Positions 1 to 64,000 of a DNA stretch of 64,000 bases are shown here, one piece after another. Positions within the stretch are counted from its first letter, which is position 1. The number at the start of each line of letters is the position of its first letter. The notes beneath the pieces are model-generated. The model was not told the DNA's origin. It did no database searches and saw nothing but the letters and a program-made list of their open reading frames with translations. Source of the DNA: Aurantiacibacter aquimixticola. Lineage in GTDB: Bacteria; Pseudomonadota; Alphaproteobacteria; Sphingomonadales; Sphingomonadaceae. The stretch is from assembly GCF_003605475.1 (NCBI RefSeq), contig NZ_RAHX01000001.1, positions 1,736,001-1,800,000 of the forward strand. The letters run 5' to 3'. Position numbers and translations under genes: made by a program.

Positions 1-61
1 CGGGCGCGGCAAGCATCAGCCCGACGGCGGATACGGTAGTCGTAAGCATTGTGCGGATCAT
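1..61 (-). CDS. N-terminus of a secreted protein (cut by window edge)
   Basis: The complement of the first 61 bases reads from an ATG into a short hydrophobic stretch (Met-Ile-Arg-Thr, then Leu/Val/Ala-rich) typical of a signal peptide. A GGGGAC purine stretch sits just upstream of the ATG. The gene runs off the left end of the window, so only about 20 residues are visible and no function can be assigned. Confidence 0.5.
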   Translation of the reverse strand, partial: MIRTMLTTTVSAVGLMLAAP

Positions 62-227
62 GCGATCTGTCCCCAAAACAAGTTGTGCGTTGAATTTTCT
101 GGCTTCGGCCCGGCTGCTGCCTTGGTCGCGAAGAGCGTGCAGGCGCGCCGGTTTCTGTCGTTACCTTATCGATTAAGCGTCGATTCTACTCGGCGCAAGC
201 TTTACACGGCCTGACGCGGGCGCGCCT

Positions 228-2012
228 TCAGGCGACGGCGGCTTCGTCGAATTGCAACGAGGCGAGCCGGGCGTAGAGACCGCCCGCACCAGTCAGAGTG
301 GCATGATCGCCCTGCTCGACAATGCGGCCATCCTCCATCACGACGATCCGATCCGCGGCCCGGACCGTGGCAAGGCGGTGGGCGATGACGAGCGTGGTGC
401 GATCCGCCATCAGCTTTTCCAGCGCATCCTGCACCAGCCGCTCGCTTTCGGCATCGAGCGCGCTCGTGGCTTCGTCCAGCAGCAGGATCGGCGCATCGCG
501 CAGCAAGGCGCGGGCGATGGCAAGGCGCTGGCGCTGTCCACCGGAAAGGCGCGCGCCCCCTTCGCCCAGGAAGGTCTCGAGCCCGTCCGGCAAGGCGCGC
601 AGGAAGTCCTCCGCATTGGCCGCGCGTGCCGCACCCCAGATCGCATCCTCCGTCGCGTCCCACGCGCCGTAACGCAAATTGTCGCGCGCGCTGGCAGCAA
701 ACAGGATCCCTTCCTGCGGCACGATCGCCATGCGGCGGCGAATATCCGCGGGATCGGCCTCGGTCAGCTTGACGCCGTCGAGCTTGATGGTGCCGTGCTG
801 GGGATCGTAGAACCGCTCCGACAGCTGGAAGATCGTCGATTTGCCGGCACCCGATGGGCCGACGATTGCGACCGTTTCCCCCGGCTCCACCGTCAGCGTG
901 AAGTCGCGGATCGCGCACTCATCTGGGCGTGTGGGGTAGCAGAAAGTGACATTGTCGAAGGCGAGCGCGCCGCGCGGCGGCTCCGGCAGCGATTGCGGGC
1001 GGGCGGGTGCAAAGATCTCCGGCTCGGCGTCGAGCAATTCGCGCAGGCGACTGGCCGCACCAGAACCACGCAGCAGGTCACCGAACACCTCTGTGAGCGC
1101 CCCGGCAGACCCGGCGACTACCATACTGGCAAAAACGAATGCCGTTATTGTGCCACCCGTGAGCTCGCCCGTCGTTACCAGAATTGCACCACGCCACAGC
1201 AGGAGAGTGATCGCTCCCATAATCAGCGTCATCAGGATTGCCGTCATCAAAGCGCGAATGATTATGCGGCGACGCGCTACATCGAAGGTTTTTTCCACTG
1301 CGGCGCCGAAGCGCGAACCTTCGCGTCGCTCCTGATTGAAACCCTGCACGATCTTCATCGCGGACAGTGTCTCCGTTACCATTGCGCCAACATCGGCCAC
1401 TCGATCCTGACTCGTTCGGCTGATATCCCGTAGCTTGCGCCCGAATATAGCGATTGGCGCGACCACCAAGGGTATTCCTGCCACCAGCCAAACAGCCAAT
1501 TGCGGAGCGAGCCAGAAGAGGGCACCGGTGCCAAGCACAGCTGTAATGACGTTACGCAAAGCAACGGAGATGGTCGTCCCTACCACCATCTCGATGATAG
1601 CCGTATCGGCGACCATGCGGCTTGAAATCTCTTTGGGGCTGTTCCCTTCGAAAAATCCCGGAGATAGGCGCAACAGGTTATCGTAAACCTTTGTGCGGAT
1701 GTCTGCGACCACCCGCTCGCCCACCCAACTTACGAAATAGAAGCGTACCGCCGTCGTCGCGCCGAAGATGACAACCAGCCACAGCAGATAGCTGAACCAG
1801 CGGTCGATATCGCCATCGCCGGTGAACCCGCGATCCACGATCAACCGGATCGCATTCGGCAACGCTAGCGAGAATATCGTTGCGGAGATCAAAAGAGCGG
1901 CCAACGCGATACCGACCTGAACGGGATACTTCTTCGCTTCGCGCCATATCATCCGCAAAGGGCCCAGCGTCTTGGCGGGCTTGGCGTCGTCGATGGGGTG
2001 CTGGGTGGCCAT
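228..2012 (-). CDS. ABC transporter, fused permease and ATPase (MsbA/BmrA-like half-transporter)
   Basis: A 594-residue ATP-driven exporter half that would act as a homodimer in the inner membrane. Residues about 30-310 form the six-helix transmembrane domain. The nucleotide-binding domain follows, with Walker A (GPSGAGKST, 385-393), Q-loop Gln433, signature LSGGQ (489-493), Walker B with the D-loop (ILLLDEATSALD, 509-520) and H-loop His545. Length and domain order match lipid or multidrug exporters of the MsbA type, often annotated simply as ABC transporter transmembrane domain-containing protein. The substrate cannot be read from sequence. It stands alone, divergent from the PHA depolymerase gene. 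Confidence 0.93.
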   Translation of the reverse strand: MATQHPIDDAKPAKTLGPLRMIWREAKKYPVQVGIALAALLISATIFSLALPNAIRLIVDRGFTGDGDIDRWFSYLLWLVVIFGATTAVRFYFVSWVGERVVADIRTKVYDNLLRLSPGFFEGNSPKEISSRMVADTAIIEMVVGTTISVALRNVITAVLGTGALFWLAPQLAVWLVAGIPLVVAPIAIFGRKLRDISRTSQDRVADVGAMVTETLSAMKIVQGFNQERREGSRFGAAVEKTFDVARRRIIIRALMTAILMTLIMGAITLLLWRGAILVTTGELTGGTITAFVFASMVVAGSAGALTEVFGDLLRGSGAASRLRELLDAEPEIFAPARPQSLPEPPRGALAFDNVTFCYPTRPDECAIRDFTLTVEPGETVAIVGPSGAGKSTIFQLSERFYDPQHGTIKLDGVKLTEADPADIRRRMAIVPQEGILFAASARDNLRYGAWDATEDAIWGAARAANAEDFLRALPDGLETFLGEGGARLSGGQRQRLAIARALLRDAPILLLDEATSALDAESERLVQDALEKLMADRTTLVIAHRLATVRAADRIVVMEDGRIVEQGDHATLTGAGGLYARLASLQFDEAAVA

Positions 2013-2199
2013 TTGCGCCCGGCCCTAGACCAAAGCGGAGCGCTCTTGAAGCGACTCTTCGTCCACATGGACAGAACCCGTTCGCCTCATGCCGCGTTGC
2101 AACATGAAACGAATCCATGCATGCTCCGTCGCCGACGCTTCCCGGCAGACGGAAGTGCGGGTTCGCAGCGGCCGCCACGGCCACCCACAGGGGACAATC

Positions 2200-3417
2200 T
2201 TGCTCTATTCCGCTTACGAAATGCAGAAGGCCTGGCTGAGCTCGGCCAGCAACATGGCCGCGGTCGGTGCGCGCCTGCTCGACAATCCGGCCCTGCCCAT
2301 GGGCTATTTCGGCATGGGGCCGATGGCGGCGAGCGCGCTGAAACTGTTCGCGCATCTCTATGAGGAGCGGGGCAAGCCCGATTTCGATCTCCAGCCGGTG
2401 CAGAAAGACGGGAAGGCGTTCTCGGTCAACGAAGCGGTCGTCTTCGAAAAGCCGTTCGGAAACCTGCGACGCTTCGTGCGCGACGATTTGCCGGATGATG
2501 CGCCCAAGCTGCTGATCGTAGCGCCAATGAGCGGGCACTATGCCACGCTCCTGCGCGGCACGGTGCAGCGCATGGTCGAAAACCAGCAGGTGTGGATCAC
2601 CGATTGGGCGGACGCCCGCATGGTGCCGACCGATGCCGGACGTTTCGATCTCGACGATTACATCGATTACCTTATCGAGTTCCTGCAGTTCATCGGGCCG
2701 GACACCCATGTGCTCGCCGTATGCCAGCCCTCCGTTCCTGCTTTCGCGGCGACGGCGGTGATGGCCGCGGAGGGCGATCCCTGCCGACCCAAGACGCTGA
2801 CGATGATGGGCGGCCCGATCGACACCCGCGCCAGCCCGACCAGTGTGAACGATCTGGCCATGGAAAAGCCGCTCAGCTGGTTCGAGAACAACGTCATCGC
2901 AACCGTGCCGTTCAATTACCCGGGCACCGGTCGAAAGGTTTATCCCGGTTTTCTGCAGCTTGCCGGCTTCATCAGCATGAATCTCGCCGATCACATGATG
3001 AGCCATTACGAAATGTTCAAACACATGACGCTGGGCGATCAGGACAGCGCCGATCGCACCAAGCTGTTCTACGATGAATATCTCTCGGTCTGCGACATGA
3101 CGGCGGAATTCTACCTGCAGACGATCGAGCATGTGTTTCAGGAGCACTCGCTGCCGAAGGGCGAATTCGTGCATCGCGGCAAAGCCATCGATCCCGATGC
3201 TATTCGCGATACCGCGCTCCTCGCAATCGAGGGTGAGCTCGACGATATTTCGGGCATCGGCCAGACGCGCGCGGCACTCGACTTGGCCGAGCATCTGCCG
3301 ATGGCGAAAAAGAAATATCACCTTGCGCGCGATTGCGGGCATTACGGCATTTTCAACGGCAGCAAATGGCGCGACCGGATCGCGCCAGTGGTCGAGGAAT
3401 GGATGCGGAGCGCCTAG
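2200..3417 (+). CDS. phaZ: Intracellular polyhydroxyalkanoate depolymerase
   Basis: Hydrolyses stored poly-3-hydroxyalkanoate granules in the cytoplasm. I start it at TTG 2200, giving 405 residues beginning MLYSAYEMQ, because this is how the family normally begins and an AGGGGAC ribosome-binding site lies six bases upstream; the frame is open back to 2089, but that extension looks non-coding. The family's cysteine lipase box is present as VCQPSVP with Cys175. The other likely catalytic residues are Asp348 or Asp349 (GELDDISG) and His381 (CGHYGIFNG). It pairs functionally with the acetoacetyl-CoA reductase at 58127, showing a PHA cycle. The stop overlaps the convergent DUF4126 gene by four bases (CTAG). 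Confidence 0.92.
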   Translation: MLYSAYEMQKAWLSSASNMAAVGARLLDNPALPMGYFGMGPMAASALKLFAHLYEERGKPDFDLQPVQKDGKAFSVNEAVVFEKPFGNLRRFVRDDLPDDAPKLLIVAPMSGHYATLLRGTVQRMVENQQVWITDWADARMVPTDAGRFDLDDYIDYLIEFLQFIGPDTHVLAVCQPSVPAFAATAVMAAEGDPCRPKTLTMMGGPIDTRASPTSVNDLAMEKPLSWFENNVIATVPFNYPGTGRKVYPGFLQLAGFISMNLADHMMSHYEMFKHMTLGDQDSADRTKLFYDEYLSVCDMTAEFYLQTIEHVFQEHSLPKGEFVHRGKAIDPDAIRDTALLAIEGELDDISGIGQTRAALDLAEHLPMAKKKYHLARDCGHYGIFNGSKWRDRIAPVVEEWMRSA

Positions 3418-4028
3418 GTCTCGATCTCTCGCCGACCGAACACTTTGCGCAGCAATCTGCGCAGCGCGAGGGTCAGTCCGATGGCAATAGCCGTGAGAAC
3501 GACCGCCACGCCCACTGCCGCCCACGGATATTCATACACGAACCAAAGCAGCCCGACGGTCGCCACATCTTCCGCGGTGGACATGGCGACATTGCTTACC
3601 GGTTCGGGTGAGGTGTTGATCGCGGCCCGCGCACCCGCCTTGCCGCCATGCGCCAGGAGGGCGCCGCCACCGCCCGCAAGAAATGCGATGACCTGCAGCG
3701 CCGGATCGCCCGGATCGACGATCGCCAGCGCCAGAAGCGCGCCACCTATCGGGCGCACCAGCGTATGGGCCGTGTCCCACGCGCTGTCCAACCACGGCAC
3801 CTTGTCGGCGAAGAATTCCGCCGCAGCGCCCAGCCCGGCAATGCCGAGCACCCACGGATTGGCCAGAACCTGCAGCGACTCCAGATGATCGGGCAGGGGA
3901 ACGATACCGCTGCGCATCGCCAGCCCTGTCCCCAGCACGACAAGGTAGAGCCGCCATCCCGCCAGCAGGCTGGCGCTGGCGGCGATGCCGAGAATTTCGA
4001 CGATGCCGAGACTTGCGGGCGCATCCAT
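3414..4028 (-). CDS. DUF4126 family membrane protein
   Basis: A 204-residue integral membrane protein with several hydrophobic helices, including about 10-30, 105-120 and 155-190, and a basic C-terminal tail. The glycine- and alanine-rich arrangement, with the segment around PIGGALLALAIVDPGDP, is that of the DUF4126 family, which has no assigned biochemical role. The ATG start at 4028 gives a family-typical length. It is followed after a short gap by the glycosylation ligase on the same strand. Confidence 0.8.
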   Translation of the reverse strand: MDAPASLGIVEILGIAASASLLAGWRLYLVVLGTGLAMRSGIVPLPDHLESLQVLANPWVLGIAGLGAAAEFFADKVPWLDSAWDTAHTLVRPIGGALLALAIVDPGDPALQVIAFLAGGGGALLAHGGKAGARAAINTSPEPVSNVAMSTAEDVATVGLLWFVYEYPWAAVGVAVVLTAIAIGLTLALRRLLRKVFGRREIET

Positions 4029-4071
4029 GGCGGTGAGTATCGGCCCAGCCTGCGCGAATGTCGAGAGGCGC

Positions 4072-5439
4072 TCAGCCCGCTACCGGCTGGCGCGAGGCGG
4101 CGAGCTTTTCGGCGACAGGGGACGGGGCGAAGCCATGGCGATCCTGCTTCCACTGACTCCACAGCGCGCATTGCATCGCGATCAGCAGGAAGATGAAGGA
4201 TTGGTACGCGATGCCGACAAAGGCCGCGCCGACGAGGAAGATGACCTGCGCATGCTGCAGCGTCGTGGCGAGATCGAACATCCATTCGTCGCGATCCGCC
4301 TGCCCCGGACGCTCACGTCGGCGGATGCGCTCCATCTGCCACAGGCCGAGCCCATGCAGCGCCAGCCATAGGCCGAGGCCGATCCAGCCCTGCTCTCCCA
4401 GCATCTCGAAATAGGAAGAGTGGTAGGCGCGCGCTTCATCGGTCACTTCCTGATAAGTGATGCGCCGATTGTTTCCGTCGCCCTCGATCTGCGGCATCTC
4501 GTAGGTGAAGCTGTTCTCGCGATAAGCATCGAACCCGCCGCCTGCCGGATTGGCGAGCGCGTAATGGTAGGTCCATTTCCATACTTCGAGCCGCGTCGAT
4601 GCGCTTTCATCGGAGCGGAAGCCGGTGATGGTGCTCATGCGCTCTGTATATTCGGCGGGCAGGAACGGGATGGAGGCGACCAGCGCACCGCCCGCGAGTC
4701 CAGCGAACATGAAGCGGTGCCGCACCTGCCTCAGCATCAGAACGCCCAGCACGCCGATGCAGACCAGGCCCGTCCGCGCGCCCGTTCCGACCGGGATAAG
4801 CAGGCAGGCGAAAATGGTGGCAAGAGCGAAGATCCACACCGCGCGGCCCGGCGCGAAGATCGTGCCGCGCTTCGCCAGAAACAGGATGAGGGGAATGGTG
4901 GCGATGGCGGCAGTCGAAATGATCGATCCTTCGTAGATCCCCGAATTCTCATCGACCAGCAGCGTAAGCGTGCCGTAACCGCCGCCGCCGAAAGCGGTCT
5001 TGATCCCGCCATTGATGGCGATGGCGGCAATGGAAAGGGCGAAGATGAGCACGGCGCTTTCGAGACGCAGCCGCGTGCGCAGCGTAAGCGGCAGGAAAGC
5101 GCCGAAGAACATGCTCTTCCACACCCAGCTCCACTTTTCCCATGCACTATCCTGAAAGACTGCGCCGAGCGTCGTGTACCCGCACCACGCCAGCAGGGCC
5201 ACGATCAGCGCCTGTCGCAGGGTGAACCGACTGCCTTCCTTGCTGTCGAGCAACACGTAACCCGCAAAAGCGGCGATGAATGTCACCAGCGACAGCGAAA
5301 GCGAACGAATGACGCCCCAGCCGATCAGCTGCGGGGACACGATATCGACATAGATGTAGAGCAGCACCCATAGGAAAGGCCGCTTGAACCCCATCGCGAT
5401 GACGGCGGCGACGAAAGCTAGGAGGACGAGATCACGCAT
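4072..5439 (-). CDS. Putative O-glycosylation ligase, exosortase A system-associated (Wzy_C/O-antigen ligase family)
   Basis: A 455-residue polytopic membrane protein. The N-terminal region (MRDLVLLAFVAAV then a Y-I-Y-V-D-x-x-x-P segment), the roughly ten helices and the large periplasmic loop with a Tyr-rich motif (near residues 300-325) match the TIGR03097 group of O-antigen-ligase-like proteins found beside exosortase A (XrtA) loci. Such proteins are thought to transfer glycans to surface protein or polysaccharide acceptors in the periplasm. The next genes upstream are a 52-aa membrane ORF overlapping its start by eight bases, and, divergently, the XrtA-type glycosyltransferase. No exosortase gene lies in the window. 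Confidence 0.85.
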   Translation of the reverse strand: MRDLVLLAFVAAVIAMGFKRPFLWVLLYIYVDIVSPQLIGWGVIRSLSLSLVTFIAAFAGYVLLDSKEGSRFTLRQALIVALLAWCGYTTLGAVFQDSAWEKWSWVWKSMFFGAFLPLTLRTRLRLESAVLIFALSIAAIAINGGIKTAFGGGGYGTLTLLVDENSGIYEGSIISTAAIATIPLILFLAKRGTIFAPGRAVWIFALATIFACLLIPVGTGARTGLVCIGVLGVLMLRQVRHRFMFAGLAGGALVASIPFLPAEYTERMSTITGFRSDESASTRLEVWKWTYHYALANPAGGGFDAYRENSFTYEMPQIEGDGNNRRITYQEVTDEARAYHSSYFEMLGEQGWIGLGLWLALHGLGLWQMERIRRRERPGQADRDEWMFDLATTLQHAQVIFLVGAAFVGIAYQSFIFLLIAMQCALWSQWKQDRHGFAPSPVAEKLAASRQPVAG

Positions 5440-5590
5440 CGCGGCGCTCGCCCGGCTCGTTCTTCAACCAGGGCCGCTTCGTCTTCGCGGCATCGGGATC
5501 GCCGGAATCGAGATCGTCGCGAAAGAGCAACCGCCAGCACGCGGCCAAGATCAGGCCGTGCGTGAGAGCGATGGTGAAAATGTCGATCAC
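5432..5590 (-). CDS. Small single-helix membrane protein (52 aa), hypothetical
   Basis: A short frame begins at GTG 5590 and ends at the TGA at 5434-5432, overlapping the first eight bases of the glycosylation ligase gene. The product starts with an amphipathic/hydrophobic stretch (IDIFTIALTHGLILAACWRL) that could span the membrane once, then has an acidic and lysine-rich tail. The overlap implies translational coupling with the ligase. The ribosome-binding site is weak and I do not recognise a family, so this is a plausible small gene rather than a proven one. Confidence 0.5.
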   Translation of the reverse strand: MIDIFTIALTHGLILAACWRLLFRDDLDSGDPDAAKTKRPWLKNEPGERRDA

Positions 5591-5680
5591 GAGCGATGCG
5601 TCCGGTCAGCTGCGGGAATATGCGCGTTACCCGCAAGCTCTTGACGCGCCGTTAAGCACAATCTGGCAAAGCGCGATGCG

Positions 5681-6910
5681 ATGACCCGGATCCTGCACAT
5701 CCTCGATCACTCGCTGCCCATGCATAGCGGCTACACCTTCCGCACCCGTGCGATCATGTCCGCGCAGGCGCGCATGGGGCTGGACGTGCGCGGGCTCACG
5801 GGACTGCGTCACACGGCGGATGGACCGAACATGGAGCAGGTGGACGGGCTTACCTTTCATCGCACGGCGGGTGAGGCAAGCGGCCCGCCCGGGCTTCGCG
5901 AATGGCGCGAAATCGGCGCGCTTGCCGATGCGATCGCTACGCTTGCACGCGAGTGGCGGCCCGATGTGCTGCACGCGCATTCGCCGGCGCTGGGCGGGCT
6001 CGCCGCCTCTCGAGCGGGCAAGCGGCTGGGCATTCCGGTCGTCTATGAAATCCGCGCGTTCTGGGAGGATGCTGCCGTCGGCAATCTCGCATCGCGCGAA
6101 GGGTCGCTCAAATATCGGCTGACACGCCGGCTCGAGAACATGGCGGTGGCCGGGGCCGACGCCGTCTTCACCATCTGTAAAGGGCTCAAGAGCGATCTCG
6201 TTGCGCGCGGTGTCGCGGCTGGAAAGATCGGCATCATGCCGAATGGTGTCGATCTCACTCTGTTCGGAGACCCTGCAGCACCCGACCCCGAACTCGCCGC
6301 ACAGCTCGGCCTCGGGAATGGACCGGTGATCGGCTTTATCGGCAGTTTCTACGATTACGAAGGGCTGGACGATCTGATCGACGCCATGCCGCTGCTGGTG
6401 CAGCGCCATCCAGATGCGCGGCTGCTGCTGGTCGGTGGCGGCCCGATGGAGGACATGTTGCGTATGCAGGCGGCCACTTCTCCGGCTTGCGATGCCATCA
6501 TATTCACCGGGCGCGTGCCGCATGACGAGGTCGAGAAATATTACGCGCTGATGGATGTGATGGCCTATCCCCGCAAACGCAGCCGGCTGACCGATCTCGT
6601 CACACCGCTCAAGCCATTGGAGGCGATGGCGCAGATGAAGCTGGTGGCGGCGAGCGATGTGGGCGGGCACCGCGAGCTGATGTCGCATGACGACACCGGC
6701 ACGCTCTTCGCGCCCGACGATCCCGCCGCCTGCGCCGCGGCGCTCGCCGATCTGCTGGACGCGCGCGGCGATTGGCCCGCCATGCGGGAGCGCGCGCTGA
6801 CCCATGTGCGCATGCGGCACGACTGGGATGCCAATGTGCGCAATTATCTGCCTGTTTACCAAGCGCTGATAGGCGAAGGCGTGAACGGACGGGATCTTAC
6901 CGCCGCGTAG
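5681..6910 (+). CDS. Glycosyltransferase family 4, exosortase A system-associated (TIGR04063-like)
   Basis: A 409-residue GT-B fold glycosyltransferase. The start MTRILHILDHSLPMHSGYTF is characteristic of the PEP-CTERM/exosortase-A-associated glycosyltransferases. The N-terminal acceptor domain has the HAHSPALGG loop, and the C-terminal donor domain has IGFIGSFYDYEGLDDLI and the segment TPLKPLEAMAQMKLVAASDVGG that positions the sugar nucleotide (the usual E-x7-E region). It would add a sugar to a cytoplasmic lipid-linked or protein acceptor. It is divergent from the O-glycosylation ligase and the 52-aa ORF, a conserved pairing in exopolysaccharide/exosortase loci. Confidence 0.88.
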   Translation: MTRILHILDHSLPMHSGYTFRTRAIMSAQARMGLDVRGLTGLRHTADGPNMEQVDGLTFHRTAGEASGPPGLREWREIGALADAIATLAREWRPDVLHAHSPALGGLAASRAGKRLGIPVVYEIRAFWEDAAVGNLASREGSLKYRLTRRLENMAVAGADAVFTICKGLKSDLVARGVAAGKIGIMPNGVDLTLFGDPAAPDPELAAQLGLGNGPVIGFIGSFYDYEGLDDLIDAMPLLVQRHPDARLLLVGGGPMEDMLRMQAATSPACDAIIFTGRVPHDEVEKYYALMDVMAYPRKRSRLTDLVTPLKPLEAMAQMKLVAASDVGGHRELMSHDDTGTLFAPDDPAACAAALADLLDARGDWPAMRERALTHVRMRHDWDANVRNYLPVYQALIGEGVNGRDLTAA

Positions 6911-6935
6911 CAACACGCAAGGATCAGGGCAGAGC

Positions 6936-8270
6936 ATGTTCAGCTCCGAATATGAAAACATGAATACGGCCCGCAAACCGCCGGTCAGCGCGCATCCTGC
7001 ATTCCCCGCGGTCGTCGCGCTGTGGTTTGCCGCACTGTTCGGTGTCGGCATGATGATCGTTCCGGCCCATGTCCTCGAAACGCTGGTGGCGCGCACCGGC
7101 CTTGCTGCTGCCCTCCCCGCCGCAGCACCGCCGCTCGGCGACACGGCCCGGATCGCGATCGCGTCTGTTGCAGCACTGCTGGGAGCTGTGCTGGGCTACC
7201 TTGCGGCGAAGCGCCTTGGCAGAACGAATGCGCGCCCGGTCGAAATCGAGGACGAGGCCGATCCCCTGGGCGAGGAAGTGGCCTTCACGTTTGAAGAATT
7301 GCCCTCCGATGAAGAGCCGATGCAACGCCCGCGCCGCCGCGCGCTCGCGCTGACGGAAGACGAGCGCCCTGCCGAAGACCCGCTCGCCCAGAAAGCACCC
7401 GTGACAGAGCAAGACGAAGTGCCGGTTGGAATCGCCCCGCATATCGACTTGCCGGACACGCAACCCAGCGAAACGATCGCGGAAGAAGCGCCGGGCATTG
7501 AAAACGAAACCGCCGTAACGATCGATCCGGTAGAAGTCGACGATCAAGTGCCGGTGCCAGAGAAAGAGGAAGCCGCCGACGAACCGGAGAATATCGTCGA
7601 AGGCACCGCGGCTCCACCGCCCTCCTTTCCGCCGTCACTGACTTGCGAATCTGCACAGGACAACGATGAAGCGGCACCCGCCTCCGATCCAGCCCCCAAT
7701 CGCGAAGAGTCGGCATCGGCGAAGCAGCCCGGCCTGGTTCAGCTCGTCCAGAAGCTGGAAGCCACCCTCGAGCGGCACCGCAACTGGCGCGCGGAACGTG
7801 AAGCCGCCGGAGACCCGGTGCCACCGCCTGCGGCCCTGCCGGTCGCAATGCCTGCTGCTACAGCCATCGGCGCGGATTACGGCCCCGCCACCGTTCAGAC
7901 CGCGATTGCGGCCACTGCGACCTATCTCGGCATGGACGTAGCGCCCATCGAGAACGGCACGCCGCCGCGTGAGGTGAAAGTTCCTACGTCGGAACAGCCC
8001 TTCGCGGCCTTTGCGGCGGTCGAGACCGGCAGTCTGCTTGCGGCCGACGATATCGGCGACGATGACGCTCTGGCCGAACTCAACGCGTCGCTGGCTCTGC
8101 CACGCGTCCAAGAGGCGGATGAGGCCATTGAGCACTCGGACCCAGTCGCCGACGATGAGGCGAATGAGGATGCGCCGACTCCGCCCACGCCGCTGCGCCG
8201 GGCCTCGAACGACGATCATGACCGCGCCTTGCGCGATGCCATCATGAACTTGCAACGCATGGGGAAGTAG
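6936..8270 (+). CDS. Acidic low-complexity membrane-anchored protein, hypothetical
   Basis: A 444-residue protein with two hydrophobic helices near the N-terminus (about residues 24-45 and 70-92), followed by a basic stop-transfer segment (AAKRLGRTNAR). A very long region rich in Glu, Asp, Pro and Ala without obvious globular structure follows. The C-terminus returns to a mixed, possibly folded segment (RRASNDDHDRALRDAIMNLQRMGK). An alternative start is Met9 (6960). The protein may tether a cytoplasmic partner to the membrane, but no family is recognised. It lies 25 bases after the glycosyltransferase and may share its transcript. Confidence 0.7.
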   Translation: MFSSEYENMNTARKPPVSAHPAFPAVVALWFAALFGVGMMIVPAHVLETLVARTGLAAALPAAAPPLGDTARIAIASVAALLGAVLGYLAAKRLGRTNARPVEIEDEADPLGEEVAFTFEELPSDEEPMQRPRRRALALTEDERPAEDPLAQKAPVTEQDEVPVGIAPHIDLPDTQPSETIAEEAPGIENETAVTIDPVEVDDQVPVPEKEEAADEPENIVEGTAAPPPSFPPSLTCESAQDNDEAAPASDPAPNREESASAKQPGLVQLVQKLEATLERHRNWRAEREAAGDPVPPPAALPVAMPAATAIGADYGPATVQTAIAATATYLGMDVAPIENGTPPREVKVPTSEQPFAAFAAVETGSLLAADDIGDDDALAELNASLALPRVQEADEAIEHSDPVADDEANEDAPTPPTPLRRASNDDHDRALRDAIMNLQRMGK

Positions 8271-8291
8271 GCCGCTTCCGCCACATGCTAC

Positions 8292-8310
8292 GCAGCGCAT
8301 ATTGCGCTGC
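8292..8310. other. Perfect hairpin after the acidic protein gene
   Basis: GCAGCGCA and TGCGCTGC are perfect 8-bp inverted arms around a three-base loop, 22 bases after the stop at 8270. No T-run follows on either strand, so a factor-independent terminator is uncertain; it could also be a regulator site ahead of gltB. Confidence 0.4.
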
Positions 8311-8462
8311 ACCAAAAACTTGCAAAACGTGTTTCCTGTCGCCATGACGGGGTTTCGCGAAATTTTCGTGCAGCTCCGCGCTGTGATTTCGCGTTTCGTT
8401 ACCGATGAAACCGGTTCCGAAGCGCGCTTCCCGGATGCTGCGCCTCAGGAAGAGAGCCGAGT

Positions 8463-11400
8463 TTGACCGAGTATCCGCCCCGCCAAGGCCTGTATGACAG
8501 CGTCAATGAACACGACAATTGCGGCATGGGCTTCGTCGCCCATATCCGGGGCGAGAAATCCCACGGCATCATCGGCCAGGCGCTGGAAATTCTCGCCAAT
8601 CTCGATCATCGCGGCGCCGTCGGAGCGGACCCGCTGCTGGGCGATGGCGCGGGCATCCTCCTGCAGATCCCTGACAGGCTCTACCGCCGCTGGGCGGATG
8701 GCGAGGGGCTGACGCTTCCGCCGCCGGGCGATTATGCGGTTGCCATGTGCTTCATGCCGCAGCAGGCCGAAGCGCGCAGCTTCATCACCGAGCAATTCGA
8801 GAAATTCATCGCCAAGGAAGGCCAGCGCCTGATCGGCTGGCGCGATGTGCCCACGACGACAGCAGGGCTCGGCAAGGCGGTGCTCGATAGCATGCCAATG
8901 ATCCGCCAGTGCTTCATCGCGCGTGGGCCGAATTGCGCCGATCAGGATGCGTTCGAGCGCAAGCTGATCGTCATCCGCAAGCAGACGCAGAACCCGCTCG
9001 CCGAGCTGGCCGAAAAGCACGATATGCCAGAGCTCGTGAAGCTCTACATGCCGAGCTTTTCCAGCCGCACGGTCGTCTATAAGGGCCTGTTGCTGGCGAA
9101 CCAGGTGGGCAGCTTCTACGATGATCTGCGCGATCCCGACTGCGAGAGCGCCATCGGCCTCGTCCACCAGCGCTTCTCCACCAACACCTTCCCCAGCTGG
9201 CGGCTCGCCCAGCCCTTCCGCCTGATCTGTCACAATGGCGAGATCAATACGGTGCGCGGAAACGTGAACTGGATGAATGCGCGGCGCCGCACCATGGAAA
9301 GCGAATTGCTCGGTGCCGATCTCGACAAGCTGTGGCCTATCGTCCCGCACGGGCAGAGCGATACGGCCTGCCTCGACAACGCGCTCGAACTGCTGCTGCT
9401 CGGCGGATACAGCCTTGCCCATGCAATGATGATGCTGATCCCCGAAGCATGGTCCAAGAACGATCTGATGGATGCCAAGCGCCGGGCGTTCTACGAATAT
9501 CACGCCGCGCTGATGGAGCCGTGGGACGGCCCTGCCGCCGTTGCCTTCACCGATGGCCGGCAGATCGCCGCCACGCTCGATCGCAACGGCCTTCGCCCGG
9601 CGCGCTATTGCGTCACCAAGGACGATCTGTGCATCTGCGCCAGCGAAAGCGGCGTGCTGCCGATCTCAGAAGAAGACATCGTGCGCAAATGGCGGCTGCA
9701 GCCGGGGCGCATGCTGCTGATCGATCTCGAAGAAGGCCGCATCATCGAGGACGAGGAGCTGAAGGCGAAGCTAGCCGCGGCGCACCCATACGAGGAATGG
9801 CTGGACGCCGCGCAATACAAGCTGCGCGATCTCGAAGCGATCGAGACCGATGCCGAGGCGGTGCACGAGCACGAGGTGTCTCTGCTCGATCGCCAGCAGG
9901 CCTTCGGCTATACACAGGAGGATATCTCCCGCTTCCTCGAACCCATGGCCGTGAAGGGCGACGATCCCATCGGTTCGATGGGCACGGACACGCCCATCGC
10001 CGTCCTCTCCAAGCGCAGCCGCCTGCTTTACGACTACTTCAAGCAGAACTTCGCGCAGGTCACTAATCCGCCGATCGACCCGATCCGGGAAGAACTGGTG
10101 ATGAGCCTTCTGACCATGGTCGGCCCGCGCCCGAACCTGCTCGGGCGCGAGGCGGGCACGCATCGCCGCCTGGAAATCAGCCAGCCGATTTTGACCAATC
10201 GCGGGATGGAGAAAATCCGCTCGGTGGAAGCGAGCCTCGACGGCGCGTTCCGCACCGAAACCATCGACATCACCTGGGATGCGGCGAGCGGGGCCGAGGG
10301 CCTCGAAATGGCGATCAAGGAAATGTGCTGGGCCGCGACGGAGGCGGTGCTGCAGGACAGGAATATTCTTATCCTGTCGGACCGGGCGCAGGGTCCGGAT
10401 CGCATCCCAATGCCCGCCCTGCTCGCCACCGCAGCCGTGCATCACCAGCTTGTGCGTCAGGGGCTGCGCATGCAGACCGGCATCGTCGTCGAAACGGGCG
10501 AGGCGCGTGAAGTGCACCATTTCTGCGTGCTGGCAGGCTACGGCGCGGAAGCCATCAACCCCTATCTCGCCTTCGAAACGCTGGAAGATATCCGCCAGCG
10601 CAAGGCGCCTGAACTCTCCGCCGAACAGGTTGAGCAGAATTACGTGAAAGCGGTCGGCAAGGGCATCATGAAGGTGATGTCCAAGATGGGCATCTCCACC
10701 TACCAGTCCTATTGCGGCGCGCAGATCTTCGATGCGGTCGGCCTGTCGTCCGAATTCGTCGAGCGCTTCTTTACCCGCACCGCCACCACGATCGAGGGCA
10801 TCGGCCTTCCCGAAGTGGCGCGCGAGACGGTGCGCCGCCATGAAGAGGCCTATGGCGACAATCCCGTGCTGGCCAACATGCTCGATGTCGGCGGCATCTA
10901 CCAATATCGCCTGCGCGGCGAGGAGCATGCCTGGACGCCCGCCAATATCGCGCAGCTGCAGCATGCCGTGCGCGGCGAGCCGGGCATGGATGCGAAGCAG
11001 AAATACGATGCCTTCGCTGCCAGCGTGAACGAGCAGAGCGAACGCTTGCTGACGATCCGCGGGCTGATGGAATTGAAGACGGCGGACGAGGCGATCCCGC
11101 TGGAGGAGGTCGAGCCCGCCGAGGAGATCGTGAAGCGCTTCAGCACCGGGGCCATGAGCCTGGGCTCGATCAGCCACGAAGCGCATTCGACGATGGCGAT
11201 TGCGATGAACAGGATCGGCGGGCGCTCCAACACCGGTGAAGGCGGGGAAGAACCTTTCCGGTTCAAGCCGCTGGAAAACGGCGATTCCATGCGCAGCCGG
11301 ATCAAGCAGGTCGCCAGCGGGCGCTTCGGCGTCACGACCGAATACCTCGCCAATTCGGACGATATCCAGATCAAGATGGCGCAAGGCGCGAAGCCCGGCG

Positions 11401-13118
11401 AAGGCGGCCAGTTGCCGGGCCACAAGGTTGACAAGCGCATTGGCAAGGTGCGCCATTCGACTCCGGGCGTGGGCCTCATCTCGCCTCCGCCGCATCACGA
11501 TATCTACTCGATCGAGGATCTTGCCCAGCTGATCCACGACCTGAAGAACGTGAACCCCGATGCCCGCATCTCGGTGAAGCTCGTTTCCGAAGTGGGCGTC
11601 GGCACCGTGGCCGCAGGCGTTTCCAAGGCGCGGGCCGACCACGTGACCATCTCCGGCTATGAGGGCGGCACGGGCGCATCCCCGCTCACCAGCCTGACCC
11701 ATGCGGGTAGCCCGTGGGAGATCGGCCTCGCCGAAACGCAGCAGACGCTGCTCCTCAACAATCTGCGCAGCCGCATCGCCGTGCAGGTGGATGGCGGGCT
11801 GCGCACCGGGCGCGATGTCGCGATCGGCGCGCTTCTGGGCGCGGACGAATTCGGCTTCGCCACTGCCCCGCTGATCGCTGCAGGCTGCATCATGATGAGG
11901 AAGTGCCACCTCAACACCTGCCCCGTCGGCGTGGCGACGCAAAACCCCGAACTCCGCAAGCTGTTCGTCGGGCAGCCCGAGCACGTGATCAATTACTTCT
12001 TCTTCGTCGCCGAGGAATTGCGCACCATCATGGCGCAAATGGGCTTCCGCACCGTGGAGGAAATGATCGGCAGGGTGGACCGGATCGATATGAACCGTGC
12101 CATTCGCCACTGGAAGGCCGATGGCGTCGATCTCTCCCGGCTGTTGCACACGGTCGAGCCGCCCGAGGGAAAGACGCTCTTCCATACCGAGGAGCAGGAT
12201 CACGGCCTCGGTGCCGCGCTCGACGTGCAGCTGATCGAGGACTGCAAGCAGGCCATCGCCAGCGCCGCGCCGGTGCAGCGCGAATATGCAATCCGCAACG
12301 TCAATCGCACCGTCGGCGCAATGCTGTCTGGCGAGATCGCGAAGGCGCACGGCCATGCCGGCCTGCCCGCCGATACGATCCGCCTCGATTTCACCGGCAC
12401 GGCTGGGCAAAGCTTCGGCGCGTGGCTCGCCCACGGCGTCACGCTCGATCTCACCGGAGACGCGAACGACTATGTCGGCAAGGGCCTGTCAGGCGGCCGG
12501 GTGATCGTGCGGCAGCCCAAAGGCGTCTCACGCAAACCGGACGAGAACATCATCGTCGGCAACACCGTCCTTTACGGCGCGATCTCGGGCGAGGCCTATC
12601 TCGCTGGCGTCGCGGGGGAGCGCTTCGCGGTGCGCAATTCGGGCGCGGTCGCCGTGGTCGAGGGAACGGGCGATCACGGCTGCGAATACATGACCGGCGG
12701 TGTCGTCGCCGTGCTCGGGCCTACGGGGCGCAACTTCGCCGCGGGCATGAGCGGCGGCGTGGCCTATGTCTACGATCCCGATGGCGATTTCCGGCAGCGC
12801 TGCAACACGGCGCAGGTCGATCTCGAAGCGATTGCGGCGGATGTCGACGAGCCCGAGGGAACCGGCCTGCCGCAACAGCGTGCGAACCACGTGGACGATC
12901 TGGGCATGGGCGATCCGCTCTATCATGACGCGGCGCGGCTGCGCGTGCTGCTGGAGCGGCACAAGCTGCACACAGGTTCGACCCGCGCCGAAGCGCTGCT
13001 CGCCGATTTCGACGGCGCGCTTGGCAAATTCGTCAAGGTCATGCCGAAGGGTTACGCCCGCGCGCTGCGACAACTCGAAGCCGAGCGCGAGCAAGCCGCC
13101 ACCGTGGCGGCGGAATGA
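8463..13118 (+). CDS. gltB: Glutamate synthase (NADPH), large subunit
   Basis: The 1551-residue alpha subunit makes glutamate from glutamine and 2-oxoglutarate. The start is TTG 8463 with AGGAAGAG at 8447-8454. A short propeptide precedes Cys20 (HDNCGMGF), which should become the N-terminal nucleophile of the glutaminase domain (about 20-420). The central and FMN-binding synthase domains follow, with the 3Fe-4S cysteines in [16 protein letters not shown], and then the C-terminal GXGXG beta-helix domain (about 1250-1500). gltD lies 107 bases downstream, separated by a folded repeat. Confidence 0.98.
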
Positions 13119-13125
13119 ATTAGTC

Positions 13126-13203
13126 GCCCACCCCCAGCCCCTCCCGCAAGCGGGAGGGGAGCGAGACTTGCCAGCTTGCTGGCGTAGTCGCAGCGGGGTG
13201 GGC
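13126..13203. repeat. Nested palindromic intergenic repeat (REP/cruciform-like) between gltB and gltD
   Basis: Outer arms GCCCACCCC (13126-13134) and GGGGTGGGC (13195-13203) are perfectly complementary over 9 bp. Inside them is a 10-bp perfect hairpin CCCCTCCCGC/GCGGGAGGGG (13138-13159) with an AA loop. A second hairpin, GCCAGC-TT-GCTGGC (13170-13183), is extended by GACT/AGTC. Together these can fold as a three-way junction. This architecture resembles dispersed palindromic elements of GC-rich alphaproteobacteria; I saw only one copy in the window. Confidence 0.8.
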
Positions 13204-13225
13204 CAGCGAGACCGAAGGATTGGAT

Positions 13226-14662
13226 ATGGGCAAGGAAACCGGATTTCTCGAAATCGAGCGCGAGGATCGTTCCTACGTCGCTCCCGAAGAGCGGCTCAAG
13301 AACTACAAGGAATTCGTCGTCCAGCCGGATGACGACAAGCTGCAGAACCAGGCGGCACGCTGCATGAATTGCGGCATTCCCTACTGCCATAACGGCTGCC
13401 CGGTGAATAACATCATCCCGGACTGGAACCACCTCGTCTACGAAGGCGACTGGCGCAACGCGCTCGAAGTCCTGCACTCCACCAACAACTTTCCGGAATT
13501 CACCGGCCGCGTCTGCCCGGCGCCTTGCGAAGCGGCCTGTACGCTCAACATCACGGACCAGCCGGTCACGATAAAGAGCATCGAATGCGCCATCGTCGAT
13601 CGCGGGTGGAAGGAAGGCTGGATCGCGCCGCAGCCGCCTGAAAAACAGACCGGAAAGAGCGTTGCCGTGGTTGGAAGCGGCCCGGCGGGCCTCGCCTGCG
13701 CCCAGCAACTTGCGCGTGCCGGACACTCTGTCACCGTGTTCGAGAAAAGCGACCGCGTGGGCGGGCTGATGCGTTACGGCATTCCCGACTTCAAGATGGA
13801 GAAGAACCTCATCAATCGCCGCGCCGTGCAGATGGAGGCGGAGGGGGTCACCTTCCGCACAAGCAACGAAGTCGGCGTCGACACCTCGATGAAATCGCTC
13901 AAGGAGAATTTCGATGCGGTGGTGCTGGCGGGCGGAGCCGAACATCCGCGCAGCCTCGATATTCCCGGTGCCGAGCTACCCGGCGTGCGGCTGGCAATGG
14001 AATTCCTCACCCAGCAGAACAAGCGCAATGCGGGCGACGACGAAACCCGCGCCGCCCCGCGTGGCAGCCTGACCGCAACGGGCAAGCATGTCATCGTCAT
14101 CGGCGGCGGCGATACGGGCAGCGATTGCGTAGGCACCAGCAACCGACAGGGCGCGAAGAGCGTCACCCAGATCGAGATCATGCCGCAGCCGCCCGAGAAG
14201 GAGAACAAGCTGCTGACCTGGCCCGACTGGCCGATGAAACTGCGCACCTCCTCCAGCCATGAAGAAGGCGTGGACCGCGATTGGGCGGTGCTGACCAAGG
14301 AAGTGGTCGGCAAGGATGGCGAAGTCACCGGCCTCAAATGCGTGCGCGCCGACTGGTCCGAAGGCCAGCTTCGCGAAGTGCCCGGCAGCGAATTCACCCT
14401 GCCCGCCGACCTTATCCTGCTGGCCATGGGCTTTCTCGGCCCGCGCCGTCAGGGCATGCTCGATCAGGCCGCGGTCGATCTCACCCAGCGCGGCAATATC
14501 GATGCGAACGAGCAGGATTATGCGACCTCCGACCCGCACATCTACGCCTGCGGCGATATGCGGCGCGGGCAGAGTCTGGTGGTCTGGGCGATACGCGAAG
14601 GCCGCCAATGCGCAGCCAGCGTGGACGAAGCGCTGATGGGCGTCACCCAGCTACCGCGCTGA
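13226..14662 (+). CDS. gltD: Glutamate synthase, small subunit
   Basis: The beta subunit supplies electrons from NADPH to GltB through FAD and iron-sulfur clusters. I start it at ATG 13226 ([11 protein letters not shown]), with AAGGA a few bases upstream; an in-frame TTG at 13220 is less likely. It has 478 residues. The N-terminal cysteine motifs ([16 protein letters not shown], then CPAPCEAAC) bind 4Fe-4S clusters. The FAD dinucleotide fold is [19 protein letters not shown], and the NADPH fold is [13 protein letters not shown]. It is co-directional with gltB. Confidence 0.97.
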
Positions 14663-14735
14663 TTTCGCCTGCGCGCTTAACCTTTATCAAATAACTGATC
14701 GGGAACGATTTTTCCGGCGACCCGCTGACCCGCTC

Positions 14736-15026
14736 GTGCGCCCCACTCGCCGCGCACGAAACTATGAAGCGACCCAGCCCGTGCCACCAGACGCCGGACA
14801 GTACCGCCATACCTATCGCCTCCGCTACATGGATGCAGGCGGCACGCTGCCGTGCGAGACCGAGTTCGAGGCGAACGAGGATTACTGCGCGCTGCAACAG
14901 GCGAGAAAATTGACCGGGCATCGTCCGGCAGATCTCTGGCGCGACGGACAACGTATCGCCCGCATCCGCGAAATGGCCTGCGGCATGTGGACTATAGAGC
15001 GGTGCGAGGATTTACCCAAGCGCTAG
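14736..15026 (+). CDS. Small conserved-looking hypothetical protein
   Basis: A frame of up to 96 residues from GTG 14736; GTG 14781 or ATG 14829 are alternative starts, and none has a strong ribosome-binding site. The segment YRHTYRLRYMDAGG, followed by a run of acidic and Ala/Leu residues (ANEDYCALQQARKL) and a final WTIERCEDL, looks like a small alpha/beta domain that sphingomonads carry in several copies. No function is known to me. It abuts the convergent zinc-finger gene. Confidence 0.5.
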   Translation: MRPTRRARNYEATQPVPPDAGQYRHTYRLRYMDAGGTLPCETEFEANEDYCALQQARKLTGHRPADLWRDGQRIARIREMACGMWTIERCEDLPKR

Positions 15027-15230
15027 CTAATCGGCACACCCCACACAGCGCGGCACACTCGAGTCGCTCGCCAGCCACCCTGCCGCAATTCCTTCACCGC
15101 AGGCGACACAGTAGCCCCACTCGCCTTCGTCGAGACGCGAGAGTGCTGCCGCGATACGCGGGCGTTCGGCATCGCGCCGCTGCTGTCCTACAACCTCGCG
15201 GACGTGGCAACCGCAAGCCATGCTGGACAC
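15027..15230 (-). CDS. TraR/DksA-type C4 zinc-finger protein (short form)
   Basis: A 67-residue protein whose C-terminal half carries a TraR/DksA zinc finger, C-x2-C (CVACGEGI) then C-x2-C (CVGC), with about 17 residues between the pairs. A preceding helix (RIAAALSRLDEGEWGYC) is typical of the family. Full DksA binds the RNA polymerase secondary channel with a longer coiled coil. Here the coiled coil is largely missing, as in phage or plasmid TraR-like short forms, so a regulatory role at RNA polymerase is possible but unproven. Met4 is an alternative start. Confidence 0.75.
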   Translation of the reverse strand: MSSMACGCHVREVVGQQRRDAERPRIAAALSRLDEGEWGYCVACGEGIAAGWLASDSSVPRCVGCAD

Positions 15231-15372
15231 CTATCGCTCTTTACCGCGCGCATCGGGCAAAACGGAAGGATACGCACCGAAAGGCGTATCAGTGCCGAAA
15301 ATCCCCCTAATTCAGCGAGCTGCTCAGACCGGCAGACTTCAAATTCCGGGCCTTCTGTGTAACACCATGCCG

Positions 15373-16056
15373 CTACAGCCGCCAGTCGACGGCATCGCGA
15401 CCATGCGCTTCCAGAAATGCATTCGCCCTGCTGAACGGCCTGGAGCCGAAAAAGCCACGATGGGCGGAGAGCGGGCTGGGATGGGGGCTCTCGATCAGAC
15501 AATGCCCATCACCATCGCGCAGCGTAGCAATCCGCTTCGCCTTGCCCTGTGCGTGGCTGCCCCACAGGATGAATACGGTGGGCACGTCCCGCTCCGCCAC
15601 CGCCGCCACGCAGGCATCGGTGATCGCATCCCAGCCGCGTCCCGCATGGCTGCCCGCTTGCGCCTCCTCCACGGTCAGGGTGTTGTTGAGCAGCAGCACG
15701 CCCTGCCGCGCCCAGCGTTCGAGATTGCCATTGGCGGGCGGCGAAATGCCGAGATCGCTTTCCATCTCTTTGTAGATATTGCGAAGCGAGGGCGGCAGGC
15801 GCACACCGTCCGGCACGGAAAAGCAAAGCCCGTGCGCCTGGCCGGGCCCGTGATAGGGATCCTGCCCGAGGATGACGACTTTCACCGCGTCGAGCGGCGT
15901 CAGTTCCAGAGCCTTCAAGCGGCAGCCGCGCGGGGGGTATATGCGCTTGCCCGCAGCCTCCTCCGCCCGCAGCCATCCGCCAAGCTGTCGCGCCTCACCT
16001 GTAGCCAGTGCAGGCTCAAGCACGCTCGCCCAGCTTTCGGGTATCCGCTCAGTCAT
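15373..16056 (-). CDS. ung: Uracil-DNA glycosylase (family 1)
   Basis: Removes uracil from DNA as the first step of base excision repair. The frame is open to 16089, but the likely start is ATG 16056 (MTERIPESW), giving 227 residues, normal for the family. The catalytic water-activating motif GQDPYHGPGQAHG (Asp66) and the minor-groove loop HPSPLSAHRGF near the C-terminus are intact. The uracil-binding LLLNNTLTVE segment is also present. It is divergent from the exonuclease gene across 80 bases. Confidence 0.97.
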   Translation of the reverse strand: MTERIPESWASVLEPALATGEARQLGGWLRAEEAAGKRIYPPRGCRLKALELTPLDAVKVVILGQDPYHGPGQAHGLCFSVPDGVRLPPSLRNIYKEMESDLGISPPANGNLERWARQGVLLLNNTLTVEEAQAGSHAGRGWDAITDACVAAVAERDVPTVFILWGSHAQGKAKRIATLRDGDGHCLIESPHPSPLSAHRGFFGSRPFSRANAFLEAHGRDAVDWRL

Positions 16057-16136
16057 GCGCCAGGCGATACGCGCTGCTCGTGGCGGCACAAAGCCGCCCT
16101 TCCCTACAATCCCCGATGCGCCTAAGGGAGCGGGCG

Positions 16137-16754
16137 ATGACAGTCCATTTCCACGAAGAAGACCTGCCCGCAGGCGTGCTCGCGGACGGCCCCGTTGCCG
16201 TCGATACCGAAACCATGGGGCTGGTCACGCCGCGCGACCGGCTCTGCGTCGTGCAGATCAGCGATGGCGAGGGTGACGAGCATCTCGTGCGTTTTGCCAA
16301 TGGCAGCGAATACGATGCGCCGAACTTGTGCGAAGTGCTGGCGGATCCGGCGCGGGAGAAGATCTATCACTTCGGACGCTTCGATCTGGCTGCGATCGAG
16401 TACTATCTGGGCGTTACGGCAGGCCCGGTGTTCTGTACGAAGATCGCCAGCAAGCTCACCCGCACCTATACAGACCGCCACGGCCTCAAGATGATCGTGT
16501 CCGAATTGCTCGGCGAGGATATCTCCAAGCAACAGCAGAGCTCGGACTGGGGCGCGCCGGAATTGAACGATGCGCAGCGCGAATATGCCGCATCCGACGT
16601 GCGCTATCTGCACCGCCTTCGCGACGTGTTCATCGAGCGATTGGAACGCGAAGGGCGGATGGAACTGGCGCAGGCCTGCTTCGATTTCCTTCCCACCCGC
16701 GCCCGGCTCGACATTGCCGGGTGGGCGGAGAACGACATTTTCAGCCACGCGTAA
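16137..16754 (+). CDS. Ribonuclease D-like 3'-5' exonuclease
   Basis: A 205-residue DEDDy exonuclease domain alone, without the HRDC domain of full RNase D. The start is ATG 16137 with AAGGGAG at 16124-16130; the frame is open back to 16008. Metal-binding residues are visible: Asp23 and Glu25 (AVDTETMGL), Asp83 (FGRFDL), and the Tyr150/Asp154 pair (EYAASDVRYL). Single-domain versions are common in alphaproteobacteria and probably trim structured RNA 3' ends. Confidence 0.9.
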   Translation: MTVHFHEEDLPAGVLADGPVAVDTETMGLVTPRDRLCVVQISDGEGDEHLVRFANGSEYDAPNLCEVLADPAREKIYHFGRFDLAAIEYYLGVTAGPVFCTKIASKLTRTYTDRHGLKMIVSELLGEDISKQQQSSDWGAPELNDAQREYAASDVRYLHRLRDVFIERLEREGRMELAQACFDFLPTRARLDIAGWAENDIFSHA

Positions 16755-16791
16755 GGTGCCGGTCCGCACTCTCGCGCATTAGGATAGCAGG

Positions 16792-17445
16792 ATGACGGCA
16801 GCAGCAGACCGGATGCGCTCCAGGCGCCAGGCCTTCGCGGCCCCGGGCAGCGCGCTAGACCGGATCGTGCGCCTACTGGCCGTGGCTCTCCCCGCCGCCG
16901 TGGGCGTGGTCGCGGCGATGATGCTGATCACGCCGCTGTCCCCGCGCGGCGAAGTGAGCTTCCTGCTCGATCGCAACAAGGTTGCCATTGCGGAGGACCG
17001 CCTGCGCGTCGACGATGCGATGTATCGCGGACAGGACGATCGCGGTCGTCCCTTCTCGCTCAATGCCGGCGGCGCGGTCCAGCGCAGCAATACGGTGCCG
17101 CTGGTGGAGATGGACGATCTGGTCGCGCGGATACTTCTGCCCGAAGGGCCGGCAATCCTCTCCGCGCTCGAAGGCAGCTACGATATCGACGATCGCCAGG
17201 TCGCCATTCCCGGCACTGTGCGTTTCACCGCGTCGGACGGCTACGAGATCGCGGCGCGCGGCGTCGTCCTCGATCTCGCCACGCAAACGCTGCGCGGCAG
17301 CGGGCGGGTGAACGGCGTGATCCCGGCCGGCACCTTTTCCGCAGAAAGCTTCCGCGCCGATCTCGCCGCCCGCACCATCCTTTTGCGCGGAAATGTGCGC
17401 GGCCGTATGGTGCCCGGCCAGCTGCGCCTGCCGAGCGGCATGTGA
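16792..17445 (+). CDS. lptC: LPS export system protein LptC
   Basis: A 217-residue bitopic membrane protein of the lipopolysaccharide transport bridge. One transmembrane helix (about 26-47, ending ITPLSPRGEVSF) is followed by a periplasmic beta-jellyroll that passes LPS from LptBFG to LptA. An AGGAT ribosome-binding site lies six bases before the ATG. lptA follows 14 bases after the stop. It is weakly conserved in sequence; the assignment rests on the topology, the LPEGP-like loop and the lptA neighbour. Confidence 0.9.
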   Translation: MTAAADRMRSRRQAFAAPGSALDRIVRLLAVALPAAVGVVAAMMLITPLSPRGEVSFLLDRNKVAIAEDRLRVDDAMYRGQDDRGRPFSLNAGGAVQRSNTVPLVEMDDLVARILLPEGPAILSALEGSYDIDDRQVAIPGTVRFTASDGYEIAARGVVLDLATQTLRGSGRVNGVIPAGTFSAESFRADLAARTILLRGNVRGRMVPGQLRLPSGM

Positions 17446-17459
17446 CGATGGAGAATGCC

Positions 17460-18032
17460 ATGACCTCGAAACGCGCCCCCCTTTCTCGCCCGTCCCTTTC
17501 CCGACTCGCTCTGCGCGGACTGCTCGGCGGCGTGATCGCAGGCGGCCTGACGGCGCTCGGCTTCGGGTCGTTGGCGGGTGCACAGGACATTGCCGGGGTG
17601 AGCAGCAACCAACCGGTAAGCTGGGCCGCCGATAGCGGGCAGTTGCAGGATCGGCAGAACCGTGTCGTGCTGTCGGGCAATGTGGTGATCGAGCAGGGTG
17701 ACCTCAGGCTCACCGCGCAGCGCACCACCATCGCCTATTCCGATGCGGGCACCCTGCGCATTCAGCGCATCGACGCCACGGGCGGCGTGGTGGTGACCCG
17801 CGGCAGCGAGCGCGTGCGCGGCGATGCGGCAGTCTACGACTTCAATCGCCGCGTGATCGTCCTGTCGGGCGGCGTTGCGATCAATCGCGGGACCGACCGG
17901 CTCGATGGCGGGCGGCTGGTGATCGATCTCAATTCCGGCGTGACGAGCGTGGACGGCGCGGGCTCCCGCCCCGCCGACGGTCGCAATGCTGGCCGGGTGT
18001 CGGGCACCTTCGCGGTCCCTGAAGGCAATTAG
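17460..18032 (+). CDS. lptA: LPS transport periplasmic protein LptA (OstA-like)
   Basis: A periplasmic beta-jellyroll protein bridging LptC to LptD. I use ATG 17460, with GGAG at 17450-17453, giving 190 residues; ATG 17448 and GTG 17442 are in frame. A signal peptide (about 1-42, ending SLAGAQD) precedes the OstA repeat pattern, with alternating strands such as VVLSGNVVIEQGDLRLTAQR and RVIVLSGGVAINRGTDRLDG. In most relatives lptB follows, but here the next gene is convergent, so lptB must be elsewhere. The last four bases overlap the opposing gene. Confidence 0.92.
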   Translation: MTSKRAPLSRPSLSRLALRGLLGGVIAGGLTALGFGSLAGAQDIAGVSSNQPVSWAADSGQLQDRQNRVVLSGNVVIEQGDLRLTAQRTTIAYSDAGTLRIQRIDATGGVVVTRGSERVRGDAAVYDFNRRVIVLSGGVAINRGTDRLDGGRLVIDLNSGVTSVDGAGSRPADGRNAGRVSGTFAVPEGN

Positions 18033-18688
18033 CTGCAGGCAATCGCGGTGAGGCGCTTCACGCGATCGCAAGGCAACTCTGCGCCGAGTTCGAGCGCAAG
18101 CGCGATCGTTGCGGCAAAGTCGTTCGCGTCCGACGCGCTGGCCAAGGGGCTAAGCGAATTGACTTGCCAGCGGCCGAAAGCGGCATAGCGCCGCGCCATG
18201 GCCTCGCGCCCTTCCGGCGTACGGATATGCGCGGCAAACAGGGCCGCTGTCTCCTCCGGCAGCTGACCGGTCGACAACAGCGCGACGATGCGCTGCGCGG
18301 CAATATCCGGAGCACCCGCCGCGATGGCGATGCGCGCGGCGGCAAATTGGGACAGCGGCTCTCGCCAGCCGCGAACCGATGCCGCCTCAAGCGCCGACGC
18401 GGAAAGCTCGGGCTCGCCCGCCAGCGCTGCGGCGACGGCAAGTTGCGCCAGGTGCTCGCCAGCGACCGGACGCGAACGGACAAGCGCCTTAGCCTCAGCG
18501 AGCGCGCGATCCTCGTCCCGGGCGGCTATCGCGAGGCGCGTGCGCTCTTCGGCTGCGAAACCGCTGAAGGCCTGGGGTACCAGCGGCGCGAGCTGCGGTG
18601 CAAACCGCGCGGAGCGATCCAGTTGTGCCAGCATCACAATGCCGGCGAGCGCTGCCATGGCCCCGAACCAGGACAGTCTCCCGATCAT
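18029..18688 (-). CDS. Hypothetical membrane-anchored, alanine-rich helical-repeat protein
   Basis: The likely start is ATG 18688, because it overlaps the stop of the upstream O-antigen ligase gene (ATGA); the frame is open further, to 18874. The 219-residue product has one N-terminal membrane helix (about 5-23) followed by Ala/Leu-rich helices that look like TPR or solenoid repeats. Phrases such as LAQLAVAAALAGEPELSASALEAA support this. It may assist the coupled ligase-like protein. No family is recognised. Confidence 0.7.
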   Translation of the reverse strand: MIGRLSWFGAMAALAGIVMLAQLDRSARFAPQLAPLVPQAFSGFAAEERTRLAIAARDEDRALAEAKALVRSRPVAGEHLAQLAVAAALAGEPELSASALEAASVRGWREPLSQFAAARIAIAAGAPDIAAQRIVALLSTGQLPEETAALFAAHIRTPEGREAMARRYAAFGRWQVNSLSPLASASDANDFAATIALALELGAELPCDRVKRLTAIACS

Positions 18689-20049
18689 CGGCTGCCTTCC
18701 GGTGGGCGTATCAGCAGTACGACCAGCACTGCGGCAACACATAGCAGCGTCTGGTTTCGCAGCGGGTAATCGAGCACCGACTGCAGCGCAACGCAGGCGA
18801 TCCCAAATCCTGCACCGAGCCGGATCCAGACTTCTTCCGGCGGTCCGCGGCGCACGGTCGCGGCGCCACACCATGCCAACCAGGCAAACGCCAAGCTTAG
18901 CGAGAAGACACCGCCCTCGATGGCGATCTCGATCCAGTCGCTATGCGCGCGCCCTGCCCTGCGAGGTGACACATATTCAAGCGATTCGTGCAGTTGGAAG
19001 ACTTCGTCGAACGTCCCCATCCCGCTGCCCACAGGCCAGTAAGCACGAGCGGCGTGAACGCCATCTTCCCACATCTCAGGGCGGTCGGTCTGCATATCGG
19101 AGAATCGATCCAAGCTGTCCGCTGCGCGCCCTCCAATCATGGCAGACGCCGCAAGTGCTCCGGCGATCGCGACGGCAATCGCCGATGCGATAAGAGCACC
19201 GACGCCAGGTAAACGGCGACCGCTCGACCGCAGCCATTCGACGCTGGCACGAAACGCGGCGAAGATCAGCACAACACCCAGCAATGCCATCGAGGAGCGG
19301 GATTGCGTCAGAACCACGCCAAGAGCGAGGAGCGACCCGGCGACGACGTAGACGGTCAAAAGGACGGCTGATCGGATCGGCGCACTTCCAATCAGCAGAA
19401 GTCCGGCAAGCAAGAAGAAAAGCCCGGTCGAATTGCGATTGGCAAAGGCGCCGTAAAGCGCATCAGCGTTCGGCGTTATCGGATACAGCATCGCAGCGGA
19501 ATTCGCCTGCGTTAATTGCGCGGCGCCGAGCAGGAAGGTGAAGCAAGCCGCCGCTGCAAGCAGAATCACAAGGCGCTCGCGGTCTTGTATGCCGAGCTCT
19601 CGACCGACGATGATGATAGTCGCAGGAGCGATCATTCCGGAGAATGCGACCAATGTGCGCATCGGGTCTAGGCTTAGCGGAAGCCACGCCTCTTTACCGA
19701 GGACATCGAGCGAACGACTGATCGGCTCACGGCCCGGGGCCGCTTCCCAGACCGATGGCGGTAGCGGGACAAGCTGCGCGAGAGGTAGCGCGAGCGATAA
19801 CAAGACGAGAATAACGAGCATGCGCGGAGCCCGCTTCACGAAGCTCGTAGCTGCACGCCGATTGGCCGCAAGAATCCCAAGGGAGAGAAGCTGTACGAGG
19901 CCATTGCGCAAACCGTAGGCAACGCCTCCACCGCCCAGAAGCACCGCTGCCGCGATGAGAACACCCAATTGCATGAGTGGCGAGCTGAGAAATCGCACGG
20001 CCGACTTCACGCTATCCGATGATTGAGTATCGCCGATCCGTTCCATCAT
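18685..20049 (-). CDS. O-antigen ligase/polymerase family membrane protein (Wzy_C)
   Basis: A 454-residue polytopic inner-membrane protein with about eleven hydrophobic segments. The large periplasmic loop near residues 320-375 holds the family-type features PEMWEDGVHAARAYWPVGSG and a following RAHSDWIEIAIEGG motif, including the conserved His. Proteins of this fold ligate or polymerise undecaprenyl-linked glycans in the periplasm. It is translationally coupled to the downstream helical-repeat protein. It is one of three O-antigen-ligase-like proteins in the window, so its exact glycan is unknown. The ribosome-binding site is weak. Confidence 0.87.
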   Translation of the reverse strand: MMERIGDTQSSDSVKSAVRFLSSPLMQLGVLIAAAVLLGGGGVAYGLRNGLVQLLSLGILAANRRAATSFVKRAPRMLVILVLLSLALPLAQLVPLPPSVWEAAPGREPISRSLDVLGKEAWLPLSLDPMRTLVAFSGMIAPATIIIVGRELGIQDRERLVILLAAAACFTFLLGAAQLTQANSAAMLYPITPNADALYGAFANRNSTGLFFLLAGLLLIGSAPIRSAVLLTVYVVAGSLLALGVVLTQSRSSMALLGVVLIFAAFRASVEWLRSSGRRLPGVGALIASAIAVAIAGALAASAMIGGRAADSLDRFSDMQTDRPEMWEDGVHAARAYWPVGSGMGTFDEVFQLHESLEYVSPRRAGRAHSDWIEIAIEGGVFSLSLAFAWLAWCGAATVRRGPPEEVWIRLGAGFGIACVALQSVLDYPLRNQTLLCVAAVLVVLLIRPPEGSR

Positions 20050-20064
20050 TCATAAATTGCATTG

Positions 20065-20099
20065 GAAAAAGAAAAGGCCCGCTAGCGTGCTGGCGGACC
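20065..20099 (-). terminator. Rho-independent terminator of the small Asp-rich gene
   Basis: On the minus strand an 11-bp hairpin (20099-20076, one mismatch and one wobble, two-base loop) is followed by TTTTCTTTTT. It lies 28 bases past the stop at 20128, separating that gene from the ligase gene. Confidence 0.8.
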
Positions 20100-20127
20100 C
20101 CTTCAACTCAAACTGGCGCTGAGAGCG

Positions 20128-20388
20128 TCAACCGCCTGTGCCGGGCGACGCATCGTCCTCGCCGGTATCGCTGACGATCACAATAATAAAGCCAATCGCG
20201 AGCACAATACCGATAAGGATTGGAAACAGCGCACCTTCATCGTCGTCGTCATCGTCGTTCACGATGAAGTCCGCACTATCCGCACTGTCGAATGAGATCG
20301 GCGCGTCGTCGGCACGGGTGTTGGCATATGCAGAAACTGACGCCAATGTGAGCATGGCGGCTGCTGTCGTCGCAATGATCTTTCTCAT
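20128..20388 (-). CDS. Small secreted/membrane protein with a six-Asp tract, hypothetical
   Basis: I start it at ATG 20388, preceded by GGAG seven bases upstream; the frame is open to 20493. The 86-residue product has a clear signal peptide (MRKIIATTAAAMLTLASVSAYA), then an acidic linker containing six consecutive Asp. One strongly hydrophobic helix (about 55-71) and an acidic, Gly-rich tail follow. The mature protein would be a single-pass or peripheral membrane peptide. The Asp run could bind divalent metal, but this is a guess. It has its own terminator and is divergent from the RiPP cyclase gene. Confidence 0.75.
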   Translation of the reverse strand: MRKIIATTAAAMLTLASVSAYANTRADDAPISFDSADSADFIVNDDDDDDEGALFPILIGIVLAIGFIIVIVSDTGEDDASPGTGG

Positions 20389-20422
20389 CTCAGCGCTCCA
20401 GGCTCTGGTTGCGTCACGCCGC

Positions 20423-20439
20423 ATACCGCAGTGCGGCAT
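20423..20439. promoter_or_regulatory. Palindrome upstream of the Asp-rich gene (possible operator)
   Basis: ATACCGCAGTGCGGCAT contains perfect arms CCGCA/TGCGG around one base, with AT flanks on both sides. It sits 35-51 bases upstream of the ATG at 20388. On the minus strand a TATACA-like -10 element lies just beyond it (around 20450-20457). Its position near the expected transcription start suits a repressor site, but no regulator is known. Confidence 0.35.
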
Positions 20440-20571
20440 AGTTCGCAACTTTTGTATAGGTGGATGTTCTTTGAGGCATTTTATCCCTGGCATTTGCGAG
20501 CTTAGAAGCTAACCGCTTCCGCGCGTAATCGTGGCGGGGCGAAGATCCGCATCTTATTGGAGACGTGGTTT

Positions 20572-22452
20572 ATGAGCGGTATTGCGGCAATCCTGCATGC
20601 CAGTGGCAAGCCCGCGAATGCCCAAGATATCGCCGAGATGACGAGAGCGATGTCATACCGCGCGCGGGATGGCAGCGATCACTTGATTGCCGGTTCACTT
20701 GCCATGGGGCATTGCGCAAGCCACACCTCACCCGAGGATAGTGCCTGCCGCCAGCCGCTTCGTTCGACGGCAGACAGCACCGTTATCACCATGGACGGAT
20801 ATCTGGCCAATCGCTGCGATCTCTGTCGGCAGTTGCGCCGGTCCGGCGTCGGGCTGCGAAACGACTCTCCCGCCGAGGTATCCCTGGCTGCCTACCGTTT
20901 ATGGGGCGATGGCTTTGCGCCTTATCTGGAGGGTGAGTTTGCACTCATACTTTTCGATGCGCCACGACAGCGGCTTTTGTGCGTCGGAGACCATGCAGGA
21001 CTTCGGCAGCTTTACTATTGGTACGATGGGAAGACGTTTATCGCGGCGACCGATATCGTCGCAGTTCTGTCCGCATTACGAGAACGCCCATCGCCCGATC
21101 TCTCATATCTGGCACAGCACGTCGCCAATGGCTGGTACGACCACGAAGGCACCGCCTGGAAGGGCATTAAACGATTGCAGCCGGCGTCACTCCTGCGACT
21201 TCAAGGCGGGGTCATCTCAGTTGAAACATATTGGCAGCCGCCAGCCGAAGTTGGCGTCCGTTATGAGAGCGATCGGGAATATTTCGAACACTACCGTTCC
21301 GTATTCACGGAGAGCGTCCTGGCCGCATCGCGCAGCTCAGCGCCGCTCGCTTGCGACGTGAGCGGAGGACTCGATTCCTCCGCCATTTTCTGTCTCGCCG
21401 ATCATCTATGCGCTGAAGGACGGCTTGGAGCGCCCGACCTTCTCGGTTTCACCCTCGGCGCTCCGGAAAGTAGCGATGCCGACGAGCGAAGATACGTTGA
21501 AGCGGTAGAGCGACAGACCGGGCGCATGATCGAACGCGCCGCGATGTTCGAACCGAAGCTCGACTGGTATATCGCACAGGGACATGCCGACAAGCGACTA
21601 CCGTCTCTTCCCAACACGGTGATGCTGCGCGCCACTGCTCGCGCGGCTGCGGCACGGGGCTGCCGTGTCAATTTGACCGGCCAGGGCGGCGACCAATGGC
21701 TCGACGGTCTGCCCCACAACTTTCGGGAAGATTTGCGAGCTCGGGATTGGAGCGCACTTAAACGCGGTGCCGCAGCAGACCTGTCTGCGCGTGGCAAGCG
21801 GCGATTCATAGCGAAAGCGTTGCGGCAGTCCCTTGCCGCATCGATCCCTCACTCGGTCAGGCGGATCCTGCTTGATCGTCGTGATCGCCGCACCGCTGAG
21901 CGTCATGGCGAAGATACACGGATGCTATCATCCGCGCTTGCGGCAGCGATTGCAGCGAAGCGCCACACTTATTTCACGCGCACGTCCACGTCAGACCCGG
22001 ACCGGCGCCATATCCATCGCAAATTGCGCTACCCCTTCGCCCTGCTCGCTTACGACATGATGGAATTGCAGGCTGCTCAGGAAGGGATCGAATATCGCCA
22101 TCCAATGCTGTCGCGAAAGTTCATAGAGTTCAGTGCTCGCACACCGGAATTCATCCGATTGCGCGGAGAACAGAACAAATTCATTCATCGTCGCGCCATG
22201 GCGGGCTTGCTGCCGGATGAAATCGTCGAGCGCGAAGACAAAGCCGGCTTCGACCAGACGTTTCATCCCCACCTGCCAGATATCGAGCAGTATTGTGTCG
22301 ATGCTCTGGGCAATCCGCAGTTTGCTCGACTGGTTGACGGCGCCACGATGATCGATGATTTTGACCGCATGCGCATGGGGCGGATTGACGAAATCCCGAT
22401 TTGGACGCTATGGGGATACTTCGCATGTGCAGCATTTCTCGATCTAGAGTGA
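20572..22452 (+). CDS. Asparagine synthetase-like lasso-peptide-type macrolactam cyclase
   Basis: The product has 626 residues from ATG 20572 (GGAG just upstream; an in-frame ATG at 20557 is less likely). The N-terminal half is an Ntn-amidotransferase-like domain, but the residue after Met1 is Ser, so the glutaminase nucleophile Cys2 of true AsnB is absent. The C-terminal half has the ATP-pyrophosphatase motif SGGLDSS (264-270), which adenylates a carboxylate. This combination is that of McjC/LasC-type cyclases that join a core Gly1 to an Asp or Glu side chain. It heads a co-directional set of five genes, including the leader-bearing substrate candidate and a PqqD-type RRE protein. A carbohydrate- or EPS-linked amidotransferase is the alternative. 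Confidence 0.83.
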   Translation: MSGIAAILHASGKPANAQDIAEMTRAMSYRARDGSDHLIAGSLAMGHCASHTSPEDSACRQPLRSTADSTVITMDGYLANRCDLCRQLRRSGVGLRNDSPAEVSLAAYRLWGDGFAPYLEGEFALILFDAPRQRLLCVGDHAGLRQLYYWYDGKTFIAATDIVAVLSALRERPSPDLSYLAQHVANGWYDHEGTAWKGIKRLQPASLLRLQGGVISVETYWQPPAEVGVRYESDREYFEHYRSVFTESVLAASRSSAPLACDVSGGLDSSAIFCLADHLCAEGRLGAPDLLGFTLGAPESSDADERRYVEAVERQTGRMIERAAMFEPKLDWYIAQGHADKRLPSLPNTVMLRATARAAAARGCRVNLTGQGGDQWLDGLPHNFREDLRARDWSALKRGAAADLSARGKRRFIAKALRQSLAASIPHSVRRILLDRRDRRTAERHGEDTRMLSSALAAAIAAKRHTYFTRTSTSDPDRRHIHRKLRYPFALLAYDMMELQAAQEGIEYRHPMLSRKFIEFSARTPEFIRLRGEQNKFIHRRAMAGLLPDEIVEREDKAGFDQTFHPHLPDIEQYCVDALGNPQFARLVDGATMIDDFDRMRMGRIDEIPIWTLWGYFACAAFLDLE

Positions 22453-22481
22453 TCGGGAGACGTGACCAGGACGATCTAGCT

Positions 22482-22838
22482 ATGAACCGATCGAAAACTG
22501 CCAAAGTTCTTTCGTACGCCAAGCCCGAGCTCCGCGTGTATGGTTCGGTGCGCAACTTGACCGGTGGAAGCGGGGGAATGGGGGCCGATGCAGGTCCGAT
22601 GAATATGATGTCCGATATGCGCGCTAAGGAAAATGTAGCGAAGGTCGCCACGCATCCTGCAGGATTCGGATTGTACCTCTTCGACTACCGTTCGGAATTT
22701 CGCGCCGTTCATGGTGCACGGCGTCAATTCGGCGTTCTGGCGCAGGAAGTCGCCGAATTCGATCCCTCTTCTGTGGTGCGCGAAAAGGACGGATATTTGC
22801 GCGTCGATTATGCGAAGCTGGGCATCGTTCTTCATTAG
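22482..22838 (+). CDS. Lasso-type RiPP precursor fused to a peptidase S74 (intramolecular chaperone) domain
   Basis: The product has 118 residues from ATG 22482, with AGGA about ten bases upstream. Residues 8-28 match the leader of lasso-type RiPP precursors: Tyr12-x2-Pro15-x-Leu17 (the RRE recognition motif), then VYGSVRNLT with Thr27. If Thr27 is the usual -2 residue, the core starts at Gly29 and has Asp36 at ring position 8, followed by a seven-residue tail to Met43. Residues 44-118 resemble the S74 tail-fibre chaperone domain: Ser44-Asp45 and Lys49 in SDMRAKEN, then FGVLAQEVAEFDP and GYLRVDYAKLG. In characterised S74 proteins cleavage occurs just before the Ser, using a Ser-Lys dyad. Leader identification is fairly strong; processing is inference. 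Confidence 0.78.
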   Translation: MNRSKTAKVLSYAKPELRVYGSVRNLTGGSGGMGADAGPMNMMSDMRAKENVAKVATHPAGFGLYLFDYRSEFRAVHGARRQFGVLAQEVAEFDPSSVVREKDGYLRVDYAKLGIVLH

Positions 22839-22859
22839 TCCAGCCTACGGTCGCCTTGC

Positions 22860-23981
22860 GTGACATCCACACTCGACGAGCATATAGATTACCTGCAGCT
22901 TGAGGGTCGCCTCGATCTTTACGACGAGGCTCTGGCGAAAGTTCTGCGCGAGGGTGACGTCGTCGCCGATCTTGGCTGCGGGGTTGGCGTTTTAGGACTG
23001 GCCGCGCTGAAAGCGGGCGCGTCGCACATCTACGGAATAGACCAGTCCGACGCGATTGAGCTCACCCGTGAGACCATCGCGCGCGCCGGGCTGTCGGATC
23101 GCTACACGTGCATGAAGGCTTCCACCTTCCGCTGCAAGTTGCCTGAGCAGGTCGACCTGCTGCTTTGCGATCATGTCGGCTATCTTGGCTTCGATTATGG
23201 CATTATCGACATGATGCGCGATGCCGCCCGCCGCTTTCTAAAACCTGGTGGCGATGCCATACCGCGCAAGATTCAGCCGGTCCTTGCGGGTGCCTGTTCT
23301 GCGGCCTGTCGCGCGAAGGCGAGAGAATGGGGGGCGCAGGAAATACCGGCGGAGTATCACTGGCTCGAAAACTACGGTCGCAACACAAAACATAATTACG
23401 AGTTTGACAATGGCGAACTTTGTACCGCCCCCGCAGCGCTTCAACCCATCGACCTCATCGCGCCTGGGCCGGACCTCTTCGCGATGGAAGCCGATCTCGA
23501 AATTACGAGCGCCGGTTTATTCGACGGGCTCGCTGGCTGGTTCGATTGTGAACTCACTCCCGGCGTGGTGATGACGAACGCGCCAGGACGCCCGGAATCG
23601 ATCGCGAGAAGCAACGCCTTCTTGCCGTGTCAAAGCAGCTTCCATGTCAATGTCGGCGATCGCGTGCATGTCGGGCTGAAATTCCGAAGCGATGGCGAAT
23701 TTCTTGCCTGGACAATCACGCCACCGTGCGGGAGACCTCAGGTGCTATCCAATTGGAAGAGCCGGATTCTGACGGCCGGTGATCTTAGACAGGCGGCCAA
23801 TGCACCGATCACTCTCAACGCCCTCGGCCGAGCCCGCAAGGCAGTGTTCGCGGCGACCGACGGCACACGCTCGGCGCAGGCTATTGCAGACAAGGTCGTC
23901 TCCGACAATCCCGATCTGTTTCCGACCGAAAGCGCGCTCCGTCGATTTGTCTTGCGCGAGATCGGCAATGTTTCCGAATGA
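22860..23981 (+). CDS. PRMT-like class I SAM methyltransferase with C-terminal winged-helix-like tail
   Basis: A 373-residue protein from GTG 22860; the ribosome-binding site is poor, so the start is uncertain. The SAM site is VADLGCGVGVLGLAAL (35-50), with acidic Asp61 after strand 2. A beta-barrel-like second half (about 190-300) resembles protein arginine methyltransferases. At the PRMT double-E loop the sequence reads CDHVGYLGFD, with Asp104 and Asp112 instead of Glu. The last 55 residues (318-373, with ATDGTRSAQAIADKV) look like the PqqD/RRE winged helix. It probably modifies a peptide of the RiPP island. The next gene starts inside its stop codon. Confidence 0.75.
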   Translation: MTSTLDEHIDYLQLEGRLDLYDEALAKVLREGDVVADLGCGVGVLGLAALKAGASHIYGIDQSDAIELTRETIARAGLSDRYTCMKASTFRCKLPEQVDLLLCDHVGYLGFDYGIIDMMRDAARRFLKPGGDAIPRKIQPVLAGACSAACRAKAREWGAQEIPAEYHWLENYGRNTKHNYEFDNGELCTAPAALQPIDLIAPGPDLFAMEADLEITSAGLFDGLAGWFDCELTPGVVMTNAPGRPESIARSNAFLPCQSSFHVNVGDRVHVGLKFRSDGEFLAWTITPPCGRPQVLSNWKSRILTAGDLRQAANAPITLNALGRARKAVFAATDGTRSAQAIADKVVSDNPDLFPTESALRRFVLREIGNVSE

Positions 23982-24802
23982 AAGGATGGAAACTTTATGC
24001 GCCACGCAAACAGGTCGAGCTTGCCTCTGAAGCGTATGACCGATGGGTCGATCAAGACAATGACACGATCGCCGAATTCCATCGGACGAGCGAGGCCATT
24101 TTGGTGCGATTCTGGGACCAGGCCGATATAGCGATCGGCTCCGACAGCGTATCATGCTTCCCCGCGCCTGACACTTCAACAGAGGCCTTGGAGAGACTTC
24201 GGCAAAATGCCATTCATCCACTGCTCACCAATCACGAAGGCGGCCTCTGCCTGCATGGCAGTGCAATAGCGTTGAGCGGGGAGGCCATCGCCTTTCTTGG
24301 CCACTCCCGAACCGGCAAGACCACCCTCGCCGCAGCCTTTGCCGCATCTGGCGTGCCTTTTCTGACCGAGGACGTCATCGAATTGGAGGAAAAGGATGGC
24401 CGCTTTTTCGTGCAACCACAGCAACCCGTGTTGCGCGTGTTCAGTGATACGGCAAACAATGTGCTCGGGCAACGACGCTTGGCATCGGACACCGACAAGC
24501 GGGACGTGGCCGCGCAAGAGGGTGTCCCTTTTGCCGTCGAAGCAAGCCCTTTGGCGCGCATCTATCTTCTGGATCGCGACGAGATCGATGAGATTGTCAT
24601 CAAGCCAGCGGATCCTGCTAACGCGCTTGCGGCGATGCTGCAGCACGCCTTCGTTCTCGATATAGCCGACAAGGCTCGTCTTCGCGGCCACTTCGAGAGG
24701 CTCTCCGGTCTTGCCATAAGGACTGCGTGCTTCACGCTTGACTATCCCCGGCGCTTTGCCGACCTGCCGAATGTGCTTAGCGCCATCAAGGACCATGCAT
24801 GA
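23978..24802 (+). CDS. HPr kinase/phosphorylase-like (HprK-related) kinase
   Basis: A 274-residue protein overlapping the methyltransferase stop by four bases (ATGA). The HprK-like core has LCLHGSAIAL followed by the P-loop GHSRTGKTT (108-116) and then LTEDVIELEE (129-138), the position of the acidic catalytic pair in HPr kinase. The N-terminal 80 residues differ from true HprK. Such kinases occur in lasso clusters (phosphorylating a C-terminal Ser in paeninodin-type peptides) and in the PqqD/HprK-related exosortase-linked sets. The substrate here is unknown. Confidence 0.82.
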   Translation: MKGWKLYAPRKQVELASEAYDRWVDQDNDTIAEFHRTSEAILVRFWDQADIAIGSDSVSCFPAPDTSTEALERLRQNAIHPLLTNHEGGLCLHGSAIALSGEAIAFLGHSRTGKTTLAAAFAASGVPFLTEDVIELEEKDGRFFVQPQQPVLRVFSDTANNVLGQRRLASDTDKRDVAAQEGVPFAVEASPLARIYLLDRDEIDEIVIKPADPANALAAMLQHAFVLDIADKARLRGHFERLSGLAIRTACFTLDYPRRFADLPNVLSAIKDHA

Positions 24803-25071
24803 CGACTGACGATACGATCTCTGCTTCACCGGACGTCGTCGCGCGCGAGATCGGCGATGAGATGGTGCTTATGGATTTGCAAAGCGGGACTTATTTCGGC
24901 TTGAATCTGGTCGGCAGTTTCATTTGGGAACGCATCTCCGCTGAGCCGCAGACGATTGGCTCGCTCGCCGATGCAGTGGCAGCGCGCTTCGACGCCACTC
25001 GGGACGATATTCTGAGCGACATCGTCGATATTGCCGAGCAATTGCAATCGAATGGACTGCTGGCGACCTAG
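24799..25071 (+). CDS. PqqD family RiPP recognition element protein
   Basis: A 90-residue winged-helix protein overlapping the kinase stop codon (ATGA). The family pattern is clear: REIGDEMVLMDLQSGTYFGL, followed by NLVGSFIWERI and the C-terminal helices DDILSDIVDIAEQL. PqqD-like proteins bind the leader of a ribosomal peptide and present it to modifying enzymes; in lasso clusters this is the B1 protein that recognises the Y-x2-P-x-L motif seen at 22482. It ends the operon, and its stop overlaps the convergent nucleotidyltransferase gene. Confidence 0.9.
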   Translation: MTTDDTISASPDVVAREIGDEMVLMDLQSGTYFGLNLVGSFIWERISAEPQTIGSLADAVAARFDATRDDILSDIVDIAEQLQSNGLLAT

Positions 25072-26216
25072 CGGCGCTTCGTGAGCCAGCGAAATGGCGC
25101 CGCAAGCATTCGACGCACGTATAGCCATGTAAGCGAAGCACCGGCTCGGTCCGGGTATCGCACTCGCATCCGCACCTCACTAGGGAACAGCTGCGCGCTC
25201 AGCACTTGCCTTTTGGCATAAAATCCATGGGCAGCAGATAAGTCGTAACGTAAGCGACGCCACGGCGTGGATGAGGAAATATACTCGTCGAGCCACGATG
25301 CGGCGCTCGCACCATTCAAAGCGTCAAGAACCGCCTGCGGAACTTCTGCTTTCAATGATTGAGCCGAGTGCCGAAGCGCCTCAGCAACAGTGCGCGCTAT
25401 GCCGCGGCTAGCGGCACAATCTTTCAATTGCTCCCAGTTTTCGCTGTCGAATGTACGGCAAAGCACCATAACGTCATGAGCGCCTCCTAGGCGGCGCACG
25501 CCCTTGATGCACTCGCCATTGACGACGTAGCCCAGATGAAAATGTCGCGCTTCGTTCAAGGCAATGTTGATGAGGGTGGTCACCGGGTCGGTGCCGCGCG
25601 CGCCCATCGTCAATCGAGGCAGGGGCACGGCCAAAGCAAAGGGATCGGCGGGGAAGATCGTGGCAAGAGCAGGCGAATTCGTCATCGCCCAATGAAGATC
25701 GACTTGCTGTGAGACGCCGAAAACGGGTCGGCTCTCCCAGCCTTCTTGGGCAAGACCATCCTGCAGTCCGCCCGTGCGGACGAACCCGACTTGGGCAAGT
25801 ACGCTTCGCGCATTTTCCGCCTGCTCCGGGCGAACGAGCACGTCGATGTCTCCAGACGCACGCTGTTCCGGTTTATCGTAGACGGAGTAGGCGAGGCGAG
25901 CGCCCTTCAAAAACAGCAGATCTACGGCTGCGGCGGCGAACTCTTCAGCCAACATCGTCGCCACTTCGTAGCGAGATGCGTTCAATATCGCCAGCCGACT
26001 CGCCTCGTTTTCAATGGCTTTGCGTAGGGCCGCATGCGTATCGGAGAAGGCATCCAATTTGTCAGTGAGAATACCAGCGATCCCATGCAGCCGCACCCGC
26101 TTCAGAACGTCATGGTCGGCAATCCGATCCGGCAGTTTCAGATCTGCCGCAGCTCCGATTACCAAGCAGCTTGCCAAGAAAGAGTCGATTAGCAGGGTAT
26201 CATGTGTATCGAGCAC
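25068..26216 (-). CDS. NTP_transf_5-type nucleotidyltransferase-like protein
   Basis: A 382-residue protein of the uncharacterised nucleotidyltransferase family PF14907. The nucleotidyltransferase core shows LLFLKGARL (100-108) and RASGDIDVLV (119-128), where Asp123 and Asp125 would bind metal. A helical C-terminal region follows. Such proteins often accompany PqqD, HprK-like kinase and asparagine-synthetase genes. It is convergent with the RiPP operon and probably belongs to the island, although it is transcribed oppositely. The start is GTG/ATG-like at 26216, close to the RmlA gene on the other strand. Confidence 0.82.
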   Translation of the reverse strand: MLDTHDTLLIDSFLASCLVIGAAADLKLPDRIADHDVLKRVRLHGIAGILTDKLDAFSDTHAALRKAIENEASRLAILNASRYEVATMLAEEFAAAAVDLLFLKGARLAYSVYDKPEQRASGDIDVLVRPEQAENARSVLAQVGFVRTGGLQDGLAQEGWESRPVFGVSQQVDLHWAMTNSPALATIFPADPFALAVPLPRLTMGARGTDPVTTLINIALNEARHFHLGYVVNGECIKGVRRLGGAHDVMVLCRTFDSENWEQLKDCAASRGIARTVAEALRHSAQSLKAEVPQAVLDALNGASAASWLDEYISSSTPWRRLRYDLSAAHGFYAKRQVLSAQLFPSEVRMRVRYPDRAGASLTWLYVRRMLAAPFRWLTKRR

Positions 26217-26303
26217 GAGGCATCTCTCATTCGGGCACTACGTCCTTGACCCCACCGACATCGCGCTGCAATGCAGCATGGGTCTGCAGCGGCGAGGTAT
26301 TGC

Positions 26304-27206
26304 GTGGCATATTCCGAAAGGAAAGGCATCATTCTCGCCGGGGGGTCCGGTACGCGCCTTTATCCGTTGACACGCGGCGTCTCGAAACAGCTGATGCCCG
26401 TGTTCGACAAGCCAATGATCTATTATCCGCTATCCGCGCTGATGCTTGCCGGCATTCGCGAAATACTGATCATCACCACGCCTGAAGATCAGGCACAGTT
26501 CAAGCGTCTTTTAGGAGATGGATCACAATTCGGCATCGTTTTGCAATATGCCGTGCAGCCGAAGCCCAAGGGGCTGGCGCAAGCTTTTCATATCGGTGCC
26601 GATTTCATCGGCGATGCAGCTAGCGCGCTCGTTCTAGGCGACAATATCTTTTACGGCCACGGCCTCCCGCGGCTTCTTGAAGCAGGGATGAACTTGCGCA
26701 GCGGAGCGGGCGTCTTCGCCTATCGCGTGAAAAACCCGGCAGCCTACGGGGTAGTCGAATTCGACGGCCGCGGCAGAGCGATTTCACTCGAGGAGAAGCC
26801 ATTGGCGCCAAAGTCTAATTTCGCTCTCACCGGACTTTATTTTTACGATGATACGGTTGTCGAGCGGGCAAGATCTTTGGCTCCCTCGAAACGGGGAGAA
26901 TTTGAAATCACCGACCTGAACCGCCTCTATCTCGAGGACGGGTCACTGACGGTATTTTCCATGGGTCGGGGTTTTGCGTGGCTCGACACAGGTACGCATG
27001 CGTCGCTGCTCGACGCAGGAACATATGTGCGAATCACTGAGGAACGGCAGGGGCTGAAAATTTGCTGTCCGGAAGAGATAGCTTGGCGGCAGGGTTTCAT
27101 CAGTGACGATGCCCTAACAGCGATAGCATCGCCGCTCCGCAAATCTGGATACGGCGACTATCTTCTACGCTGTCTCGAGGAAGGCCGTTCCGATGCGCGT
27201 GTCTGA
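26304..27206 (+). CDS. rfbA: Glucose-1-phosphate thymidylyltransferase
   Basis: First enzyme of dTDP-L-rhamnose synthesis, joining glucose-1-phosphate to dTTP. I start it at GTG 26304 ([13 protein letters not shown]), preceded by GAGG seven bases upstream; ATG 26271 is open in frame but lacks such a site. The 300 residues match the family. The nucleotide loop [11 protein letters not shown], the Mg-site [11 protein letters not shown] and [12 protein letters not shown] are intact. It overlaps rfbC by 14 bases, and the order rfbA-C-D-B forms an operon. Confidence 0.97.
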
Positions 27207-27738
27207 ATGCGCCGTCGATGGTCCTTTGCTCATCGAGCCGGATGTGCATGGTGATGATCGCGGTTTCTTCATGGAGACTTGGAACGCTCGGACTTTCGCG
27301 GATGTCGGCCTGCCGAGCCAATTCGTTCAGGACAACCATTCGCGCTCACGAAAAGGCGTTTTGCGCGGACTGCATTTTCAAAACCCCGCTCCGCAAGGAA
27401 AGCTCGTGCGGGTTGCATCCGGTGCGGTGTTCGACGTGGCAGTCGATCTTCGGTCATCTTCGCCTACTTTCGGAAGGTGGGTAGGCTTCGAATTGTCGGC
27501 TGCCAATAAGCGAATGTTCTGGGTGCCGCGCGGCTTCGCGCATGGCTTCGTCACGCTGCAGGACGACACCGATTTTCTCTACAAATGCGATGCGCCTTAT
27601 GCACCGGAAGCGGACCATTCCATCGCCTGGGATGATCCTGAAATCGGGATCGATTGGCCGATACACGATCTGAACGTCACCCTTTCGGAAAAGGACAGGG
27701 CGGCCTGCGCTCTGTCGGAAGCACCTGTTTTCACATGA
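27193..27738 (+). CDS. rfbC: dTDP-4-dehydrorhamnose 3,5-epimerase
   Basis: A 181-residue cupin enzyme of dTDP-L-rhamnose synthesis. The catalytic His lies in VLRGLHFQN, and the second motif [19 protein letters not shown] is complete. It starts inside rfbA and ends inside the start of rfbD (the ATG at 27735 overlaps its TGA), so translation of the three is coupled. The product is passed to RfbD for reduction. Confidence 0.97.
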
Positions 27739-28583
27739 ACGTTTTGCTCACCGGTGCCGACGGGCAGCTTGGCACTGCCTTGCTCGAAACACAGCCGCAT
27801 GGCGCGAATATCACCGGCATTACGGAAAGCGATTGCGACTTCCGCGACCCGGACGCCATCGACGCGGCCCTGAGTCGATATTTACCGGATATCGTCATCA
27901 ACACAGCCGCCTATACGGCAGTCGATGCAGCCGAAACCGACGTAGATTGCGCGCGACAGATCAATTCCGAAGCTGTCTTGGCCATAACAACATCCCTCCC
28001 GGGTAAGCTCGTGCATGTATCGACCGACTTCGTCTTCGATGGCTTGCAAACGCGACCCTACCACCCGGACGACGCGCGAGCACCGCTTTCTGTCTACGGG
28101 AGAACGAAGGCGGAGGGTGAGAACCACTTGCGTGCAGGTGATCTACTTGTCCGGACCTCTTGGCTTTATTCTGCACGTGGGCGAAATTTCGTTCGTACTA
28201 TGTTGCAGCTCATGGGACGCGAAGACCGGCTTCGCGTGGTTTGCGACCAGATTGGCGGGCCAACGTGGGCGGTATCGCTTGCGGAAACGATATGGGGCCT
28301 GATTGCCAAAGGCGCGTCGGGCACCTTCCATCACTGCGATGCAGGCGTGGCCAGCTGGTACGATTTTGCAGTCGCCGTTCAGGAAGAAGCGCTTGGCTTG
28401 GGCATTCTCGAGAACGCAATTCCGATCGTGCCGATCGCTAGCGAGAAATTTCCAACTGCGGCTAAGCGACCGAATTTCTCCGTGCTGGATTGTAGCGCCA
28501 CACGAACCTTGCTTGAGGATGGCCATACCCACTGGCGCACGAATTTGCGACGTATGCTTCAGGTGGAACGAGGATATGGCTAA
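27735..28583 (+). CDS. rfbD: dTDP-4-dehydrorhamnose reductase
   Basis: The 282-residue last enzyme of dTDP-L-rhamnose synthesis. The start at ATG 27735 overlaps the rfbC stop codon; the frame is open earlier but this start has the right length. The Rossmann motif GADGQLGTAL begins the protein, and the YGRTKAEGE Tyr-Lys pair is intact. The next gene starts within its last few codons (28576). Confidence 0.96.
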   Translation: MNVLLTGADGQLGTALLETQPHGANITGITESDCDFRDPDAIDAALSRYLPDIVINTAAYTAVDAAETDVDCARQINSEAVLAITTSLPGKLVHVSTDFVFDGLQTRPYHPDDARAPLSVYGRTKAEGENHLRAGDLLVRTSWLYSARGRNFVRTMLQLMGREDRLRVVCDQIGGPTWAVSLAETIWGLIAKGASGTFHHCDAGVASWYDFAVAVQEEALGLGILENAIPIVPIASEKFPTAAKRPNFSVLDCSATRTLLEDGHTHWRTNLRRMLQVERGYG

Positions 28584-29649
28584 TATGCTCGTCACCGGCG
28601 GGGCGGGATTTATCGGCGGCAATTTCATTCGCTATTGGTCAGATCATCATCCCGACGACTGGGTCGTGGTCCTCGATGCGCTGACCTATGCTGGAAATGA
28701 GGCCACAATTGCTGATGTCGAGAATGTCGAACTCGTCATTGGCGATATTCGCGACGCGGATCTCGTCACGCAGCTCTTGCGCGATCGTTCGGTTGATACT
28801 CTGGTCAACTTCGCAGCCGAAAGCCATGTCGACCGTTCCATCGGTGGGCCGGATGCGTTTATCGATACCAATATTGTGGGAACGCACGCACTGCTGAAAG
28901 CCGCACGCGCTGTGTGGCTCGATAGCGGCTCAAATACGTCTCACCGCTTTCACCATATCTCGACGGACGAGGTATACGGATCGCTGATGCCCGACGAGGA
29001 GCCATTCAGCGAGAATACGCAATACCGCCCGAACTCTCCCTACTCGGCCAGCAAGGCGGCGTCCGATCATCTGGTGCGCGCTTACCACCATACCTATGGC
29101 CTACAGGCGACAACCAGCAATTGCTCGAACAATTACGGCCCTTACCAATATCCCGAAAAACTGATTCCGCTATTCATCCTGAACGCGCTTCATGGGAGGC
29201 CGCTGCCGATATATGGTGACGGAACGAACGTGCGCGACTGGCTGCACGTTGAAGACCATTGTCGCGGTATCGAGGCTTGCTTGCTGAGAGGCCGAGCCGG
29301 CGAAACCTATAATATCGGCGGCGGTGTGGAGCTTGCAAATATCGAGGTGGTGGATCGGGTCTGTACCGAGGTCGATCGTGCATTCAGCGAGATTGGCAAT
29401 CTTGATGAACGGTTCCCCGACGCTCCAGCAGCGTCAGGCCACAAAAGCTGCGATTTGAAAATATTTGTCGAAGATCGACTGGGCCATGACAAGCGCTATG
29501 CGATCGACGACACGAAGGCCCGGAACGAACTCGGTCTCGTTCCGCAGCGCGACTTTTCCGACGGCTTGAGAACCATGGTCCGCTGGTACGTCGACAACCC
29601 TAAATGGTGGCAGCCGCTTTGGGCAGACCGGGATACCGGCACGGCATGA
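28576..29649 (+). CDS. rfbB: dTDP-glucose 4,6-dehydratase
   Basis: A 357-residue enzyme that converts dTDP-glucose to its 4-keto-6-deoxy form. I start it at ATG 28576 (MANMLVTGGAGFIGG), which has GAGG upstream and overlaps rfbD by eight bases. The NAD site TGGAGFIGGNF, the Thr-Asp-Glu motif STDEVYG and the YSASKAAS catalytic Tyr/Lys are present. The stop overlaps the next gene (ATGA). Confidence 0.97.
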   Translation: MANMLVTGGAGFIGGNFIRYWSDHHPDDWVVVLDALTYAGNEATIADVENVELVIGDIRDADLVTQLLRDRSVDTLVNFAAESHVDRSIGGPDAFIDTNIVGTHALLKAARAVWLDSGSNTSHRFHHISTDEVYGSLMPDEEPFSENTQYRPNSPYSASKAASDHLVRAYHHTYGLQATTSNCSNNYGPYQYPEKLIPLFILNALHGRPLPIYGDGTNVRDWLHVEDHCRGIEACLLRGRAGETYNIGGGVELANIEVVDRVCTEVDRAFSEIGNLDERFPDAPAASGHKSCDLKIFVEDRLGHDKRYAIDDTKARNELGLVPQRDFSDGLRTMVRWYVDNPKWWQPLWADRDTGTA

Positions 29650-30839
29650 CAAGAGTCCCAAGCAAGCAGCGGCACATCGGACTGCTGTTTCATTCTTTCG
29701 AGTCCGAAAACCTCGGCGTCGGAGCGTTCACCGTTGCCAATAGCCGTATGATCGGAGAGGCTGTCGAGCGTCACGGCGGATCACCGGTATTCCATGTTCT
29801 TGGAATGCGCGGTCGACTGGATTACAGCGATTCATGCCCCTGGCAGACCGATTTCACAAATATCGGCACCAAGGCTCTAGCGAACCCCCGCTCCGACTTT
29901 CATTCAATGCTTCGAAAATGCGACGCGTTTTTCGATATCGGAGCGGGCGATAGCTTCTCGGATATCTACCAGGCCAGCCGTTTCAGTCGAATCGTAGCGG
30001 CGAAGATACTGGCGGCGCGAACCGGCAAACCCTTTCTACTCAGCCCCCAGACAATCGGGCCATTTTCGACATGGTGGGGAAAGGCTGGTGCGAAGATGGC
30101 GCTGCGCGGTGCAGATCGGATTTTTGCGCGCGACGAGCTTTCACGCGATGCCTCGCGAGACCTCGGATACGGCGCAAAGACGTCTCTTTCAACGGATCTC
30201 GCTTTCGCGCTTCCATACGACCCGCCCGAGGACAAGGGCAAGCTCGGGAAGTGGGTTGGCATCAATGTCTCGGGACTTCTGTTCGACCTGTCGGGCGAGG
30301 GAACGGGGCGAGTCAGCCTTGCGCTTGACTATCAAAGTTTGACAAGGCGCATGATCGACCGCCTGCTGAATGAGCCGCAAGTGGAGAAGGTGTTTCTCGT
30401 CCCTCACGTGACTGCGCCCAGCTTGGCGCGTGACGATGATGGTGCAGTCAGCGATCTGCTCCACCGCGAATTTCCAGGCCTTCACCGGGCACCTGCGTTC
30501 GAGTCCCCGTCGACCGCCAAAAGCTTTATCGCCGGTCTCGACCTCCTGATCGGAGCACGAATGCATGCGACGATCGCAGCCATTTCTTCGGATATCGCCG
30601 TGCTCCCGCTGGCTTACAGCCGTAAGTTTAATGGCCTGTATGGCTCGCTTGACTATCCGTTTCTCGCCGATATGGTAAACGCCGGTGAAAACTCATCGCT
30701 CGATAAGCTCGATGACGTGCTAGGCCGACTCGATGAGGTGACTGCCGCCGCGAAACGCTCAAATACCGTCGCGCAGGAAAAACTGGCCGAATATACTGGT
30801 TTCATCGATCGCTTTGCCGCGCGGATCATGGCGGCGTGA
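29646..30839 (+). CDS. Polysaccharide pyruvyl transferase family protein
   Basis: A 397-residue protein starting at ATG 29646, coupled to rfbB by a four-base overlap. It has the PF04230 pattern: an N-terminal Rossmann-like half with FFDIGAGDSFSDIY and PFLLSPQTIGPF, and a C-terminal half ending with DLLIGARMHATIAAISSDIAV. These enzymes transfer pyruvate from phosphoenolpyruvate to a sugar to form acidic ketals on exopolysaccharide. The next gene, an FrhB-like protein, is commonly its partner. The target sugar is unknown. Confidence 0.85.
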   Translation: MTRVPSKQRHIGLLFHSFESENLGVGAFTVANSRMIGEAVERHGGSPVFHVLGMRGRLDYSDSCPWQTDFTNIGTKALANPRSDFHSMLRKCDAFFDIGAGDSFSDIYQASRFSRIVAAKILAARTGKPFLLSPQTIGPFSTWWGKAGAKMALRGADRIFARDELSRDASRDLGYGAKTSLSTDLAFALPYDPPEDKGKLGKWVGINVSGLLFDLSGEGTGRVSLALDYQSLTRRMIDRLLNEPQVEKVFLVPHVTAPSLARDDDGAVSDLLHREFPGLHRAPAFESPSTAKSFIAGLDLLIGARMHATIAAISSDIAVLPLAYSRKFNGLYGSLDYPFLADMVNAGENSSLDKLDDVLGRLDEVTAAAKRSNTVAQEKLAEYTGFIDRFAARIMAA

Positions 30840-32062
30840 CCGCGTTGATTGAACGGATCAAGTCGGCCGATCTGTGCGCCGGCTGCGGACTGTGCGCTGC
30901 ACTCGCACCCGAAGGCGCAATCAGCATGGAGGAGGATCGCAAGGGGTTTCTTCGCCCCACACAGCTTGCGAAGCTGAGCAGAGGTGCCGAGCAGGTCATC
31001 GAGCGCGTCTGCCCGGGCCTCCGAATCGAGGAACCTGCAAAAGAGACCGATGGCGAGGAGCATCACGTTTGGGGTTCGATCGCTGCATTGCAATACACAT
31101 GGGCGCGTGACCCCGCCACGCGCCATATTGGATCGTCGGGCGGCGCGCTCTCGGCCACGTTGATTTACTTGCTCGAAAGCAGACAGGTGGATGGCGTCGT
31201 AACGACTGCGGCCCGTTCCGATATGCCGATCCGCAATGCAACCATCATTGCCGACCATACTGTCGAAATCCAGAAGGCTGCCGGATCGCGCTACGCACCA
31301 TCGGCCCCGCTCGCCGAAATTGCCGATCTCCTTGACGGACGTAGGGCGCTCGCCTTCGTCGGCAAGCCTTGCGACGTCGCGGCGCTGCGACAGCTCGCGC
31401 GGATCGACCCACGGGTTGATCGGACTTTCCCGTGGATGATCTCTTTCTTTTGCGCAGGTTTGCCCAGCTATGAGGGCACAGACGCGCTGCTGAGCGCGAT
31501 GGGAATTGCGAAGCCGTCCGAAGTGGCGGCGTTCCGGTTCAGGGGCGACGGATGGCCAGGAAAAGCGACGGTTCGTGCAAAGGACGGGCGCGTCGCAAGC
31601 CTCGACTACGATACATCTTGGGGCGGCATATTGACCCGCTTCATCCAATTTCGCTGCAAAATCTGCCCGGATGGCATCGGCCAGTTTGCCGACATCGCTT
31701 TTGCCGATGGATGGCATCTGAATGCGGCGCGAAGGCCCACGTTCGAGGAGGCCGATGGCCGAAGCCTTGCTTTGGCAAGAACGCATCGCGCGGCTGTAAT
31801 GCTGCAACAGGCTGTCGATGCGGGATATCTCGCTTCGACCCTGGCAGATGTGACGGATTTGCCTTTCATACAGCCGCATCAGGCGGGAAGGAAAGGCCTT
31901 GTGCCCGCGAGACTCTTGGCCATGCGGCTGACAGGTCGCAGATCACCATCGTTCATCGGGCTCAACTTGCGCCAAAACGCCCGGCAGTTGTCCTTTGAAA
32001 CGAAACTCCGAAATTTTCTGGGTACGCTCCGGAGACTGATCGCGCCGCGCCGACGCCGCTGA
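30836..32062 (+). CDS. Coenzyme F420 hydrogenase/dehydrogenase beta-subunit family protein
   Basis: A 408-residue FrhB-family protein starting at GTG 30836, overlapping the pyruvyl transferase. The N-terminal LCAGCGLCAA supplies iron-sulfur cysteines, followed by the N- and C-terminal FrhB domains with GSSGGALSATLIYLLE, FVGKPCDVAALRQL and FRCKICPDG. In methanogens FrhB binds F420 and an FAD. In bacterial capsule loci the homologues beside pyruvyl transferases have no proven reaction and may reduce a sugar-linked group. It is convergent with the flippase gene with a five-base gap. Confidence 0.85.
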   Translation: MTALIERIKSADLCAGCGLCAALAPEGAISMEEDRKGFLRPTQLAKLSRGAEQVIERVCPGLRIEEPAKETDGEEHHVWGSIAALQYTWARDPATRHIGSSGGALSATLIYLLESRQVDGVVTTAARSDMPIRNATIIADHTVEIQKAAGSRYAPSAPLAEIADLLDGRRALAFVGKPCDVAALRQLARIDPRVDRTFPWMISFFCAGLPSYEGTDALLSAMGIAKPSEVAAFRFRGDGWPGKATVRAKDGRVASLDYDTSWGGILTRFIQFRCKICPDGIGQFADIAFADGWHLNAARRPTFEEADGRSLALARTHRAAVMLQQAVDAGYLASTLADVTDLPFIQPHQAGRKGLVPARLLAMRLTGRRSPSFIGLNLRQNARQLSFETKLRNFLGTLRRLIAPRRRR

Positions 32063-32067
32063 CGAAT

Positions 32068-33438
32068 TCACTTCGGTTTTGCAATGCCGCGCCATATCTC
32101 TATCCGCTCGCGGCGAAGCACAACAAAATAGGCGACGATATTTCGGGCAATGCCCGCAACGCATACGCATGCGGCAATTCCTGGAAGCCCGGTCCACGCC
32201 GCCGCAATTGGTACGGAAAGCAGGAGCAAGACGGCACTTGCCAGCGTGATTAGAAGATTGGTTCGCTCATTCCCAGACATGGCCAACACCAGACCGCTGG
32301 GACCTGTCAACGCTATAGCGATCTGGCCTAGGGTCAGAATCACCAATGCAGGATAAGCTGCCTCGAATTCGGGGCCGATTTGCCTCAGTAGGATCGCACC
32401 GAAAGCGAGGAGACCGACACCTAACGGGATTGCGATAATCGCGCTCAATCGTATGGCAGTTGCCGCGATTTTGGCCGCTGCATGCCGGTCGCTATCGTGG
32501 AAGGCGGTGCTGATCTGGGCGGAGTAGACAGAAGACAATGCCATTGTCGTAATCTGAATGACGGCAGCTATTTGAACCGCGACGCGGAAATATCCCGTCT
32601 CTTCCGCGCCGAGAGCATGTGCGGCCACTGCTAAACCGTACCAGTCGGCAACGCTCTGAATGACGCCGACACCCCACAGGGGCAGCGACGAAGCCAAGAC
32701 CGGTCTCAGCGCAATGCTGACAGTGTTTTGCCCGCGGGAAACATGTCGTAGCGCTCCGACGCTTCCAATCGCTGTCGCAAGTATACCTCCCAGCGCAGTA
32801 GCCCACATTGCCTCTCGGACATTGTCCGCCAGGCCAGTAAGCAGTGCGAGACCTGCACAGACCGGGATCAGGAGCGTCGACACAAGTTGACCAAACACAA
32901 ACGAGTGTCGGGACCGAAGGACAGCGCCGAAAAAGCGGGCACCTGCCCGACCGACAATTAAAATACACAGGAGCAGCAGAAAGTCGCTCGGAAGAATATC
33001 CGCGAACAAGGCTCGCCATGCAACCGAACCCCCAAGGAAGAGCGCAGCGCATACGATCAGCACCAGACACGCGGCGATCCCGGTTACCGTGAATAGTGAA
33101 CGTGCCGAAAGCTTCCGCTTGAGCGCAACCGAGCGCGCAAAATGCCGCACGGCGCTGACATCCAGCCCCGCGAGCCCCAACACGGCTAGTAGCATGGCCG
33201 TTTGCGTCATCAGGGCATACTGCCCGGTGGCGCTCGCACCAAAATTGCGACCGATCAGAAACGTCACTGCAAAACCCGCAGCGACTGCGCTGCCGGTGAT
33301 TAAAAGCGACGAAAGCGCCGTACCGTGGCGAGAGACTTCTGCGACGAGCACCCTGACCGCGCGAAAGGCTTTCCAGCGCCGGCCGCGAGAGTTGAAGCCG
33401 TTGCTTTTCACCACCGCGTTCTGGAGGTTTTTTTGCAC
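32068..33438 (-). CDS. Oligosaccharide flippase (Wzx/polysaccharide biosynthesis family)
   Basis: A multi-helix membrane protein with about twelve hydrophobic segments and the MOP-superfamily layout (for example LITGSAVAAGFAVTFLIGRN and ATGQYALMTQTAMLLAVLG). It would move undecaprenyl-linked repeat units across the inner membrane. The frame is open to 33585, but that would overlap the divergent polymerase gene, so I place the start near GTG 33438; the exact start is uncertain because no ribosome-binding site is clear. It is convergent with the FrhB-like gene. Confidence 0.78.
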   Translation of the reverse strand: MQKNLQNAVVKSNGFNSRGRRWKAFRAVRVLVAEVSRHGTALSSLLITGSAVAAGFAVTFLIGRNFGASATGQYALMTQTAMLLAVLGLAGLDVSAVRHFARSVALKRKLSARSLFTVTGIAACLVLIVCAALFLGGSVAWRALFADILPSDFLLLLCILIVGRAGARFFGAVLRSRHSFVFGQLVSTLLIPVCAGLALLTGLADNVREAMWATALGGILATAIGSVGALRHVSRGQNTVSIALRPVLASSLPLWGVGVIQSVADWYGLAVAAHALGAEETGYFRVAVQIAAVIQITTMALSSVYSAQISTAFHDSDRHAAAKIAATAIRLSAIIAIPLGVGLLAFGAILLRQIGPEFEAAYPALVILTLGQIAIALTGPSGLVLAMSGNERTNLLITLASAVLLLLSVPIAAAWTGLPGIAACVCVAGIARNIVAYFVVLRRERIEIWRGIAKPK

Positions 33439-33545
33439 GTGGGCGAGAAGAAATTCGCGGATGTATAGACAGACCGCTCCAACCGGCGCTCTCACCACGA
33501 CAATAGCCCTAGGACAGGGAGTTCGAACTGGATAAAAGGTAGGCG

Positions 33546-34883
33546 ATGGCGACGATGGCGAAGACGTCCGGGCGGGAAGGCCCACAGACTACCCGGCGGC
33601 TTTCGACCGCGAATGGCCGGCGCGTTTATCTCGGAGTGATCCTTGGCTACGCTTTGATGCTGCCACCACAACTGAATGCAAATTTCCTTGGCTCGGTCTT
33701 TCCTCCATACCGGATCTTGCTGATGGTCATGTCGCTCTACATATTGTCGGCGATTTTCCGCCGGCAATTGAAGCCGACCTGGGCCGATGGCGCCGTGCTC
33801 GCAGCCACGGGATGGATTTGCGCAGCGATGTTCGTCTCGTCCGACACCCAGCAGGCCATTACGGCAAGCCTCGCACACATCGTCGACGTAGCGATTGCCT
33901 ATTTCCTGTCGCGCGCGATCTTTCGCAATATCGGAGATCTTCGCGCATTTCTCCTGTTAATGCTTCCAGGATTGCTGATCGTGGGGACGATCATCATGGT
34001 GGAGGCGATCACGCACACGCACATTATTCAAGGCATTTTCAGCGAACTGACGGGACATCCGGTCCAGTATGGCTCGTCACCCAGGTTCGGCTTGATGCGA
34101 GCACAAGGACCATTTCCCCATCCGATCCTTGCCGGAATATTCTTTGTAAGCTTTCTGCCGCTGTATTGGTTGGCCGGATATAAGAAGATACCGCGCATGT
34201 CGGGCAGCTTTGCCGCCCTCACAAGCTTCTTTTCCGTCAGTTCCGCAACGCTTCTCGGCCTCGTCGCATCTATCGGGCTATTGGTATATTCCTGGATGAC
34301 GAAGCGCGTTGCCAACATCACTTGGCCCCTGTTCTTCTTCGCCGCCTCCATCGTCATCTTCGTCGCAGAGCTCGGTACGAAATCCGGCACGTTTTCGCTA
34401 TTCGTCCGCTTCGCCTCACTCAATTCGATGGGCGCGTACAACCGGATCCTGATCTGGGATTATGGCACCGAGAACGTAGCGCGAAACCCTTGGTTTGGCA
34501 TTGGATACGCGGACTGGGTCCGCCCAGACTGGATGAGCGCATCGATGGACAACTATTGGCTGCTTTTGGCTGTAAGGTTCGGTTTGCCCGCAAGTATCTT
34601 GGTCGCAGTCGCCGTCTTGATCGGTATATCGTCGTTGATGCAGCGCTCTATCGACAATTCGGTTGCGGATGCCGATGTGCTTCGGGGGGTCGCGATCTCT
34701 CTCGGCGTCTTCGCCCTCGGTCTCGCCTCGGTTTCACTTTGGTTAGCCGTGCAAGTGTGGTTCTTCGCGCTTTTAGGTATAGCAGTTTCGTTAGGCCAAG
34801 CCGACGCGAGAAAGATTGGCAGGGTCGTGCACCCAATGTCTCACGACGGCATACGCAAGTCTAATAGCGGGGCATTCTCCTAA
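33546..34883 (+). CDS. O-antigen polymerase/ligase family protein (Wzy-like)
   Basis: A 445-residue polytopic protein with about ten membrane helices. The periplasmic loop region shows GAYNRILIWDYGTENVARNP and then WFGIGYADW, features of O-antigen ligase/polymerase proteins. With a flippase next door and Wzc/Wza downstream, polymerising the capsule repeat unit is the most likely role. Its last 23 bases overlap the convergent FkbM-type gene. Confidence 0.83.
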   Translation: MATMAKTSGREGPQTTRRLSTANGRRVYLGVILGYALMLPPQLNANFLGSVFPPYRILLMVMSLYILSAIFRRQLKPTWADGAVLAATGWICAAMFVSSDTQQAITASLAHIVDVAIAYFLSRAIFRNIGDLRAFLLLMLPGLLIVGTIIMVEAITHTHIIQGIFSELTGHPVQYGSSPRFGLMRAQGPFPHPILAGIFFVSFLPLYWLAGYKKIPRMSGSFAALTSFFSVSSATLLGLVASIGLLVYSWMTKRVANITWPLFFFAASIVIFVAELGTKSGTFSLFVRFASLNSMGAYNRILIWDYGTENVARNPWFGIGYADWVRPDWMSASMDNYWLLLAVRFGLPASILVAVAVLIGISSLMQRSIDNSVADADVLRGVAISLGVFALGLASVSLWLAVQVWFFALLGIAVSLGQADARKIGRVVHPMSHDGIRKSNSGAFS

Positions 34884-35547
34884 TGAAAAAACAATTCTCC
34901 TTACTTCGCCGCACCAGCTGGTACTCTTCTGCGTGAAGTCTTTTGACGATTTTCATTACTGACCAGATCGGCGCAGGGGAGTCGAATTCGACACAAAGCT
35001 GATTGGGAAAAATACCCTTTTCGAGCATGTCGGTCAAAACCCTCGCCCAACTGCCTTCGATATCGATCTTCAAGAGCTCGATCTTTGAATGGCCCAATTT
35101 CTCCATGGCTGTTTCAATCGTGAAGCAATCAGCTTCGAAAAAGGCATCGGTGCGGTGGAGGTTCTCCACAAACCAATTCGCATGCCGGGGGTCGGTAGGT
35201 GCGTGAAATCGCACCTTGTCATCTCGATCTAGGAAGCCCCACGGATGAAAGCATACCCTGCCAGCATTCGAACGCTGCATGTATTCGACAGAGGTTGGAG
35301 TAGGGTCGAAGCTATGCACTTCCAACGCCATTTTGTCTGCGAGGGCAAAGTCGTAAGTGGCATCAAGCCCGACACCACCACAGTATGCTACCGCCCCCGG
35401 CGCGGTTTCGGCGAGCACCCACCAAGAAGCATGCCCTTCGCCAAAGCGCGCTATTTTGGCGTCTGACTTTTTGAGCTGTGTCCGCAACCACGCTCGTGCA
35501 GCCATGCGATGCAGCCTACGCCATCCTCGACTAGCAATAACTTTCAC
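34861..35547 (-). CDS. FkbM family methyltransferase
   Basis: A 228-residue SAM-dependent methyltransferase from GTG 35547, with AAAGGAAC about nine bases upstream. The FkbM pattern is visible: AYCGGVGLDATYDFAL, EVHSFDPTPTSVEYM (the acidic SAM-binding position) and ELLKIDIEGSWARVL. Members O-methylate sugars or small molecules, and in capsule loci they methylate the polysaccharide. Its C-terminal coding end overlaps the polymerase gene by 23 bases tail to tail. Confidence 0.87.
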   Translation of the reverse strand: MKVIASRGWRRLHRMAARAWLRTQLKKSDAKIARFGEGHASWWVLAETAPGAVAYCGGVGLDATYDFALADKMALEVHSFDPTPTSVEYMQRSNAGRVCFHPWGFLDRDDKVRFHAPTDPRHANWFVENLHRTDAFFEADCFTIETAMEKLGHSKIELLKIDIEGSWARVLTDMLEKGIFPNQLCVEFDSPAPIWSVMKIVKRLHAEEYQLVRRSKENCFFIRRMPRY

Positions 35548-35642
35548 AGGCCGGTGTTCCTTTTTATTCTATGAGCGAGACCACTTTTCCAATTGAGAAG
35601 AATGATCCACGGTGTCAGAAAATACACATCTGTGATCCCATT

Positions 35643-38600
35643 TCACGCCACATCCACCATGATCGTTTCGTCATTGTCGCCGCGCAGCACGAAGATGCGG
35701 TCCACGCCGGTCAGCGGTTTCGCCACCGTCACCTGCCCGCCATCGAGCGCGAAATACCCCTCGCCATTGCCGCCGTAGCGGGCGTGGAAGGCGGAGGCGG
35801 CCACGCCGGTCGCCACCACGCTGCCCACTGCCGCACCCGGCGCGATCTCGGCAAGGTGATCGGGCTTACGGTGATAGACCGCTGCCAGCCCCGCAATCAC
35901 GTCGTCCCATGCGGCATGATTGCCGCGCGCCAGCGCCAGCGTAGCGTTCGGATCGAAGCCCAGCTTGGCCGCCGCGCCATCGGCAAAGGCGAAAGTCCAC
36001 GGATCGGTGACCGGCTCGGCCTGCCCGCTCGCATGAATGTCAGCGGGGTCGAGCAGGTCCGTCAGCACGCCGTCGCTCGCGCCGGGCGTGGTGTAGCCGC
36101 TGAAACCCTGCGCGCGGGGCAGGCCGATGCGATTGAGCGTGCCGGTCGTGGTGCCGCCGCCGCTATCGGAAAGTCCGGTCGGATGCGCCGTTGCGCTCCA
36201 CACATTCGCGCCGAGCTGGAGCGTGTTGTTTGCCCCCGCTGCGCCGATATTCATGGCGATGCCGTCGCCGCCCTCGAAGCGATAGTCGCTGTATGCCTGC
36301 ACAAGCAACGAATTCTGCAAGGTCTCGACGCTGCCTGCCAGCAGCGAATGGTCGAAGCGATAGGCATTGCTGACATCTGCCAGCACCGCGACGAAGCGGT
36401 CGGTGACGATGCCGGTGATCGAACTTCCGTCCGCCGCAAGCGAGGACGTGCCGGTGTGGAACGGGCCCTGCCCGTGATTGAGCATCACCACATCATCCGC
36501 CACCATGCCGTTGATGGTGACGAAGAAGCGGTTCACCTGATCGTTGTCGCCATGCGTGCCGGTGCTGGTCAGCGCCGGGTTGGTATCGACGTTCCAGACA
36601 TTGCCCGCGCTGTAGCGGCCTCGGTCGAAGGTGAAGCGCGCTTTCAGCGTGCCGGTGTCGATCTCGTAGACATCGCCCGTCTGCTGGTGCCGCGAATAGC
36701 CGCCCATATCGACCTGCTGGGCGTTCCACTCATAGCCGGGACGCGAGGTGCCGATGCCGCTGCCCGGCGCGTAATAGCGGATGCGGCAGGTCTTCGCCGG
36801 ATCGGGCGCGGCGGTGAAGGTGTCGGTGTCGAAATCCCACATCCCGACCAGCTGCGCTTCATGGCCATGCGGCAGGTCCGCCAGCGTCAGCCCGCTCGCA
36901 TCGAAGGGGACGAAGCCGCTGCCGGTATCCACCTCGATCTGCTTGCGGCTCTGCCATATGGACATGCCGGGATGAAAGGTCATGGAACCGTGGAAGCGGC
37001 GCGATGCCTGCACGTTGGCGAACGTGCCACGGCTCCAATAGATCGGATCGGACCACATGAGGCTGTAGCAGGTATCGTCGAGATTGAGCGCAACGGCGGT
37101 GTTCCTGTCGCGCGCCTCCATCGACATGCGAGCAAGCCGTTCGAAGCGAGAGCCGGACAGGTCGATGCTGCCAGCGTTCTCGATAAAAGGCAGGAACTCG
37201 CCGACATAGACGCGCTGCTCATCGCTTTCGTCCGCCTGCGCCTCGCTCCGCGCGCGCGTGGTGTGGACGGTCTCTCCCATGACGAGGCAGCCGCGCGCGT
37301 TGAGCGCGGTGCCAGCGGCCAGAAGGAAACTGGTGCTGTTGCCGAAGGTGCGAATATCGGTCTGCCGCCAATAGGTCGAAACCGTGTCGCCAAGCGCGAG
37401 GAACACGCAGCCGTCGAGCGTCAGCGCGCCGGTCACATAAGCGCCGCTGGTCGCATGCTTGCCCAGCACCGGAGCGAGATCGCGCCGCGCCTGAAACACG
37501 GGCGCGATAGTCGCATCGCCGACCCGGTCGTTGATGTCGTCGGCGACCAGCCAGCGCGAGGCGATGTAGCCGGGGCCGTAATGCAGCGTGATGCTGGCGG
37601 GCTGCTCCCACGGGCGCGCGTAGAAATGCAGGTTGGGATTGTCGAGCAAGCCGGTGCGATCCGCCGCCTCCGCGCCCGTTGCGATGCCAATGCGCGTCTC
37701 CAGCGGCTCATACGGCACGCCCAGCGGCACGGCGGGCGCTTCGATCGCGCCGCCCGGCACCTGCGAACGCGCCATCGCCAGCCCTTCGCAGATATAGCCT
37801 GCATTGGAGAGCGTGCTGACCAGCGTGTCGGCGGTGAAGGTCTTGCTCGCGGCACACACCGGCACGGCAGCGGGCGCGCAGGCCGGGTTCTTGCGGATCA
37901 TCGCCTCGCAGACGTGGACCTTGCGACCCTGCCCCGCAGTGGTGCCGGAATAGTTGATGCCGATGCCCTGCGTGTCGCCCGTGCTGTCGGCAAGCCTGTC
38001 CGCCCAGAGATACCACCATCGCTTGCCGTTGATGATACCCATGTCGTGATATCCTGCGCGATAGGTCGCCCAGTTCTCGGTGAAGCCGGTGATGTTGCCT
38101 TGCGCGTCGTGGTCGAAGTCGAAGCTGAAATTGCTGTTGCCGTGACCTCGCGGGCCGACCTTGCCCGCTTCGGTCGTCTCGATGCTGACAATGACTTCGT
38201 GCCGCAGCACATCGCCTTCCAGCACACCCGACACCTTGACGTTGTTGGCATTGTGGAAACTGCCATCGGCATCGGTCTGCGTGATGACGACGCCGCCGCC
38301 CGAGCCGCCGAAAATGTCAGGCTCGCTATGCGCCCCGGCATAGGCGATGGAGCCGCCCGAACGCGGCGCGAAATAGGCGGCATCGCCCGATCCGTGTGTT
38401 GCCGCCGGATCGTCCCACGGCGCGGAATGATAGGTGTCCGCGCCTTGCAGATACTGCCCGACAAACGCGCCGTCCCCGGCAAAGCACAGCCGCTCCTCAT
38501 CCGCAGCACAGCGGACGAGCCCCTCAGGCGCGCGGCGGAACCGGCCCTCGGTGGCGGTGTAGGCGGACACGCGGCTATCGGCGGCAAACCCTTCGGACAC

Positions 38601-38714
38601 GTCTGGCTGGCCGAGAGTGGTGAGGGCGATCGCATTGGCGGAAATGGGCCACCCGATCTTGTTTTCGCCCGGTCGGCGGAAAGCGCAGGTTAACGAGATG
38701 CCAATCCCGCTCAT
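35643..38714 (-). CDS. Large spike fibre-like protein (GTA head-spike GhsB-like position), hypothetical
   Basis: A 1023-residue protein that starts at ATG 38714, sharing one base with the stop of the spike base gene (TGATG). It is Gly/Ser/Thr/Asp-rich with many short repeats of beta-type segments (for example TFANVQASRRFHG and DGGQVTVAKPLTG), typical of trimeric phage-like fibres. No signal peptide or membrane helix is seen. Its partner upstream belongs to the RCAP_rcc01079 spike base family, and in Rhodobacter capsulatus the following gene encodes the second head-spike protein; function is inferred from this order, not from recognised homology. An enzymatic depolymerase tailspike is the alternative. 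Its GC content looks higher than its neighbours. Confidence 0.65.
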   Translation of the reverse strand: MSGIGISLTCAFRRPGENKIGWPISANAIALTTLGQPDVSEGFAADSRVSAYTATEGRFRRAPEGLVRCAADEERLCFAGDGAFVGQYLQGADTYHSAPWDDPAATHGSGDAAYFAPRSGGSIAYAGAHSEPDIFGGSGGGVVITQTDADGSFHNANNVKVSGVLEGDVLRHEVIVSIETTEAGKVGPRGHGNSNFSFDFDHDAQGNITGFTENWATYRAGYHDMGIINGKRWWYLWADRLADSTGDTQGIGINYSGTTAGQGRKVHVCEAMIRKNPACAPAAVPVCAASKTFTADTLVSTLSNAGYICEGLAMARSQVPGGAIEAPAVPLGVPYEPLETRIGIATGAEAADRTGLLDNPNLHFYARPWEQPASITLHYGPGYIASRWLVADDINDRVGDATIAPVFQARRDLAPVLGKHATSGAYVTGALTLDGCVFLALGDTVSTYWRQTDIRTFGNSTSFLLAAGTALNARGCLVMGETVHTTRARSEAQADESDEQRVYVGEFLPFIENAGSIDLSGSRFERLARMSMEARDRNTAVALNLDDTCYSLMWSDPIYWSRGTFANVQASRRFHGSMTFHPGMSIWQSRKQIEVDTGSGFVPFDASGLTLADLPHGHEAQLVGMWDFDTDTFTAAPDPAKTCRIRYYAPGSGIGTSRPGYEWNAQQVDMGGYSRHQQTGDVYEIDTGTLKARFTFDRGRYSAGNVWNVDTNPALTSTGTHGDNDQVNRFFVTINGMVADDVVMLNHGQGPFHTGTSSLAADGSSITGIVTDRFVAVLADVSNAYRFDHSLLAGSVETLQNSLLVQAYSDYRFEGGDGIAMNIGAAGANNTLQLGANVWSATAHPTGLSDSGGGTTTGTLNRIGLPRAQGFSGYTTPGASDGVLTDLLDPADIHASGQAEPVTDPWTFAFADGAAAKLGFDPNATLALARGNHAAWDDVIAGLAAVYHRKPDHLAEIAPGAAVGSVVATGVAASAFHARYGGNGEGYFALDGGQVTVAKPLTGVDRIFVLRGDNDETIMVDVA

Positions 38715-38980
38715 CAAGACAGGCCCACAATTCGCGCTGCGCTACTTGCGGGGCGCACCGCTTTCGTCCGGATCGGAAGGACCGTGCCGGAGGGCACATT
38801 GACAAGCTCAACGTCTTCGCCAGAATCCACGGCGCGCAAAACAAGACTTCCGCCTTCGCCAACGTATAGAGCTTTCGCTGTCAAAGGTAGCTCTTCAGTT
38901 TCGTGAGGAGTGATTGTGAAGGCGTGCTTTGCAGGGGACGTCAGGCTGTCAGTGGCATTTGCGAAGGGATCGAATGACAT
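38714..38980 (-). CDS. Spike base protein, RCAP_rcc01079-like (GTA head-spike family)
   Basis: An 88-residue protein from ATG 38980, with AGGAG seven bases upstream; the frame is open to 39031. It begins MSFDPFANATDSLTSPAK and continues with the pattern of residues (ALYVGEGGSLVLRAV, NVPSGTVLPIRTKAVR) of the spike base family named after a Rhodobacter capsulatus gene-transfer-agent gene. Those spikes sit on the particle head and bind the capsule of recipient cells. The large fibre-like gene follows with a one-base overlap. No other GTA structural gene is present in the window. Confidence 0.75.
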   Translation of the reverse strand: MSFDPFANATDSLTSPAKHAFTITPHETEELPLTAKALYVGEGGSLVLRAVDSGEDVELVNVPSGTVLPIRTKAVRPASSAARIVGLS

Positions 38981-39013
38981 GAGATTCTCCTGGATGATTC
39001 GGGAGAGGCCGAT

Positions 39014-39026
39014 AACCACATTGGTT
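39014..39026. promoter_or_regulatory. Inverted repeat upstream of the spike operon
   Basis: AACCA-CAT-TGGTT is a perfect five-base inverted repeat around three bases, 34-46 bases upstream of the spike base ATG and 57-69 bases upstream of the divergent acyltransferase gene. It could be a regulator site, but short repeats of this kind also occur by chance. Confidence 0.25.
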
Positions 39027-39082
39027 CTCATGTAGGAAAGCGATTTAAGGGCGCCGGGTCTTTATTTCGGGATTTGGAGTAA

Positions 39083-39670
39083 ATGATGGCGATATCGTCA
39101 GCCGAACTACCGCGAAAAAAGAGCCTGCCACGAAGCCGACGTTTCTTCAGGCTCATCGGTTCGCTCTTCGATCCACGGGCGTGGGCGCACGTCGCAAAGA
39201 TCGTGAATTACTACAACTATTCTCACGTCGTGCCGCTGCGAAGCGTAACTTTCGATGGCGAGCGTAATGTCAGTCCCGACGCGGTGTTCCAGAATGGGGA
39301 ACGTATCAGGATCGGTGAAAACGCCCGTATCGGTTCACGCTGTCATTTCTGGGCTGGGCCGGCGCACGGTCGGATTGTGATTGGTAAGCATGCGCTTTTC
39401 GGGCCAGAAGTGTTGATAACGGCGGCCAGTTACCGGTACAATGATGGGAGTCCGGTGACAGAGCAGGCAATGGACGAAGCGGACGTCATCGTCGGCGACG
39501 ACGTATGGGTCGCCACCCGTGCCGTCCTGCTTCCCGGAACGGTCCTTGGAGACGGCACGATTGTCGGCGCCGGTGCCATGGTGCGCGGCGAGTTCCCCGC
39601 AATGAGCATTTTGGCTGGTTCGCCCGCCAGAATCGTCGGCGAGCGCAGGACGAGTGGGCTGAAAAATTAA
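39083..39670 (+). CDS. Hexapeptide-repeat acyltransferase (sugar O-acetyltransferase)
   Basis: A 195-residue left-handed beta-helix protein. The start is ATG 39083 or 39086, both after TTGGAG. Hexapeptide repeats run from about residue 68 (NGERIRIGENARIGSRCHF) to the end, with the catalytic-type stretch VIVGDDVWVATRAVLLPG and VGAGAMVRGEFPAMSILAGS. It likely O-acetylates a sugar in the capsule with acetyl-CoA. It is transcribed alone, facing away from the spike operon. Confidence 0.85.
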   Translation: MMAISSAELPRKKSLPRSRRFFRLIGSLFDPRAWAHVAKIVNYYNYSHVVPLRSVTFDGERNVSPDAVFQNGERIRIGENARIGSRCHFWAGPAHGRIVIGKHALFGPEVLITAASYRYNDGSPVTEQAMDEADVIVGDDVWVATRAVLLPGTVLGDGTIVGAGAMVRGEFPAMSILAGSPARIVGERRTSGLKN

Positions 39671-39685
39671 GTGCGCTATCGGTCC

Positions 39686-40663
39686 CTAAAGGCGCGCCTG
39701 AAAGAACTGCTTGGTTCTGACTTTTAGATTGAGCGCATCTACATCGATCTGGCGTTTTTTGGGGATGCCCCCCATCAGCGCCGCAGTGACCGAGAAGGTT
39801 GAGTGGCTGCTGTGAATGAGCCAATCGCAACGCGACAGCGCGACCATATCCGCAAGAGCATAGCGTGCCTCAGAGAGCGGGTCGGTCATTTCTCCCGCTT
39901 CGAAGTGCAGCGTGTGCCCCTCGCTGGCTAGTATCTTGGGTAAAGCCTGTACGTCGCTGAAGCGGCTCGTGATTGCATCGCTAGCCTCTTGGCTATCTGT
40001 CGCGAGAAAAATTTCGGCATCGCGGTGCGAATTTTTAACGGATTCAAGGCGCCCGATAATCCTCGATAAAGGAGCACGGCGATCAGTATAGCGGACATGC
40101 ACACCTATCTTTGGACGCGAGGAGGCTCCGAACAGTTTGTCGACCTTCAAGGAGACTTCCTCTAGCGGTTGAAAATGCGTTGCAAGCGTATTTGCCATGA
40201 TTTCGGAAAGTGCGAGACCTGTGAATCGCCCATCCTTTCTCAGCCGTTTCGTCAAGCGATGGAGCTTTGGCACGTAGGACCAAAACACCGCCACGTCGGC
40301 TGCGTGGCCTTTCCCCGTCAAGTCGATTGAAAGCTTTCTGTAAAGCAGCGGGTCCTGATGCTTGTCCGGGAAATCCGCCCTGATGAGATCGACGGGATGC
40401 CGCGACAGCTTTCCCGCCCAGATCGCAGGGGTTACGCTGTCTGCATGATCATGACGGTCCGGCGGCTCCATCCATGCTGCGTTGAACAAAAGGGGGTAGA
40501 GATTTACGCCGGTCGGAACATACATCCCGTCGCGCCAATCCACGCTGGGAGAACGCTCGTCGAGTTGTGCTAGAACGATTCCAGTCGCTGCGGAGAGCAT
40601 GCGATTGCCGAGCCCTCCCTTTGCCTTGATCACGAGGAAGCGATTTTTGTCGCGGCCGTTCAT
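39686..40663 (-). CDS. Fucosyltransferase-like enzyme (NodZ/alpha-1,6-fucosyltransferase-type)
   Basis: A 325-residue protein from ATG 40663, which overlaps the preceding GT2 stop (ATGA); the frame is open to 40870. GGLGNRMLSAATG (16-28) and HVRYTDRR (189-196) resemble the GDP-fucose binding motifs (H-x-R) of NodZ and related fucosyltransferases, and an Asp-rich C-terminal region follows (DSQEASDAI, HSTFSVTAAL). GDP-fucose synthase is encoded at 49813 in the same locus, which supports fucose as donor. It is the last gene of the wza-wzc-GT operon on this strand. Confidence 0.72.
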   Translation of the reverse strand: MNGRDKNRFLVIKAKGGLGNRMLSAATGIVLAQLDERSPSVDWRDGMYVPTGVNLYPLLFNAAWMEPPDRHDHADSVTPAIWAGKLSRHPVDLIRADFPDKHQDPLLYRKLSIDLTGKGHAADVAVFWSYVPKLHRLTKRLRKDGRFTGLALSEIMANTLATHFQPLEEVSLKVDKLFGASSRPKIGVHVRYTDRRAPLSRIIGRLESVKNSHRDAEIFLATDSQEASDAITSRFSDVQALPKILASEGHTLHFEAGEMTDPLSEARYALADMVALSRCDWLIHSSHSTFSVTAALMGGIPKKRQIDVDALNLKVRTKQFFQARL

Positions 40664-41661
40664 CGATGAAGACTCAATTTTGCGAGAAGACCCTTTTTCG
40701 GATGATAGCCCCGCCACCAAAGCCAAGGTTTGCCGGCAATTACACGATTGGCTTTTCCAACAGCTAGCCATCGCGCATTTCGTCGCCCGAACAACAGTCC
40801 GATGCCAACCCGGATCGCTGCTCCGGTCCAAATAAGAATGGCCGATAAGAACACGGCGGGAGCCGCCCAATGGTGCCGCGCAAATTCCATGATACCGCTG
40901 ATCCGAAACAATTGTCGGCGTGTTGAGAGCGCTCGCCCATGGCCTGCGTAATGAACCGCTTTGGCAGCAGCGATCCGCATGAACGCGTGCCCTCCTTCAC
41001 TCAGGCGGAAGAAGAGGTCCACTTCTTCGCAATACAGGAAATAGCGCTCGTCAAAGCCATCAACCTCTTTCCAAGCGGATTTCCGGATGAGGGCCATTCC
41101 GCCCATCAGGACCGGAACGACCATGTCTGCGGCAAATGAAGTGCCCTCCCGCGACGAGGCACCTGCATGTCCAATGGCATATCGGAAATGCCCGCCGAGC
41201 GATGGGATTGAGAGATTATTGCCTGTGTCGGCCTTCCCGGCAGGATCGAAGGAGACACCTCCGAATGCAGAGATGGAAGGTCTGTCGCGCGCCGCCTCGA
41301 TGAGAATGTCAATGGCTTTGGGAGCCAGGAACAGATCCGGATTCAGCAAAAAATACAAGTCTGCACGGGCCCGCCCTGCCAACACATTGTTCGCTGCGGC
41401 GAACCCGATGTTCCCTCGGCTTTCGACGATCGAGACATATGGGAAGCGCTCACGAACGAGAGCTTCGGTCGACAGATCGCCATTGTCGATTAATAGAATT
41501 TCAAATGTGTGCGCCGCGCACGCAGCGTTTAGCGCATCGATGCATTCTTCGATGAAACCCGAAGAATTATATCCAACGACGAAGACCGAGATGTCCGGTT
41601 TGTCGTGATCGACTTTGGGCACCGCCGACCCACCCCGGCTATCGGTCGCCTCCCCTGTCAT
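40660..41661 (-). CDS. Glycosyltransferase family 2 (rhamnosyltransferase-like)
   Basis: A 333-residue GT-A glycosyltransferase overlapping its neighbours by four bases on both sides. ISVFVVGYNSSGFIEECI starts the fold, LYFLLNPDLFL carries the DXD-like Asn-Pro-Asp motif, and DGFDERYFLYCEEVDLFFRL is the acceptor-side motif of rhamnosyltransferases (WbbL-type). A C-terminal hydrophobic stretch (about 272-295) may anchor it to the membrane. dTDP-rhamnose made by rfbACDB is a plausible donor. Confidence 0.9.
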   Translation of the reverse strand: MTGEATDSRGGSAVPKVDHDKPDISVFVVGYNSSGFIEECIDALNAACAAHTFEILLIDNGDLSTEALVRERFPYVSIVESRGNIGFAAANNVLAGRARADLYFLLNPDLFLAPKAIDILIEAARDRPSISAFGGVSFDPAGKADTGNNLSIPSLGGHFRYAIGHAGASSREGTSFAADMVVPVLMGGMALIRKSAWKEVDGFDERYFLYCEEVDLFFRLSEGGHAFMRIAAAKAVHYAGHGRALSTRRQLFRISGIMEFARHHWAAPAVFLSAILIWTGAAIRVGIGLLFGRRNARWLAVGKANRVIAGKPWLWWRGYHPKKGLLAKLSLHR

Positions 41662-42527
41662 GCCCGCCGCGCAAGCTCGTCACGCTCCCACTCGATAGCA
41701 CGGCCATTTCGTCGAAGGAGACCCACCCTCACTCTCGCGGTGATTTTCATTCCGAGATAGGCTAAAATATCCGCAACACTCGCCCCGGAGCGCCGCGCAG
41801 CTTTCAGATCGGTCCACGAATTGGATCCTGTGTAATTCAATTCCGGAAAGCGCGCACGCAACTCCGCATTGCCAAGCCGACGCCGCGTTTCGACCCTGAT
41901 CTGGTCCCACGCCCGCCTGGGCGGCGACACCACGAAGAATACAGGCTCACCGTTCTTTGTCTGTGACACATTTTCACGTGCATTCTTTGGGAATGTAGAA
42001 TGAACCCAGATATCGTCGCCCACCAGGTCGGGAAACGCACCGATCCGCCGGCTACCTGCCTCGCTGAGCCCGTAACATCCCGAACCGACCATGCTTTGAG
42101 TAACATACGGCTGCGTCGTCCAAACGCGGTAGTAGGCCCGGACCAGAAAATTGGATCGCGTCAAGTCGAGACGAAGAGCGGGAGAAGCGGCCATGATCCC
42201 CGGCTTCCGCAGCGCGTGAGCGACCGCCGAGAGCGAACGGAAATCGCACTGAATGTCGGCGTCGAGATATATTCTCGGGAAATATTTCGCGACTGCGCTC
42301 GCAGCGTTCATCGCTTTTGTTTTCGAACCTTCGGCAATCTCGACGACATCTATATTGGCGGGGAATTCACGCGCGATGCTCGCAGTTCGATCATCACACC
42401 CATTGGCTGCGACAATAATCTGAGTGCCATGTCCGGCAGGCGCTTCGCAAAGCGCGGTGCGCAGACATCTTTCGATTACGGCTTCTTCATTATGGGCGGG
42501 GATGATTACGGTGAATGGCGGCGGCAT
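41658..42527 (-). CDS. Glycosyltransferase family 2
   Basis: A 289-residue enzyme from ATG 42527; the frame is open to 42587. FTVIIPAHNEEAVIERCL starts the GT-A fold and RIYLDADIQCD holds the DXD motif. GSGCYGLSEAGSRRIG and VGDDIWVHSTFP are the acceptor-region motifs. It overlaps the next GT2 gene by four bases. The sugar transferred is not evident. Confidence 0.88.
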   Translation of the reverse strand: MPPPFTVIIPAHNEEAVIERCLRTALCEAPAGHGTQIIVAANGCDDRTASIAREFPANIDVVEIAEGSKTKAMNAASAVAKYFPRIYLDADIQCDFRSLSAVAHALRKPGIMAASPALRLDLTRSNFLVRAYYRVWTTQPYVTQSMVGSGCYGLSEAGSRRIGAFPDLVGDDIWVHSTFPKNARENVSQTKNGEPVFFVVSPPRRAWDQIRVETRRRLGNAELRARFPELNYTGSNSWTDLKAARRSGASVADILAYLGMKITARVRVGLLRRNGRAIEWERDELARRA

Positions 42528-42567
42528 GATCAGTGTTCTCTCGCCATCGGCAGGGCACGCCGTTGCT

Positions 42568-44778
42568 TCAAGCGGTCTCCGTCTCACTCACATAACGATA
42601 ATAATTATACTGGGAGTTGTACTTTTCACCAGCGTTCAGCGCACGGTATTTGGTGAGTATGCCGCCGATTGGATTGCCGCCATTCACTCGAAGACGACGA
42701 ATGGCGCTGCGCACCTGGCCAAAGCGTGTTCGGTTCGCTTCCATGACAAAGGCGGTTCCGTCGACCATTCTCGATAAGGTCGGAGCGTCGGCCAATCCGA
42801 GGATTGGCGGAGAATCGAATATGATGAGCGAGTACTGCTGCCGATACCGAGCGATAAATTCGGCGAGCTGGCTGGACCCAAGCAGCTCGGTCGGATTTGG
42901 CGGCACCTCTCCAACGGACAGAATTTCAAGGTTCTCATGCACGCCTCTGATAACCGCAGAAGACAGGTCGGCGTGTCCCAAGAGCACCTCGACAAGTCCC
43001 GTCTTCGGTCGCTTTGTTCCGACCAGCGAAGCGATCGACGGCCGCCGAAGATCGGCGTCGACAAGCAGCACTTTCCTTCCGAGACTGGCGAATAGTTCTG
43101 CGAGAATGATCGCCGTTGTCGATTTCCCTTCCGCCTCTTGGCTGCTCGTCAATTGAATGACGTTGCGGTCCCTGGGCAAGGAGAAGTCGATCGTCGAGCG
43201 GATCGATGCATACGCCTCCACCAGCTCTCCGTAACGCTCTCGCCCTTCGTAATCGATATCCTGTTCAGCGACGAAGGGCGTATGTCCCAGAAGCGGTAAA
43301 CCCAAACGTTCTTCGATGTCGGTGATTGATCGAATGCGATCATCCAGCATCTCTCTCAACACAGCAAGAACGCCGGCAAGCGCGATGCCGAAAACCATCG
43401 CTAGCAACAAGTTTCCCGAAAGGCTCGGTGCGTAAGGAGCTGAAGGCACGACGGCAGTATCGAGAAGATTCAATTGGCCGCCGTCGATATTCGTCGTGGC
43501 GCTTAACTGGTTGAACCGCGCAAGCAGGGCCTGAAGTTGTTCACGCAAGGCCTGGGCTTCGCGCTCGAGCACTCCGTATTCCACCTGGCGATCCTGCTCC
43601 AGCAGTGTTTCACCGGTTGCGGTGCGCAATTCTTCGGCAAGCGCGCTTTCCTGGTTTCTTGCTACCAAATATTCATTGCGGATCGACATCTTGATGTCAT
43701 TCATTGCGGCATCGACCCGTTCATCGACGGCAGCAATTTGAGCGCGTAGATCTGCGACTTGCGGGAAATTGTCGTTATATCGCTGCCGCAGCGCGACCAG
43801 CTCGGTCTCCTTAGCGACCCTATCGGCCCGCAGCGATTGAACGTACGTGCTTTGCTGGACTTCCGCCAACTGTCCTGCGGGCGTGTTCTGCACGGCTCTC
43901 CAGCGTTGCTCTGCCGCAATACGCGCGGCGCGTGCAGCCGCGGCTCGGGCATTGATATTGGCGAGGTTGGCCGAGGTCAGTGTTGTTTCGCTCTGACCAT
44001 CCTCCGATGCGATTGGCTGGACAACAATCCCGTTTGTGCGGGCATACCCATTCGCGGCGTTCTCGGCATCCCGCAGACGCTGGCGAATAACGGCGATCTG
44101 CTCGCGGAGGTAATCGCGCGCATATTCATTGCCTTCGACCGCCTCGCGGGTTTCGGATGCCGCAAACGCTGTCGCGTAGGCATTGGCCATTTCTGCGGCG
44201 ATGGCGGGATCTTCGGAACGAAAGGCGATCTCGATGATCCAGTTGTTCGCCGGAACCTCTGCACTTACCCTGTCGTGCAGCATTGCGACGGCAATGTCCG
44301 TCTTGGAATCGCGCCAAGCGCTGTCGGACAAATCGGCCGGTCTACGCTCTTCAATATCTTCGCCGATAAAGTCATCGCGCGCGCCAAGATTGTGGTCCTC
44401 GGCGATTAAGCGGGCGAGGCTACGGCTTTCGATGATGCCCACCTGCGTCGACATGAAGTCGTAGACCTGATTGGAGGCGATTCCCTGATCGAGATTCTGG
44501 CCCTCGATGATGAAGGCCCCGAATGGCTCGACACGTACGGTCGAACGCGCTTCGTACATTGGTGTCGCGAGAATGGTAAAAACGAGCCCTGCGAGCACGG
44601 CCAGCGCAATCGTCATTGCAATCAACCAGCGCTGTCTGAACAGAATGCCACGGATAGTCGCGATGTCGATCAACTTCGGCTGGGTCGGCCCTTGCGCCGC
44701 TTCACCGTCGAGCACATAGGCATCGACCCAATTGCGGCGATTGGACCCAGGCCCATGCATCAGTGGATAATCGTTCAT
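42568..44778 (-). CDS. Polysaccharide co-polymerase/tyrosine autokinase (Wzc-like)
   Basis: A 736-residue protein from ATG 44778; the frame is open to 44883. Helix 51-71, a long periplasmic coiled-coil GNVR region (about 200-440) and helix 455-474 form the Wzz-type part. The cytoplasmic kinase has Walker A SSQEAEGKST (545-554), Walker A' VLLVDADLRRP (570-580) and Walker B LIIFDSPP (651-658). The C-terminal tyrosine cluster (720, 724, 726, 727, 729) is the autophosphorylation target. It controls chain length and opens the Wza channel. Confidence 0.95.
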   Translation of the reverse strand: MNDYPLMHGPGSNRRNWVDAYVLDGEAAQGPTQPKLIDIATIRGILFRQRWLIAMTIALAVLAGLVFTILATPMYEARSTVRVEPFGAFIIEGQNLDQGIASNQVYDFMSTQVGIIESRSLARLIAEDHNLGARDDFIGEDIEERRPADLSDSAWRDSKTDIAVAMLHDRVSAEVPANNWIIEIAFRSEDPAIAAEMANAYATAFAASETREAVEGNEYARDYLREQIAVIRQRLRDAENAANGYARTNGIVVQPIASEDGQSETTLTSANLANINARAAAARAARIAAEQRWRAVQNTPAGQLAEVQQSTYVQSLRADRVAKETELVALRQRYNDNFPQVADLRAQIAAVDERVDAAMNDIKMSIRNEYLVARNQESALAEELRTATGETLLEQDRQVEYGVLEREAQALREQLQALLARFNQLSATTNIDGGQLNLLDTAVVPSAPYAPSLSGNLLLAMVFGIALAGVLAVLREMLDDRIRSITDIEERLGLPLLGHTPFVAEQDIDYEGRERYGELVEAYASIRSTIDFSLPRDRNVIQLTSSQEAEGKSTTAIILAELFASLGRKVLLVDADLRRPSIASLVGTKRPKTGLVEVLLGHADLSSAVIRGVHENLEILSVGEVPPNPTELLGSSQLAEFIARYRQQYSLIIFDSPPILGLADAPTLSRMVDGTAFVMEANRTRFGQVRSAIRRLRVNGGNPIGGILTKYRALNAGEKYNSQYNYYRYVSETETA

Positions 44779-44785
44779 CGCGGTC

Positions 44786-45487
44786 TCAGAAATTTGCCGG
44801 ATTTGCGAAAATGCCGAAAGCCGGCATGGCCCTAAGGAAGTCCTGCCAGAACACCGACAGTCCGTCCGTCCCCATAACCACACGGTCGCCGGGCTCCATC
44901 ACGGGGTCGATCATCATCCCGCTACTCATCTTTTGATAGTCGAACTTCGCGACCGTAACTCCGGCTGCGGACTCGCGGAAGACAGCGACTTGTCTGGTAT
45001 CGGCCGTTCGGCTCGGACCGCGGGCTTGCGCAATGGCTGATGACAGGCGCGCTCCAGGCTGGAATGTATAAACGCCCGGCTGCACGACAGCCCCCTCGAC
45101 CGTAACAAGGTGTGAAGCATATTCGGAGATGTTCACACTGACCATGGGGTTGTTTAGACCGGCTGCAGCAAGCCGCTGCGTCACGTCTCTTTCGAACTCG
45201 CCTGCGGTAAAACCGGCGGCCCGTACCGGCCCCAGCATCGGTATTGAGATGTCGCCCTCCACGCCGATTTGAACGCTTTCAAGAGAGAAGTCGGGTTCTC
45301 GAAATACGCTCACGGAGATGCGGTCGGATGGACGAAGAAGATAAACATCCGGAGGTTGAACCGAATATCCGGCTTGGCCATAACCGGAGCTCGCTTGCGA
45401 AGCCGCTGGGCCGATGGCTGGATCGGGCGTATTTACGCAGGCATTCAAAAGCAATGCACACGCTATTGACGCAGATATACTCCGCAT
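44786..45487 (-). CDS. Outer-membrane polysaccharide export lipoprotein (Wza-like)
   Basis: A 233-residue protein from ATG 45487; a start 15 bases upstream is also open. The lipobox ALLLNAC gives Cys17 as the lipidation site. The mature protein has the PES domain (YLLRPSDRISVSVFREPDF) and one or two SLBB-like repeats (VTVEGAVVQPGVYTF, VMEPGDRVVMG). It forms the outer-membrane exit ring for the capsule. It is followed at once by wzc and then three glycosyltransferases on the same strand. Confidence 0.93.
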   Translation of the reverse strand: MRSISASIACALLLNACVNTPDPAIGPAASQASSGYGQAGYSVQPPDVYLLRPSDRISVSVFREPDFSLESVQIGVEGDISIPMLGPVRAAGFTAGEFERDVTQRLAAAGLNNPMVSVNISEYASHLVTVEGAVVQPGVYTFQPGARLSSAIAQARGPSRTADTRQVAVFRESAAGVTVAKFDYQKMSSGMMIDPVMEPGDRVVMGTDGLSVFWQDFLRAMPAFGIFANPANF

Positions 45488-45689
45488 GTTCCGTCCCCGC
45501 AAAGCCCGCTTGAGAGCGTTAATGCATAATCAGGGATATTCCGCATTGCAACATCGTCTATCGGTTCCGAGGCACAGTCGCGGCGAAGGCATGTCGCTTC
45601 AGTACTAAGTATTAAATCGGATCGATGACAGTCCGCTACCAGCCACAGCCGGCACCGGTTCCGCAGCAGAGGAGCACCTTTCGTCAAAC

Positions 45690-46343
45690 ATGGTCGACCG
45701 CCTTGATCGGTCTGCTCTTTTTGATGGAATGCAGGACATGTTTGTTACAACCTCTCCCCTAAGCCTCGTCGCAATCGCGCTTTACGCCGGGGTCGCGGCG
45801 TGTGCCGCGGGGGCTGCTTGGACGGCGATAACCGAACGTCAGATGCGTTGGCATTTCCGTTTTTGGTGCATCATTGCTATCATCTTCACCCTCTTGATCC
45901 TCCTGCGCGCTTATGGCTTTGAAGAGGCGACGCGTGACACGCTGCGCACATATCTGAAAGCGAGCGATCTCTACGCTAGCAGGCGCGTGTTTCAACGTCC
46001 CGCCGCTGCTTTTCTCGTCATCAGCATAGCGGGCGCCGGAATTTTGGCCGTGCGATATCTGGCAGTCAGAAATTCCGGCCGCAGGGACGTCCTCGTTTCC
46101 GTTTCGCTTACGTGTTCAGTGCTCTCGCTTGCGCTCTTGCTGCTGCGCATTCTTTCGCTCCACAGCATCGATTTTCTTCTTTATGGACCGCTCAAGCTGA
46201 ATTGGGTCTTCGATATCGGTTCGTCCGTGCTCGCTGCGGGAAGCGCGCTGGCCTACATACGCAGAGTTCGCGGGCGAATTGCGGCTGCGCATGGCAATCA
46301 TTCGAAAACGCGACCGACGACGAAGGGTGGACAATACGAATGA
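45690..46343 (+). CDS. Hypothetical multi-pass membrane protein
   Basis: A 217-residue protein with about five hydrophobic helices (roughly 23-45, 57-73, 104-122, 130-152 and 165-188) and a basic C-terminal tail. ATG 45690 has AGAGGAG some 15 bases upstream; Met14 or Met17 are alternatives. Its stop overlaps the glycosyltransferase fusion gene (ATGA), so it likely works with that enzyme at the membrane. No family is recognised. Confidence 0.75.
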   Translation: MVDRLDRSALFDGMQDMFVTTSPLSLVAIALYAGVAACAAGAAWTAITERQMRWHFRFWCIIAIIFTLLILLRAYGFEEATRDTLRTYLKASDLYASRRVFQRPAAAFLVISIAGAGILAVRYLAVRNSGRRDVLVSVSLTCSVLSLALLLLRILSLHSIDFLLYGPLKLNWVFDIGSSVLAAGSALAYIRRVRGRIAAAHGNHSKTRPTTKGGQYE

Positions 46344-47389
46344 CCGGACCTTCACGGAAGCCATCCATATGTCTTGCTGGCTCCGGTGGTGGCCATTTGC
46401 GGCAGCTGCTCGACCTCGAGGGTTTCTGGGGGCGCTACGACTATTTTTTTGTTACCGAAGATACTGCATTCGGTCGCTCGATTTCAGCGAAGCATCGAGC
46501 GTATTTCCTGCCACATTTTGCTTGGGGCCAGGCGAAACTGGGAAGACCACTGCTTTTGTCGCTGAGAGCCTTGCTCGGCATGTGGCGATCGCTGACCATC
46601 ATATGGAAGCGCCGGCCGGACCTCGTTTTGACGACCGGGGCCGGGTCGCAGATTTTTATCGTGATTTGGGCACGCATCTTCGGCGCGCGGATCATCGTTC
46701 TCGATAGCTTTGCGAGGTTTCGTGGCCCGAGCCTCTTCGCCCGATGGGCCGGGAAACTTGCTCATCTGCGCATTGCGCAGTCTCGCTCGGCAGCGCAACG
46801 CTGGCGGGGCGCAACACTTTACGACCCGCTTCGCGAACTCGCGCCGGTCGAGATGCCGAAAAGCGATTTGCTCGTAGCCACCGTTGGCGCGACTTTACCA
46901 TTCGGCAGGCTGGTGGGAATGGTAATCGACGCAAAGGACGATGGCATCTTGCCCGAACAAATGCTTGTGCAGACGGGCTCATCGGACGCAAAAACAGCCG
47001 GACGAAGCGATGTTACCCTTGTCGAAGCCTTACCCTTCGATGACCTGATGGATGCGCAGAGGCAAGCGAAGATCGTGGTATGCCACGGCGGTACGGGCTC
47101 CATCATCACCGCTCTGCAAGCGCAGGCCGGTGTAATTGCAGTGCCCCGTCGATACGAACTCGGCGAGCATTACGACAATCATCAAGCGGAGATCTGCGAA
47201 GCGTTCGCCGCTCGTGGTTTGCTGCAGGTGGCGGAGAATGCGGAGGAATTCGCGGGCGCGCTAGAACGCGCACGATTATCGGAACCGAAACCGGTCGCAA
47301 CCGATTACGGCGGCCTCGTCGAACTTCTCCATCACTTCCTCATCTCGCAAAAGTCGGTCGGAAAAGCGCTCTCGCGCGATAGCGACTGA
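46340..47389 (+). CDS. Fused PssD-PssE (Alg14-Alg13-like) glycosyltransferase
   Basis: A 349-residue protein from ATG 46340, coupled to the preceding membrane protein. Residues 1-165 match the Alg14/PssD membrane partner (LAGSGGGHLRQLL, TTGAGSQIFIVIW). Residues 175-349 match the Alg13/PssE catalytic part (LLVATVGATLPFGRLV, then VVCHGGTGSIITALQAQ with the nucleotide-sugar site). In rhizobia and many capsule loci these are two genes, and here they are one. It probably adds the second sugar (a uronic acid in PssDE). Confidence 0.88.
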   Translation: MTGPSRKPSICLAGSGGGHLRQLLDLEGFWGRYDYFFVTEDTAFGRSISAKHRAYFLPHFAWGQAKLGRPLLLSLRALLGMWRSLTIIWKRRPDLVLTTGAGSQIFIVIWARIFGARIIVLDSFARFRGPSLFARWAGKLAHLRIAQSRSAAQRWRGATLYDPLRELAPVEMPKSDLLVATVGATLPFGRLVGMVIDAKDDGILPEQMLVQTGSSDAKTAGRSDVTLVEALPFDDLMDAQRQAKIVVCHGGTGSIITALQAQAGVIAVPRRYELGEHYDNHQAEICEAFAARGLLQVAENAEEFAGALERARLSEPKPVATDYGGLVELLHHFLISQKSVGKALSRDSD

Positions 47390-47498
47390 AGCTACAGCGG
47401 CGCGCCCAAGATTTTCCTCGTCCTGCGGTCTATTGTCTTTATGAAACGCGACCTCCATCCCTAAACCGCAACGCAACACGGGAAGAAAAGTTGCAAGA

Positions 47499-48842
47499 AT
47501 GCCAATGAATTCAGAAGCTTCAAGTCCGACTGCCGTAATCGTCGGCCTCGGATATGTGGGCCTGACCCTCGGCGTTGCCCTCGCCCAGCGCGGATGCCGC
47601 GTGATCGGGCTCGAAAAGCGCGAAGATGTCGTCGATCTGACCAATGCAGGCAAACCGCACTTTTCCGAGACGGGCCTTGATCGCGCAATGAGCAAGGTCG
47701 TCGAGAATGGCAATTTCATCGCTTGCACTGCGCTCGATCCCGCGCTGGAGGCAGGGTATTACGTCATCACGGTCGGCACCCCGCTTATCGCGGGCAGCAC
47801 CAAACCGCGGATCGACATGATCGAACAGGCATCGCGGCAGGTGGCGGATCACATGCGCGATGGCGCAAGCGTAACTTTGCGCTCCACGGTCAAGCTGGGA
47901 ACGGCGCGCGATGTCGTTCGGCCAATCCTCGCCGAGAGTGGCAAGAGCTTCCACCTTGCCATGTGCCCGGAGCGCACGCTGGAAGGCGCAGCGCTGAAGG
48001 AACTTGCCGAATTGCCACAGATCGTCTCCGGAGAGACGGCTGAAGCTGCAGACAAGGCTGCGGCGCTGTTCGGTCTTCTCACACCGGCGGTCGTACGTGT
48101 GAGCGATCTCGAAACCGCCGAAATGATCAAACTGATCGACAACACCTCGCGCGATGTGCGTTTCGCTTTTGCCAATGAAGTCGCGCGCGCCTGCGATGCT
48201 GTCGGCATCGATGCGGGCGAAGTCATTCGCTCCGGCAAGTTCGAATATCCGCGCACCGACGTCGCACTGCCTGGGCTGGTCGGGGGGCCGTGCTTGGAAA
48301 AGGATCCTCACATCCTGATGGCGTCCCTGGCCGAAACCGGCACTGCGCTTGAAATCACGCGGGCCTGCCGGCTGGTGAACGAGCGGCAGCCCGAGGAAAC
48401 CGTGAATGCCATTGTTGCGCGCTTGGTAGAGCGCGGCAAGGGGCCGTTCCGGGTCGCGATCGCGGGTATGGCGTTCAAGGGTCGGCCGGAGACGGATGAC
48501 CTGCGCGGTTCGATGTCGCTGAAAGTGATCGACGCCCTTCAAGCGCGTGACGAGATCGGCAGCATTGTCACCTATGATGGCGTGGTAGCGCGCGAGGATA
48601 TCGATGCGCTTGGCCTCGATATCGAAGTCGCCGACGATCTGGTGTCCGCCTGCGATGGCGCCCACGCCTTGATCATAGCGAACAACCACCCGGAATATAG
48701 CGATCTCGACATCGACAGCTGCGTGGATGCAATGAATGATGGCGGCTTCATCTACGACTACTGGGCGCATCTCGTGAAGCGTCCGCCTGCAACGCTGGAA
48801 GGGCGGTACTTCGTGGTTGGCAACAATCGGGGCCGTTTCTGA
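47499..48842 (+). CDS. Nucleotide-sugar dehydrogenase (UDP-N-acetylmannosaminuronate dehydrogenase/WecC-like)
   Basis: A 447-residue NAD-dependent enzyme that oxidises a UDP-sugar C6 alcohol to a uronate. The N-terminal Rossmann motif is VIVGLGYVGLTLGVALAQ. The catalytic residues Lys211 and Asn215 (MIKLIDNTSRD) and Cys265 (VGGPCLEKDPHI) are present, as are FKGRPETDDLRGS and the C-terminal domain. The substrate could be UDP-GlcNAc/ManNAc or UDP-glucose. The next two genes overlap or abut it, forming an operon. Confidence 0.92.
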   Translation: MPMNSEASSPTAVIVGLGYVGLTLGVALAQRGCRVIGLEKREDVVDLTNAGKPHFSETGLDRAMSKVVENGNFIACTALDPALEAGYYVITVGTPLIAGSTKPRIDMIEQASRQVADHMRDGASVTLRSTVKLGTARDVVRPILAESGKSFHLAMCPERTLEGAALKELAELPQIVSGETAEAADKAAALFGLLTPAVVRVSDLETAEMIKLIDNTSRDVRFAFANEVARACDAVGIDAGEVIRSGKFEYPRTDVALPGLVGGPCLEKDPHILMASLAETGTALEITRACRLVNERQPEETVNAIVARLVERGKGPFRVAIAGMAFKGRPETDDLRGSMSLKVIDALQARDEIGSIVTYDGVVAREDIDALGLDIEVADDLVSACDGAHALIIANNHPEYSDLDIDSCVDAMNDGGFIYDYWAHLVKRPPATLEGRYFVVGNNRGRF

Positions 48843-49816
48843 TGGCGAAAGTTGCCGTAACCGGCGCTGCAGGCTTCATCGGCGCCTATCTGACCATCGC
48901 GCTGGCCGAAGCCGGGCACGAGGTGCTGGCACTCGACAATTATGCTCGTGGCCGCCCCGCTCGCCTTGCCAAAGCGCCGGACAATGTCGAGACGATCACG
49001 TGCGACGTGCGCGATCGAGAGGCGCTGGAGCAACACCTTGCCGGCGTCGATACGATGTTTCACCTCGCCGCGATCAACGGCACGGAAAATTTTTACAAAC
49101 AACCGCAGCTCGTCCTCGATGTCGGCGTGCGCGGTGCATTGGCCGTGGCGGAAGCCTGCAACGCCGTCGGCGTTCGCACGCTGATCGCGGCCTCTTCAGC
49201 CGAGGTCTATCAGACGCCGCCCGAAGTGCCGACGGATGAGGACGTGCCGCTTATCCTCCCCAATTCGCTCAATCCGCGATATTCCTATGGCGGTTCGAAG
49301 ATCGTCACCGAACTGATCGCGTTCAATTACTGCCGCGAGACGATTGCACAGGTGCAGTGCTTCCGTCCGCACAATGTCTATGGCCCCGACATGGGCTGGA
49401 AGCACGTGATCCCGCAGCTTATCGCCAAGATCACCGCAGCTAGCGCGGGCGATGGCGTGGTGGAGCTGCAGGGCGACGGGACGGAAACGCGCGCCTTTTG
49501 TTATGTCGACGATATCGTCGCGGGTATCATCGCCATGTGGGAGCGCGGCGAGACGATGAATGTTTACCACATCGGCTCGATGGAGGAGGTCGCGATCCGC
49601 GACCTCACCGAACGAGTGGCGGCAGCGATGGGCGCTGATGTCTCGTTCCGCACTGGCGAGGCCCCAGCCGGCGCAACGCCGCGCCGCTGCCCGGATATCG
49701 CCAAGATGCGGGGGCTCGGTTACGAGCCGAAGGTGCCGCTTGCCGAAGGGATCGCGCGCACCGTCGCATGGTATCGCGACAATCCCGAGCCTGTCGGCGG
49801 GAATGAATTGCTGTGA
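48842..49816 (+). CDS. NAD-dependent epimerase/dehydratase (extended SDR)
   Basis: A 324-residue extended short-chain dehydrogenase sharing one base with the dehydrogenase gene. It has TGAAGFIGAYLTIALAEAG, the catalytic SSAEVYQ serine region, the YSYGGSK Tyr/Lys pair and an RPHNVYGPDM substrate loop. Its neighbours suggest a UDP-uronate or UDP-hexose epimerase or decarboxylase. The exact reaction cannot be decided. It overlaps the GDP-fucose synthase start by four bases. Confidence 0.88.
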   Translation: MAKVAVTGAAGFIGAYLTIALAEAGHEVLALDNYARGRPARLAKAPDNVETITCDVRDREALEQHLAGVDTMFHLAAINGTENFYKQPQLVLDVGVRGALAVAEACNAVGVRTLIAASSAEVYQTPPEVPTDEDVPLILPNSLNPRYSYGGSKIVTELIAFNYCRETIAQVQCFRPHNVYGPDMGWKHVIPQLIAKITAASAGDGVVELQGDGTETRAFCYVDDIVAGIIAMWERGETMNVYHIGSMEEVAIRDLTERVAAAMGADVSFRTGEAPAGATPRRCPDIAKMRGLGYEPKVPLAEGIARTVAWYRDNPEPVGGNELL

Positions 49817-50760
49817 GCGATAGCTACGACCTGAAGGGAAAGCGCGTTTTCGTAGCCGGGCATCGCGGCCTGGTCGGCAAGGCAATCATGCGGCGGCTGG
49901 AAAACGAAGACTGCCAGTTGCTGACGGTGGGCCGCGAGGATTGCGACCTGCGAGAGCAGGCGCAGGTGCGCGACTGGTTTGCGGCCAACACGCCCGATGC
50001 CGTCATCGTCGCTGCAGCAAAGGTCGGCGGCATCCTTGCCAACGATACCTATCCGGCCGAATTTCTCTACGACAACCTCATGATCGAGGCCAATGTCATC
50101 GACGCGGCCTATCGCAGCGGTGTGGAGAAGCTGCTATTTCTCGGATCGTCGTGCATATACCCGAAAATGGCGCCTCAGCCGATCACCGAGGACGCGCTGC
50201 TCACCGGTCCGCTGGAGCCGACGAACGAGTGGTATGCCATTGCCAAGATCGCCGGGATCAAATTGTGCCAGGCGTATCGCAAGCAATATGGCGCAGACTT
50301 CATAAGCGCCATGCCGACCAATCTCTACGGCCCGGGCGACAGCTTCGACCTTGAGAACAGTCATGTCCTGCCCGCACTCATTCGCAAGGCGCATGAGGCA
50401 AAAGAAGCCGGCGACGCGTCTTTCGAAATCTGGGGCACTGGATCGCCCCGCCGGGAATTTCTGCATGTCGACGATCTCGCCGACGGCGCGATTTTCCTGC
50501 TGCAGAACTATTCCGGCCATGAGCATGTCAATCTCGGCTCCAGCGAGGATCTGCCGATCGTCGAGCTTGCCGAGACGGTGTGCGAGGTCGTGGGCTTCGA
50601 TGGCGACATCACCAAGGACACCAGCAAACCGGACGGCACCCCGCGCAAGCTGATGAGCGGCGACAAGATCGCCGCCATGGGTTGGAAGCCGCAGATCGGC
50701 CTTCGTGAAGGTATCGCCGATGCCTATCGCGCCTTCCTGGCAGGCGAGCGAAAGAACTGA
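49813..50760 (+). CDS. fcl: GDP-L-fucose synthase
   Basis: A 315-residue bifunctional epimerase/reductase (GTG 49813) converting GDP-4-keto-6-deoxymannose to GDP-L-fucose. It has VFVAGHRGLVGKAI, GSSCIYPKMAPQPI, the YAIAKIAG Tyr/Lys pair and the PTNLYGPGDSFD loop, all characteristic of WcaG/Fcl. The expected partner GDP-mannose 4,6-dehydratase (gmd) is not in the window. The stop lies directly against the convergent phosphotransferase gene. Confidence 0.94.
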   Translation: MSDSYDLKGKRVFVAGHRGLVGKAIMRRLENEDCQLLTVGREDCDLREQAQVRDWFAANTPDAVIVAAAKVGGILANDTYPAEFLYDNLMIEANVIDAAYRSGVEKLLFLGSSCIYPKMAPQPITEDALLTGPLEPTNEWYAIAKIAGIKLCQAYRKQYGADFISAMPTNLYGPGDSFDLENSHVLPALIRKAHEAKEAGDASFEIWGTGSPRREFLHVDDLADGAIFLLQNYSGHEHVNLGSSEDLPIVELAETVCEVVGFDGDITKDTSKPDGTPRKLMSGDKIAAMGWKPQIGLREGIADAYRAFLAGERKN

Positions 50761-52215
50761 TTAGAAAGCGCGGTCGTGCATCAGGACGCGCAGCGTGCTG
50801 ACAAGAATCACCACGTCGCGCCAAAGCGTCCACCCGCGCATGTATTCGAGATCGGCGACCAGGCGATGGGACAGATCCGCCTCGGTATCGGTCGCTCCGC
50901 GATAGCCGCGCACCTGCGCGAGACCGGTGATACCCGGGCGCAGCGTGTGGCGCTGCCAGTATTTCGTGTCCACCTGCCAGAAAAGCTTCGCCCCCGCCTT
51001 CGAGCCGAGTGCGTGGGGGCGGGGTCCCACCATGCTCATATCGCCGCGCAGGACGTTGATGAGCTGTGGCAACTCGTCCACGCTGGTGCGCCTGATCATG
51101 CGGCCGATGCGGGTGATACGATCGTCGTCCTTTGCGGCAGACCGCAAACCGTCGGCATCGCTTTCGCGCATCGATCGGAATTTCAGGATTTCGAAGAACT
51201 GGTTGCCGCGACCCATTCGCCGCTGGACGAACATCACCGGGCCGCCGTCCTCGAGTTTGATCAGCAATGCGACGAGCAGCATGATCGGCGAAAGCATGAG
51301 CAACGCGCTTCCCGAAATCACGATGTCGAAAATGCGCTTGGCCGCCCGCGCTCGCAAGCCGAGCGTACCGGTCGACACCTTCAGGGCGGAAAAGCCCGCT
51401 GCGTCATGATGGACCACATCGATCGCGCCGATATCGCGCGAAAGCTGGTGGACCACTTCCCCAGAAATGCCGGTTCCCTTCAACACCTTCGCCCATGCGG
51501 GCCGATCGGCTTGCGAACAGCTGACGATCACCTCGTCCATATTGCGCAGATACTTGCTTAGCCGGTCGAGCGCGCGTGGGTCATCGATATCGGGCACAAG
51601 ACCATGTTCGCTCGCATCGATATGCTGCGCATGCGGCACGTCGAATGCCGGTCCTCCGGCATGGATTGCAAGGCGATTGATCGCGGTCGGCCCCAAGCGT
51701 TTCCGGACGGCGCGAACCAGCGCTACGCGCATGGCAATCATCGGGATGATGACGGACATCAGCCCTGCAACGAATACGACACGCGAAAGCTCGGCATTGA
51801 TCTTGGCGAAGAAGGCCAGAAGATTGAGCAGCGCGGCAGACAATGCGAGCGCGACGAGCGCTTTCAGGGCTGTATCCTGCCAATCGACCAGCGCACGGCG
51901 CGAATAGGTGCCGTTGTATAGCGCGATGGTGAGATAGAGCGGGAGGATAACGTAGGCGGACAGCATACCGCTATCGAGCCGCGACCAATCCGTCAGCGTG
52001 CCGAGATAGATCGCCGAAACCGCATAGAAGCAGCCGAGCAGGATCGCGACATCACCGCTCAGCAGGGCAAGATAGGCGCGGAGCCGCCGACGCTCGAGCG
52101 AACGTACCAGGCCGTTTTCGGGCGCGGTCGGCAGCTGGGCACGCGACTGTTCGGCCCGGTTTTCGTCGGACTCTACCGCGACTGGCAGCAATTCGATTTG
52201 TGCAGCATCCGCCAT
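50761..52215 (-). CDS. Undecaprenyl-phosphate sugar phosphotransferase (polyprenyl glycosylphosphotransferase)
   Basis: A 484-residue initiating enzyme of exopolysaccharide synthesis that loads sugar-1-phosphate onto undecaprenyl phosphate. Four or five N-terminal helices (about 47-165) are followed by a cytoplasmic regulatory region. The catalytic PF02397 domain runs from about 295 to 484 with KRIFDIVISGSALLMLSP, LKFRSM, RRTSVDELPQLINVLRGDM and VGPRP. The C-terminal signature RPGITGLAQVRGYRG is intact. It closes the capsule locus, convergent with fcl. Confidence 0.95.
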   Translation of the reverse strand: MADAAQIELLPVAVESDENRAEQSRAQLPTAPENGLVRSLERRRLRAYLALLSGDVAILLGCFYAVSAIYLGTLTDWSRLDSGMLSAYVILPLYLTIALYNGTYSRRALVDWQDTALKALVALALSAALLNLLAFFAKINAELSRVVFVAGLMSVIIPMIAMRVALVRAVRKRLGPTAINRLAIHAGGPAFDVPHAQHIDASEHGLVPDIDDPRALDRLSKYLRNMDEVIVSCSQADRPAWAKVLKGTGISGEVVHQLSRDIGAIDVVHHDAAGFSALKVSTGTLGLRARAAKRIFDIVISGSALLMLSPIMLLVALLIKLEDGGPVMFVQRRMGRGNQFFEILKFRSMRESDADGLRSAAKDDDRITRIGRMIRRTSVDELPQLINVLRGDMSMVGPRPHALGSKAGAKLFWQVDTKYWQRHTLRPGITGLAQVRGYRGATDTEADLSHRLVADLEYMRGWTLWRDVVILVSTLRVLMHDRAF

Positions 52216-52317
52216 CGGATTTCACACCCGCCATTCGCACTTGCAACATGCTAGGTAGAAACGCTTAGGCGGAAATAGTCAATATGGGTGAAATGTCAGG
52301 CCCGGTCTCGCGGCGCG

Positions 52318-53352
52318 TCAGCGGCGAGCTGCCGCATATCGGGCGATCTGGGTCAGCTCCCGGGCGAGCAGAAGCTGCGCGGTCTGGCTGTTCGCCAGAA
52401 GCGAGCGGTGAAGGTCCGCAAGCCGCGGCACAAGCCGTTCCAGCTTGCCGCCGCTCCAGCAGTTGAGCTGTGCCGCGACGTCGCGATGCTCCCGGAAGAA
52501 GACGCCGTTCTGGCTCAGAAATTGCTTCATGTCGCTGCCGGCCCGCCAACGTGATGCCAATGAGGCGAGCTGTGCTGCGCGGCGTTCGAGGGCGAGGGCG
52601 ACGCCGACGGGATTGAGCGAGACTTCGTCCATCCGCGCCAGTTCGCTGGGCAGCTTGCCGAGCTCGCCGCCAAGCGCGGCATTCACCAGCGGCATGAAGC
52701 CATCCTCCTCAGTGCTCGCGCCGACCGCTTCCCATGCCGCCCCATCCGCGACTTTGGGGGATTGCGGCGATGCATCGAGATAGAGGGCGAGTTTGTCGAT
52801 TTCCGACTGCGCCAGCCGCACGTCCAGGCCGGCCGCCCGGGCGATCGTCTCGCCCAGATCGCCGCCCAGCCGCATTCCGGCCGCATCGGCCATCGCGCGC
52901 ACGTCGGCCGTTACGGATTTGAGATCGGGCGGATAGAAGATCGCGACCAGCGCATCGTCGCGCTTGATCAGAAGTTTGGCACTTCGCGATTTGTCGGTGG
53001 CGCTGGTGGCGACGATGAAGATCGGCCATCCGTCCTCCACTTCGCCGCGATCGGCAAGTTCGCACCAGCTCTTGATCGCATCATGCGCTTCCTCGCCTGC
53101 GACGCGGGCGAGGATGTGGCGAGTGTCGCCGAATAGCGAGGTCGAGCGGGCCTCGTCCACCAGGCGCGCCGGATCGCTCTTCAGTTCCCCGCCGGACAGG
53201 TCGATCCGCTCCCCCGGCTCGCCCAGCGTTTCGAGGATCTTGCCGACGGCAGCGGACGCCCCGGCCTCGTCCTGTCCGCAGAAGAAATAGAGCCCGCAGC
53301 GCCCGCCCGCCCGCTTGGCGGCCTGGGCATAATCGCGCTGCGTCGCTTTCAC
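52318..53352 (-). CDS. holA: DNA polymerase III subunit delta
   Basis: The 344-residue clamp-loader delta subunit, which opens the beta clamp. The start is GTG 53352, because the open frame upstream (to 53499) runs into lptE, whose stop is at 53363. The HolA pattern is weak but recognisable: YFFCGQDEAGA, IFIVATSATDKSRSAKLL, the domain II-III segment AQSEIDKLALYL and LVNAALGGELGKLP. The gene order leuS-lptE-holA is conserved in alphaproteobacteria and supports the assignment. Confidence 0.87.
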   Translation of the reverse strand: MKATQRDYAQAAKRAGGRCGLYFFCGQDEAGASAAVGKILETLGEPGERIDLSGGELKSDPARLVDEARSTSLFGDTRHILARVAGEEAHDAIKSWCELADRGEVEDGWPIFIVATSATDKSRSAKLLIKRDDALVAIFYPPDLKSVTADVRAMADAAGMRLGGDLGETIARAAGLDVRLAQSEIDKLALYLDASPQSPKVADGAAWEAVGASTEEDGFMPLVNAALGGELGKLPSELARMDEVSLNPVGVALALERRAAQLASLASRWRAGSDMKQFLSQNGVFFREHRDVAAQLNCWSGGKLERLVPRLADLHRSLLANSQTAQLLLARELTQIARYAAARR

Positions 53353-53362
53353 TGCGCCCGTC

Positions 53363-53872
53363 TCACTGGTCGGCGTCGCGCAGCGTGCGCGAGACGCGGA
53401 GCACGATCTGGTCGGCGACTTCCTCTGCGAGATTCTCGAGCGCGGTCTGCTCGGCGGCGATCGTTGCGTATTCGCTGCCCACCACGTCGATACCGGCATC
53501 GGAGCCGGCGGTGGCGTCTATCAATATTATATCGCTCGATAAATCCACGAGTTGATAGCGAGCGCGCAGGGTCCGACGTTCGCGTCCGATGGTGTCGTCG
53601 GTCAGCAGGCCGAAGCCTTCAAGCTGGTCGTCGAGAACGATGTCGAGACGGTAGCGCGATGCGCCGCCATCCTCGCCCCGGCCCAGCCTGTCCTCGAGCG
53701 CGTTCTTGACCAGCCAGCCCTCGTTTCCGGGGATTGCGGCCACTTCGACAGCCGCGAGACCGCGTGCCACCGCCCCGCTGGAACCGCCAGCATAGACCGG
53801 TTTTAGCCCGCATCCCGAGAGGGACAGGGAAAGGACACCAAGGGTCAGAGCGAGGGCGGCACGGGTTCTCAT
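53363..53872 (-). CDS. lptE: LPS-assembly lipoprotein LptE
   Basis: A 169-residue lipoprotein that plugs the LptD outer-membrane translocon. The signal peptide ends in a lipobox LSGC with Cys21, followed by GLKPVY. The rest has the alternating alpha/beta LptE pattern, including [19 protein letters not shown]. The start overlaps the leuS stop by four bases (ATGA). Confidence 0.93.
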
Positions 53873-56394
53873 GTGACGATGTTCACCAGCCTGTCGGGCA
53901 CCACGACCACCTTGCGGATATCGGCCCCGTCGATCGAGCGCTGGACCTTCTCGCTGGCGAGGGCGAGCGCCTCCAGAACTTCTTTCGCCGCGCCTTTGGG
54001 AGCGGTGAGCGTATCGCGCAGCTTGCCCTTGTGCTGAACGGCGATGGTGACTTCGTCCTCCACCAGCAGCGCGGCGTCGACTTCCGGCCAGGCGGCTTGG
54101 GCGATCAGCCCGCTTTCGCCGAGGCGATGCCAGCCTTCCTCGGCGAGATGGGGCATCATGGGCGAGGCCATCAGCAGCAGCGATCGGATCGCGTGGTTGC
54201 GGCTCGCCGAAGGCGCGGCCTTCTCTGCGGCGCTGGTGAGTTCGTAGAGGCGGGCGACCGCCTTGTTGAAGGCAAGCGCCTCGATGTCCTCGGCCACGGC
54301 GGCGATGGTCTGGTGGGTCTTGCGGGCGAGCGGCCTGTCCTCGCCCTGAGCGCCATCGTCATGCTGGCCGAGCAGGCGCCAGAGGCGTTGGACATAGCGC
54401 CCGCAACCTTCGATCCCGCTTTCGGACCAGGGCAAGTCGCGCTCGGGCGGGGAGTCCGACAGCATGAACCAGCGCACAGCGTCGGCGCCGTAATCGCGGA
54501 TGATGTCCTCGGGATCGACGACGTTCTTCTTCGATTTCGACATCTTCACGACGCGGCCGATCTCGACCTCGCCGCCATCCGCCGTCAGCAGCGCCCGCTC
54601 CGCTTCGCGGCTCACTTCACTCGGCGCGAAATAGACCGTCCGCTCGCCTTCGCGGCGCGAATAGGTCTCGTGCGTCACCATGCCTTGCGTGAACAGGCTG
54701 GCGAAGGGCTCCTTAACCTCCAGCTTGCCGATGCGGGCGAGGGCGCGGGTCCAGAAGCGAGCGTAGAGCAGGTGCAGGATCGCATGCTCGATCCCGCCGA
54801 TATACTGGTCCACCGGCAGCCATTTGGCGACTTCCTCCGCGTCGAAAGGCCGGTCCGCCGGCTGGCTGGCGAAGCGCAGGAAATACCAGCTGGAATTGAC
54901 GAAGGTGTCGAGCGTGTCGGTTTCGCGAACCGCTGCGCCACCGCATTTCGGACAGTCGGCGTCCTTCCAGCTTTCGTGCCGCAGCAGCGGATTGCCCGGC
55001 TGGCTGAAATCGACATCCTCGGGCAGTTTTACGGGCAGCTGGTCTTTGGGCACGGGAACAACGCCGCAGGCATCGCAATGGATGAAAGGAATGGGCGTAC
55101 CCCAATAACGCTGGCGCGAAACGCCCCAGTCGCGCAGCCGCCAGACTGTCGTGCCCTTGCCCCAGTCGCCGCTTTCGGCGCGCGCGATCACTTCGCGCTT
55201 GGCGTTCTCTACGTCCATGCCGGTGAGGAAATCGGAATTGACGATCACGCCGTCGCCTGCTTCCGCCTCACCTTCGAAAGGCTTGCCCGCTCCATCGACC
55301 GACGCAGCGACGACGCGCGGGATCGGCAAGCCGTATTTCACGGCGAATTCGAAATCGCGCTGGTCGTGGCCGGGCACCGCCATGATCGCGCCGGTGCCGT
55401 AATCCATCAGCACGAAATTCGCGATGTAGAGCGGCAGGTCCGCACCTGTGAAAGGGTGCTTCGCGGTGATGCCGGTGTCGAAGCCGAGCTTTTCGGCTGT
55501 CTCGAGCTCCGCAGCGGTCGTCCCGCCTTTCTTGCACAACGCGATGAAGTCGCGCGCTTCGGCGCTGTCGAGCGCCTGCGCCACCGGATGATCCGCCGCC
55601 ACGGCAACGAAGCTCGCACCGAAGATCGTGTCGGGCCGGGTGGTGTAGACGGGCAGAGCCTCACCATTCGAGAGGTCGAAGGAAAACTCCAGTCCCGTGG
55701 ATTTGCCGATCCAGTTTTCCTGCATCAGCCGCACCTTTTGCGGCCAGTCCTCCAAGCCCTGCACGCCGTCGAGCAGCTCGTTGGCAAAATCGGTGATCTT
55801 GAGGAACCACTGGTTGAGCTTGCGCTTCTCGACCTCCGCGCCGCTGCGCCAGCCCTTGCCGTCAATCACCTGCTCGTTGGCGAGCACGGTCATGTCGACC
55901 GGATCCCAATTGACCTCGCTTTCCTTGCGATAGACGAGGCCTGCCTCGAACAGGTCGATAAACAGCGCCTGTTCGTGGCCGTAATATTCAGGATCGCATG
56001 TCGCGAATTCGCGGGACCAGTCGAGTGCGAAGCCAAGCTGTTTCAGCTGCCCCTTCATCGTCGCGATGTTGTCGTAGGTCCAGCCGGCGGGATGGACGCC
56101 CTTTTCCATCGCCGCGTTTTCGGCGGGCATACCGAAGGCGTCCCAGCCCATCGGATGCAGCACCTCGTCACCGCGCATCTTGCGATAGCGGGCGAGGACG
56201 TCGCCCATCGTGTAATTGCGGACATGGCCGATATGGATGCGCCCGCTGGGATAGGGGAACATCTCCAGCACGTAGCTTTTCGGCTTGCTGCTGGCGCTGT
56301 CCGCCTCGAAACAGCGCGCGTCGTCCCACGCGCGCTGCCAGCGCGCATCGGCAGTGCCAGGATCGAACCTGGTTTCGAATCCGTCCAAACTCAT
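53869..56394 (-). CDS. leuS: Leucyl-tRNA synthetase
   Basis: An 841-residue class I aminoacyl-tRNA synthetase charging tRNA-Leu. The HIGH motif is at residues 54-57 ([11 protein letters not shown]) and KMSKS near residue 617 ([14 protein letters not shown]). The CP1 editing domain (about 220-400) and the zinc-type cysteines ([15 protein letters not shown]) are present. Length and layout are normal. It is transcribed with lptE and holA downstream. Confidence 0.98.
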
Positions 56395-56413
56395 GCCCCG
56401 CCTCTAGCGAGGT

Positions 56414-56863
56414 TTACAGGACGGTGGAACGGCGCAAATCGCGTGCCTTGGTGAGAATGATGTCTTCCAGCCGCTGGACGGTGGCGGCCTGTACCGGCGC
56501 TTCCACCCAGTTGCCGTTCTGCATGACCTGTCGGCTGGCGGCGACGCGCAGCGCATCGGCGCGCAGCGTCTGGTCGAGGATGGAGACCGATACCTTCACC
56601 CGCTCGTTCGGCGAGGTGGGATTGGCATACCAGTCGGTGATCAGGACGCCGCCATTGCTGTCCGCGGTGGTCAGCGGCATGAAGGAAAGCGTCTCCAGGC
56701 TGGCACGCCAGAGATAGGAATTGACACCGATCGTCGTGGTCTGCGCCGCAGCCATGTCCGCCCGTAGCCGCGCGTCATTGCCGCCGCCGCAAGCCGTGAG
56801 GCCGAGCGCGGCCGCGCCGAGAATGGCGGAGCGGATGAAGATGCGGGAGGTCGAATGGGCCAT
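56414..56863 (-). CDS. DUF3576 family lipoprotein
   Basis: A 149-residue protein with a signal peptide ending LTAC (Cys25), followed by a glycine-rich linker. The mature part includes TTIGVNSYLWRASLETLSFMP and GGVLITDWYANPTSPNERVK, the DUF3576 pattern. It is typically found next to leuS in alphaproteobacteria. Function is unknown, but an outer-membrane lipoprotein role is likely. AGGA lies seven bases before the ATG. Confidence 0.93.
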   Translation of the reverse strand: MAHSTSRIFIRSAILGAAALGLTACGGGNDARLRADMAAAQTTTIGVNSYLWRASLETLSFMPLTTADSNGGVLITDWYANPTSPNERVKVSVSILDQTLRADALRVAASRQVMQNGNWVEAPVQAATVQRLEDIILTKARDLRRSTVL

Positions 56864-57198
56864 TGTCTATCCTGAAAAATGCGCTGCGGAGCGATCGTCG
56901 CCGCTCCTTGTCAGAGCCTCTATACAAGTCGCCAGCCGGGCGGCAAGCCGCGGCCGGTTTCAAGCATCGCACATGCGCCCTGCAGGCGTGAATGGCGGCT
57001 TAATCGGCGGATGCCGGAGCGGGAGCGGCGGCGTTTACGATTTGTAGACTCAAGGCAACACTTCGCCGAAAGCTGATTCAATTCCGCGCATTAAGTGGAA
57101 AACATGGGCACCAAAGCCTACGAAGTGAGTCGACACCATGCGTACCGAGTCGGTTTCGTTCACCGGCGGTGCACGGACAGGGGATTAGAGGCCGAGCC
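56864..57198. other. 335-base intergenic region with a possible leader ORF
   Basis: This stretch separates the divergent DUF3576 and 57199 genes and should hold both promoters. It contains a GC-rich part (about 56930-57030), a short AT-rich segment and a 32-codon frame at 57104-57202 reported separately. I see no RNA gene or insertion element in it. Confidence 0.5.
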
Positions 57199-57202
57199 AT
57201 GA
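57104..57202 (+). CDS. Possible 32-aa leader ORF
   Basis: ATG 57104 opens a frame of 32 residues rich in Arg, His and Gly whose stop TGA overlaps the ATG of the downstream gene (ATGA). GTGGAA precedes its start. The overlap could couple translation of the outer-membrane-type protein to the leader. It may also be chance. Confidence 0.3.
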   Translation: MGTKAYEVSRHHAYRVGFVHRRCTDRGLEAEP

Positions 57203-57993
57203 GCAAGAAGGGCAACATAGCGGTACGCAAGGCGGCGCTCGCAGCGTCCGCTGTGCTGTGCGCCGTTGCCCTGCCAAGCTCCGCCATCGCCATCGGCCTT
57301 CTGGAGAGCGATTCGTCGCAGCTGCGCAACCAGTTCGCATTCACGCCGGCATCCGCCGATCCCGACATTGCAGAACTCGTCGCCGAGACCACCAAGGGCC
57401 AGGCGCGGATGATGCGCTTCACGCCGGCGGCCGCTGCCGTGCCGGGCGCGGAACGTGCCGTGACGGTTGCCGTGCGTGTCGATGCGCAAACCGCACAGGC
57501 ACTGGCGAGCAGCACGAACATCGCCGCCGGTCGCAGCGATGCTTCGTCCTCGACGAGCCTGAATGTGACGCCAACACGCTACAATCTCGGCCTGGCCCGC
57601 GGCTTCGGCAATTTCACGCAGTCTTCCACCAGGCCCGGCGCGCGCAGTGCTGCGCTTTCGCCGACCCGCTCGAGCCCGCAATTGTCGCGCTCGCTGTCGG
57701 ATGCCAATATTCCGGACCTGTCCACCTTCGCCCCGCGCAGCCGCGCTCGCGAGGAGGACAGCCGTTTCGCCGCGCGCGTCGAAATGGATGAGCGCCGCTC
57801 GGTCGCCGCGCGCGACAATCGCGGCGCGGTGAGTGACCAGATGGTGGATGTGCAGGGCAGCTATCGCCTGACCAACAATCTCGATATCACCGCGGGCGTC
57901 CGTTACGAGCAGGATCGCGATATCGTGCCGCTGCCCGAAGTCGATCAGCAGGACAGCCAGGCCGTTTACGTCGGGACGCAGTTCCGCTTCTGA
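57199..57993 (+). CDS. Hypothetical exported protein with C-terminal barrel-like end
   Basis: A 264-residue protein from ATG 57199 (GAGG upstream); a start at 57169 is also open. It has a signal peptide (about 1-22, ending SSAIA), a long Ser/Arg/Ala-rich low-complexity middle and a C-terminal part with alternating strands (NLDITAGVRYEQ) ending in Phe (YVGTQFRF). The terminal aromatic motif resembles an outer-membrane beta-barrel insertion signal. No family is recognised, and a terminator follows. Confidence 0.7.
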   Translation: MSKKGNIAVRKAALAASAVLCAVALPSSAIAIGLLESDSSQLRNQFAFTPASADPDIAELVAETTKGQARMMRFTPAAAAVPGAERAVTVAVRVDAQTAQALASSTNIAAGRSDASSSTSLNVTPTRYNLGLARGFGNFTQSSTRPGARSAALSPTRSSPQLSRSLSDANIPDLSTFAPRSRAREEDSRFAARVEMDERRSVAARDNRGAVSDQMVDVQGSYRLTNNLDITAGVRYEQDRDIVPLPEVDQQDSQAVYVGTQFRF

Positions 57994-58028
57994 TATTCGC
58001 GCCTTTTCGCCCGGCATTCGTATGTGAG

Positions 58029-58054
58029 ACCTCGCTTCTGCGGGGTTTTTCTTT
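58029..58054 (+). terminator. Rho-independent terminator
   Basis: ACCTCGC-TTCT-GCGGGGT forms a seven-base-pair stem (one wobble) followed by TTTTCTTT, 36 bases after the stop at 57993. Confidence 0.85.
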
Positions 58055-58126
58055 GCGTGCCCGGCGAGCGCTCGCTTAAGACAAGACCACAAATCGACTC
58101 AAAGCGATAAAACAGGAGAGAGAATT

Positions 58127-58849
58127 ATGGGCCGAGTAGCAGTCGTCACCGGTGGCACGCGCGGTATCGGACGCGCCGTGTGCGAACATCTGAAGGATGA
58201 CGGCTTCACCGTCGTCGCCAGCTATGCAGGCAATGACGATGCAGCCCGCGCCTTCACGGACGAGACGGGCATTCCGACCTACAAATTCGACGTTGGCGAT
58301 TATGACGCGACGCAGGAAGCCTGCGCCAAGATCGCCGAGGACGTCGGGCCGATCGAAGTCATCGTGAACAATGCCGGCATCACCCGCGACGGCACGCTGA
58401 TGAAAATGAGCTATGACGACTGGAACGACGTCATGCGCACCAATCTCGGCGGCTGTTTCAACATGGCCAAGGCCGCGTTCGAAGGCATGAAAGAGCGCAA
58501 ATGGGGCCGGATCGTGAATATCGGTTCGATCAACGGACAGGCGGGGCAGTACGGCCAGGTCAATTATGCCGCCGCCAAGTCGGGCATTCACGGCTTTACC
58601 AAGGCGCTGGCGCAGGAAGGCGCGCGCTACGGCATCACGGTCAACGCGATTGCGCCCGGCTATATCGATACCGACATGGTCGCCGCCGTGCCGGAAAACG
58701 TGCTCGAAAAGATCGTCGCCAAGATCCCGGTCGGCCGCCTCGGCCAGGCAAGCGAGATCGCCCGCGGGGTGAGCTTCCTCGCCAGCGAAGACGGGGCTTT
58801 TGTCACCGGATCGACCATGTCGATCAATGGCGGGCAGCACATGTATTGA
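58127..58849 (+). CDS. phbB: Acetoacetyl-CoA reductase
   Basis: A 240-residue short-chain dehydrogenase that reduces acetoacetyl-CoA to 3-hydroxybutyryl-CoA with NADPH, the step before PHA polymerisation. AGGAGAG lies upstream of the ATG. It has VTGGTRGIGRAVCEHLK, NNAGITRDGTLMKM, catalytic Ser in GSINGQAGQYG and the YAAAKSG Tyr/Lys. The neighbouring phaZ at the other end of the window fits a PHA cycle. FabG is a close alternative, but the GQYGQVNYAAAK signature favours PhaB. Confidence 0.9.
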   Translation: MGRVAVVTGGTRGIGRAVCEHLKDDGFTVVASYAGNDDAARAFTDETGIPTYKFDVGDYDATQEACAKIAEDVGPIEVIVNNAGITRDGTLMKMSYDDWNDVMRTNLGGCFNMAKAAFEGMKERKWGRIVNIGSINGQAGQYGQVNYAAAKSGIHGFTKALAQEGARYGITVNAIAPGYIDTDMVAAVPENVLEKIVAKIPVGRLGQASEIARGVSFLASEDGAFVTGSTMSINGGQHMY

Positions 58850-58924
58850 TGTTTCGGCGAAACGTGCTTGCATCGATGTAAGTAGCGCGCTAACTGACAC
58901 TCGTGTAATTACGAGGTCAGACCG

Positions 58925-59758
58925 GTGGAAGCGAAGCAGATCGAACGCAATGTCATCGCCCGGGTGCGAGCATTGGAAGTGCGCATTGCCTGGCCGACGA
59001 TTGCGCTGGCCGCAGCAGTCTTTGTCGGCTGGAGCCTGACGGTCCTCGCCGCTGCGATGGGCTGGCTGCCGCTCTGGCTGGCGCTGCCCGTCAACGCCGT
59101 CTTCGCCTATCTCGCCTACACGCCCGCGCATGACAGCACGCACGGCTCGGTGGCGCGCGGCGCGCATGAATGGCTGAACTACGTCGTCGGGCTGAGCGCG
59201 GTTTTTCCGCTTCTGCACAATATCTCGCTGCATCGCCTTACGCATCTTTCGCATCACCGCCACCTCAACGATCCGGAAATGGATGCCGATCACTGGGTCG
59301 CGGCCGAACGCTGGTGGAGCGTGCTTGCGCGCTGCATGACGGTGGTGTTCTCGCATTATCGCCTCGGCTGGCGACTGGCCGATTGGCGCACACGGGCGAT
59401 CGCAGTGCTGGAAAACGCGGCGAGCCTGGCCGTGCCGCTTTTGGTCGCGCTATTCGCGGGATGGGAGACCGCGCTTCTGGCAGTCATCGTGCCCGCGATT
59501 ATCGGCCAGACGGCGCTCGCCTTTCTGTTCGATTACATCGTTCATGCACCCTACGATGGCAAAGGCCGCTTCGGCGCGACGCGCGCTTTCTTATTGCCGC
59601 ACCGCTGGCGGCGCATCGGATCGGCGCTCTGGATGCAACAGAACTACCATCTCGCGCATCACCTCTATCCATGGATCCCGTTCTACCGCTATCGGCATGT
59701 GCTCGAAGCGGCGGAACCTCTTGTCGAAGCGCGAGGCGGCGTTATCGTTCGCTTGTGA
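58925..59758 (+). CDS. Fatty acid desaturase/beta-carotene hydroxylase-like membrane di-iron enzyme
   Basis: A 277-residue protein from GTG 58925, preceded by GAGG. The three histidine boxes are HDSTH, HRLTHLSHHRH and YHLAHHLYPW, which bind the di-iron centre, with hydrophobic helices between them (about 20-55, 155-200). Members desaturate fatty acids or hydroxylate carotenoids. Carotenoid hydroxylation is plausible in a yellow- or orange-pigmented erythrobacter, but the substrate is not decidable here. It overlaps the RHH gene start. Confidence 0.85.
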   Translation: MEAKQIERNVIARVRALEVRIAWPTIALAAAVFVGWSLTVLAAAMGWLPLWLALPVNAVFAYLAYTPAHDSTHGSVARGAHEWLNYVVGLSAVFPLLHNISLHRLTHLSHHRHLNDPEMDADHWVAAERWWSVLARCMTVVFSHYRLGWRLADWRTRAIAVLENAASLAVPLLVALFAGWETALLAVIVPAIIGQTALAFLFDYIVHAPYDGKGRFGATRAFLLPHRWRRIGSALWMQQNYHLAHHLYPWIPFYRYRHVLEAAEPLVEARGGVIVRL

Positions 59759-60003
59759 GCGACGATATCTATCATCCGCCGATCAAACGCTCTGTCGAGA
59801 TCGCCGGGCACAAGACTTCGATCAGCCTCGAACCGCTATTCTGGGATATGCTGCGCCATGAGGCGGACAGGCGCGGGCTGCCGCTCAATGCTCTGGTCGC
59901 GCAGATCGACGCCGAACGGCTGGAGGCCGAGCAGCCGCCCGGCCTTGCAACGTCAGTCAGACTGTGGCTGGCCGCAAGGGCACAGTCCGCCGGCGATCAG
60001 TAA
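59755..60003 (+). CDS. Ribbon-helix-helix domain protein (RHH_4 family)
   Basis: An 82-residue protein from GTG 59755, overlapping the desaturase stop (GTGA). RSVEIAGHKTSISLEPLFWD carries the N-terminal strand and first helix typical of RHH_4, and RGLPLNALVAQIDAERL gives the second. It could bind DNA as a dimer. The last seven bases overlap the convergent 80-aa gene. Confidence 0.85.
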   Translation: MSDDIYHPPIKRSVEIAGHKTSISLEPLFWDMLRHEADRRGLPLNALVAQIDAERLEAEQPPGLATSVRLWLAARAQSAGDQ

Positions 60004-60239
60004 TTGGCAGGCGGATCGCTGGCCGGGGTCGCCTGATCGCTCTCCTCGTCGATCTGGTCCCACGTGTCCTTGTTCGGCTTGTCCTTCATCGCGCCCGGAC
60101 CGGCATTGCGAACTTGCGCGAAGTTCTCCCCGCCCGCTTCACCTTCGGCGAAAGCTTCGTTCTGTTCGCGGCGGCGCTTGTCGAAATAGCGATATCCGGC
60201 ATAGCCGAGACCGCCGAGTGCTGCGAGTTTGATAAGCAT
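59997..60239 (-). CDS. Small single-pass membrane protein, hypothetical
   Basis: An 80-residue protein from ATG 60239, with AGGAG eight bases upstream; the frame is open to 60269. The N-terminus (MLIKLAALGGLGYAGYRYF) forms a membrane helix, followed by an Arg/Glu-rich region and an acidic, Pro-rich tail. The pattern is seen in other sphingomonad genomes, and no function is known. Confidence 0.75.
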   Translation of the reverse strand: MLIKLAALGGLGYAGYRYFDKRRREQNEAFAEGEAGGENFAQVRNAGPGAMKDKPNKDTWDQIDEESDQATPASDPPANY

Positions 60240-60297
60240 TTTTGAAACTCCTGTTCCTTTCCATGCCAACGGCGCAGATTGCGGAAAGGTCCGCCGG

Positions 60298-61485
60298 TCA
60301 GTCCATCATTGCTTGGACCGCGCGTAGCTCGTAATTGCCAGCAGGCAGCAGCAGATCGACCGTTTCGCCAGGGAAAATCAGCACCCTGTCCATCGGCACG
60401 GCTGCTTCCGGCTCTCCCGACAAGCGCGCTTCGACGACGTGGGCGCCCTGTGTGGGAATGAGTGGGGCGGGGACGGAAACGCGAAGATCGCCAGCCTCCG
60501 CTCGCCAAGTAGGGCGCTGCCCTTCGAAACGCGTTACGGGGTGCGCGATGACGAAGTCGAACGCGCCCTCCGGCGCGTCCGGCCCATTGCCTGCGAGCCT
60601 GATGGGACCGGACTCTTCTCGGCACTGATATTGCGAAATGGTCAGTGGATCGATGCCGGTCAGATCGCGCAAGCGCGCCGCCATCCAGAGGTCTTCCCGC
60701 CCGTCGGAAAAACCGATCGGCGTCTCTCTCGCGTGGCTGTAGCCGACATGCACGAGCATGCGTGCATCCGGGCCTGCTTCGGCAAGGGCGTCGGCCAGCG
60801 CTTGCGCCTGAAACGCCTCGCGCCAGGCAATTTGCTGCGCGACGGGCGCGGACCGGTCCCGCTGCACATTATCTTCGTAAGGTACCGGAATATACCCCAA
60901 CCGCTTTACCGTTCTGAGCAGGCGGCCAAAGGCAGGTTCCGAACTGTAGTGTCCATCGACGTCGCGCGGATAGGGCAAGCCGACGCTTTCAAGCACTGGA
61001 GGCACGCCATCGGTTGGGTTCGAGAATGTTTCCGCGGCGAAATGCGTGAAGCCGAGCGGTTCGAGGCGTGCGGCAAGTTCTGCAGTAAAGTTGCGATGGC
61101 GCGAAACGACATGACTTTCGTTCACGATGACGATCCGCGCGTTTTCCGCAGCGTCGACAATGGCATCGAGCACCGCCTGCTCACCGGAGACATTCGACGG
61201 GTGTGGTGCGCAGGAAGCGGGACGGTATTCGTCGCTGGTTGCCGCGGTCAGATCTTCCCGCCCCAGCCCTGCATAGAGCTGCTCGAAAATGCTTGTCCGA
61301 TAAGCGGCATCGCGATCTGGAATGCGCAGGTCGTATCGGATCGGCAAGCTGGTGTCAGCTGCATCCACGATCGGCATCTTCGGCCCGAACGTGACGCGAG
61401 CTGGCTCACTCGTGATGCAAGCCGACAGGGCGATTGCACCCATGGCCACCAGTGCGCCCTTGACCGTTTTTGCAGCGTCTTTCAT
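60298..61485 (-). CDS. Lipoprotein with ChaN/erythromycin-esterase-like (Tiki-type) core, hypothetical
   Basis: A 395-residue protein from ATG 61485; the frame is open to 61686 but that would run into galU. The signal peptide ends in a lipobox (IALSAC). The mature part has RIVIVNESHVVSRHRNFTAE followed by FTHFAAETFSNP, the Glu/His motifs seen in the ChaN and erythromycin esterase superfamily. A possible beta-sandwich C-terminus follows. It is a probable periplasmic or outer-membrane lipoprotein, perhaps a metal-dependent hydrolase; this is inference from motif shape only. Confidence 0.68.
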   Translation of the reverse strand: MKDAAKTVKGALVAMGAIALSACITSEPARVTFGPKMPIVDAADTSLPIRYDLRIPDRDAAYRTSIFEQLYAGLGREDLTAATSDEYRPASCAPHPSNVSGEQAVLDAIVDAAENARIVIVNESHVVSRHRNFTAELAARLEPLGFTHFAAETFSNPTDGVPPVLESVGLPYPRDVDGHYSSEPAFGRLLRTVKRLGYIPVPYEDNVQRDRSAPVAQQIAWREAFQAQALADALAEAGPDARMLVHVGYSHARETPIGFSDGREDLWMAARLRDLTGIDPLTISQYQCREESGPIRLAGNGPDAPEGAFDFVIAHPVTRFEGQRPTWRAEAGDLRVSVPAPLIPTQGAHVVEARLSGEPEAAVPMDRVLIFPGETVDLLLPAGNYELRAVQAMMD

Positions 61486-61495
61486 TGCCCAGAGC

Positions 61496-62371
61496 ATGAC
61501 CACTCGCAAACCCATTCGCAAGGCCGTGTTCCCCGTTGCCGGGCTCGGCACGAGGTTCCTTCCGGCCACCAAGGCTATTCCGAAGGAATTGCTGCCGATC
61601 GTCGACAAGCCGCTGATCCAGTATGCGGTGGACGAGGCGCGCGAGGCGGGGATCGAACAGATGATCTTCGTGACGGGCCGCGGCAAGACCGCGATCGTCG
61701 AACACTTCGACGTCGCCTACGAGCTCGAGACCACGATGGGAGAGCGCGGCAAGGATCTGAGCGTGCTCGATTCCAGCCGCTTCACGCCCGGCGACATCAT
61801 TACCGTGCGCCAGCAGGTTCCCATGGGCCTCGGCCATGCCATCTGGTGCGCGCGCGCCATCGTGGGCGACGAACCGTTTGCAATCCTGCTGCCCGACGAG
61901 ATGATGGTGGGCGAGCCGGGCTGCATGGCGCAGATGGTCGACGCCTATAACGATGTCGGCGGGAACCTGATTTCGGTGCTCGAAGTGCCTCGTGAGGACG
62001 TATCGAGCTACGGCGTGATCGACCCCGGCTCCTCATCCGGCGCGCTGACCGAGGTGAAAGGCCTGGTGGAGAAACCGCCGGTGGACGAGGCGCCGTCCAA
62101 CAAGATCATTTCCGGCCGCTACATTCTCCAGCCCGAAGTGATGCGCACGCTTGAAAACCAGGGCAAGGGCGCGGGCGGCGAAATCCAGCTGACCGATGCG
62201 ATGGCACGGATGATCGGCAACCAGCCTTTCCATGCCGTCACTTTCGAAGGCCGACGGTTCGATTGCGGGAGCAAATTGGGATTCGTCGAAGCGACGCTGA
62301 CGCTGGCGCTCGAGCGTGAGGACATGGGCGAAGACGTCCGCGCGATGGCGCGGCGCCTGCTGGAAAGCTGA
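61496..62371 (+). CDS. galU: UTP--glucose-1-phosphate uridylyltransferase
   Basis: A 291-residue enzyme that makes UDP-glucose, the precursor for exopolysaccharide and LPS sugars. I start it at ATG 61496; the frame is open to 61322 across the opposing gene. KAVFPVAGLGTRFLPATKA, IPKELLPIVDKPLIQYAVDE and PFAILLPDEMMVGEPGCM are intact. It supplies the UDP-sugar pathways of the capsule locus, although it is 9 kb away. Confidence 0.95.
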   Translation: MTTRKPIRKAVFPVAGLGTRFLPATKAIPKELLPIVDKPLIQYAVDEAREAGIEQMIFVTGRGKTAIVEHFDVAYELETTMGERGKDLSVLDSSRFTPGDIITVRQQVPMGLGHAIWCARAIVGDEPFAILLPDEMMVGEPGCMAQMVDAYNDVGGNLISVLEVPREDVSSYGVIDPGSSSGALTEVKGLVEKPPVDEAPSNKIISGRYILQPEVMRTLENQGKGAGGEIQLTDAMARMIGNQPFHAVTFEGRRFDCGSKLGFVEATLTLALEREDMGEDVRAMARRLLES

Positions 62372-62380
62372 CACCAAAGA

Positions 62381-62408
62381 AAAAGGCGGACCGTCAGGCC
62401 CGCCTTTT
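62381..62408. terminator. Bidirectional terminator between galU and the M23 peptidase gene
   Basis: AAAAGGCGGACC-GTCA-GGCCCGCCTTTT is a 12-bp hairpin with one mismatch, flanked by A and T runs. It ends both the galU transcript and the convergent M23 gene transcript. Confidence 0.92.
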
Positions 62409-62431
62409 CATTTCCCGTCCAAAGGAAGCAC

Positions 62432-63103
62432 TTATTCTTCGGGTCCGCCGCGTGCGGCGTGCTCGTGATCGTCGGTCTCGAGCTGCGCCGTCATATACGG
62501 AATCGGGTTCACCGGATCACCGCCAACGCGCACTTCGTAGTGCAGGTGCGGGCCGGTAGAACGGCCGGTCGAACCGACATAGCCGATCAGGTCGCCGATG
62601 CGGACCGTATCGCCGGCGCGAACGGTGTAGCTGGACAGATGCGCGTAACGCGTTTCCGTGTCCTCTCCATGCTCGAGCTGCACATAATTGCCGTAACTGC
62701 CGTAATACTGGGCCATTTCGACCACGCCATCTGCGGTCGCATAGACCGGCGTACCGCGGGGCGCGGCAAGATCGACACCGTTATGACGGGCGCGGCGGCG
62801 CAGGACCGGATGGTTCCGCATGCCGTAACCGCTCGTCAGCCGGACATTGTCGACCGGCATGCGCTGCGGCACCATGACGGCGGCGCGCGGCGTCGGCACG
62901 ATGATGCTCGACATGTCGACGCGACCGTTGTCTTCCAAGCCTTCCCAGCTGTCGAAAAGCTGGCTGAATTCGGAGTCTGCACCGCTCTCCGCGACGGTTG
63001 CAATTTCGATAATGCCTTCGGGATTATCGGTTTCATCGGCGGCGGCGGGCGTTGCCATAAGAGCAAGGCCAGCGGCGACCGCAGTGGAAATCTTGACGAG
63101 CAT
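62432..63103 (-). CDS. M23 family peptidoglycan endopeptidase
   Basis: A 223-residue protein from ATG 63103; the frame is open to 63157. A signal peptide (about 1-22) precedes the LytM domain with His107 and Asp111 (HNGVDLAAP) and the HLHYE motif with His188, the zinc ligands. It would be an active enzyme, since all ligands remain, unlike EnvC-type degenerate proteins. It cleaves peptide cross-links in the cell wall. Confidence 0.92.
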   Translation of the reverse strand: MLVKISTAVAAGLALMATPAAADETDNPEGIIEIATVAESGADSEFSQLFDSWEGLEDNGRVDMSSIIVPTPRAAVMVPQRMPVDNVRLTSGYGMRNHPVLRRRARHNGVDLAAPRGTPVYATADGVVEMAQYYGSYGNYVQLEHGEDTETRYAHLSSYTVRAGDTVRIGDLIGYVGSTGRSTGPHLHYEVRVGGDPVNPIPYMTAQLETDDHEHAARGGPEE

Positions 63104-63253
63104 ACGATCCCTTTTGTTTTTCGTTGTCAGGCACTTGCGTGCCCTCGTCAGAGTCATGCGTACGGCTACGCGGCCGCAAAACGCTATTTTTATCTGAGAG
63201 CGCCGGAACCCCCCGCCGTCTCGTTGATTGGGAGGTATGCGGGTAATTCTTAA

Positions 63254-64000
63254 CTACACAATACCAGCGTAGAATTCGCGCGACAGACCGGCTGCAAGAC
63301 GCGCTGAGTCGTTGAACGGAGGCTTCAAGGAGCCTCTGAAATACCGCTTCACCAACAGTTTCCATTGGATTTCCGGGGTTTTTCCGGTTCCCGCGCAGTA
63401 CGCGGCGAAATGCCTTGACCCCGCAAGGACGTGACGGATTTCGTCGTCAAGGATGCGCCGCAGGATCGCCGCGCCGCGCGAATCGCCCTGTCGCTCGACC
63501 CGCGCAAGCGTCGCAGGCGTGACATCGAGACCGCGCGCCTCCAGCACCAAGGGCACCACAGCGAGGCGCGCGCCGACATCGTGTGCGGTGTCGCTGGCCG
63601 ACTGCCAAAGCCCGTCATGGACCGGCAGGTCGCCATATTGTGCGTCCATCGTCGAAAGGTGGCGCTCGATCAGCGCGAAGTGCATCGCCTCATCAGCCGC
63701 CACCGCGAGGAAATCGGCGATAAAGGCTTCGCCCATCTCCTCGCCGAAACGCCCGACGATATCGAGTGCCAGGTCGATCGCGACGAATTCGATATGCGCG
63801 AGGCTATGCCAGAGGGCGATCCGGGTCTTCGCAGACCCGCCTTTGCCGCGCCTGGGCATCTGCGCGGGTGGCAGAACCTCCAGTCCGGCGGGCCAGTTGG
63901 GCCTGTCAGGCACGGTGACGGAGAACCGGCTTGCCAGCTTGCCCGTCCTCCACCCCCGCACGAGCGCGCGCGTCCGCATGACCTTGGCGCGCTTGTCTCC
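63254..64000 (-). CDS. DUF455 ferritin-like protein (5' end outside the window)
   Basis: At least 248 residues; the frame stays open to the right edge, and family members start earlier than the ATG at 63979, so the start is missing. LWHSLAHIEFVAIDLALDIV and ADEAMHFALIERHL give the two Glu/His helices of a di-metal ferritin-like site, then a second pair DDEIRHVLAG. The family is of unknown function, possibly a di-iron oxygenase of tRNA or small molecules. Confidence 0.87.
   Translation of the reverse strand, partial: GDKRAKVMRTRALVRGWRTGKLASRFSVTVPDRPNWPAGLEVLPPAQMPRRGKGGSAKTRIALWHSLAHIEFVAIDLALDIVGRFGEEMGEAFIADFLAVAADEAMHFALIERHLSTMDAQYGDLPVHDGLWQSASDTAHDVGARLAVVPLVLEARGLDVTPATLARVERQGDSRGAAILRRILDDEIRHVLAGSRHFAAYCAGTGKTPEIQWKLLVKRYFRGSLKPPFNDSARLAAGLSREFYAGIV

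Follow-up and report, generated by a model that had tools for sequence, protein, structure and literature searches.

A RiPP core and a catalytic domain joined in one chain are known from the borosins, in which an N-terminal methyltransferase modifies the core, and S74 chaperone domains are used in fibres, tailspikes and MyRF-type factors. In MyRF, the chain is cut between P586 and S587, S587A or K592A abolishes the cut, residues Y615, Y617, F621, I637, F657, I663 and F666 form the wall of the cutting hole, and cleavage requires a trimer that is held mainly by the C-terminal alpha-4 coiled coil (PMC8326128). Lasso peptide clusters that include a kinase (paeninodin, SyanA, pseudomycoidin, and BsfA of Bradymonas) share a Gly1-Asp8 core and a leader that combines YxxPxL with Thr or Ile at -2, as well as a separate B1 protein, a kinase and a nucleotidyltransferase, and their precursors end with the core (PMC10368454, PMC9266682). 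Lasso peptides with a folded protein attached to their C-terminal end have been engineered by linking the tail of astexin-1 or pandonodin to sfGFP or to the leucine zipper A1; the lasso forms in these fusions, which are man-made and carry no self-cutting domain (PMC8498205).

The gene at 22482..22838 (+) of the window, by which we mean the whole 64,000-nucleotide stretch of DNA analysed here, almost certainly encodes a lasso-type precursor fused to an S74 domain. Leader, core and S74 domain lie in a single ORF of 118 amino acids: the leader (residues 1-28; 22482..22565, +) carries Y12, P15, L17 and T27, the candidate core (residues 29-43; 22566..22610, +) reads GSGGMGADAGPMNMM, with Gly1, Ser2, Asp8 and a tail of seven residues, and the S74 follower (residues 44-118; 22611..22835, +) begins with the dyad Ser44/Lys49. 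The added S74 domain of 75 residues thus distinguishes this precursor from those of the kinase-bearing clusters, and its position and family set it apart from the borosins: the extra domain is C-terminal and belongs to a self-cleavage family. When G29 is taken as core residue 1, Y12, P15 and L17 fall at -17, -14 and -12 and T27 at -2, a spacing equal to that of the Bradymonas precursor BsfA, which likewise has Gly1-Asp8 (PMC10368454). Every residue named for these elements in a preliminary description of the DNA was confirmed in the ORF (Y12, P15, L17, T27, G29, D36, M43, S44-D45, K49). The NCBIfam lasso leader model NF033521 gives the precursor 18.3 bits, just below its cut-off of 19, and places two of three short relatives above it (30.4, 26.5) and one below (18.1). 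A comparison of six close relatives shows purifying selection on each of the three segments (dN/dS by NG86: leader 0.16, core 0.23, S74 0.12). The lasso-type identity is read from the leader, the core and the gene set.

The S74 assignment is firm at the level of the family: Pfam Peptidase_S74 matches residues 44-98 with 30 bits (cut-off 22), the profile matches 11/11 aligned fusions at E 0.01 or better, and the Ser-x4-Lys dyad of the family corresponds to Ser44 and Lys49, at the end of the core tail, where the preliminary description had placed an S74 motif directly behind the seven tail residues. MyRF S587, K592, Y615, Y617, F621 and I637 align with S44, K49, F67, Y69, F73 and L86 of the precursor (at L86, 17/18 fusions have Met); this mapping covers six positions, and the mapped columns are kept in at least 16/18 fusions, except F73. 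In the single-chain AlphaFold2 model, pLDDT is below 50 at residues 17-22 and 24-39 and about 90 at residues 41-110, so that the leader-core part is predicted to be disordered and the S74 domain folded; the suggestion that residues 29-43 form a free tail outside the S74 fold agrees with this model, which is disordered up to residue 39. Sequence, dyad and reaction-centre residues are like those of the S74/ICA domains of endosialidase, phage tail fibres and MyRF, and the predicted fold may be so too. There the domain is attached to a fibre or a DNA-binding protein; here it is attached to a disordered peptide of 43 residues, and alpha-4 is absent. In the model, the chain ends after the last strand with a stub helix (110-113), without a C-terminal coiled coil of the MyRF type. 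The claim that the domain trimerises is weakened by this ending, because the MyRF trimer and its cleavage require alpha-4 and the precursor stops approximately where it would begin, yet such ends, with the dyad kept, are usual in the phage S74 proteins examined. Among 80 viral S74 loci (kept from 94 found), SDxxxK was recognized in 79 by pattern and in the remaining one (L158) by eye, and in all of the 23 loci whose tails were compared, no more than about 11 residues follow the last strand; a minimal S74 domain is thus common. None of these 80 loci has a short ORF with the leader pattern. Some large bacterial proteins outside lasso clusters (L076, L078, L080, L082, L073) have Gly-rich stretches that run directly into a C-terminal S74 domain.

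Fusions of this leader to S74 were found in 18 distinct cases, 16 in Sphingomonadales and two in betaproteobacterial MAGs: nine in the genus of the source organism (9/40 genomes), four in genus g41 (4/114) and five in MAGs (Sphingomonadales, Sphingomonadaceae, Novosphingobium, Thiobacillaceae, Polaromonas). This count leaves aside one fusion cut by a contig end (L026) and the copies L018 (=L063), L222 (=L020) and L223 (=L021). Sampled by rank, in overlapping sets, fusions occur in 4/298 genomes of the family, 7/396 of the order, 3/398 of the phylum and 3/337 of the class, in the own family throughout; outside that family none was found in the phylum and class samples, which contain the same three own-family genomes, and the two betaproteobacterial MAGs come from a separate search of MAG contigs. 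A plasmid search returned seven records with the S74 part only, named "tail fiber domain-containing protein".

Conservation across the fusions follows the proposed anatomy. Y12, P15, L17, L26, T27, D45 and K49 are invariant in the 11 aligned fusions, although for the leader this is partly selected, because some of the lists were built with the leader pattern. The ring acid entered no selection criterion and stands at core position 8 (16 fusions) or 9 (two), as Asp in 17 and Glu in one; 18/18 compares with 2.8 on average in 20,000 within-core shuffles, which reached 9/18 at most and ignore relatedness. Core residue 1 is Gly in 14/18 fusions, the other four having N, T or A, and Ser or Thr occupies core position 2 or 3 in 18/18 fusions as well as in 30/30 short precursors. 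Position 44 is Ser in 16/18, Cys in L023 and a stop in L022, with D45 and K49 present in 18/18. The expectation that homologues conserve Gly29, Asp36 and Ser44 was thus borne out to this degree, and free variation at Gly29/Asp36 or at Ser44/Lys49, named beforehand as grounds for abandoning the idea, did not occur among the 18. In L022, which derives from one MAG, an in-frame TAG lies exactly at the S74 Ser codon (near 6121-6135) and the S74 stretch is readable behind it.

Related clusters also use short precursors without S74, which indicates that the family overall does not depend on the domain: such precursors occur in 12 other genomes among the 40 of the source genus and in 16/30 of the clusters compared, and the ring acid is found at position 8 or 9 of the core in 30/30 of them. 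These counts exclude L226-L239 (14 precursors judged by eye, in each of which position 8 is Asp), L069 and L072, which have no cluster, and L202, which has the cyclase only. From the ring acid to the S74 Ser, the tails of the 14 clustered fusions measure 7-15 residues (median 8.5); from the ring acid to the stop codon, those of the 30 short precursors measure 6-18 (median 9; p 0.93). Adding the four fusions outside clusters (tails of 15-22 residues) raises the fused median to 10 (p 0.22). Several ends look alike, with FMTMV, MTMML and FMAMP in short and PMNMM, MTMAM and MNMVM in fused precursors, and M-x-M or MM occurs among the last six residues in 11/18 fused and 9/30 short ones. Since tail lengths match and several ends are similar, S74 is joined approximately where an ordinary precursor of the family ends. 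At L108 and L111, two short precursors lie in tandem; a Cys precedes the core, ring and tail also contain Cys (LTCGSAGRCHD...), and these relatives possibly bear disulfides.

In a tree of 102 S74 domains, which rests on few columns and for which one letter was typed in for L022, the 18 fused ones group as a single clade (99/93; 99% of 200 bootstrap trees). In the midpoint-rooted cyclase tree (30 sequences), four changes are needed to explain the S74 label, two of them forced by starred branches. Both trees are compatible with one fusion event that was followed by losses or by exchange of precursors. A search for S74 fossils behind short precursors gave L022 as the only clear case; a few other candidates scoring 39-51, against shuffle maxima of 32-40, were treated as noise; the shuffles drew on 6 of the 18 S74 rows, which makes that null too low.

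Immediately upstream of the precursor lies an asparagine-synthetase-type cyclase (C; 20557..22452, +, likely start ATG 20572; Pfam Asn_synthase 124 bits), which ends 29 bases before it and reaches 285 bits with the NCBIfam lasso cyclase model NF033535, below the cut-off of 525. Downstream, in close or overlapping frames, follow a PrmA/MTS-like methyltransferase (22860..23981, +), an HprK-related kinase with a weak match (23978..24802, +; TIGR04352 30 bits, cut-off 200) and a PqqD-family RRE (B1; 24799..25071, +; Pfam PqqD 66 bits, cut-off 23.4), for which every NCBIfam lasso PqqD model stays below its cut-off (lasso_PqqD_Bac 45 bits, cut-off 80). An NTP_transf_5 nucleotidyltransferase-like protein (Pfam 91 bits, cut-off 31) is encoded on the opposite strand (25068..26216, -). 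Each of the 30 clusters compared (14 with S74, 16 with short precursors) contains a cyclase, a kinase and a PqqD; the methyltransferase is found in 10/14 S74 and 12/16 short-precursor clusters and the NTP_transf_5 protein in 12/14 S74 clusters, and the precursor directly follows the cyclase in 14/14 clustered fusions. Residue 2 of the cyclase, scored by eye, is Ser, Thr or Ala in 30/30 and never the Cys of glutaminases, which fits lasso cyclases. The locus is embedded among polysaccharide genes (rhamnose, O-antigen ligase, pyruvyl- and glycosyltransferase genes). This polysaccharide locus also holds a 1040-aa ORF (35571-38693, +) without a Pfam match at E 1e-5 and with a 1024-aa open frame on the opposite strand, and just upstream of the cyclase a small protein with an Asp run and a hydrophobic helix (20128-20493, -) matches no family above cut-off.

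No B2 leader protease was found within the lasso-type cluster of the source genome. The sole PF13471 (B2) protein of this genome lies 1.56 Mb away on the contig and is directly followed by an ABC exporter (pair at L057 6457-8692, or about 202456-204691 of G000:C1), so that the pathway looks split between two places. The same pair is present in 7/11 related genomes tested (G103, G251, G502, G545, G946, G949, G956), which include all four same-genus genomes with B2-less S74 clusters (G103, G502, G545, G946); these four have no further PF13471 match. We infer that the remote B2 serves the S74-fused precursor. B2 lies nearby, within the stretch examined, in 8/14 S74 clusters vs 15/16 short-precursor clusters (Fisher p 0.03, with relatedness ignored). 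That S74 replaces B2 is excluded as a rule by the 8/14 S74 clusters that have B2 nearby. Four fusions stand outside any such cluster (L005/G041, L032/G521, L021/G967, L020/G1031); they are part of a conserved sugar-use locus, in which a sodium:solute symporter flanks them on one side and a TauD-family dioxygenase on the other. Cluster-less fusions of leader and S74 (L060 6282-6674, L021, L020, L061) have long Gly/Met-rich tails. Genomes G041, G521, G967 and G1031 all encode a lasso-type cyclase elsewhere (at least 350 bits to the source cyclase), for which reason these fusions may be processed in trans.

The reading we consider best, and hold to be somewhat better than an even bet, is that S74 acts as a self-excising follower which fixes the C-terminus of the core. 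The scheme that follows, with its enzymatic steps and their order, threading, cleavage and any trimerisation, is what we infer from the observations above. The YxxPxL leader would be bound by PqqD (B1), and the Ser or Thr at core positions 2-3 might be phosphorylated by the HprK-like kinase. The known lasso kinases act on a C-terminal Ser or on core Ser3, the latter in the case of BsfK (PMC10368454, PMC9266682); here the likely site is Ser/Thr 2-3 and no C-terminal Ser is kept, a pattern of residues that fits a BsfK-like kinase better than one directed at a C-terminal Ser. In the source genome, the leader would be removed after residue 28 in trans by the remote B2, and the cyclase would close the ring between Gly29 and Asp36. 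The folded S74 domain would then release itself in front of Ser44 by means of the Ser44/Lys49 dyad and leave Met43 as the last core residue, a terminus of the sort that a stop codon provides in related clusters; that S74 cuts at Ser44 during maturation is probable. What the domain might offer beyond a clean end could be a stopper, solubility or a delay of activity. The first of these, a natural self-excising stopper that would cap the tail, so that the cyclase closes the ring around a tail unable to slip out, and would then cut itself off, is a tentative idea and less likely than not.

Other readings have to be weighed against self-excision. A chance ORF or a misread motif is ruled out by the homologues, the purifying selection and the gene order, and a prophage tail gene by the lasso-type neighbours, by the precursor being the sole S74 match in the source genome and by the lack of the leader pattern from short ORFs at the 80 viral loci. 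The S74 domain might remain uncut as a folded scaffold and maintain the peptide in a soluble, oligomeric or silent state, the product being a protein-displayed lasso or one trimmed by other proteases. The absence of alpha-4 speaks for such a scaffold, as does the formation of lassos with a folded protein on the tail in the engineered astexin-1 and pandonodin fusions (PMC8498205). Against a scaffold stand Lys49 in 18/18 fusions and Ser at position 44 in 16/18, with Cys, a possible nucleophile, in one more, as well as an S74 domain that starts where short precursors stop, and we regard it as unlikely.

Less probable still is that S74 is a passenger, acquired once, tolerated and cheaply lost or swapped, with the core finished by other means. 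Short precursors in 16/30 clusters, the four label changes on the cyclase tree (two of them forced) and the stop at the Ser codon of L022, ahead of an otherwise readable S74 stretch, are in line with a passenger; but that stop, seen in one MAG, could be an artefact of assembly, no segment of the precursor is more constrained than S74 (dN/dS 0.12), and the fused domains, one clade, persist in different genera and also in the two betaproteobacterial MAGs. The question may also be put to the peptide itself, which could be a RiPP with an unthreaded macrolactam, or the enzymes could serve the surrounding polysaccharide locus. Such a possibility draws on the Gly-rich cores without obvious bulky plug residues, on the neighbouring rhamnose, O-antigen ligase, pyruvyl- and glycosyltransferase genes, and on a cyclase and PqqD that stay below the NCBIfam lasso cut-offs. 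Yet it seems rather doubtful in view of the canonical leader spacing, the acid at position 8 or 9 in 48/48 precursors, the presence of cyclase, PqqD and kinase in 30/30 clusters and of B2 in 23/30, and the Ser, Thr or Ala that takes the place of the glutaminase Cys in 30/30 cyclases.

Open-literature searches for a lasso or RiPP precursor with S74, endosialidase or an intramolecular chaperone gave nothing relevant among the matches listed, and a word search of a 2026 review of interlocked peptides (PMC13352647) did not find "follower", "C-terminal extension" or "autoproteoly". As far as searched, a lasso-type precursor whose follower is folded and possibly catalytic is undescribed, and the preliminary remark that no precursor built in this way was known has met nothing contrary. 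Such genes could escape genome mining, since it looks for short precursors and since S74 invites the name "tail fiber domain-containing protein". The astexin-1 and pandonodin fusions are products of design (PMC8498205), whereas the arrangement reported here is natural and conserved. It offers a natural system for testing if threading benefits from a bulky group on the tail, and it may provide a traceless route to lasso peptides. If the stopper idea is true, a single chain would be substrate, threading aid and C-terminal maturation protease, and if the cut proceeds via an acyl-Ser, the C-terminus of the core would be briefly activated for other chemistry. The S74 domain in these precursors would extend the use of this chaperone beyond fibres, tailspikes and MyRF-type factors.
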